Shown here piece by piece: positions 1 to 38,014 of a stretch of DNA of 38,014 nucleotides (its first letter is position 1; every line of letters starts with the position of its first letter). The stretch spans positions 1-38,014 of the forward strand of contig CAMKBC010000005.1 in the NCBI GenBank assembly GCA_946410665.1, in the 5' to 3' direction. The position numbers and the translations under genes are program-made. Under the pieces are notes generated by a model. It was not told the DNA's origin and did not search any database. It saw only the letters and a list, made by a program, of their open reading frames with translations. The stretch is from an uncultured Clostridia bacterium (GTDB taxonomy: Bacteria; Bacillota; Clostridia; TANB77; CAG-508).

Positions 1-980
1 AATTCTTTAATTAAATTCTCGTTATCTAATTGAATTGAATCAATTCTTTGTTGAATCTTTTCAGGTTCATCAACTAATATTTTGAAACCTTTTAAGTAGT
101 CTAATAAGTTTGCTTGATTTAAGTAGAACTTATCAAAATATCTATCTATTTTGTTTCTATAATCGCCATTTCTTATTTCTTCAACATCTTTAGTTGTGTT
201 TTCTGTTTCTGTTAAAACTCCATGAGCAACCGCTTGCTCAATTCTATCAGCAACAACTGATAATGGTGAATCAATTACCATTTCAGACATCGGTAAGATT
301 TCACATTTTTCGATGTTCTCGATTGATCTTTGGTTTTGTAGATTAAACTCTCTAATACTATCAATTGTATCGCCCCAAAGCTCAATTCTGACACCAACTG
401 TTTCAGATTGAGAAATATCGATAATATCTCCTCTAACGCTGAATTGACCTCTTGCTTCAGTTAGGTCTGTTCTTTCATAACCTAAACTAATTAAAGTTTG
501 TTTTATCTTTTCAATATCCACTTCATCCCCAACTTTTAAGTTGATAGCATTTTCATAAAGTGAATCTTCAGCAACTAAGTTTTGCATTAAAGCTTCAACT
601 GTAGTTACTATAATCTTTGCTTTCTTTTTATATATCTTGTTTAAAACAGCAATTCTATCGAATTCTATTTCATTACTTTCTGCATCATAATCATAGATTG
701 ATATTTCTCTCTTAGGAAAGAAATCAACACCATCTGTGAAGTATAAAATATTCTTTAATAAATCTCTTGCTTGAAGCTCGTTATAAGTTACTATAACTAC
801 CTTCTCTTTATTGTCTATGTTTAAAGCACTTCCAAGCATAGCCTTAGACACGCCAACAAGACCCGATAGAACTACCGGGTACCTGTATTTTTTATTATTG
901 GCTTGGAAATATTCTTTTTCCAAACCTTTAAGATTCTCATAAACCTTTGTCGAAACAAAGTCTTTTAAAATATAATTCAT
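1..980 (-). CDS. mfd: Transcription-repair coupling factor Mfd, N-terminal part (truncated by left window edge)
   Basis: Not in ORF track. Translating the minus strand from ATG at 980 gives MNYILKDFVSTKVYENLKGLEKEYFQANNKKYRYPVVLSGLVGVSKAML... with DVDFFPKREISIYDYDAES- and RGQFSVRGDIIDI-like UvrB-homology motifs typical of the Mfd N-terminus; open to position 1. Confidence 0.88.
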   Translation of the reverse strand, partial: MNYILKDFVSTKVYENLKGLEKEYFQANNKKYRYPVVLSGLVGVSKAMLGSALNIDNKEKVVIVTYNELQARDLLKNILYFTDGVDFFPKREISIYDYDAESNEIEFDRIAVLNKIYKKKAKIIVTTVEALMQNLVAEDSLYENAINLKVGDEVDIEKIKQTLISLGYERTDLTEARGQFSVRGDIIDISQSETVGVRIELWGDTIDSIREFNLQNQRSIENIEKCEILPMSEMVIDSPLSVVADRIEQAVAHGVLTETENTTKDVEEIRNGDYRNKIDRYFDKFYLNQANLLDYLKGFKILVDEPEKIQQRIDSIQLDNENLIKE

Positions 981-1028
981 GACTCTTCTCTTCTTGTTTG
1001 GAATTATGTGTTTATTATAACATTATTT

Positions 1029-2408
1029 CTAAATTTTGCCAATAGTTTCTAGATTTTTAGTCTCTAGGATTTCTACTGGTAAGATTTGATTTTCTAGGTT
1101 TTCCTTGGTCTCAACTTTAACTAAAACATAGTTTGTTGTATGACCTTTAAAATATTTACCTTCTCTTTCTTCAAATAAAACATCAACTGACTTTCCGATT
1201 AACTCTTGATTATATCCATTCTCGTTATTATCAGATAATTCAATTAATCTTCTGCTTCTCTCTTCTTTGATGTTTCCATCAACTTGATTAGGTAAGTTTT
1301 CCGCAATTGTTCCACGTCTTGGGGAATATTTGAAAACATGCATCTTATAGAATTTAATTTCTGATAAGAATTTATATGTTTTTTCAAATTCTTCATCTGT
1401 TTCTCCTGGGAAACCAACTATAATATCTGTTGTTAATGCAACTTTAGGAAAAGCTTTTCTTAATAATGCTACTGATTTTCTAAAGTCTTCAGTTGTGTAT
1501 CTTCTCTTCATTCTTTCTAGTGTTTCGTCACATCCACTTTGAAGTGATAGATGGAAATGATCACAAACTTTTTCACATTTTACTAATCTATCAATTACTT
1601 CTTCAGTAATCCACTTTGGTTCGATTGAGCCTAATCTGATTCTTTCGATAGAGTCGATCTTATTCATTTGCTCAACTAAATCAATTAATCTAAAAGCTCC
1701 TGATGTTAAATCTTCTCTAGGATCAAACGCAGAGTAATCAGCACTATATCCAAAGTCTTTTCTATATTGTTCTCCTTCTTCTTTTGAAAAATCTTTTCCA
1801 TAAGAAGCAATATGAATTCCTGTAAGGACAACCTCTTTAATTCCTGTCTTAGCTATTTCTTCTATTTCTGTTAATATGCTATGAGGATTTCTACTTCTTA
1901 CCTTTCCTCTAGCATAAGGAATGATGCAATAAGTACAAAATCTATCACAGCCATCTTGAATTTTGATAACCGCTCTGTTTAGTTCTGTGTAAGTTGTTGT
2001 TCCGAAATCTTCAAAGCCTTGCTTATGCATAACATCAGAGACTCTAGATTTTTCATTTCTATTTGCAATGTACTCTTTTACAATCTCTAATAGATGTTTT
2101 TTTTCATTAATGCCGATAACGATATCAACCTCTGGCATTGCTTCAACTTCTTTTTGAGCAACTTGAACATAACATCCACACGCAATAACAATTGCATCTG
2201 GATTTTGTTGTTTCTCACGTCTAAGCATTTGTCTTGATTTTCTTTCAGCAACATTAGTAACACTGCATGTATTTACAACACAGATATCAGCTGCTTCTTC
2301 ACTATCAATTGGCAAAATTTCAATACCATCTTTTTTGAAGCTTTGTTCCATTGCATTAGACTCATATTGATTTGTTTTACATCCTAGAGTAATAAACTTT
2401 GCTTTCAT
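1029..2408 (-). CDS. mtaB: tRNA (N6-threonylcarbamoyladenosine(37)-C2)-methylthiotransferase MtaB
   Basis: MTTase N-terminal TLGCKTNQYES, radical SAM CxxxCxxC (CDRFCTYCIIPYARG), C-terminal TRAM-like region. Confidence 0.93.
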   Translation of the reverse strand: MKAKFITLGCKTNQYESNAMEQSFKKDGIEILPIDSEEAADICVVNTCSVTNVAERKSRQMLRREKQQNPDAIVIACGCYVQVAQKEVEAMPEVDIVIGINEKKHLLEIVKEYIANRNEKSRVSDVMHKQGFEDFGTTTYTELNRAVIKIQDGCDRFCTYCIIPYARGKVRSRNPHSILTEIEEIAKTGIKEVVLTGIHIASYGKDFSKEEGEQYRKDFGYSADYSAFDPREDLTSGAFRLIDLVEQMNKIDSIERIRLGSIEPKWITEEVIDRLVKCEKVCDHFHLSLQSGCDETLERMKRRYTTEDFRKSVALLRKAFPKVALTTDIIVGFPGETDEEFEKTYKFLSEIKFYKMHVFKYSPRRGTIAENLPNQVDGNIKEERSRRLIELSDNNENGYNQELIGKSVDVLFEEREGKYFKGHTTNYVLVKVETKENLENQILPVEILETKNLETIGKI

Positions 2409-2438
2409 CTTTCCCTTTCCTTAAATTTTATTTCTATT

Positions 2439-3233
2439 TTAGTGTTCTACTTCTAAATTAATTCTTCCGCTTTTAGAAGTTCCAAGTATTTTATTAATCT
2501 TAAATCTTCCACCCTTACCTCTAATTGTTATGTAAGAGCCTTCTTTAATTTGCTTGCTTCCAACTAGTTCTTCTTTAAAATCTACGAATACTCTTTCTTC
2601 ACTTATTAAATCAACTGCAGCATTTCTCGAACATCTAGCAAGTTCTCCAACTAAACAATCAAGTCTCATAGATGGCACATTGATTTTAAGTATTTCCTTT
2701 TTAGGTGGAACATAGATTAATTCATCTATGTTTTTAATTTCGATTTTAGCTTTTTGAAATCTAGTTAGTCCATTGATGTTTTGCATTAGAAACTTTTCAA
2801 CTTCAGACATAATTATTATATCTGCTCCATCATGTCTAACTAAAATATCTCCTACTTTTTCTCTTTTCATTCCAAGTTTCATTAAAGCACCTAAGTAAGT
2901 CTTGTGCTCATATGTGCCCCATTGATCTTTTGGTAAAGTTATTCTAAACACCTTTAAAACTTGGTCATATAGTTTATTTGAAAACTCTATCTCTTCTGGT
3001 AGAACAAATAATACTTTACGCTCAGCATCTTCGTATCCACCAAATAATATAGCGTTCTCTGTCTTCTTTTTCTCTAACAAATTACTAACACTAGCTTGTT
3101 CAGACAAATCAAGAAAATCTGTATTTTCAGGTCGATTTCTCGCAATACAGAATTTCAATTTATCATTCACTTTAGCCAAAAGGAGTTTTTCTTCATCCTT
3201 TTGCATCTTAGTTAATTCATTAATCTTATCCAT
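2439..3233 (-). CDS. YlmH-type S4-domain RNA-binding protein
   Basis: C-terminal S4-like segment (MRLDCLVGELARCSRNAAVDLISEERVFVDFKEE...GSYITIRGKGRF) with YlmH-like N-terminal architecture. Confidence 0.8.
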   Translation of the reverse strand: MDKINELTKMQKDEEKLLLAKVNDKLKFCIARNRPENTDFLDLSEQASVSNLLEKKKTENAILFGGYEDAERKVLFVLPEEIEFSNKLYDQVLKVFRITLPKDQWGTYEHKTYLGALMKLGMKREKVGDILVRHDGADIIIMSEVEKFLMQNINGLTRFQKAKIEIKNIDELIYVPPKKEILKINVPSMRLDCLVGELARCSRNAAVDLISEERVFVDFKEELVGSKQIKEGSYITIRGKGGRFKINKILGTSKSGRINLEVEH

Positions 3234-3277
3234 ACGTCCTTCAATTGTACTATTTTTAAGGCCTTTTGTAAATAGTT

Positions 3278-4405
3278 TTATTGTTCGGTATCAAACTCTC
3301 CGTATTCGCATCCTAGGTCAGTTACTTCTATTTCGTCGATTAATTCACCTTTTCTATAAAGCATAATTGTGCCTTTTCCATTCCCGCCATTCCATAATCT
3401 TGAGTATTTCTTTGTTCCATTTGGTGCTTCATAGTTAACAAATAGCATATCTTTCTTTTCACAAGTAATGTCTGTAACCATTCTATTTCTCCATGTTTTT
3501 TGTTCAACATGCCATATAATTTGTTCTTCTGTTTCTTGGCAGACAAACTTAGTTCTACAAAATGTCCAGAATTTCGAAAAGTTAAATTCAAAACATTTTC
3601 CTTCGTAGTACATAGCAGATAAAAGTTTTCTGTTTAGTGTGATTGGTCCAACTTTTGGTCTTCCTCCACCAATATCAAAGACTGTGTTTTCTAATTTTTT
3701 CTTATGCATTCTGCTGTAGCAATTGTTTGTTGATAGCCATACCCAAGGTGAAGTAAAATCTTTACCCCAGTTTTTATCTGCATAACCATTAGACTCTTCT
3801 GGTACTACTTTGTATTTCTTTCCATCTAAAATAATCTCGCCAGAAAACTCTGATTTCATACCTTCTGCATGCCAAAACATTTCAAATGCTTGAATCTTTC
3901 TAAATAGTTTTCCAGCACCATATCCAACGTTATATGGTATGATTTTATTTATTTTAAGATTCCACTCGATTGTTCCTGCATCACTCATGTATTCTCTATG
4001 CTCTTCTGCATCTTCTTTAGAAACACTTACTTTTCCATATGATTCAGTTTCTGATAAATAGCAATCATCTGCTTTAATGCTGAATGGTTTCTTCTTTTCA
4101 ATTTCAACTTTGTTCCATCCGAAAAATCTATGAAGTTGTTTCTTATTTTCACCCCATGTTCCTACCTTAATCATAAGATAAGATGGTTTTACTCCATACT
4201 TTTGATTTCGTGGAAGCTGACCATAAACAGGTTCATCGCCACCAAGTTTAGGATTACATGTAAAGAATTCTAAAAAGAATTGTTTCTTTGTATTTGTTTC
4301 TTCATCGATGGCTGTAAATGAATGCCACCACCAATCATATCCGCATTTTGCTTGCTTTCCAAATAATTGGAACTCATCTCTTGAAATATCGCTTTTGCTA
4401 AACAT
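3278..4405 (-). CDS. Tocopherol cyclase-like (PF14249-type) protein
   Basis: Motifs YADKNWGKDFTSPWVWLSTNNC and FEMFWHAEGMKSEFSGEI resemble the tocopherol cyclase-like / lipocalin-like family; family assignment by eye only. Confidence 0.6.
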   Translation of the reverse strand: MFSKSDISRDEFQLFGKQAKCGYDWWWHSFTAIDEETNTKKQFFLEFFTCNPKLGGDEPVYGQLPRNQKYGVKPSYLMIKVGTWGENKKQLHRFFGWNKVEIEKKKPFSIKADDCYLSETESYGKVSVSKEDAEEHREYMSDAGTIEWNLKINKIIPYNVGYGAGKLFRKIQAFEMFWHAEGMKSEFSGEIILDGKKYKVVPEESNGYADKNWGKDFTSPWVWLSTNNCYSRMHKKKLENTVFDIGGGRPKVGPITLNRKLLSAMYYEGKCFEFNFSKFWTFCRTKFVCQETEEQIIWHVEQKTWRNRMVTDITCEKKDMLFVNYEAPNGTKKYSRLWNGGNGKGTIMLYRKGELIDEIEVTDLGCEYGEFDTEQ

Positions 4406-4420
4406 TTTTTCTCCTTCATA

Positions 4421-4453
4421 AAAAGCTAATGAGAATCACTCCCATTAGCTTTT
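4421..4453 (-). terminator. Intrinsic terminator-like hairpin downstream of zinc-ribbon gene
   Basis: AAAAGCTAATG...CATTAGCTTTT 11-bp inverted repeat followed by T residues on the minus strand. Confidence 0.7.
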
Positions 4454-4459
4454 ACTTTA

Positions 4460-4942
4460 TTAGATACCGCTTGATTCTTGATGATTATCAACTACTGGTG
4501 GTTGGTTATCATATTCTTTTGTAACTGAGTACATCATTAAGCTGCCACTCCACCAGCCCATTCTTACTCCAATTTCAACTCTCATATTTCTACAATCGTT
4601 TTGGAATGTAACTAAATAACTGTCAGATGAATTATATGTTTTTAAAATAACTTTACGTGTTCCACAAGGTATTCTGCATTGAACAAATTGACCATCTCTA
4701 AGTTGAGTAACTTCAACGTCATCAATGATTATATGTATAGTCATTGCAGCTCCTACAAATGTACTTCTTCTTTGGAAGATTACATCTACAAATCCGTTTT
4801 CTTCTCCTGGCATTACTGTTGGTCTAATTTCATTTCCTCTAGCATCATATTGTGGCATCTTTTGTTCTTTGAAAAGAATTCCACAAAATGGGCAATAGTC
4901 TGGATAATCTTGAATAGTATTCTTACAATTTGGGCAAATCAT
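4460..4942 (-). CDS. Zinc-ribbon domain-containing protein
   Basis: N-terminal MICPNCKNTIQDYPDYCPFCG zinc ribbon, then a beta-rich region. Confidence 0.75.
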   Translation of the reverse strand: MICPNCKNTIQDYPDYCPFCGILFKEQKMPQYDARGNEIRPTVMPGEENGFVDVIFQRRSTFVGAAMTIHIIIDDVEVTQLRDGQFVQCRIPCGTRKVILKTYNSSDSYLVTFQNDCRNMRVEIGVRMGWWSGSLMMYSVTKEYDNQPPVVDNHQESSGI

Positions 4943-4968
4943 TTTTGTTCTCCTTTAATAATTTTTAT

Positions 4969-5043
4969 TGGTTGGGGTAGTAGGATTCGAACCCACGCAT
5001 CGAGGAGTCAGAGTCCCCTGCCTTACCGCTTGGCTATACCCCA
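4969..5043 (-). tRNA. tRNA-Gln(CUG) with encoded CCA
   Basis: Minus strand TGGGGTATAGCCAAGCGGTAAGGCAGGGGACTCTGACTCCTCGATGCGTGGGTTCGAATCCTACTACCCCAACCA; acceptor TGGGGTA/TACCCCA, anticodon loop CTCTGAC (CTG at 34-36), TTCGAATC T-loop. Confidence 0.93.
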
Positions 5044-5065
5044 ATATCTATTGTCTAGTTAAGCC

Positions 5066-5620
5066 TTATTCATCATCTTCTTCGTCTTCTTCATCTTCGA
5101 AGATTGAACTATGCTCAAGCTCTTCTGTATAAACAATAGGTTTTCTTGTACTTTCTTCTACATAGTTTTCAATCAATTTTCTTTCAGCTCTACTGAATTT
5201 TTCTTCAGGAATATTTAAGTATTTATTACACCAAATTATTCTTCTCTCACTATCAGAATAATTTGAATTAACTAAATCATTAAAATGATATTCAACTGTA
5301 AATATTCTTCCTTCAAACTTAATAGTGATATTAGTCCAAGCACCTTTTTGTATTACATAAAGTTTTCTAATTAAGTTAAATAAATTATTTAAATTTTCGT
5401 TGTAACTGTTCTCATCAATTCCAAATTTATCAGGAATATCATAACAGTTAACTGCATTTGATTTTAATAATGTTCTTGGGAAATAGTAAAAAAACATTTC
5501 TCCATTTTTACCATTTATAACAGACGCATAAAGATATAGTTTTTTAAACTTCTCAGGAACTAATTTATAAAGGAGGTCTTGAATATCCTTGTATAAATCA
5601 TTAACTTGGCTCATATTCAA
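5066..5620 (-). CDS. Hypothetical protein with acidic C-terminal tail
   Basis: Good-length ORF in a co-directional context with RBS-like GGAGG upstream; C-terminus SSIFEDEEDEEDDE. Confidence 0.7.
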   Translation of the reverse strand: MNMSQVNDLYKDIQDLLYKLVPEKFKKLYLYASVINGKNGEMFFYYFPRTLLKSNAVNCYDIPDKFGIDENSYNENLNNLFNLIRKLYVIQKGAWTNITIKFEGRIFTVEYHFNDLVNSNYSDSERRIIWCNKYLNIPEEKFSRAERKLIENYVEESTRKPIVYTEELEHSSIFEDEEDEEDDE

Positions 5621-5641
5621 TTCCTCCTTTCACTTTTTATT

Positions 5642-7375
5642 TTACCATGAACCTACTCCACTAGATCCACCTAATCCTCCAAAGTTTCCGCTAGAATCTC
5701 CGTGGTAATTCGTTGGATTAGCAACATTATTTATGAATATATAATGATATGCTAAAAACATCATTGAATCTTGGAAGTATGGACTATTGAAATATTTTGC
5801 TAAATCAGGATAAGAATTTACTTCTTTTACCCAATTCTTTGTAATACCTAAAACATAAGTATAAGGCAATGTTTCATAAAAGAATTTTGGATTGTCCTGC
5901 AACAATTTTTTACATTGTTCTGCGTCAAATCCTTTAAGAAACTCTTTATAACTTTTAACTTCAGCTGTTAACTTGTCACCATATGATGTTCTCTTTTCTA
6001 ATAGTATTGTAAACACCAATGATACTATCCATGCAATAAGTGAAACTACATAAATATAATTATTTGCAGGATGTGCATCCTTAATAGCAAAGAACGATAT
6101 GATTAGCATAAACAATGATATAAATTCTAACCCAATATATGTAATTTGCATAGCTGTTGTTTTCTTTACAAAAAGTTTTTTTCTAAACTCTTTTGCATTT
6201 TTATCAACCTGTTCCAATTTGGTTTCATCTATCTTATCGTCTTTCAAACTAACAATATCATGTTCTCCTCTGAAAATAGCTTCATATATTAGTTTTTCAT
6301 TTTCAGAAAGTTCTTTAACATTGTTTGGTAAAGGTTTGTTAATATCAATCAACTTTTTAACAAGGAAGTTTTCCTTATCATTTGGGTCTTTTGCAATACT
6401 TATATATCCCTTTGATGATAGTGAAACAGCAAGCGCATTATATCTGCTATATGCTACTCCTTCATTTCCAGAAACAACACCTATGTATGCTGCATCTAGA
6501 TTTTCAGGTGGATATGTAATAACTTGTGTTTCTTTTAGTTTGTTATCTCTTCCAAATATAAACCATGCTATACCTGCAGAAATTGAAATTAGTATAGTCA
6601 CACAACATATAATAAACGAATTGTTATCATATGTATCTTTTGCTGTACTGAAATAACCTTCAGGCAATATAACTTCTGTGGTTATTGATCCAGTTATTTT
6701 ACTTAGATTTATAACAATTCCTTCTTCACTTATAGCTACTGATGTTTGAGTGTCGTTATTTTTTCCTTTATCATAGATGTTTTCTTTTCCGAATTTATCT
6801 TTCCATATAAGCAATTGTTCTTTTTCAACTTTGGTACTTTTTTCTTCATCTAGGCTGTTATCAAATTTTAATGTAATCTTTCCATATAAAACTTCGCCGC
6901 CTAAATCATCTCCAAAAGCATGAAATATAAATTCGTCTTTATCAGAACAAACATCTTTTCCTAAGTCATAAGTATAAGAAATATTATAAGTTTTGTATTG
7001 TGGTACTAGTCTATCTGGATCACCGATTTTTGCTCTAAACATTGTGGCTGAAGAATTATAAGAAATCTTTTCACCATCACATTTGAAATCTGTTATTTTT
7101 GCTCTTTTATCAACTGTTTTTCCATCTTCACTAGTATACTTTTCCCAAATCGGAATAGCCCTGTATATACCATGGCTATACTCATTTAGGAAATGAACTT
7201 CTAAAGTTTCTTTTACTTCGACTTTGTTATCTTCTTTGACATTAAGTTCAACATCAAAGTTTTCAATTACAAAATTCTTATCATTGTTTTCTTCTGCAAA
7301 TGAAATGTTTGTTATTGATAAACAAATTGCAATCGCAAATATTAGAACAATGATTTTTTTCATTATCTTTTGCAT
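5642..7375 (-). CDS. DUF2207-type predicted membrane protein
   Basis: Signal peptide-like N-terminus, YSHGIYRAIPIWEKY motif, TM helices, C-terminal Gly/Ser-rich GGLGGSSGVGSW tail typical of DUF2207 proteins. Confidence 0.82.
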   Translation of the reverse strand: MQKIMKKIIVLIFAIAICLSITNISFAEENNDKNFVIENFDVELNVKEDNKVEVKETLEVHFLNEYSHGIYRAIPIWEKYTSEDGKTVDKRAKITDFKCDGEKISYNSSATMFRAKIGDPDRLVPQYKTYNISYTYDLGKDVCSDKDEFIFHAFGDDLGGEVLYGKITLKFDNSLDEEKSTKVEKEQLLIWKDKFGKENIYDKGKNNDTQTSVAISEEGIVINLSKITGSITTEVILPEGYFSTAKDTYDNNSFIICCVTILISISAGIAWFIFGRDNKLKETQVITYPPENLDAAYIGVVSGNEGVAYSRYNALAVSLSSKGYISIAKDPNDKENFLVKKLIDINKPLPNNVKELSENEKLIYEAIFRGEHDIVSLKDDKIDETKLEQVDKNAKEFRKKLFVKKTTAMQITYIGLEFISLFMLIISFFAIKDAHPANNYIYVVSLIAWIVSLVFTILLEKRTSYGDKLTAEVKSYKEFLKGFDAEQCKKLLQDNPKFFYETLPYTYVLGITKNWVKEVNSYPDLAKYFNSPYFQDSMMFLAYHYIFINNVANPTNYHGDSSGNFGGLGGSSGVGSW

Positions 7376-7395
7376 ATAATTTATCCTTTAATAAA

Positions 7396-8931
7396 TTATT
7401 CTTTTACTATTAGACTTTCTCCAGTCATTTCATCTGGTTTATCAAGTCCCATAATATCAAGCATTGTAGGTGTTATGTCGCAAAGTCTTCCGTCTTTTAA
7501 TTTAACACCTTCTTTGTTTACTAAAATTAATGGTACTAAATTTGTTGTATGTTGTGTAAATGGTTCTCCTGTTTTGTAATCAATCATTTGCTCTGAATTT
7601 CCATGATCAGCAGTAATTAATAATGTGCCTTCATGTTTCTTTATAGCATCAACGATTTTTCCAATACATTCATCTAAATCTTCGATAGCTGATGTAGCAG
7701 CTTCTAAGTTTCCTGTGTGTCCAACCATATCTGAATTTGCAAAGTTTAATACAATTGCATCATATTTTTCTTCATTAATTGCTGTTAAAACTTTTTCAGT
7801 AATTTCAAATGCACTCATCTCTGGTTTCATATCATATGTGTCAACCTTTGGTGAGTTAATTAAAATTCTATCTTCTCCAGCATATGGCTCTTCTCTACCA
7901 CCATTAAAGAAGAATGTAACGTGTGCATATTTTTCTGTTTCAGCAATTCTTAATTGTGTCATTCCTTTTCCGCTAATGTATTCACCAAATGTGTTTGCAA
8001 TCGGTTCATCTTTGAACGCAATCTTAACATTTGGAATTGTTTCATCATACTCAGTCATGCAAACATAGTTTAACTTCATTTTCTTTGTTTCGAATTCTTT
8101 AAATTCTGGATCAACTAGAGCTCTTGTAATTTGTCTAGCTCTATCTGGTCTAAAGTTGAAGAATATTACTGAATCTCCATCTTCGATTGTTGCAACTGGC
8201 TTATCACCATTGTAGATTACTGTTGGAACAATAAACTCATCGAATACTTCTTTTTGGTAAGAGTTTTCCATAGCTTGTTGAGCTGAAGTAGCTTTTTCGC
8301 CAACTCCAAATACCATTGCATCATAGGCCTTCTTTTCTCTTTCCCATCTCTTGTCTCTATCCATTCCATAATATCTACCACTGATAGAAGCAATTTTTCC
8401 AACACCTTTTTCTTTCATTTTTTCTTCAAGTTGTTGAATATATCCTTCACCTGCAGCTGGAAGTGTATCTCTTCCATCCATTAAACAATGAACAAAAACA
8501 TTACTTTCCATTCCTCTTCTTCTTGCTAATTCAAGTAATGCGTATAAATGTCTTTGATGACTATGAACTCCACCATCAGATACAAGTCCGATAATATGAA
8601 GTGATTTATTATTTTCTTTTGCTGATTCAACTGCATCAACGAATTCTGGAATACTGAAGAAGTCACCATCCTCGATTGATTTTGTTATCTTTGTTAAATC
8701 TTGATAAATAATTCTTCCTGCTCCAATATTTGTATGACCAACTTCTGAGTTACCCATTTGTCCATCAGGTAATCCAACAGCTGCTCCACTTGCTGAAATT
8801 TTAGACATTGGACATGTCATCATTAATTTGTCGATATTAGGCTTCTTAGCGCCAGCAATAGCGTTTCCTTCTGGATTTTCATTAAATCCAAATCCGTCTA
8901 ATATCATTAGCATTGTAGTTTTCTTTCCCAT
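7396..8931 (-). CDS. gpmI: 2,3-bisphosphoglycerate-independent phosphoglycerate mutase
   Basis: MLMILDGFGFNENPEGNAIAGAKKPN, GLPDGQMGNSEVGHTNIGAGR, LITADHGNSEQM motifs. Confidence 0.97.
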   Translation of the reverse strand: MGKKTTMLMILDGFGFNENPEGNAIAGAKKPNIDKLMMTCPMSKISASGAAVGLPDGQMGNSEVGHTNIGAGRIIYQDLTKITKSIEDGDFFSIPEFVDAVESAKENNKSLHIIGLVSDGGVHSHQRHLYALLELARRRGMESNVFVHCLMDGRDTLPAAGEGYIQQLEEKMKEKGVGKIASISGRYYGMDRDKRWEREKKAYDAMVFGVGEKATSAQQAMENSYQKEVFDEFIVPTVIYNGDKPVATIEDGDSVIFFNFRPDRARQITRALVDPEFKEFETKKMKLNYVCMTEYDETIPNVKIAFKDEPIANTFGEYISGKGMTQLRIAETEKYAHVTFFFNGGREEPYAGEDRILINSPKVDTYDMKPEMSAFEITEKVLTAINEEKYDAIVLNFANSDMVGHTGNLEAATSAIEDLDECIGKIVDAIKKHEGTLLITADHGNSEQMIDYKTGEPFTQHTTNLVPLILVNKEGVKLKDGRLCDITPTMLDIMGLDKPDEMTGESLIVKE

Positions 8932-8976
8932 TTTATCTTCTTCCTCTTCTATACATATATTGTTATTTATTTTTAA

Positions 8977-9726
8977 TTACTCTTTGTCGTAATTTACGAT
9001 TTTACTAAACACATCTGCTTTTAAACTTGCTCCTCCTACAAGGCCTCCGTCAATATCAGATGTTGTAAATAATTCTTTTGCGTTCTCAGGTTTTACTGAT
9101 CCACCATAAAGAATTGAAATATCACCTGTTGAGAAATCTTTCTCAATTTGGTTTCTGATTTCTTTAATTGCATCGTTTGCTTCTTCGCTAGTTGCTGTTT
9201 TACCAGTACCAATAGCCCAGATAGGTTCGTATGCAACTACGATATTATCTAAATCTTTTGCCTCTAATCCTTCAAAAGCATTATGAATTTGAGAAGTAAT
9301 AACATTAACTGTTTCGCCTGCTTCTCTTTGCTCTAATGTTTCACCAACACATACGATTGGTTTTAAATTATGAGCTAATGCAGCTTTAATTTTCTTGTTA
9401 ACTGTTTCATCTGTTTCTGCAAAATATTGTCTTCTTTCTGAGTGACCAATAATTACATATTCACAGTTGATTGCTGTTAACATGCTTGGAGAAATTTCTC
9501 CTGTGTAAGCTCCGCTTTCTTCCCAGTGCATATTTTGAGCACCGATATGAACTGTCTTTTTCTCTTGTGTTGCATAATATGCATAATTTAAATCTGTGAA
9601 AGGAACACAAACAACAACTTCTGCTGTTGCTCCTTCAATTAATGTTTGTAATTCTTCAAGTACAGACATTGTTGCATCTGGAAGCATATTCATTTTCCAG
9701 TTTCCTGCTACTATTTTTCTTCTCAT
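8977..9726 (-). CDS. tpiA: Triosephosphate isomerase
   Basis: RKIVAGNWKMN, YVIIGHSERRQYF, VVAYEPIWAIGTGKTA, ILYGGSVKPEN. Confidence 0.98.
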   Translation of the reverse strand: MRRKIVAGNWKMNMLPDATMSVLEELQTLIEGATAEVVVCVPFTDLNYAYYATQEKKTVHIGAQNMHWEESGAYTGEISPSMLTAINCEYVIIGHSERRQYFAETDETVNKKIKAALAHNLKPIVCVGETLEQREAGETVNVITSQIHNAFEGLEAKDLDNIVVAYEPIWAIGTGKTATSEEANDAIKEIRNQIEKDFSTGDISILYGGSVKPENAKELFTTSDIDGGLVGGASLKADVFSKIVNYDKE

Positions 9727-9744
9727 AACTAACTCCTAATCAAA

Positions 9745-10932
9745 TTATTTGTTTGGTATGCATTCGATACCTGGTAATACTTTTCCTTCGATGAATTCTA
9801 GAGAAGCTCCACCACCTGTTGAAATGTGTGTCATTTTATCAGCAAGTCCTGCTTTTGTAACAGCTGCTGCAGAATCACCACCACCAATAATAGTTTTGCA
9901 ATCTGTTAATTCAGCTAAGTATTCAGCGATTGCATTTGTTCCGATAGCAAATGGTTTTAATTCGAATACACCAACAGGACCATTCCATAAAACTGTTTTT
10001 GCTTCTGCAAGAACGCTCTTGTATAATTCGATTGATTCAGGTCCGATATCAAATCCTTCCCAATCATCTGGAATTTCGTTACTCTTAACAACTAATGTTT
10101 CTGTATCTTCAGAGAATTCTTTTCCGCATTTTGTGTCAACTGGAAGTAATAATTTAACTCCCTTTGCTTCTGCTTTAGCAAGTAATTCTTTTGCTAAATC
10201 AATCTTATCTTCTTCAACTAAAGATTTTCCTGTCGAATATCCTTGTGCTCTGAAGAATGTGTATGCCATAGCTCCACCAATAATTAATGTATCAACTTTA
10301 TCAAGTAATGAATTGATAACACCAATTTTGTCTGAAACTTTCTTTCCTCCTAAGATTGCTACAAATGGTCTTACTGGATTGTTTAAAGAATCTCCTAATT
10401 GTTCTAATTCTTTTTCAATTAAGAATCCGCAAGCTGATGGTAAGAATTTTGAAACACCTTCTGTTGAAGCATGTGCTCTGTGAGCTGTTCCGAAAGCATC
10501 GTTAACATATACTTCAGCAAGTGATGCTAATTCTCTTGAAAATTCTTCATCGTTTGCTTCTTCTCTTGCATCATATCTAACATTTTCAAGAAGCACTACA
10601 TCTCCTTCATTCATGTCAGCTGTTAATGCTTTTGCAGAATCACCAATAATATCATCAGCAAGTTTAACTTCTCTTCCTAATTGAACTGATAATTCTTTTG
10701 CAACTGGTGCTAATGAGAATTCTTTCTTAACTTCTCCCTTTGGTCTTCCTAAGTGTGAGCAAAGAATTAATTTTGCTCCTTGATCTAAAACATATTGAAT
10801 TGTTGGTAATGCAGCAATAATTCTTGTTTTATCTGTGATATTTAAGTTCTCATCTAGTGGAACATTGAAATCACATCTCATTAAAACTTTTTTACCTTTT
10901 AAATCAATGTCTCTAACTGTAACTTTATTCAT
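9745..10932 (-). CDS. pgk: Phosphoglycerate kinase
   Basis: [47 protein letters not shown]. Confidence 0.98.
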
Positions 10933-10960
10933 TTTTCAAACTCCTTATTAAGATATATAA

Positions 10961-10986
10961 AGAGGTCCGACCTGAATCGGACCTCT
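10961..10986 (-). terminator. Strong hairpin in gap-pgk intergenic region (terminator, attenuator or processing site)
   Basis: AGAGGTCCGA-cctgaa-TCGGACCTCT perfect 10-bp stem; only a weak T-tract follows on the minus strand (TTATATAT). Confidence 0.6.
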
Positions 10987-10999
10987 AGGTCTACTTTAA

Positions 11000-12016
11000 T
11001 TATTGTAATTCAGCGAAATATTTAATTGTTCTTACCATTTGTGATGTGTAAGAGTTTTCATTGTCATACCAAGAAACAACTTGTACTTCGTATAATCCAT
11101 CACCCATTGGAACTACCATTGTTTGTGTTGGATCAAATACACCACCATGTGTATCTCCGATGATATCTGAAGAAACGATTTCTCCATCATCATATCCGAA
11201 TGAATCATTTGAAGCAGCTTTCATAGCTTCGTTGATTCCATCAACTGTAACGTTTTCACCTTTTACAACAGCTGTTAATAATGTTGTTGATCCTGTTGCA
11301 ACTGGAACTCTTTGTGCAGCTCCAACTAATTTTCCATCTAATTCTGGAATAACTAATCCGATAGCTTTAGCAGCTCCTGAAGATGAAGGTACAATGTTAA
11401 CTGCAGCAGCTCTTGATCTTCTTAAATTACCTTTTCTTTGTGGTCCATCAAGAAGCATTTGATCTCCTGTGTAAGCATGTACTGTGCACATAATTCCTGA
11501 TTGAATTGGTGCATATTTATTTAATGTATTTGCCATAGGTGCCAAGCAGTTTGTTGTACAAGATGCAGCTGAAATAATTTGATCATCAGCTTTTAGTGTT
11601 CCTTCGTTAACACCAAATACGATTGTAGGTAAATCATTTCCAGCTGGTGCAGAAATAATAACTTTCTTTGCTCCTGCATCAATATGTGCTTGTGCCTTAT
11701 CCTTAGATGTATAGAAACCTGTACATTCTAAAACAACATCAACATTTAATTCTCCCCATGGAAGATTTGCAGCATCTTTTTCTGCATAAATCTTGATTGT
11801 TTGTCCGTCAACAGTGATTGAATCTTCTCCTGCTGAAACTGTATCTGCTTTAGCATATGTTTTTTGTGCAGAATCATGTTTTAAAAGATAAGCTAACATC
11901 TCTGGAGATGTTAAGTCGTTGATAGCAACGATTTCATATCCTTCTGCTCCAAACATTTGTCTAAATGCAAGACGTCCTATACGTCCAAATCCATTAATAG
12001 CAACTCTAACTGACAT
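11000..12016 (-). CDS. gap: Glyceraldehyde-3-phosphate dehydrogenase, type I
   Basis: [48 protein letters not shown]. Confidence 0.98.
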
Positions 12017-12081
12017 AATAAAAAATTCCTCCTTAAGAATTAATTGTAATTGCCTTTTTTCTATGGCAATCTAACGCATTA

Positions 12082-12110
12082 ATTATATAGGAGGAATTTA
12101 ATTTTTTCAA
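12082..12110 (-). promoter_or_regulatory. Sigma-A type promoter upstream of gap
   Basis: Minus strand TTGAAA (12105-12110), 17-bp spacer, TATAAT (12082-12087). Confidence 0.65.
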
Positions 12111-12202
12111 GAAAAACCGGGGGTTTGTAATATAAATATCACACTTAATTTACATAATTGTCCGACTTTTCCATCTTTTTAGGCTATTGGGTATTTTACC
12201 CC

Positions 12203-12826
12203 TTATTGTTGTGGTAATCTACTAGCCAACTTATTGCAATTTTCTTGTTGATAAGTAACTAATTTATTCTTTGTAGGTAATGTCCATTGTGTACTAACAT
12301 TGTCTAAATTCTTAAAATAAATCGCTAATTTCTTTGTTGAAAAATGTAATGGCAATTTTTCTATGTTAATTCTTGCTATTTCTTCATTTCCTATAAATAC
12401 ATAATTATCTATATCGGTTATAAAGTCCTTAATCTTAGGAATTAGTTGTCCACTATTTCTTAATGGGATAACAGCTATTCCTTTTTCCATAATATTAACT
12501 AGGTATCCACAATATACATTTCTACTAAATAGTATTCTTTGTTTATCATCTAATTTACCATAGAATTCATTAACTGTTTCTTGAATTACAGAATTCATTG
12601 AACCAGCAATAGCGCCTCCAACTAATCCTCCTGCAACTCCACCAACTTTAGCTCCTGTTATTGTAGCATTAGTCTCTAAAGTACTACTAGGATCAATACT
12701 TGCTGAAACATAGTCTCTATTAAGAACTACTAAAAAGCAATTATCTTCTCCTAATCCATTAACGCTAGAGAATAAATCTCTAACTACATTCATATCCTTT
12801 ATTCCATCGATATTTACATTATCCAT
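12203..12826 (-). CDS. Hypothetical protein with glycine-rich (glycine-zipper-like) segment
   Basis: ORF with central GAKVGGVAGGLVGGAIAGS segment; no recognised family. Confidence 0.65.
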   Translation of the reverse strand: MDNVNIDGIKDMNVVRDLFSSVNGLGEDNCFLVVLNRDYVSASIDPSSTLETNATITGAKVGGVAGGLVGGAIAGSMNSVIQETVNEFYGKLDDKQRILFSRNVYCGYLVNIMEKGIAVIPLRNSGQLIPKIKDFITDIDNYVFIGNEEIARINIEKLPLHFSTKKLAIYFKNLDNVSTQWTLPTKNKLVTYQQENCNKLASRLPQQ

Positions 12827-12859
12827 ATTCTATCCTCCCAAAATTATCATTTGATTAAC

Positions 12860-13771
12860 TTATTTTTCTATGTTGCTTAAATCAAAATTAGGAACGTACT
12901 CTTCTTCGTGTTTTCCTAACTCTTGGATGTATCCATTTTCTAGGTCTAACTCACTTAAATAAGCTTCAATTTCGTCATATTCTTTTTGATTTATTTTTCT
13001 ACTAATAGACTCGTCTTCCTTAGCTTTATAAGTTGGAAAATATTGAGCCATAACACTTACATAAGTTCCATTAGGCATATTCTCTTTAATCCATTTAAGA
13101 ACATGCTTTGTATTTTGAAGATGATTTGGCAAAATAAGATGTCTAATAATCATTCCTTTTTGCATGATACCATCTTCATCAAAAACATTTTCTCCTACTT
13201 GTCTTTGCATCTCTTTAATTGCTGCTGTTGCATTTTCAAAGTAGTGAGGTGCTGTACTATACTTTATAGCAATGTTGTCTGCATAATATTTAAGATCAGG
13301 CAAGTATATATCAATCAAACCATCAAGCATTTTGATAGTTTCAACAGTTTCATAAGCACAAGTATTATAAACAATTGGAATATGAAGTCCCATTGCTTTT
13401 GCTTTTTTAATAGCTTCGATTATTTGATAAACATAGATTGTTGGAGTAACTAAATTGATATTGTTTACTCCTCTATCTTGTTGTTCAATCATAATCTCAG
13501 CAAGTCTATCGGTTGTAATTTCTACGCCCTTTCCCTCGTGGCTAATCTCATAGTTCTGACAAAACATACATCTTAAGTTGCAGTTACTAAAAAAGATTGT
13601 TCCTGAACCTTTTTGGTTTTCCCCTGGCTCACCACTAATACAAGGCTCTTCAAAATAGTGGGTCGATACTAGTGCTACTTTCACTTTATCACTAGCCTTG
13701 CAAAAACCAAGTTGACCATTTAATCTATTAACTTTGCAATCACGTGGACAAAGTTCACACTTATCTAGCAT
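12860..13771 (-). CDS. Radical SAM protein, PflA-like activating-enzyme family
   Basis: CxxxCxxC (CNLRCMFCQNYEIS); N-terminal CELCPRDCKVNRLNGQLGFC cysteine cluster; LIDIYLPDLKY. Confidence 0.85.
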   Translation of the reverse strand: MLDKCELCPRDCKVNRLNGQLGFCKASDKVKVALVSTHYFEEPCISGEPGENQKGSGTIFFSNCNLRCMFCQNYEISHEGKGVEITTDRLAEIMIEQQDRGVNNINLVTPTIYVYQIIEAIKKAKAMGLHIPIVYNTCAYETVETIKMLDGLIDIYLPDLKYYADNIAIKYSTAPHYFENATAAIKEMQRQVGENVFDEDGIMQKGMIIRHLILPNHLQNTKHVLKWIKENMPNGTYVSVMAQYFPTYKAKEDESISRKINQKEYDEIEAYLSELDLENGYIQELGKHEEEYVPNFDLSNIEK

Positions 13772-13783
13772 CGTCTTTCCTTT

Positions 13784-15019
13784 CTATTCTTGATCTAATC
13801 CTGCAGTGTATCCTGTTGAGTATGCTGACTGTAAGTTAAATCCTCCAGTGTAAGCATCAACGTCGATGATTTCTCCTGCAAAGAACAATCCATTAACCAA
13901 TTTTGATTCCATTGTTTTCGGATTAATTTCTTTTACAGAAACACCACCTGCAGTTACTATTGCTTCTTTAATTGAGCCAAATCCTGAAATTTCAATCTTA
14001 AAGTGTTTTAGTAATTCTATTATCTTTAATCTTTCTTCACGAGTAATTGAGTTAACTTTTCTAGTTTCTTCAATTCCGCTTCTTTCAATAATTACTGGTA
14101 TCATCGCTTGAGGCAATAAATCATCAAGCGCATTCTTTAATTCTTTGTTCTTGTATTTATCAAAGTCTCTTAAAATTCTATCATCTAATTTAGCTTCATC
14201 CAATGCTGGTTTTAAATCAAATTCTGCATATGGATTAATCATCTTGCTTCTTACTAAATGTGCTGAAGCACTTAAAACGATTGGTCCAGAAATTCCAAAA
14301 TGAGTGAATAACATTTCACCAAAATCATCATAGATTTTCTTTCCATTTTCAAATAATTTTATAGTAACATTTTTAAGTGATAACCCTTGTAGTTCTTGGC
14401 AGTAATGAAGTGAATCTCCTTCTGCCGTCATTGAAACTAATGATGGTCTTGTTTCTACTATTGTGTGTCCTAGTTTTTCTGCAAATTTATATCCATCACC
14501 TGTTGACCCTGTTCCTGGATAGCTTAATCCTCCTGTTGCTAATATAACTTTATCGCATGCAATATCTTCTCTTTGAGTTCTAACTGCAAAAACTGTTTCT
14601 TTACCTTCACTATCTGTATTAACTAAAATATCTTTAACTTCTGTTTCAAGTCTCACATCAATTCCATCTAATTTTCTAGTTAAAGCTTCGATAACGTCAG
14701 TTGCTCTATCACTTACAGGGAAGATTCTGTTTCCTCTTTCATTCTTTGTTGGAATGTCGATCAACTTTAAGATATCTTCGTTAGTGAAATTTTGGAATGC
14801 ACTATATAAAAATCTTCCGTTGCCAGGAATATTTTCTATGAATTTATCCATAGGAAGAGAGCTTGTAATGTTGCATCTACCTTTTCCGGTGATAGCTAAT
14901 TTCTTACCAAGCTTGTTCATCTTCTCTAATAAAATTACATTATCTCCCTGCTTTTTAGCAGAAATGGCGGCCAACATTCCTGCTGGTCCGCCTCCTATAA
15001 CAATTACTCTCTTATTCAT
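13784..15019 (-). CDS. HI0933-like NAD(P)/FAD-dependent oxidoreductase
   Basis: N-terminal VIVIGGGPAGMLAAISA, GKKLAITGKGRCNITSS, C-terminal GLFFAGEIIDVDAYTGGFNLQSAYSTG. Confidence 0.92.
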   Translation of the reverse strand: MNKRVIVIGGGPAGMLAAISAKKQGDNVILLEKMNKLGKKLAITGKGRCNITSSLPMDKFIENIPGNGRFLYSAFQNFTNEDILKLIDIPTKNERGNRIFPVSDRATDVIEALTRKLDGIDVRLETEVKDILVNTDSEGKETVFAVRTQREDIACDKVILATGGLSYPGTGSTGDGYKFAEKLGHTIVETRPSLVSMTAEGDSLHYCQELQGLSLKNVTIKLFENGKKIYDDFGEMLFTHFGISGPIVLSASAHLVRSKMINPYAEFDLKPALDEAKLDDRILRDFDKYKNKELKNALDDLLPQAMIPVIIERSGIEETRKVNSITREERLKIIELLKHFKIEISGFGSIKEAIVTAGGVSVKEINPKTMESKLVNGLFFAGEIIDVDAYTGGFNLQSAYSTGYTAGLDQE

Positions 15020-15043
15020 CTTTACTATAGTTCTTTCTGTTTA

Positions 15044-16789
15044 TTAATATTCTTGTTTACTGTCTCCGCAGAATGATGGTACTGAAGTACCGTTTTCAAT
15101 TTCATAGTATTGTCCTAAGAATGCGTTATTTAGAGAATTTAATTCATATTTAGGACTGATGATTTCTTTTCCAGTTGAATCTACAACTCCCCATTTTCCA
15201 TTCTTTTTAACACCTAGATATTTTCCATTTGTTATTTCAGTAACCATTTCATATTCATATCCGATAACTGTTTTTCCAGTTGAATCAACAGCACCCCATT
15301 TATCATTTTGTTTTGCAGCATATACTGCATTGCCTGTTACTAAATCTTTATATGCTGACTCTTTACCATCCAAAGAGTAGTATTTAACATCTGTATCATT
15401 GTAAACTTTAATGTATTTATCTGTTTTTACTAAATTAGCATTTGCTAATGATTTGTTGATGTTTCCGTTTGCATCAATAATATCTGTTCTACTTCCATCA
15501 ATTGTGATTCCTTGTAAGACATTTGCATCATTTAATTTTTGGATTGTTCCATATTCAAATGGGACTTTGATATTTCCTGTTGCATCAACTACACCCGTTT
15601 TTCCATCGTTTGTTGCAATAAACAAATTGTTTGTGAAGTATTCAATATAAACATATCCTGTACTTGAAGTTGTCTTCATTGATTTATTGCAAATATTATA
15701 TCTTCCTTCTGAATCAATTACGATACCATATTCGTCATTTACTTTTTTATAACTTTCATATTTTGATTCAAATTCATTTCCTTCTGTATCGAAAACTTTT
15801 CTGACATCACCTTTGTAGCAAACTAATATATCTCCTGCAAAGCTTATGCTATTGTAATCGATTGGAACTTTGCAATCACCATTTAGATTGTAAATTCCAT
15901 ATGCTTTATTTTGTTCTACTAAAAATAGTTTTGTTCCTTTGTCATATTCAACATCTTGGAATTCAATTTTTAATAGTTCATTATTGTTTTTCATGATACC
16001 TACTTTTCCGTTTTGTGTAACTTGTAGATATACATCTTTTCCTTCTATTTCTGTAAGTCTATTAACTTCGTTGTATGTTGTTTTTAAAACAACATTTCCG
16101 TTTGAGTCTGCATAACCAAATCTGTATCCATTGTCTGATCTAACTCTTAAAATAAATCCAGCATTTTCATTTTTACTATCTTTGTCATAATATCCATCAG
16201 CTGTTATGCTGTCGTATTCAAAATTAATAACTGTTTTTCCATTAATATTGATTACTCCATAATAATTATCTTTTTTCGCTTTTAAGTAACCTTCTTTATA
16301 ATCAATTCCTGTGATTTCGTCATAAACAGCATCTGTTATTTTATTTCCATCAATTCCTGCTAAACCTAATTTTCCATTCTCTTTGTATATTAATGTAGTC
16401 TTTTCGTAAGGTACATAACTAACAAATGAGTTTATTGGAATAGCTTGAAGATTGTTGTATTGAGTTAAAATCTTCTCTCCAGATTTATTAACTGCATACC
16501 ATTTTGTCTCTGCTTCAAAAACATCTGTTACAATGAATGTATCCTTTGTAGGATTAGGTATCATAACATCTGCATATTTAGGCTCAATAACAACGTTTCC
16601 GTCTTTATCAAGAACTCCTGCTTTTCCTTCTTTTCTAAGAACATAATAAACAACGTCTTCCTTGTTAATTGTTACTAAATTAACCTTATTTGAATTAATA
16701 ATGTTAACAACTATTAAAATAGCAGCAACTATAACTAATAAAACTATTAAAATCGCAATTTTGTTTAATCCCTTTTGTTTTCTAGCCAT
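15044..16789 (-). CDS. WG-repeat-containing, membrane-anchored protein
   Basis: N-terminal TM helix followed by many WG-type repeats (KWGVVDSTGKEII, KWGAVDSTGKTVIGYEYEMV, YGVININGKTVINFEYDSI). Confidence 0.9.
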   Translation of the reverse strand: MARKQKGLNKIAILIVLLVIVAAILIVVNIINSNKVNLVTINKEDVVYYVLRKEGKAGVLDKDGNVVIEPKYADVMIPNPTKDTFIVTDVFEAETKWYAVNKSGEKILTQYNNLQAIPINSFVSYVPYEKTTLIYKENGKLGLAGIDGNKITDAVYDEITGIDYKEGYLKAKKDNYYGVININGKTVINFEYDSITADGYYDKDSKNENAGFILRVRSDNGYRFGYADSNGNVVLKTTYNEVNRLTEIEGKDVYLQVTQNGKVGIMKNNNELLKIEFQDVEYDKGTKLFLVEQNKAYGIYNLNGDCKVPIDYNSISFAGDILVCYKGDVRKVFDTEGNEFESKYESYKKVNDEYGIVIDSEGRYNICNKSMKTTSSTGYVYIEYFTNNLFIATNDGKTGVVDATGNIKVPFEYGTIQKLNDANVLQGITIDGSRTDIIDANGNINKSLANANLVKTDKYIKVYNDTDVKYYSLDGKESAYKDLVTGNAVYAAKQNDKWGAVDSTGKTVIGYEYEMVTEITNGKYLGVKKNGKWGVVDSTGKEIISPKYELNSLNNAFLGQYYEIENGTSVPSFCGDSKQEY

Positions 16790-16991
16790 ATTGTTCCCCC
16801 TCGTTTACCATATTCTATTTACTCAATGCCCTTCAATTATACATTAAAAAGCGGTTAAAATTCAACCTGTAATTTATATTTAATCACATAATATCTTTTT
16901 TCGATTTCTATCTATTTTTCTAAAAAAAAGAATGTTATAATGATAAAGATTTTTCAAATCAAATTAAAATTTACTGGAGGTTTTCTTTTTT

Positions 16992-18458
16992 ATGAAGAGG
17001 CTCAACAAGACCATGATGCAGTACTTTGAGTGGTATCTTCCATCAAACTGTAAATTATGGACTAATCTTATTAATCAAGCTCCTATTTTAAAAGAAAAAG
17101 GTATTACTTCAATCTGGCTTCCCCCTGCTTATAAGGGTGCTGCCGGAAACAATGATACTGGCTATGGAGTTTATGATTTATACGATTTAGGTGAATTTAA
17201 TCAAAAGGGTTCTGTAAGAACCAAATATGGTACAAAAGATGAATATATCGCAGCTATCGAAGCACTTCAATTAGAAGGAATTCAAGTCATTGCTGATATT
17301 GTTTTAAATCATCGTCTTGGTGCTGACGAAAAGCAAGAAGTTATTGCTTATGAGGTCGACCCAGAAGATAGAAATTTGACCATTGGCGATTACAGAAAAA
17401 TTTTGTGTTGGACGAAATATAATTTTGAAGGCAGAAACAATAAATACTCTGACTTTAAATTAGATTGGTCACATTTCACTTCGATCGATTATGATTTTTA
17501 TACAGAAACAAACAAAATTTATAAATTCTATGGTAAGCATTTTAGCCCTGATGTTGATAAGGAGCACGGAAATTTCGACTACTTAATGGGTGCTGACGTT
17601 GACTTTAATAACCTTGATGTTGTTAATGATTTAACACTTTGGGGTAAATGGTATTTTGATCAAACTCATGTTGACGGATTTAGACTTGATGCTGTAAAAC
17701 ATATCCGTTTCTCGTTCTATAAGAAATGGCTACACGAGTTAAAACATTATATCGGTGAAGATTTTTATACAGTTGGTGAATACTTTAGTGGAGATGTTAA
17801 TTCTCTATTAAACTATTTAGATTATAATGATGAGGTTACTTCATTATTTGACGCTCCTCTACATTATCATTTTAGAGATGCTGCCAATGGTGGTGGCTAC
17901 TATGATATGAGCAAATTATTTGAAGAAACTCTAGTTGATAGAAGACCTTCAAGAGCAGTTACTTTTGTTGATAACCATGACACTGAGCCAGGACAATCAT
18001 TAGAATCTTGGGTTCAAGAATGGTTTAAACCCTCAGCTTATGCTTGCATAATGTTCAGAGATGTTGGAATTCCTTGTATCTTCTATGGAGATTACTACGG
18101 AATCCCTGAAAAAAATATTCCACCTATGAAAGAAATATTAGACAAATTCTTAATGTGTAGAAAATATTTAGCATATGGTGAAGAAAAAGATTATTTTGAT
18201 GATCCAGATATTATTGGATGGACAAGATTCGGTGATTACTATCACCAAGATTCAGGAATGGCTGTTATCCTTTCAGATGGACCTGGTGGAAATAAACAAA
18301 TGAATGTTGGTAAAAATTTAGCAAACTGCGTTCTTTATGATTGTACAGGAAACATTAAAGAACCTGTTTACGTTGATAAAGATGGTAACGGAATCTTCTA
18401 CTGCAATGGTGGTAGCGTATCAGTTTGGATTAAAAAAGATAATATGTATAATTTATAA
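16992..18458 (+). CDS. Cytoplasmic alpha-amylase (GH13)
   Basis: MMQYFEWYLP, DIVLNHRLGAD, VDGFRLDAVKHI, TVGEYFSGD, FVDNHDTEPGQSLE; no signal peptide; RBS CTGGAGG upstream. Confidence 0.95.
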   Translation: MKRLNKTMMQYFEWYLPSNCKLWTNLINQAPILKEKGITSIWLPPAYKGAAGNNDTGYGVYDLYDLGEFNQKGSVRTKYGTKDEYIAAIEALQLEGIQVIADIVLNHRLGADEKQEVIAYEVDPEDRNLTIGDYRKILCWTKYNFEGRNNKYSDFKLDWSHFTSIDYDFYTETNKIYKFYGKHFSPDVDKEHGNFDYLMGADVDFNNLDVVNDLTLWGKWYFDQTHVDGFRLDAVKHIRFSFYKKWLHELKHYIGEDFYTVGEYFSGDVNSLLNYLDYNDEVTSLFDAPLHYHFRDAANGGGYYDMSKLFEETLVDRRPSRAVTFVDNHDTEPGQSLESWVQEWFKPSAYACIMFRDVGIPCIFYGDYYGIPEKNIPPMKEILDKFLMCRKYLAYGEEKDYFDDPDIIGWTRFGDYYHQDSGMAVILSDGPGGNKQMNVGKNLANCVLYDCTGNIKEPVYVDKDGNGIFYCNGGSVSVWIKKDNMYNL

Positions 18459-18465
18459 AAAAAAG

Positions 18466-18491
18466 AAAAGACTAGCATATGCTAGTCTTTT
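18466..18491. terminator. Bidirectional intrinsic terminator between convergent genes
   Basis: Perfect palindrome AAAAGACTAGCAT/ATGCTAGTCTTTT with flanking A and T tracts. Confidence 0.85.
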
Positions 18492-18507
18492 TAATATTTT
18501 AAATCAA

Positions 18508-19020
18508 TTATTTGTTTCCTCTAACTGCTTTGTATTTGTTTAATGCGATTACACATTCAACTATCATTACAATACCAGCTATTGTAATCCATCTAAATCC
18601 TACACCAAATATGAATGCTAAGATTTGTACGAAAACCATTAATGCTCCTGCAACAATGCCTAGGATTAATGTTTTCTTATCTTCTTTATTAGCAAATGGT
18701 ATACCTACAAAACATATTGTTGTATATCCAGCTAAAGCAACAAGATATAAAATAACAAATGTTCTATATCCACCGCTAACAGCCATAGCAAATTGTACTA
18801 GTGGATTTCCTAATGACATTAATTCAATTACTAATGCAATAGCTCCTAAAATTCCTAGTACGATGAATGAAGTTTTAAGATCTGCAAAGATTTTCTTTAA
18901 TCCTTCTTCTGTGTTTGGTCCAGTAAATCCTTGGAAAAATTGATTTCCTTGTGGTGCACCTTGTGGTTGTTGTGGTGCTTGGTATTGTTGATATTGTTGT
19001 TGATTGTTGTTTTCTTCCAT
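18508..19020 (-). CDS. Small polytopic membrane protein with Q/N-rich N-terminus
   Basis: N-terminal MEENNNQQQYQQYQAPQQPQGAPQGN followed by about four hydrophobic segments. Confidence 0.75.
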   Translation of the reverse strand: MEENNNQQQYQQYQAPQQPQGAPQGNQFFQGFTGPNTEEGLKKIFADLKTSFIVLGILGAIALVIELMSLGNPLVQFAMAVSGGYRTFVILYLVALAGYTTICFVGIPFANKEDKKTLILGIVAGALMVFVQILAFIFGVGFRWITIAGIVMIVECVIALNKYKAVRGNK

Positions 19021-19111
19021 AACTTTTTATCTCCTTTAAAATTTATACGTCTTGAATTATACCACTTCAATTTGTTATTTGCTAGTATTTTTTATATTTT
19101 TTTACACTTTT

Positions 19112-20026
19112 TTATAACTCAGCTGCGCCAACGATTCCAGCGTCATTTTTTAATTGGCCTACTAGTAATTTATATTTAGTTTGTTTATTAAACAAATATT
19201 TTTCAACTTGTTTTTTTAACTTTGGCATGAATATATCATCATAATATGAAAAGCTTCCACCAAAAGCTATAGCCTCTGGTTCAAATATATTTATTAAGTT
19301 TGCTACTCCTACAGCAACATTTTCTATATACTCATCAATAAAAATTTTTACATTTTCACTTTCAATATTCTTTCTAATATATTGCTGCACTTCCTCTGCT
19401 ATACAGTCTTTAGGTAAATCAAATGCTTTTATAGCTCTTTCTCTAAATCTTTTTATTGAAGCAAAAGTTTCGAAGCATCCTCTATTTCCGCAGTTGCATC
19501 GCTCACCATTTTTATCAATTATCATATGGCCTAGCTCAAAGCCGGTATTCAATTTTGGTGTTAATAATTTGTTTTTTAGGAACACTGCACTTCCTACACC
19601 TGTTCCTAGGCATAAGTAAATGCAATCTTCATATCCCCTTAACACTCCATATTTTTTCTCTGCTAATCCAGAACATTTTCCATCATTTTTTACTTTAATA
19701 GTTGTGTTGTATGTTTTTTTCAACTCATCTACTATATTAAAATCTTTAATTTTCATATTTACTAGATTTCTTAAATTAGTTGCTGATGGATTACCTGGAG
19801 TTGCGATTCCAATTTTAGAAATATCACTTTTTGTATAATTGTTTTTCTTTAATAAATTATCAATTTCTGAGGTTATAGTTGCAATGATAATTTCTTCTGC
19901 TCTTTCTTCTGTTTCCGCAACTTCTCCTAAATAAATATCTTTTTCTTCTTTATCTATTATCTTACCTTCTTCATTGACAATTCCGGCGGCTATATGGCTT
20001 CCACCTATATCAATTCCTATTTTCAT
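19112..20026 (-). CDS. ROK family protein (glucokinase-like sugar kinase)
   Basis: MKIGIDIGGSHIAAGIV, CLGTGVGSAVF, GHMIIDKNGERCNCGNRGCFETFAS zinc motif, EAIAFGGSF. Confidence 0.9.
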   Translation of the reverse strand: MKIGIDIGGSHIAAGIVNEEGKIIDKEEKDIYLGEVAETEERAEEIIIATITSEIDNLLKKNNYTKSDISKIGIATPGNPSATNLRNLVNMKIKDFNIVDELKKTYNTTIKVKNDGKCSGLAEKKYGVLRGYEDCIYLCLGTGVGSAVFLKNKLLTPKLNTGFELGHMIIDKNGERCNCGNRGCFETFASIKRFRERAIKAFDLPKDCIAEEVQQYIRKNIESENVKIFIDEYIENVAVGVANLINIFEPEAIAFGGSFSYYDDIFMPKLKKQVEKYLFNKQTKYKLLVGQLKNDAGIVGAAEL

Positions 20027-20034
20027 CTATCCTC

Positions 20035-20850
20035 CTAGTCTAACAACATAAATATAGATATTAATAATATTGTAAAGTTTGAAACTGCTAGGTAGGCTCC
20101 TATTGGTAGATCAGGAACTTTCTTTCCTTGGTATTTAGCTGATTTATCTCCAACCTTCTTTATGATAATTCTGAAGAATACCATAAACAAAGTCATTATA
20201 ACTGAAATAATTACTGAAATTTCTTGAGTAAATAATCCCATAATTGCGCAAATCAATGCTACATTTATTGGATAATCTCTCTTCTTGTTTTTCTTCTTTT
20301 GAGTAAGGCTTGCTACTAACAATAATGATATCGCAATTAAATAGATGATTAATCTATTTAAGTTTAATTGTTGATGCATAAAGTAACATGTAATGTAATC
20401 CATAGCAATTCTAATTATAGAGATAACTATTCCATAATTGATTACTCTTGATGAAATAATAAAACTGTTGAAGTCTTGTACTAATATGAAGTATAAGAAC
20501 ACTAAGTATAATTCAGAAACAAACAACTCGCAAAAGTTTGTAACTGATGCTGTAGTTGCTGTTATTCCAAAAGCTTTTGCCAATAATAAAGTTATGATTC
20601 CAAATAGCATTTCTACGACAAACTTTTTGAAAACTAAAGGTTTACCGCAGTGTTTGCATTTTCCATTATAAATAAGGTGACTTATAATAGGAATGCATTC
20701 TGACCATTCAAAATCATGATTACATTTATGGCATTTTATCTTTCCACTAAATATTTTCTTTTTTGCTGAAATTCTATATCCTATCTCTTCTACTAGACTT
20801 CCAACAAAACAACCTATAATGAATATAATTATATGTAATCCAATATCCAT
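20035..20850 (-). CDS. Prepilin peptidase-like (A24 family) membrane protein
   Basis: Polytopic; N-terminal tetra-Cys (CHKCNHDFEWSECIPIISHLIYNGKCKHCGKPL); candidate catalytic Asp in FILVQDFNSFIIS and KKVGDKSAK. Confidence 0.75.
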   Translation of the reverse strand: MDIGLHIIIFIIGCFVGSLVEEIGYRISAKKKIFSGKIKCHKCNHDFEWSECIPIISHLIYNGKCKHCGKPLVFKKFVVEMLFGIITLLLAKAFGITATTASVTNFCELFVSELYLVFLYFILVQDFNSFIISSRVINYGIVISIIRIAMDYITCYFMHQQLNLNRLIIYLIAISLLLVASLTQKKKNKKRDYPINVALICAIMGLFTQEISVIISVIMTLFMVFFRIIIKKVGDKSAKYQGKKVPDLPIGAYLAVSNFTILLISIFMLLD

Positions 20851-20886
20851 TTGTTGTATTTCTCCTTCGTATTTTATTCTTTAAAC

Positions 20887-21069
20887 TTATGCGTTATTTT
20901 CTGCAGGTTTATTCTCTTCTACTGTGTTAACTGTTTCTATAGTGTTGCTTTCGTTATTAACAAAAACTTTCTTGTTAACTGCTAAAGCAATTATTACTCC
21001 AGCAATTAATAACAAAACTAAGATTGCTATTATTAATGAAATTAAAGATACTCCTCTTTCGTTTTTCAT
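20887..21069 (-). CDS. Small pilin-like protein with class III (prepilin-type) N-terminal signal
   Basis: MKNERG|VSLISLIIAILVLLLIAGVIIALAV: charged leader ending in Gly followed by a hydrophobic helix; adjacent to prepilin peptidase-like gene. Confidence 0.6.
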   Translation of the reverse strand: MKNERGVSLISLIIAILVLLLIAGVIIALAVNKKVFVNNESNTIETVNTVEENKPAENNA

Positions 21070-22368
21070 TTAAAATCCCCCTTTTGTTCTATCGTCATAA
21101 TCTCTATTTCTTCTTTGCTTGTTTTCTTGTTCCTTTGCTTGCTCTGCTTGCATTTCTTCATATGCATCATAGTCAGCCTTAGTGAAACAATACTCATTAG
21201 TTAAGTCTTCAACCAAGTCAGCATTTCTTTCTAGTAGATTAATAACTTCTTCTTGTTGCTTTGTCATCTTTGTATTTACTTCTTTATCTTTTGCATCTTT
21301 TAATCTGATATTTAGATTTCCTAAAATAGGAATAAAGTGCGTGTCTTCCTCTATTTTCTTTTTCATTTTAGGATCAATCTCTACTGCTAAATTAGCATAG
21401 TGAATAGCTAATTGATAATTCTTTTGGAATATTTTTGTTTTTGCTAAATAGTAATATGCATATGCTACTGTTCTATCGTCGTCATCATTTAAGCAGTCCA
21501 TGAAATACTTTTCAGCTGTTTCATAATCTTTAAATATAATGCTAATCTCACCTAGGTTAAGATTTGAAATTCCTGTTAATCCATTTAATGTCGCTGCTTT
21601 TTGATAATTATCTTTCGCATTTTGGAAATCATTTAATCTTGTATAATTCATTCCTAAATAGAAATATATATCATAAGCAGTTGGATTGTATTCTAGTGCA
21701 TGGTTTAAAACCATAACTGCTTCCTTGAATTTTTCTGTATCATAAAAAATCTGTGCTAATTGTAAGTTTCCTTCTAAATAACCTGGATCTTCATTTAATA
21801 AACTTGATAATGTTGCTATCGCTTGATTAGGTTTCTTTAGTTTAACTTGGATATCTGCTAACTTACAGTAATTTTCTTTATTAGTTTTGTTTAGTTCTAT
21901 AAGTTTTAGATATTCTATTTCCTGTTTTTCTAATTCATTGTTTTCGCCATAATATTTTGCTAATCTGCTATGTGCCCAATAGTTGTTGTTATCTCTTTCA
22001 ATTATTGAAAAATAAAAATCTTGGCGATTTTCTGGCTTTGTAATTTTTTCTCTTAATATGTAATTTATATATATATTCTTTTCTTCTAATAAGAATATTG
22101 TTAAAGGAATCACAACTCCAAACAAATATATAATTAAGTATACTGGAACGCTTGGCTCTTGATTAGCTATTATAAAAACAAAGTCAATAAAAGCTCCAAT
22201 AACTTCGATTATTAGAGTGAAAAGGTAATTATTAAATTTAGATAGTACAGCTTTTACAAATGTAAACACCAAAAAGCTTAATATTATAACTGTTGTAATA
22301 ATTAAAAAAACCATATTTCTCCTTATTGCTGGCAAAATTATATAATAATAAAAAATGTTTGTAAACAA
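21070..22368 (-). CDS. TPR-repeat membrane protein
   Basis: N-terminal TM helices then tetratricopeptide-like repeats (WAHSRLAKYYGENNELEKQEIEYLKLIELN, YDIYFYLGMNYTRLNDFQNAKDNYQKAATLN). Confidence 0.85.
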   Translation of the reverse strand: MFTNIFYYYIILPAIRRNMVFLIITTVIILSFLVFTFVKAVLSKFNNYLFTLIIEVIGAFIDFVFIIANQEPSVPVYLIIYLFGVVIPLTIFLLEEKNIYINYILREKITKPENRQDFYFSIIERDNNNYWAHSRLAKYYGENNELEKQEIEYLKLIELNKTNKENYCKLADIQVKLKKPNQAIATLSSLLNEDPGYLEGNLQLAQIFYDTEKFKEAVMVLNHALEYNPTAYDIYFYLGMNYTRLNDFQNAKDNYQKAATLNGLTGISNLNLGEISIIFKDYETAEKYFMDCLNDDDDRTVAYAYYYLAKTKIFQKNYQLAIHYANLAVEIDPKMKKKIEEDTHFIPILGNLNIRLKDAKDKEVNTKMTKQQEEVINLLERNADLVEDLTNEYCFTKADYDAYEEMQAEQAKEQENKQRRNRDYDDRTKGGF

Positions 22369-22399
22369 CTTTTTTTATTAGAAAAATTCAAAATTTGTA

Positions 22400-22428
22400 T
22401 TGACAAAACTTTTTTGTCATACTATAAT
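22400..22428 (+). promoter_or_regulatory. Consensus sigma-A promoter of tRNA-Leu
   Basis: TTGACA (22400-22405), 17-bp spacer, TATAAT (22423-22428). Confidence 0.85.
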
Positions 22429-22440
22429 AACGATTGTCAC

Positions 22441-22527
22441 GCAGATATGGCGGAACTGGTAGACGCACAGGACTTAAAATCCTGCGGTAGCGATACCGTC
22501 CCGGTTCGATTCCGGGTATCTGCACCA
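22441..22527 (+). tRNA. tRNA-Leu(UAA) with encoded CCA
   Basis: GCAGATA...TATCTGC acceptor, long variable arm, GACTTAAAATCC anticodon region (TAA), GGTTCGATTCC T-arm, ACCA end. Confidence 0.95.
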
Positions 22528-22532
22528 AACTT

Positions 22533-22558
22533 GAGAGATCTTCGGATCTCTCTTTTTT
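22533..22558 (+). terminator. Intrinsic terminator of tRNA-Leu
   Basis: GAGAGATC-TTCG-GATCTCTC stem with UUCG tetraloop followed by TTTTTT. Confidence 0.9.
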
Positions 22559-22561
22559 GTT
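22546..22561. repeat. 16-bp direct repeat, copy 1 (3' half of tRNA-Leu terminator)
   Basis: ATCTCTCTTTTTTGTT identical to 23129-23144. Confidence 0.85.
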
Positions 22562-22591
22562 ATCTCTTTCCCCCTTCAACCTTTCAAATCA

Positions 22592-22620
22592 TTGCTAATA
22601 GTGCTGTTTTGTGCTATAAT
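22592..22620 (+). promoter_or_regulatory. Promoter of the 22675 gene, extended -10
   Basis: TTGCTA (22592-22597), 17-bp spacer, TGcTATAAT with TATAAT at 22615-22620. Confidence 0.7.
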
Positions 22621-22674
22621 ATCTAACATTGATACTTATCAACAAAACATTTCAGATAATAGGAGGAACGTATC

Positions 22675-23085
22675 ATGATTATTGCAACTAAGCGTGGTGA
22701 CATTTTAAACAATTGTGAACGGCGGATAGTTTTCGCTATCAATACCGAAGGTATCACAAGTGACATTTGGGCAGGTTTGATTGCACGGAGGTATTGGCCT
22801 GAACTTGCAAAGACTGGACCAACCAAGCTGGGTACAGTCCTTACCAAGGAAGTTGAAGGTATTCAATTCTTTGCAATCTGCTGTTACTCTACACGGTATG
22901 GCTGGTTTGATCAAGAGGGAATTATCAACAAATGCTTTGATTCTATCCCTGGAGATGAACCTGTAGCATCTGTAGCAATTGGAACTGACTACTTCGACAT
23001 TCATAGCGGAGCAAACATTGATTTAATCCAAGCTGGAATGCAGACCTCTGAAAAAAAGATAATTCTTTATTATCCACGAGGTTAA
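22675..23085 (+). CDS. Small protein of uncertain family, possibly divergent macro-domain-like
   Basis: Strong RBS AGGAGG, own promoter and terminator. MIIATKRGDILNNCERRIVFAINTEG...KLGTVLTKEVEGIQFFAICCYS...VASVAIGTDYFDIHSGAN resembles a GDI/macro-fold layout by eye only. Confidence 0.7.
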   Translation: MIIATKRGDILNNCERRIVFAINTEGITSDIWAGLIARRYWPELAKTGPTKLGTVLTKEVEGIQFFAICCYSTRYGWFDQEGIINKCFDSIPGDEPVASVAIGTDYFDIHSGANIDLIQAGMQTSEKKIILYYPRG

Positions 23086-23114
23086 GCTGACACATTTTAT
23101 CGTTAGCGCAGAAA

Positions 23115-23141
23115 AGAGAGATTTAACAATCTCTCTTTTTT
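23115..23141 (+). terminator. Intrinsic terminator of the 22675 gene
   Basis: GAGAGATT-taac-AATCTCTC stem followed by T-run. Confidence 0.85.
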
Positions 23142-23144
23142 GTT
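23129..23144. repeat. 16-bp direct repeat, copy 2
   Basis: ATCTCTCTTTTTTGTT identical to 22546-22561. Confidence 0.85.
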
Positions 23145-23207
23145 GCTTTTCTTCTCTATTCTTGCTATAATCCTCGTGAAAAATTAAAAATTAATATAGA
23201 GGTGTTT

Positions 23208-23897
23208 ATGAAAAGTTTTATAAGAAATATTCCAAACATTCTTACTGTTAGTAGATTCTTTTTTATACCTTTCATTTTTGGAGCAATCTTAAACCAACAA
23301 TGGTTAACCTCTGCAATTTTATTAACAATCTCTGGTTTAACAGATGTTTTAGATGGAATAATTGCAAGAAAGTTTAACTTTGTTTCAAACTTTGGAAAGC
23401 TAATTGATCCATTGGCAGATAAAGCAAATCAATTATTTACATTAATAGCTTTAGCTTATATCAACATTATTCCATGGTGGATTTTAATAGTTGTTTTTTC
23501 AAAAGAATTATTAATGGTTGCTGGAGCAGCTTTCTTATTTGGAAAAAAATTGGTTGTTTCAAGTAGATGGTTTGGTAAGCTTTCAACTGTACTATTTTAT
23601 TTAGCAATTGTTTCATCTTTGGCAATTCACTTCTTTAATATCAGTTTCCAATTTGACATTTACATTTATTATGTTGCACTTGCTTGTACCGTTCTTTCAT
23701 TAATTATGTATGGAAGAGAATTTTTCTTAAAAGGTTATTTAGCAAAAGACGACTTAACAGCTGAAGATACTACTATTACTGAGAAACCAACTAAAGAAGA
23801 TAAAATTGAAGCTAAGTACAATCGAGCTAATAACAAAGCAAAAAAATTAGAGAAAAAGAAGAAAAAATTAGAGAAACAATTAAAGGATGTTCAATAA
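23208..23897 (+). CDS. pgsA: CDP-diacylglycerol--glycerol-3-phosphate 3-phosphatidyltransferase-like protein
   Basis: CDP-alcohol phosphatidyltransferase motif TDVLDGIIARKFNFVSNFGKLIDPLADK. The ORF-track GTG at 23202 lies within the RBS (AGAGGTGTTTATG); ATG at 23208 is the likelier start. Lys-rich C-terminal tail. Confidence 0.9.
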   Translation: MKSFIRNIPNILTVSRFFFIPFIFGAILNQQWLTSAILLTISGLTDVLDGIIARKFNFVSNFGKLIDPLADKANQLFTLIALAYINIIPWWILIVVFSKELLMVAGAAFLFGKKLVVSSRWFGKLSTVLFYLAIVSSLAIHFFNISFQFDIYIYYVALACTVLSLIMYGREFFLKGYLAKDDLTAEDTTITEKPTKEDKIEAKYNRANNKAKKLEKKKKKLEKQLKDVQ

Positions 23898-24020
23898 TTG
23901 TTACAAATTCTTAATAAAAAAAATCGCAAAAACCCTTGCTATTTATTAAGATTTCTTGTAAATATATTAAAGACTTACAAAAAGTCTCACACTTTTTATT
24001 ACTTTAGGAGGTAATTAATA

Positions 24021-24299
24021 ATGAACAAATCTGAATTAATCGCAGCAATGGCTGCTAAAACAGGAGAAACAAAGAAAGACGCTGAAATAGCATTAGACGC
24101 TATTCTTGCTGCTATTACTGCTAGCTTAAAGAAAGGTGACAAAGTTCAATTAGTTGGATTTGGTTCTTTCGAAGTAAAGAAGAGAGCTGCTAGAAAAGGA
24201 AGAAATCCTCAAACTAAGGAAGAAATCAAAATTCCTGCATCAAAAGCACCTGTATTCAAAGCTGGTAAAGCATTAAAAGATGTAGTAAATCACAAATAA
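24021..24299 (+). CDS. hup: HU family DNA-binding protein
   Basis: [27 protein letters not shown]...[42 protein letters not shown]. Confidence 0.97.
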
Positions 24300-24321
24300 T
24301 TTGTTTATTATATTTTAAAAA

Positions 24322-24348
24322 GGGAGTGGTTAAGCCACTTCTTTTTTT
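24322..24348 (+). terminator. Intrinsic terminator downstream of HU gene
   Basis: GGGAGTGG-ttaag-CCACTTC stem followed by TTTTTTT. Confidence 0.75.
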
Positions 24349-24435
24349 GTCCAAAATCGCCCGAAACACTTGTATTTTTTGCCATTTTGTAAGATAATAG
24401 AAGTGTACGAGTATGTATAGGGAAAGGAACCTACT

Positions 24436-26859
24436 ATGCTTAAAATATTGGATAAATTTTTAAATGCACTTAAAACAGATAGAAATACATTTTTCACTTA
24501 TGTTCTATCTTTATTAACTGTGTATTTTTTAGTAGATCGTTTAATTGAATTTGCATTTATTGTATTTACAGGCGTTGCATATTATTATTGGAGTCCAATA
24601 ATGTACACTATCGCCCTAGCTTGCTGTGTATTTACATTTGCCTTTGCAATGAAAGCAAAGTTTGTAAAAGTAGATCAAGATAAAGTTAAATGGTTTAATA
24701 GATTTGTAATTGAATTTTACATTTTAGTAATCTTAATGTTTACTGAAGGTATTAACAAATTGCTTTGGATGGGATTCATCTCTGTTCCAAACTTCACAGG
24801 TATCGTTCAAAACTTTGGATTCTTAATTAGTCCAGCATTTGGTTCATTAGCATTGATGCTTCCTCTACTTACTGGAGGTACAATCTTCAAGAAATTATTC
24901 TTAGATGTTAATGATACTAGAAAAGTTTTTGAAGGTATTTATGATTATAAAGGAATCGACTTAAGTTCTTCTCCAAAAGATGCCGGAAACTTCTCTAACG
25001 AATTGTTCCTTGGTATTGAAAAAGAATATGGAACTAAAGTTAAACTTGCTGAAATCAGAAGATATGAATCAACACTTGTAGTTGGTGTTTCTGGTGCAGG
25101 TAAAACAACATTAGTATTTGAACCTTGGATTGCTCAAGATTTATACAAGAAATATTTCTACAGAGAAACAGCTAAAAGTATGGCTAACGCAGCTTTACGT
25201 ACTGGAATTGCAACATTAAATGCTCCATATGATAATGACTATATTAATAACAATTTCTCATTAAATATGATTCTTCCAGTTGAATCTAAGGCTAAAGCAT
25301 ATTCAGCATACTTCAAGAAATTAATCATGAATCAATCTGGATCAGATTTCACATATAGAGACTTAGGTTTAACTTACATTGCTCCAGATGATGAAACAAT
25401 TGAGAAAATGAAAAAGGTTTGTGCTGCACATGGTATTGGATACTACTTATTTGATCCTAACAGTTCAGACTCTATCGGATTAAATCCATTTTCATTTACT
25501 TCTCCTCTACAATCAGCAACAGCTATATCTACAATCTTAGGTGGATTCTATGCTAGTGCTGCAGGAGGATTAAATTACAAAGAAAACTTAGCTAATCAAA
25601 TCATTGAAAACTTAGCTATATTATTAAAAGTTGTTTATCCTAAGTTAAACGCAGGTAAATTACCTAACTTAAATGATATGTATAAATTATTAAACAACTT
25701 TGATGTTGTTGAAAAAATGTGTAGAATTCTTGAAGAAGATGAAGTTCTTTCAAAAGAATATGAGAATCAAATTCAATACTTCAAAAAGAACTTCTACGAA
25801 AAGAGCAATGGTAAGGAAGAAATGAAGAAATTAGTTTCTATTCCTCTAGCTCAACTTGATACATTATTAAGATATCCAGGAATTAAACGTATTTTATGTA
25901 ATAGAGAAAACAATATTAACTTTGACAAAGCTATTGAAAATGGAGATGTTTGCTTAGTTTGTACAAGACGTGGTGATTTAGGAGAAACAGCTCATAAAGC
26001 ATTTGGTTTATTCTTCTTACTATTAATGCAATACTCTATTTTAAGAAGACCTGGTAACGAAAAATCACGTATCCCTCACTTCTTATATGTTGATGAATTC
26101 GCTGATTTCGTATGCCCTGCTACAGAGTTAATATTTACTACTTATAGAAAATATAGAATTGGTACAGTTATTTCTGTACAAAACTTATCTCAATTAAGAG
26201 GTAAGAGCCAATTAGTAAGTACAGGAACTGATGTTACTACTACTGGTGATTATGATAAAATTGGTGACACAATCTTAGCAAACTGTTCAAATAAACTTGT
26301 ATTTGGTGGCGGCTCTCCAGAAGATGCTGTTTACTGGGAAAAAGAAATTGGACAAGTTAAGAAATGGTGGATTACTGATAATGATTACGATAAAGCTAAA
26401 GATGCTTATGCTCCTAAAGCTAACGTAGCATATAGATGGGGTCCAAAACAATTTGCCGGAACAATTACTGGTGCTAAATTCAAGAGAGTTACTTACAAGC
26501 TTAAAGATTCTGGTGGTAAGATCGATAATGGTCAAGCAGACTTAGACTTTATGCCAGCTAAATACTTAGACAAGCAAAAAATTAAAACATACAATTTCAC
26601 AAGTTATTCAAATGGTATTGCAAACAATAAAGAAACAGATAAATACAATGACACAATGTACAATAAATTTGGAAACACTGCTCATAGAAGAACAGAAAAA
26701 GCAGTATTTAGTGGTGATAACTCTGATGGACCAATTCACACAGATCCAACAAACTTATCAATCAAGCCTGATGCAAATGATGCAATCTACACTCCAGGAC
26801 AACGTAGAAACAACAATAAGAAAGCATCTTCATCAAACAACAACGAATCAGAAGAATAA
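24436..26859 (+). CDS. VirD4/TraG-like type IV secretion coupling ATPase (membrane-anchored, orphan)
   Basis: N-terminal TM helices; Walker A GVSGAGKTTLVF; Walker B-like PHFLYVDEFADFV; GIGYYLFDPNSSDSIGLNPF, VISVQNLSQLRGKS, ILANCSNKLVFGGGSPEDAVYWEKEIG motifs characteristic of TraG/TraD-type ATPases. Confidence 0.82.
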   Translation: MLKILDKFLNALKTDRNTFFTYVLSLLTVYFLVDRLIEFAFIVFTGVAYYYWSPIMYTIALACCVFTFAFAMKAKFVKVDQDKVKWFNRFVIEFYILVILMFTEGINKLLWMGFISVPNFTGIVQNFGFLISPAFGSLALMLPLLTGGTIFKKLFLDVNDTRKVFEGIYDYKGIDLSSSPKDAGNFSNELFLGIEKEYGTKVKLAEIRRYESTLVVGVSGAGKTTLVFEPWIAQDLYKKYFYRETAKSMANAALRTGIATLNAPYDNDYINNNFSLNMILPVESKAKAYSAYFKKLIMNQSGSDFTYRDLGLTYIAPDDETIEKMKKVCAAHGIGYYLFDPNSSDSIGLNPFSFTSPLQSATAISTILGGFYASAAGGLNYKENLANQIIENLAILLKVVYPKLNAGKLPNLNDMYKLLNNFDVVEKMCRILEEDEVLSKEYENQIQYFKKNFYEKSNGKEEMKKLVSIPLAQLDTLLRYPGIKRILCNRENNINFDKAIENGDVCLVCTRRGDLGETAHKAFGLFFLLLMQYSILRRPGNEKSRIPHFLYVDEFADFVCPATELIFTTYRKYRIGTVISVQNLSQLRGKSQLVSTGTDVTTTGDYDKIGDTILANCSNKLVFGGGSPEDAVYWEKEIGQVKKWWITDNDYDKAKDAYAPKANVAYRWGPKQFAGTITGAKFKRVTYKLKDSGGKIDNGQADLDFMPAKYLDKQKIKTYNFTSYSNGIANNKETDKYNDTMYNKFGNTAHRRTEKAVFSGDNSDGPIHTDPTNLSIKPDANDAIYTPGQRRNNNKKASSSNNNESEE

Positions 26860-26863
26860 TAAT

Positions 26864-26892
26864 AAAAGACGAGTATCTATTACTCGTCTTTT
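26864..26892. terminator. Bidirectional terminator between convergent genes
   Basis: AAAAGACGAGTA-tctat-TACTCGTCTTTT 12-bp stem with T-runs on both strands; overlaps the last codons of the minus-strand ORF. Confidence 0.85.
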
Positions 26893-29800
26893 TTGTTTCT
26901 AAAATACCTTACTATATCCTCTACAGCAATAAATCCTTTTGAGTCTTCCCTTGGTATCTTCTCCCCAAGTTCTTTTTCAAGTTTGATATTTATCGAAATA
27001 GTATCTAAAGAATCTGCTCTTAAATCTTCGTAGATTTTACTTTGTAATTCAATTTCAGAAACATCTTTCTTCAAGACTTCTGAAATTATTCTTTTTATTC
27101 TGTCTTCAATTGATTTCTTTTCACTACCAGCTTTTTCATCAACCTTATCATTTTCTACTCTAAAGTCTCTTATTAATTTTTGTGTTTTTGTTCTTGGAAG
27201 TGGTTCAGTTGTGAATTTAACTTCTTTTATTTGTTTAAAGTCTGGTAATGTACTATTTAAAGCGTCTATTTTAGCTTTTAAGGCATTTTCATCACTATCA
27301 CAGTAAACTATTGCTTTAACTCTGTTAACCTCACCATAAACTAAAGATTCTTTAATTTCATCTATCTCATTAAGCTGCTCTTCTATCTGCTCTGGAAATA
27401 CTTTTTGACCGTTATCTAGAACAATCATATTTTTATTTCTTCCAACGACGAATAAGTAGCCGTCTTCATCAACAGTACCCACATCGCCTGTGTGCAAGAA
27501 TCCATCTTTATCTATTGCACCTGCAAAGTTTGAATCTGATTTTACAATTATCTCCCCTGCACCATTCTCATCTTTGTCGATAAGTTTTAATTCAATTCCA
27601 TCTAAAACTTTTCCAACAGATCCCGCTTTATTTTCTGATAATGTTTCTAAAGCAATTGCAGAAGATGTTTCTGTCAAACCATAACCTTGTAAAATTTGAA
27701 TTCCTAGTTCTTTAAACTTATTTAATGTGTCCATTTTTAATGGTGCGCCTGCCGAGAATAAAAACTTAATATTCTCAACAATTACTTTTTGCTTGTCTTC
27801 ATCTAGAGCTTTAATTTCTTCAAACAACACTTCATATAGTGCTGGAACACCACCAACATAAGTCACTTTCTTTTCAAACATTGTTTTCGCAAGTTCATTT
27901 ACATCATTGCAGAACACTCTCTTTGCTCCGCCTTTGATTGATAGTAATAAATCAAACAATCCTTCTAATACGTGATTGTATGGTAAGACTGAAACAACCA
28001 CATCTTCACTTGTGAAATTATATTTTTCACTTGTCATCTTTAGATTGTTGAACACATTTTTATTAGTTAGTTCAACTTTCTTTGGCTTAGAAGTTGTTCC
28101 TGAAGTATAGAAAACAAATCCACCTTCATCACTTACTTCTAATTCAGAACCTTCTTCAAGTATCGAATCAAGTTCATCTAAGCATACTTTCTTTACTCTA
28201 TCGCCCACTAAATCTAAATATTGTTTCGAACAATAGATTACTTCAATTTTGCTATCGTTAATAATATTTTCTAATTCTTCTTTAGTTGAATCTTTATCAA
28301 TTAAAACAACTTTACTTACCATGCTTGCAGCAAGTATTGCCACCTCTGCTTCTGCTCTATTTTCAGAAATTACTCCGCATGTTTTGTTTAAGTTATTCTT
28401 TAAGATATAGTTTCCAAACCCATATACTTTTTTAGCAAACTCTTCATAAGTTAAGCCTTCATACAAATATGCATCTTTGTATTTTTCAGGAACAAATTCA
28501 ACTAATTCTTTTGTGTTCCTGGGACAGTCACTTTCAGCTTTTTCACTCTTGTTAGCTTTTTCTAATACTTTAACTTCTCCAGTTGTTCCGTCTAATCTTA
28601 CTAAATCACCTGTTTCAACAGTGTTTATAAGATTAGTAATTCCAACTACAGCTGGTATTCCAAGTTCTCTTGAAACAATTGCTGAGTGAGATAATAAACT
28701 TCCTCTCTCAACTAGAATTCCACTACTTGATGGGAACAACATTATCCATCCTGGATCAGTATATTCAGCAATTAAAACTTCACCTTGTTCTATCTTAGCA
28801 TTTGCTGGATTATGAATAACTCTTGCTCTGCCAACAACTATTCCAGGTGATGCTCCTATTCCTTTTAGTTCAGCTAATGCTTTTTTATTGTTTGTTTCTT
28901 CTTTTGTATTCTCTTCTTTATTGGTTGGATTTAATTCTATAACTTTTATTGAGTCATGTTTAAAGTCGTTTCCAACATTAACAGCACCACGTGTATAGAA
29001 TCTTTCATCTGGATTCACTTCGTGGTATTTTGCATATTGTTCTTTTCTAATAGCAATCAAATCCTTTAAGTTATTTGTTGTTGACTTACCATTGATATAG
29101 AACAATATTTCATCAACTTCTAAATAGAATATATCTCTCTTATCATCGATAACATTCATAGAAGTTAAAATAAATCCTATTCTTAAGAACAATTCTCTTA
29201 CTCTTCCGAATAATCTTGTTCTTTCAAATCTTAAGTTTTCTCTGTTCTTAACTGTATATCTTGCATTCTTTAGGATGAACTTGAACTTTCTCTTATGCAT
29301 TGGATGAAGCATTAATGCTTTTCTTACCTTTGCTTCCGCCTCTCTTCTATTCTTCTCTGTATCAATGTCTACTACATTTCCCGCTTTCATTCTAACGGCA
29401 AATGCTGCAATTGAATGATATAAACTTCTTGGATTATCTTTTAAAGTTTCTGTTTCAAGTTTTAATTCTTGTAAGCATCTATCCGAGAATTTTTCTAAGT
29501 ATTCATTTATCTTTTTATTGAACTCTTCATACTTAGGCAATTCTTTTTTGATATATAAAACATCATCATTTCCTAATAATTCAATCAATTCATCATTGTC
29601 TTTTGCAATCCTTGCCAACTCTTTAATTCTCTTAGCAGGCTCTGCACTTATGATTCCACCTTCGTCAGTTAATAAGTCATTATGTATTAAGTTGCTTTCT
29701 TCTTTAAATAGTTTTGCGCATTCGCTCTTTAATTGACCATAGAAAATCATAGCCATAAAATCATTAACTAATGGCGCATCCCATTTATGAAGTAGCTTGC

Positions 29801-31136
29801 TTTCAAGCTCATAATAATAATCATAAAGCTCATATAAACTCATACTGTTTATATCTTTATCTTCTAATGCATCGTTTAATCTAACATAAAATCTTTTAGT
29901 CATTTTTCTAAGTTTCATAAATCCACCTAGTAGGCCAAAGTATGTATGCACTAGTCCCATTTTATCTTTAAATGTTTGTTGTGGTACAGGAAATAAACTA
30001 TCTGGAAGACTTTCCTTTACTCCCATCATTGATTCCATGAATTTCTTATTGCTTCCTAGTCCAGGAAACATTGTTAGTATTCCGTACCAACCATATAAGT
30101 TGTAGTAAACTCTACCATCTATCAATGCCAACATGTTCTTAAACATTTGCGCATTCATATCTAACTTTTCTTGTTTAACTTTGAATATCTTACAAAGCTC
30201 AATATAAACATTTTCATAAACATTTCTAATAAATGAGAATGTTAATGGCGTTGTAATTCCACCATAGCTTTCAACAATATTACTATTATCAAAAACATTT
30301 AATTTTTCATTTTCTCCATTTTTGTTTCCAAGTGTTGTGATAGGTCTTGATTGTAGTAAGTACAACTTACCATCTTCTATCGCCCACTCTATATCTTGGT
30401 ATCTTCCGAAGAATTGGCCAGCGTTATAAACTAAATCTCTTACAGCTAAAATCTCTTTGCTGTCTAAGATTTGTTTCTTCTTTAATTCATCAGCAACCTT
30501 TTCTTCTTTTACTTCGTCGTTAACAAGTTTGTGATAGTAATCTTTTGTAGCAATTTTCTTAGAAATCTTATCGCCAGAAATAGTATATGTATCAGCAGTT
30601 GCAATACCATCAACTAATCCGCTTCCTAGTCCCCAAACTGCAGAAACAACAATTTCTTTCATGTTTGAAGTAATTGGGTTTACACCAAATGCAACTCCAG
30701 CTTTTTCAGAGTTAACCATTTTTTGAACAATTGCTGCTGGTACAGTTACTTCATTAATGTTGTTTTCTTCCTTATATGCTGTAACTCTGTCAGAAAAACC
30801 TGACATATAAACATCTTTTACTCTTGCAATTACATCTTGTTTCTTAACATACAAGAATGTATCAAATTGGCCAGCAAAAGAATTAGCATTAGAATCTTCA
30901 CTTGCTGCTGAAGATCTAATTGCAAAATATGTATCGTCAGAAAAATCGTTTAACTTTACTTTAATCTCTTCGATTGCTTCTGGTTTTATTTCTTTTTTTT
31001 CTAGATCAAATCCTTCAAAAGTTACGCAAAACCAATCAGGAATATTGTCTATTGCTCTACCTATCTTAGCTAAAGCAGTAGCCTTTCCTCCCATTTTGCT
31101 ATACTCTTTACTATTCTTTTCAAATACAAACTTCAT
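26880..31136 (-). CDS. Multidomain fusion: PPDK/PEP-synthase ATP-binding domain, PEP-utilizing mobile (His) domain, AMP-forming ligase and acyl carrier protein
   Basis: GGKATALAKI...FAIRSSAASEDSNANSFAGQFDTFL...DIEWAIEDGKLYLLQSRPIT (PPDK_N); KGIGASPGIVVGRARVI...GSLLSHSAIVSRELGIPAVVG (PEP-mobile His); FVFYTSGTTSKPKKVELTN, GYGLTETSS, LHTGDVG, PLPRTKTQKLIRD (ANL); EDLRADSLDTISINIKLEKELG (ACP, DSL Ppant serine). Confidence 0.9.
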   Translation of the reverse strand: MKFVFEKNSKEYSKMGGKATALAKIGRAIDNIPDWFCVTFEGFDLEKKEIKPEAIEEIKVKLNDFSDDTYFAIRSSAASEDSNANSFAGQFDTFLYVKKQDVIARVKDVYMSGFSDRVTAYKEENNINEVTVPAAIVQKMVNSEKAGVAFGVNPITSNMKEIVVSAVWGLGSGLVDGIATADTYTISGDKISKKIATKDYYHKLVNDEVKEEKVADELKKKQILDSKEILAVRDLVYNAGQFFGRYQDIEWAIEDGKLYLLQSRPITTLGNKNGENEKLNVFDNSNIVESYGGITTPLTFSFIRNVYENVYIELCKIFKVKQEKLDMNAQMFKNMLALIDGRVYYNLYGWYGILTMFPGLGSNKKFMESMMGVKESLPDSLFPVPQQTFKDKMGLVHTYFGLLGGFMKLRKMTKRFYVRLNDALEDKDINSMSLYELYDYYYELESKLLHKWDAPLVNDFMAMIFYGQLKSECAKLFKEESNLIHNDLLTDEGGIISAEPAKRIKELARIAKDNDELIELLGNDDVLYIKKELPKYEEFNKKINEYLEKFSDRCLQELKLETETLKDNPRSLYHSIAAFAVRMKAGNVVDIDTEKNRREAEAKVRKALMLHPMHKRKFKFILKNARYTVKNRENLRFERTRLFGRVRELFLRIGFILTSMNVIDDKRDIFYLEVDEILFYINGKSTTNNLKDLIAIRKEQYAKYHEVNPDERFYTRGAVNVGNDFKHDSIKVIELNPTNKEENTKEETNNKKALAELKGIGASPGIVVGRARVIHNPANAKIEQGEVLIAEYTDPGWIMLFPSSSGILVERGSLLSHSAIVSRELGIPAVVGITNLINTVETGDLVRLDGTTGEVKVLEKANKSEKAESDCPRNTKELVEFVPEKYKDAYLYEGLTYEEFAKKVYGFGNYILKNNLNKTCGVISENRAEAEVAILAASMVSKVVLIDKDSTKEELENIINDSKIEVIYCSKQYLDLVGDRVKKVCLDELDSILEEGSELEVSDEGGFVFYTSGTTSKPKKVELTNKNVFNNLKMTSEKYNFTSEDVVVSVLPYNHVLEGLFDLLLSIKGGAKRVFCNDVNELAKTMFEKKVTYVGGVPALYEVLFEEIKALDEDKQKVIVENIKFLFSAGAPLKMDTLNKFKELGIQILQGYGLTETSSAIALETLSENKAGSVGKVLDGIELKLIDKDENGAGEIIVKSDSNFAGAIDKDGFLHTGDVGTVDEDGYLFVVGRNKNMIVLDNGQKVFPEQIEEQLNEIDEIKESLVYGEVNRVKAIVYCDSDENALKAKIDALNSTLPDFKQIKEVKFTTEPLPRTKTQKLIRDFRVENDKVDEKAGSEKKSIEDRIKRIISEVLKKDVSEIELQSKIYEDLRADSLDTISINIKLEKELGEKIPREDSKGFIAVEDIVRYFRNKKDE

Positions 31137-31172
31137 ATTTATTCCTCATTTAAAAAGATTTTCTTCTGTATC

Positions 31173-32102
31173 TTAAATGCAAATTACTGATAAGCAAATA
31201 ATCATAACAAATGCATCTCCTAAATATTCAACGCATTTTGCTAACTTTCTTGTTTTCTTTGCTACAAAGCAAACATTAATTGCAATCAACATTGCATATA
31301 TTACTGATAAAACAATCTTTGCAATGTCGTTACCTGTATTTAATTTGCTAGGTAATAGAATTCTAGAAACGAGTAGCAACAATTCTAAAATACTTATTAA
31401 TATTGTTGCTCTTGGAATTCCTAAAACAGCTGTGTATGTTTTTACACCCTTTTCTTCATCTTCTTTACATCTCATTTTTCTAGCAATTTCAATTATCCAA
31501 GAAACAAAGTATACCATTGCTAGTAATGGCCAGATGTTAGCAAATGTTAATCCTACAAAACTTGATAAGTATAAGATTAATAATGGTAACATGATTTCAT
31601 CAAGTAAAACTTCGATTAGGATGTGTTTATCTATGAATTTCTTTATAAAGAAACTCTTAGTCATTAATAAGAAGAATACCCATACAAGTGCTAAATACTT
31701 TAATCCTGCAATATTAAATATGCATGTTAAAGTAATTTGAATTCCTGCACATATGAATAACAAAACTCTTAATTCTTTTAATTTTATTAATCCTCTAGGT
31801 ACTGGTCTATATGGTCTATACTTAGCATCTTCTGCATAGTCTTTAAATTCATCTACAATTCTTGCCATCAAGAATTGCGCTATTGCAACTACAAACATTA
31901 CCACAAAAACACCAATATTAACTGTTTTATCAAGTAATGTGTTTAAGTTTTTGTTAAAGAAAAATGTAGCCCATGTAAGACAAAAAATATATACTGAAAA
32001 TACTGCTAATGGAAATCTTTCTTTTTGGTATGTGTTCCATCTTTGAAAGAAGTTATAATTAGCTTCTTTCTTTTTCTTCTCTTCTAATTCTTCGCTAGTC
32101 AT
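31173..32102 (-). CDS. UbiA family prenyltransferase
   Basis: Polytopic; first Asp-rich motif DEFKDYAEDAKYRPYRPVPRG, second motif CKEDEEKGVKTYTAVLG. Confidence 0.87.
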   Translation of the reverse strand: MTSEELEEKKKKEANYNFFQRWNTYQKERFPLAVFSVYIFCLTWATFFFNKNLNTLLDKTVNIGVFVVMFVVAIAQFLMARIVDEFKDYAEDAKYRPYRPVPRGLIKLKELRVLLFICAGIQITLTCIFNIAGLKYLALVWVFFLLMTKSFFIKKFIDKHILIEVLLDEIMLPLLILYLSSFVGLTFANIWPLLAMVYFVSWIIEIARKMRCKEDEEKGVKTYTAVLGIPRATILISILELLLLVSRILLPSKLNTGNDIAKIVLSVIYAMLIAINVCFVAKKTRKLAKCVEYLGDAFVMIICLSVICI

Positions 32103-32111
32103 CTTAACTCC

Positions 32112-33608
32112 TTAAATCATTTTCATTAATGTGTTGTAATCAACCTTTGTAGAATGTCTTTTATCAACCGGAATCTTTTTAACAAATTTAACTTCATCTA
32201 TTTTCTTAAAACGAATTGCATTTATTAAAACATCTATTTTTGCTTTTTCAAAAGCGCCTTCTTCTAAAACAAGAATTAATTTTTCATCTTTTTCAACTAC
32301 AGCAATCTTTCCTAGCTTAAATCTTGCATGTAGTGCCGCTTCAATATCGAAATATGGATTCTTAACTCTTCCTCTAAGCCATAATCTGCCTGTTTCATCT
32401 ATTATTCCTAAATCTCCAGTTCTATGATAGATTGTTCCATCTACTGCAAATTTATTTTCCTTGTCTCCATATCCTCCAACATAACCTTTTAAAACATTGT
32501 CTCCAGTAACTACGATTTCCCCAACATCCTCAGTTTGCATGTTAATAAATTCTTCTGTAGTTAATGGTCCTATTGTCTTCTCTTTAGAACTAATAATTTT
32601 GCAATCAGTTACTCCAACTATCTTTCCTGCAAGTATACCATTGCCTTTCATTGTCTTTTCTATATCTTCTTCATCTAAATTTGTTACATCTTGCTCTGCA
32701 ATTGGCTCAGCTTCTGTTGATCCATATAAAGTAACAATCTTGCTGTTTGGAAAAACTGTTTTTAATTCATTAATAAAATCAACAAATACAGCTCCTCCGC
32801 CTGTAAAAATCTTTTTTACATTACCTAGCACTATACTGTTTTCCTGGCAGTAATTAGTTATTACCTTTAATAAACCTGGTGCTGCCATGATTCTATTTAG
32901 TTTATTATCTTCAATTTGTTTTACTATTCTTTTAGCCTTTGAACTTCCTAAATCAGAGAAGTTTGCATTAGCTATAACTGTTGTAATCTGTGAACTTATA
33001 TTTGATAGTGTAAAGATTGGAACTGTCGAAAGTTCAACATCTTCACTTGCATAATCTAAACAATTCTCTAAAATATTTGCTTGTGTTAATAAGAATTCAT
33101 GGCTACGTGCAGCTATTTTAGGCTTGCCTGTTGTTCCACTTGTATATGTGATAATTGCATCTGATTTGCTTTCTACTTCTTCAATTGATAGTTCTCCATC
33201 AACCTTCTCTAACTTATCAATTACATTTGCATTTATCTTAATATCTAATTTTTTTAAATTTGAATTTATATTCGAATACAATAAATACTTTGTAATTCCA
33301 ATTAAACCATCAACATTTGCAAATTCATTTTTCTTCATGCCATTTTTAATAAATCCTGCGTCCATGAAACATGGAACAGCACCTATTGTCCATAAAGAAA
33401 TCAAAGTCACGTATAAGTTGATTGACATCGGAACAAGTACTAACACCTTACTTTCCTTCTTTATTCCTTTTGAAAGCAAGTATTTCTTAAATTCTTTGAC
33501 TTTATCATATAAATCCTTATAAGTTATTTGCTTGCCATCTTGCACCAAACAAATTTTATCAGGATTATTTTTATAGTTTTGAATTAATTTAAAAGCCAAA
33601 TTATTCAT
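32112..33608 (-). CDS. AMP-binding (ANL) acyl ligase, OleC/FadD-like
   Basis: IITYTSGTTGKPKIAARSH, TLYGSTEAEPIAEQD, YHRTGDLGIIDETGRLWLRGR, KKIPVDKRHSTKVDYNTL. Confidence 0.88.
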   Translation of the reverse strand: MNNLAFKLIQNYKNNPDKICLVQDGKQITYKDLYDKVKEFKKYLLSKGIKKESKVLVLVPMSINLYVTLISLWTIGAVPCFMDAGFIKNGMKKNEFANVDGLIGITKYLLYSNINSNLKKLDIKINANVIDKLEKVDGELSIEEVESKSDAIITYTSGTTGKPKIAARSHEFLLTQANILENCLDYASEDVELSTVPIFTLSNISSQITTVIANANFSDLGSSKAKRIVKQIEDNKLNRIMAAPGLLKVITNYCQENSIVLGNVKKIFTGGGAVFVDFINELKTVFPNSKIVTLYGSTEAEPIAEQDVTNLDEEDIEKTMKGNGILAGKIVGVTDCKIISSKEKTIGPLTTEEFINMQTEDVGEIVVTGDNVLKGYVGGYGDKENKFAVDGTIYHRTGDLGIIDETGRLWLRGRVKNPYFDIEAALHARFKLGKIAVVEKDEKLILVLEEGAFEKAKIDVLINAIRFKKIDEVKFVKKIPVDKRHSTKVDYNTLMKMI

Positions 33609-34526
33609 CTATAAATCCTTTCCAAATAAAACATATTCTCTCATAGTTTGAGTTCCATTACGTTCTGCTAATTTTTGTGAAGTATTATCTTTATACATAA
33701 ATGCATAAATCCAATCTTCAAATCCTTTTTCTAAGGCTTTCTTTGCGATTATTCTGTTCATTACATTTCCAATTGCCATATCTTCATATTCCGGTAAAAC
33801 AGCAACTGTCTTTAGAATTAAAGTACTTATCTTTCCTTTTGTTTGCATCTCATTGAAATCCGGAATTGCAAATAAGAACCCTATTTCTTTTCCTTCTTTT
33901 TCAGCAATCAAGATCAAATCATCATCTACCATTTCAATAAATGGTGTATACTGTGCGATAAAGTTATCTTCATCGATCGGTGTATAGAATGGATTTCTGC
34001 AAAAGCTTTGCACAGAAACATTGTATATCTTCTTTAACTCTTCTATAGCTTTAGTCTTTTCAAACTTTCTAATTACTATGTTTTCGTCAGATAATCTTTT
34101 TTCAATTTCATCTAAAATTTCATTATCAAAGTAATCTTTTACTTTTCCCTTAGTTGATGTGTATTCATCTATTTCTTTGAATCCTGCAGCCTCAAAAAGA
34201 GCATTATAGTCAGCAGGGCTAACCTTTTCCATAACAAATGGCGCATCTCCATTTGACCACTTTAAGCTTCTGTATTGTTTCCATGTGTTGCCGTTCATTG
34301 GAGCGACAATTTGTTTTACGCCTTTTTCTTTCAATATACGTTCGCATTCTTCCAAAAGCTTAGTTCCAGCCTCATTATCGCTTATTGTTAGTTCTCCAAT
34401 TGTTCCTATTCTTTGGCCATTTACTTCTGGTGTTCCTACATAGAAACACGTAGCCTCCGCTAAAACATTTTCATCTTCAACTAATTTAATTTCAACATTT
34501 TGTTTTTCTTCAATTTTAAATTCCAT
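33609..34526 (-). CDS. GNAT-like N-acetyltransferase
   Basis: Acetyltransferase-like layout with KTVAVLPEYEDMAIGNVMNRIIAKKALEKGFEDWIYAFMYKDNTSQKLAERNG. Confidence 0.72.
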   Translation of the reverse strand: MEFKIEEKQNVEIKLVEDENVLAEATCFYVGTPEVNGQRIGTIGELTISDNEAGTKLLEECERILKEKGVKQIVAPMNGNTWKQYRSLKWSNGDAPFVMEKVSPADYNALFEAAGFKEIDEYTSTKGKVKDYFDNEILDEIEKRLSDENIVIRKFEKTKAIEELKKIYNVSVQSFCRNPFYTPIDEDNFIAQYTPFIEMVDDDLILIAEKEGKEIGFLFAIPDFNEMQTKGKISTLILKTVAVLPEYEDMAIGNVMNRIIAKKALEKGFEDWIYAFMYKDNTSQKLAERNGTQTMREYVLFGKDL

Positions 34527-35880
34527 AAAATATAATTCCTGATTCTAAAAATTGTATTATTCCTAGTAATCCAACAAATATAGCAACGATCTTTAAATGT
34601 AAGTATCCGTTCTTTACTGAAATCTCTTCTACTTCCTCATTTCTCTTGCTATATGCTATTGCTAATACACTTCCTAATAAAGCTACAACCATGCAGATTA
34701 ATATCTTCCAATCAAGTACATAACTTAATGCAAATCTTTGAATTAATAATCCTGGTATAAATACGAATACTAATCCTTTTGTAAATGCTAGTAATCCAGA
34801 TTTAACACATGAACATCCACGCTGAAATTTGAATCTAACATAGCTGTTGATAGCTAAATGCATTGCATATGTTGTTACATAAGTCATGTATATTTGTTCT
34901 CTTTGACCTATGATCGAAACAATTAAACATATTGCCAAACCAATAATTACGTTTGTTTCTACTATTCTTACATCGTACTTGTTGTGTCTTTCTTTTGCAT
35001 TAGGTAATGGGAATGTCATGACTGTTAATAATAGTAGTAATGGTGGAATTAATGCGTACCACCAATATAAAACTATTGTTAAATATCCAACTACAATTGC
35101 TTCTGCAATTGCCATCTTACTGAACACTTTAACTTTGCTGATTATAAATACGATTAATATTAACGCAAAAACTATTAGCAAGTTAATTCTTAATTCCTCA
35201 GTTGTTAACGACATTAAATGTCTAACAAATGCAAATGCTGCAAGTGGTATCAATAAGTTGTCACTTCCATTACTTGAAATCATTTCAACTAAAGCAATAA
35301 TAAATCCAACTATTAATGAAATGTGTAAAACGCTTTCTCTTGCTACTTCTGTAAATAATAACAATGGTACTAATGTTGCCATGAATGCTACGCAGAAGAA
35401 TGCAAAACTTCCTTCTAGTGATTTTTTGTCTTCTGTTGCTTCTGCTAATTGTTTCTTTCCATATATCTTTCCAATTAAAGCGGCTGTGCTATCTGCAAAT
35501 GTTAGAATTAGAATTGGAATACTATATAAAACTTTATCGCCTTTTGATAAGTAGAACACTAGCAATACAGCAATAATATAAAAGAACTCCCCTAGTGATT
35601 TTCTCTTAACTCCATATAGTACTGTTCCAAATGGTGTTTTATCTTTTAACTTTCTTATAATGTACAAGAAAACAAATGCTATAGCAGCTAAAACTACTGC
35701 AGACCACACATTTTTAAATAGATATGGCAATGCTAACATTGATAATCCCATCGCCATATGAAAACCTTTTCTTCTTGTTTCAGGTTTTAATTTCAATATC
35801 TTTTCTAGTACTGTAATAACTAACATGCAAGCTACTAGAATTAGTGAAATTATCCCTATTCCCTGCCACTCAATTATCAT
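34516..35880 (-). CDS. Phytol/dolichol kinase-like (CTP-dependent prenol kinase / CDP-archaeol-type) integral membrane protein
   Basis: TRRKGFHMAMGLSMLALPYLF, LTFADSTAALIGKIYGKKQL...KKSLEGSFAFF motifs; extra C-terminal membrane half. Confidence 0.8.
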   Translation of the reverse strand: MIIEWQGIGIISLILVACMLVITVLEKILKLKPETRRKGFHMAMGLSMLALPYLFKNVWSAVVLAAIAFVFLYIIRKLKDKTPFGTVLYGVKRKSLGEFFYIIAVLLVFYLSKGDKVLYSIPILILTFADSTAALIGKIYGKKQLAEATEDKKSLEGSFAFFCVAFMATLVPLLLFTEVARESVLHISLIVGFIIALVEMISSNGSDNLLIPLAAFAFVRHLMSLTTEELRINLLIVFALILIVFIISKVKVFSKMAIAEAIVVGYLTIVLYWWYALIPPLLLLLTVMTFPLPNAKERHNKYDVRIVETNVIIGLAICLIVSIIGQREQIYMTYVTTYAMHLAINSYVRFKFQRGCSCVKSGLLAFTKGLVFVFIPGLLIQRFALSYVLDWKILICMVVALLGSVLAIAYSKRNEEVEEISVKNGYLHLKIVAIFVGLLGIIQFLESGIIFYGI

Positions 35881-36989
35881 TTAACTTCCTCCACAATAAA
35901 TTTGCTATAGAAGAATGCTTTATCCTCAGCTAATAATTGTTTTGATAATTCTTCTTTATATTCTATTTTATCTATAGTTCTTGATGCTTGTTTATCTGAA
36001 AGCATATTCCAGTATGCTATTCTCGAACCCTTTGGTGCTTTAGTTAAAATTACATTAACTATTTGGCACATATCTTCTTCACTCATGTATTCGAAAATAT
36101 CACTCAAGTTACATTTATCTATTTTCTTAATATCATTTCTATTTATAAATGTTTCTACTGTTTCTTTCAAAACAACCAATTTATCTAGTCTTGATTTAAT
36201 TGTTTCAAAGTTCTCTTTTCTATAAGCAACTGGTAATGCATTGTCATATCTGCAATTGATGATGTATTGTAGGTACGAGTTTTCTGATGTGTCTAGCTCA
36301 GTAATTGCATATTTTGTTCTTTCTAATATGTGCTCTGCAACGTTTACATTAACGTATCTAAAGAATGCTTTATCTCTTCCTAGTTTGCCCATAACTTTTC
36401 TTGAGAAGAACATTTTAAACAATACTCTCCATCTTCTGTTGTTCCAAACTTTATCGTAAAACTCGTATCTCTCTTCTTTACTCTTCTTTTGAAGTAATCT
36501 ATCTCTAGTTTTTCTACTATGAATTAATGGCAATACTTTGTTTCCAAAAATGTGAAAGTAGTTTTCAAACTTACCACAGTGAATTATGCCTCTTTTGATA
36601 TAGTCTCTATGGCTTTCAAAATATTCTCTAGCTTTTTTAGGAATCTTTCCTTTAATCTTTTCAAAGATTTCATTTCTATCTTCACAATCAGACACGCCAA
36701 TAAATTGCATACATTCTTCATATTCTAAATACTTGTATGCAGCTATTTTCAATTGAACACAAAAGATTTGCTCTTCATTTAAATCGATTGCATATACTTT
36801 ATTTGGATTGCTAAGTAATAAACTAAATGCATTTTCTCCTGCTGAAGCAATACTTAAAACATCATCAGTCTCTTTAATATCTAGAGCTTTGATCAATATC
36901 TCAGCATCTTCCCAAACTTGTGCATAACGTATCAAATTAAATTCAGCATAATCTTCAACTTCACTTTTTATCATTTTGTTTTTTGCCAT
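35877..36989 (-). CDS. DUF3419 / BtaA-like S-adenosylmethionine 3-amino-3-carboxypropyl transferase
   Basis: RYAQVWEDAEILIKALDIKETDDVLSIASAGENAFSLLLSNPNKVYAIDLNEEQIFCVQLKIAA matches the DUF3419/BtaA N-terminal signature; long central region and GSRIAYWNML near the C-terminus. Confidence 0.85.
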   Translation of the reverse strand: MAKNKMIKSEVEDYAEFNLIRYAQVWEDAEILIKALDIKETDDVLSIASAGENAFSLLLSNPNKVYAIDLNEEQIFCVQLKIAAYKYLEYEECMQFIGVSDCEDRNEIFEKIKGKIPKKAREYFESHRDYIKRGIIHCGKFENYFHIFGNKVLPLIHSRKTRDRLLQKKSKEERYEFYDKVWNNRRWRVLFKMFFSRKVMGKLGRDKAFFRYVNVNVAEHILERTKYAITELDTSENSYLQYIINCRYDNALPVAYRKENFETIKSRLDKLVVLKETVETFINRNDIKKIDKCNLSDIFEYMSEEDMCQIVNVILTKAPKGSRIAYWNMLSDKQASRTIDKIEYKEELSKQLLAEDKAFFYSKFIVEEVK

Positions 36990-37036
36990 TTTTCATTCCT
37001 CTAAAAACTTAATTTCGCTTAGAATTTTCCATGATT

Positions 37037-37045
37037 ATTATACCA
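37037..37045 (-). promoter_or_regulatory. Candidate extended -10 promoter of the lipid-type operon
   Basis: Minus strand TGGTATAAT about 48 bp upstream of the first gene of the operon (start 36989); no good -35 seen. Confidence 0.5.
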
Positions 37046-37102
37046 AAGCAAGTTTGCTATATTATTAAAATATTAATACATTTTTGACTTGTATAAATAC
37101 GC

Positions 37103-37125
37103 AAAAAAGCCGGACTAAGTCCGAC
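37103..37125 (-). terminator. Intrinsic terminator of the right-edge gene
   Basis: Minus strand GTCGGAC-tta-GTCCGGC followed by TTTTTT. Confidence 0.85.
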
Positions 37126-37136
37126 TTTTAATAATG

Positions 37137-38014
37137 CTAACCTAAAAATTTAGCACTTACGTTATTAATTTTAAATTGAGTACCATTGCTTACAAATTCA
37201 TATAATGATTTGTCTAGTGTTTCCTCATTTTGATCTAAATCAGTTGTATAATAATACTTCATTGCAGGTAATAAAGCTTTATTAACATATAACGCTTTAA
37301 ATACTTCAGCCATATGCTTTTGATCTTCGCAAACAAATACTAATTGAGGAACTGATCTAAATCCTCCATCTCCTGGAGCAAATGCTTCATAGAAGTCTTT
37401 CCATAAAAGCATTCTTTCTAGTAATTTTTCTTCCCAGCCTTGGTTTCTTCTAACTATTTCATAAGCTATTGAAACTTCTGCTTTTCCTACTGTGAAATCA
37501 ATTGCTGTGATTGGCTTAAATGTTTTTCCAATTCTCTTAGCTGTTAATTGTGGTTTTAAATGATATGCTTTGAATGTTTTAACCTTTCTCATATAAGCTA
37601 TGATTAATTGGTTTCCAGCTAATTTCTTCTTCATCATTTCAACTGGCTTTGCATTGTCTGATGGTTGCCATTTACATTCAATTTCTCTTGAATTTAATAG
37701 GTATTTACCCATCTTTTCCATGCAATATACTCTATAAACACCATTTCCATCTGCTGATGTGAAATAATATCTAGTAATAATCTTATTCTTTAATAATTGT
37801 TCTAATTTCTTATTAAGTTTATCTTGATCCTTAACGTCATATTTGTAGTATTCTAATAATTGAAAAATTTGTCTTGATGTTAAGAATTCAAATTCATTGA
37901 TTAACTCAAGAATTTTAAAATGCAATTCATTGATGTGTCCTATGTTGATTTTTTGAAGTATTTGATTCATTGAAACATATCCATCTTTTCCATCAAATAC
38001 TTTTATTTCACCTT
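37137..38014 (-). CDS. Replication-relaxation-like winged-helix protein (probably truncated by right window edge)
   Basis: N-terminal wHTH-like FKILELINEFEFLTSRQIFQLLEYYKYD, later YEIVRRNQGWEEKLLERMLLWKDFY...PQLVFVCEDQKHMAEVFKAL. The frame stays open upstream of the track's ATG at 37970 (GEIKVFDGKDGYVSMNQ) to the window edge. Confidence 0.6.
   Translation of the reverse strand, partial: GEIKVFDGKDGYVSMNQILQKINIGHINELHFKILELINEFEFLTSRQIFQLLEYYKYDVKDQDKLNKKLEQLLKNKIITRYYFTSADGNGVYRVYCMEKMGKYLLNSREIECKWQPSDNAKPVEMMKKKLAGNQLIIAYMRKVKTFKAYHLKPQLTAKRIGKTFKPITAIDFTVGKAEVSIAYEIVRRNQGWEEKLLERMLLWKDFYEAFAPGDGGFRSVPQLVFVCEDQKHMAEVFKALYVNKALLPAMKYYYTTDLDQNEETLDKSLYEFVSNGTQFKINNVSAKFLG

Follow-up and report, generated by a model that had tools for sequence, protein, structure and literature searches.

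A BtaA-like DUF3419 gene in a conserved six-gene cluster, with a probable role in making a membrane lipid

A BtaA-like gene and its operon in a Clostridia contig

BtaA is the enzyme that places the homoserine head on betaine lipids, and the methylation is done by BtaB. We analysed a BtaA-like gene in a 38,014-nucleotide stretch of DNA (the window) from an uncultured bacterium. The sequence-only reading of this DNA had described a BtaA-type (DUF3419) enzyme in a putative Firmicute, with a GNAT in its operon and no visible BtaB partner, and we agree on each of these points; the host belongs to the Clostridia. The open reading frame is intact and starts with an ATG preceded by AGAGGA, and both motifs quoted in that reading are present. 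PF11899 (DUF3419) covers residues 15–366 of the 370-residue product (E = 9.9e-66), which is full-length membership in the family. Because the score of 222.9 bits far exceeds the cut-off of 28.2, a chance match is excluded. The AF2 model of the protein has a pLDDT of 92.5, and its best matches in Foldseek were SAM methyltransferases, none of them at E ≤ 1e-3.

The gene is the first of six co-directional genes, running from 36989 down to 26880, whose neighbors overlap or sit at most 36 bp apart (Table 1). The overlap between the DUF3419 gene and the next gene is 4 bp. The sequence-only reading was right to include the GNAT in the operon, which extends further than it described. A terminator-like hairpin closes the upstream gene (37970–37137), so the operon begins after it, and the extended -10-like sequence TGGTATAAT might be the operon's promoter.

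Table 1. Coordinates of the operon genes and of the upstream elements, with the basis of each assignment
Feature	Coordinates	Strand	Basis
DUF3419 protein, BtaA-like SAM:3-amino-3-carboxypropyl transferase type, 370 aa; first operon gene	35877..36989	-	PF11899
Membrane protein (CTPtr), 454 aa; N-half CTP-dependent lipid-kinase-like (VTE5/VTE6/dolichol kinase/CdsA superfamily)	34516..35880	-	hhalign, weak Pfam
GNAT-like acyltransferase, 305 aa	33609..34526	-	PF00583, E 2.5e-6 on C-half
AMP-forming acyl ligase, OleC-like	32112..33608	-	PF00501, E 7e-42
UbiA-superfamily membrane transferase, motif DExKDxxxD	31173..32102	-	PF01040, E 2.5e-15
PPDK_N + PEP-utiliser phosphotransferase (PEP-synthase/PigC/rifampin-phosphotransferase type) fused to AMP-ligase + PP-binding (carrier) domain, 1418 aa	26880..31136	-	
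Intrinsic-terminator-like hairpin + T-run, end of upstream gene	37103..37129	-	direct sequence reading
Extended -10-like TGGTATAAT, candidate operon promoter	37037..37045	-	direct sequence reading; consensus match only

The operon is flanked by a TraG/VirD4-like gene (24436–26859, + strand) and a Replic_Relax-like gene (37137–37970, - strand). These two are the only conjugative-type neighbors, and G+C is flat over the window. A mobile-element origin of the operon is possible.

The 454-residue membrane protein had no match in a Pfam scan, and its relatives had weak matches below the cut-offs, to DUF92 (13 of 48) or to CTP_transf_1 (2 of 48). In hhalign, it paired with a DUF92 protein from a cyanobacterium (E = 1.6e-5), with the alignment falling on the D-xx-A...YG...S-EG motif. 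Its AF2 model (pLDDT 92.7) matched the CDP-DAG synthetase 4q2g in Foldseek with a probability of 0.93 and a non-significant E of 0.2, and searching the PDB by sequence with the family found nothing. We also considered a fusion of two kinases, VTE5 and VTE6, and rejected it: the C-half aligned unconvincingly to the cyanobacterial DUF92 protein, so we limit the kinase-like label to the N-half.

The GNAT is apparently a tandem protein. The nearest NCBIfam model to the AMP-ligase is PRK09274 (267 bits, below the cut-off of 478), followed by olefin beta-lactone synthetase (OleC). The UbiA protein is a member by PF01040 and has the first of the superfamily's two acidic, Mg-diphosphate-binding motifs in the altered form DExKDxxxD, whose residues D84, E85, K87, D88, and D92 are invariant in 11 aligned relatives; E205, R208, K209, and E216 of the second region are invariant as well. 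The 1418-residue fusion matches PF01326, PF00391, PF00501, and PF00550. Its nearest PDB entries are 5fbs and 5hv1, and it resembles PigC and RedH. The same fusion of PPDK-type, AMP-ligase, and carrier domains is found at locus L047, and H817 of the phospho-histidine motif is retained across the PPDK-type family. The expected catalytic residues are retained in the PPDK-type, UbiA, and AMP-ligase proteins, and also in the HMG-CoA reductase that is discussed below.

DUF3419 relatives and the absence of BtaB

A scan of genome contigs gave 543 confirmed relatives of the DUF3419 protein, and we retained the best 80 of these. These 80 span about 19 phyla (over 15), as judged from record titles and tree taxonomy. 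Many are from metagenome bins, where misbinning is possible, and several are from isolates. One locus is on a plasmid of Roseinatronobacter. Locus L062, titled Tannerella sp., has a Bacillota-like version of the cluster, which probably reflects misbinning of the contig or a transfer.

For comparison with BtaA, we used 22 DUF3419 proteins (327–395 bits) from 299 sampled proteobacterial genomes. As the BtaB query for tblastn, we used the methyltransferase that adjoins one of these; it is named BtaB from its position and class, and its NCBIfam matches include no BtaB model. A homolog of this BtaB adjoins all 22 of the proteobacterial BtaAs, versus none of 85 window-type DUF3419 loci. The window itself has no BtaB either, and the rest of the genome (86.5% complete) gave no match at E ≤ 1e-3, so a BtaB encoded elsewhere, which the sequence-only reading had named as a possible objection, was not found. 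At the same threshold, there was no match in seven other carriers (G010, G197, G403, G168, and three more). Some other genomes, mostly larger, had weak general methyltransferase matches.

In a tree of 111 rows, the window protein and 86 relatives are separated by a long branch from the 22 BtaB-linked proteins. The split has a support of 68 and long-branch warnings, so we base the subfamily on the tree, the gap in bit scores (213–255 for window-type proteins versus 327–395), and the gene neighborhoods together. When we compared 85 relatives with the 22 BtaA-type proteins, 22 positions were fixed alike, and these include WED (26–28), S49, G51, N53, D69, N237, Y239, and D297. Another 31 positions were fixed differently, which fits a changed acceptor site. 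By these sequence comparisons, the window protein belongs to a subfamily that is separate from BtaA. The earlier description as BtaA without a partner was correct about the missing BtaB; the protein is not plain BtaA, but a member of a separate subfamily in a conserved cluster of six to seven genes. Clustering with a DUF3419 subfamily of different function had also been foreseen as an objection; the separate subfamily comes close to this, though its function may or may not differ from that of BtaA. We know of no member of it that has been assayed.

Two other kinds of DUF3419 protein turned up. One, a third type on the Rhizobium plasmid pMK-2 (L119, 4010–5083), has a long branch in the tree and adjoins genes for KAS III, CoF-synthetase, and an oxidoreductase. 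The other, a divergent protein (L036), is with PPDK-type, GNAT-like, and APH-like kinase genes and two AMP-ligases, and without UbiA.

Conserved neighborhoods and a sister cluster

The window's six genes encode DUF3419, the CTPtr membrane protein, GNAT, the OleC-like AMP-ligase, UbiA with DExKDxxxD, and the PPDK-type phosphotransferase. Of the 37 relative loci for which 19 kb or more of sequence was available, 33 contain the whole set. The order is permuted between lineages, and there are three main orders: DUF3419-CTPtr-GNAT-ligase-UbiA-PPDK in the window and related Clostridia, UbiA-PPDK-DUF3419-CTPtr-GNAT-ligase, and GNAT-ligase-UbiA-PPDK-DUF3419-CTPtr. Because these genes stay together in shuffled order over about 19 phyla, they very likely have one common job. 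GNAT is found at 66 of the best 80 loci. At three loci from cyanobacteria, no AMP-ligase is adjacent, and one of the three lacks any partner. HMG-CoA reductase is added at 38 loci and occurs in many lineages; of 15 carrier genomes, mostly from Bacillota, 14 lack it, which rules it out as an obligatory component. No open paper that we searched describes the cluster.

The distribution of the cluster is sporadic. In the window's genus, the operon is present in 2 of 31 genomes. Among draws of 391 Clostridia genomes, DUF3419 was above the cut-off in five, and the DExKD-type UbiA (258 bits or higher) was in four, all of them within those five; the remaining genome, G168, carries a divergent variant that lacks UbiA.

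We doubt that the protein is a functional BtaA that converts ordinary diacylglycerol to diacylglyceryl-homoserine, with methylation either absent or carried out by an unrelated enzyme, and with the rest of the operon doing something separate. The full-length PF11899 match and the 22 shared positions are as expected for such an enzyme, but the subfamily is separate, with its 31 differently fixed positions, and genes that act independently would not be expected to keep the same partners over so many phyla.

Six other Clostridia genomes (L170–L175) encode a weaker UbiA (107–127 bits) in a related cluster. This cluster includes a CarS-like protein, two PPDK-type proteins, a CDP-alcohol phosphatidyltransferase (Pss-like), a phosphatidylserine decarboxylase (Psd-like), and the UbiA (PRK13592). 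GNAT is in five of the six stretches and the AMP-ligase was seen in two; there was no CTP-kinase-like protein and no DUF3419 in these stretches, some of which stop at a contig edge. It is apparently a second head-group version of the cluster, and on gene content it points to the exchange of head groups on a lipid. That CarS-, Pss-, and Psd-type genes take the place of DUF3419 is our main reason for considering DUF3419 to be a head-group module. Our inference is a pathway for a lipid whose head group can be exchanged, in which DUF3419 would provide an unmethylated homoserine head.

An operon product that is a secreted N-acyl homoserine-like signal or antibiotic, instead of a structural lipid, seems to us improbable. 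The sporadic distribution and the plasmid location in Roseinatronobacter would suit a small molecule, as would the phosphotransferase, with its fused adenylation and carrier domains and its resemblance to PigC and RedH. However, two integral membrane enzymes of lipid type belong to the core of the cluster, the sister cluster has phosphatidylserine synthase- and decarboxylase-like genes, the neighborhoods share no regulator, and an ABC-transporter gene is only occasional (14 loci).

Proposed pathway and comparison with known systems

We propose that the DUF3419 gene probably contributes to the synthesis of a membrane lipid of undescribed structure. That the cluster makes an unusual membrane amphiphile, with DUF3419 as the head-group enzyme of a conserved and sporadically distributed operon, we consider an evenly balanced proposition. 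In such a pathway, the CTP-kinase-like protein and the PPDK-type phosphotransferase would activate a lipid alcohol, and UbiA would build the hydrophobic core from the activated chain. DUF3419 would move the 3-amino-3-carboxypropyl group of SAM onto a free hydroxyl, so that the lipid acquires a homoserine head through an ether bond. Where BtaB would methylate, the AMP-ligase and GNAT would instead provide an acyl group and join it to the lipid, possibly at the homoserine amine; N-acylation of the head by GNAT is a possibility. The order of these reactions is also a proposal. One point against the scheme is that DUF3419 would face competition from a kinase that uses the same hydroxyl.

The sequence-only reading had suggested a homoserine-type lipid without trimethylation. 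We keep this as the best reading, with one change: because the protein is from a separate subfamily within a conserved cluster, the acceptor is probably a lipid made by the cluster, and not plain diacylglycerol. We found no trans-prenyl diphosphate synthase (PF00348) in either of the operon-bearing genomes of the genus (G000 and G010, 86% and 91% complete), so UbiA may use something other than a standard prenyl diphosphate as its chain; alternatively, the synthase may be missing because these genomes are incomplete.

An isoprenoid ether lipid of archaeal type with a homoserine cap is very improbable: DGGGP synthase (6m31) is the nearest match to the UbiA profile (E = 3e-5), HMG-CoA reductase is at many loci, and the sister cluster has a CDP-archaeol-synthase-like gene, but no GGGP synthase (PF01884) scored over the cut-off in any of 15 genomes, which led us to reject the archaeal ether lipid pathway, no trans-prenyl synthase was seen in G000 or G010, and nearly all Bacillota members lack HMG-CoA reductase.

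If the product of the cluster is a homoserine-capped lipid, then gut Clostridia, cyanobacteria, sulfate reducers, and soil bacteria have a membrane lipid that falls outside the targets of standard lipidomics. More tentatively, and with rather more doubt than confidence, we suggest a widespread and undescribed class of bacterial membrane lipids with a shared core (UbiA, the PPDK-type phosphotransferase, and GNAT with the acyl ligase), capped by homoserine in some bacteria and by phosphoethanolamine in others. Cultured carriers exist, among them Desulfobulbus rhabdoformis DSM 8777, Methylomonas sp. SURF-1, and Phormidium tenue FACHB-886, so the cluster is directly testable. DUF3419 alone has served as a marker for DGTS in algae (PMC6642084); as there is at least one large bacterial subfamily of DUF3419 without BtaB, such use calls for caution.

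Of the described systems, the BtaAB (DGTS) pathway of the Rhodobacter/Sinorhizobium type has a BtaA that shares the DUF3419 family, WED, S-x-G-x-N, and the acidic D69 with the window protein. The window protein differs in belonging to a separate subfamily, about 24% identical to the Rhizobiaceae members, with many positions fixed otherwise, and its locus has other conserved neighbors in place of BtaB. The sister cluster likewise brings related UbiA, PPDK-type, and GNAT genes together (and the AMP-ligase in 2/6), and it differs in its phospholipid head-group genes and second PPDK-type protein, as well as in lacking DUF3419 and the CTP-kinase-like protein. The N-half of the 454-residue protein aligns at the signature motif of the CTP-dependent lipid kinases VTE5/VTE6 and dolichol kinase; the protein falls below the Pfam cut-offs and has an extra C-terminal membrane half. 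Finally, rifampin phosphotransferase, PEP synthase, and PigC share the ATP-grasp domain and the swivelling phospho-histidine domain, with the histidine kept, while the window's 1418-residue protein has these fused to AMP-ligase and carrier domains.
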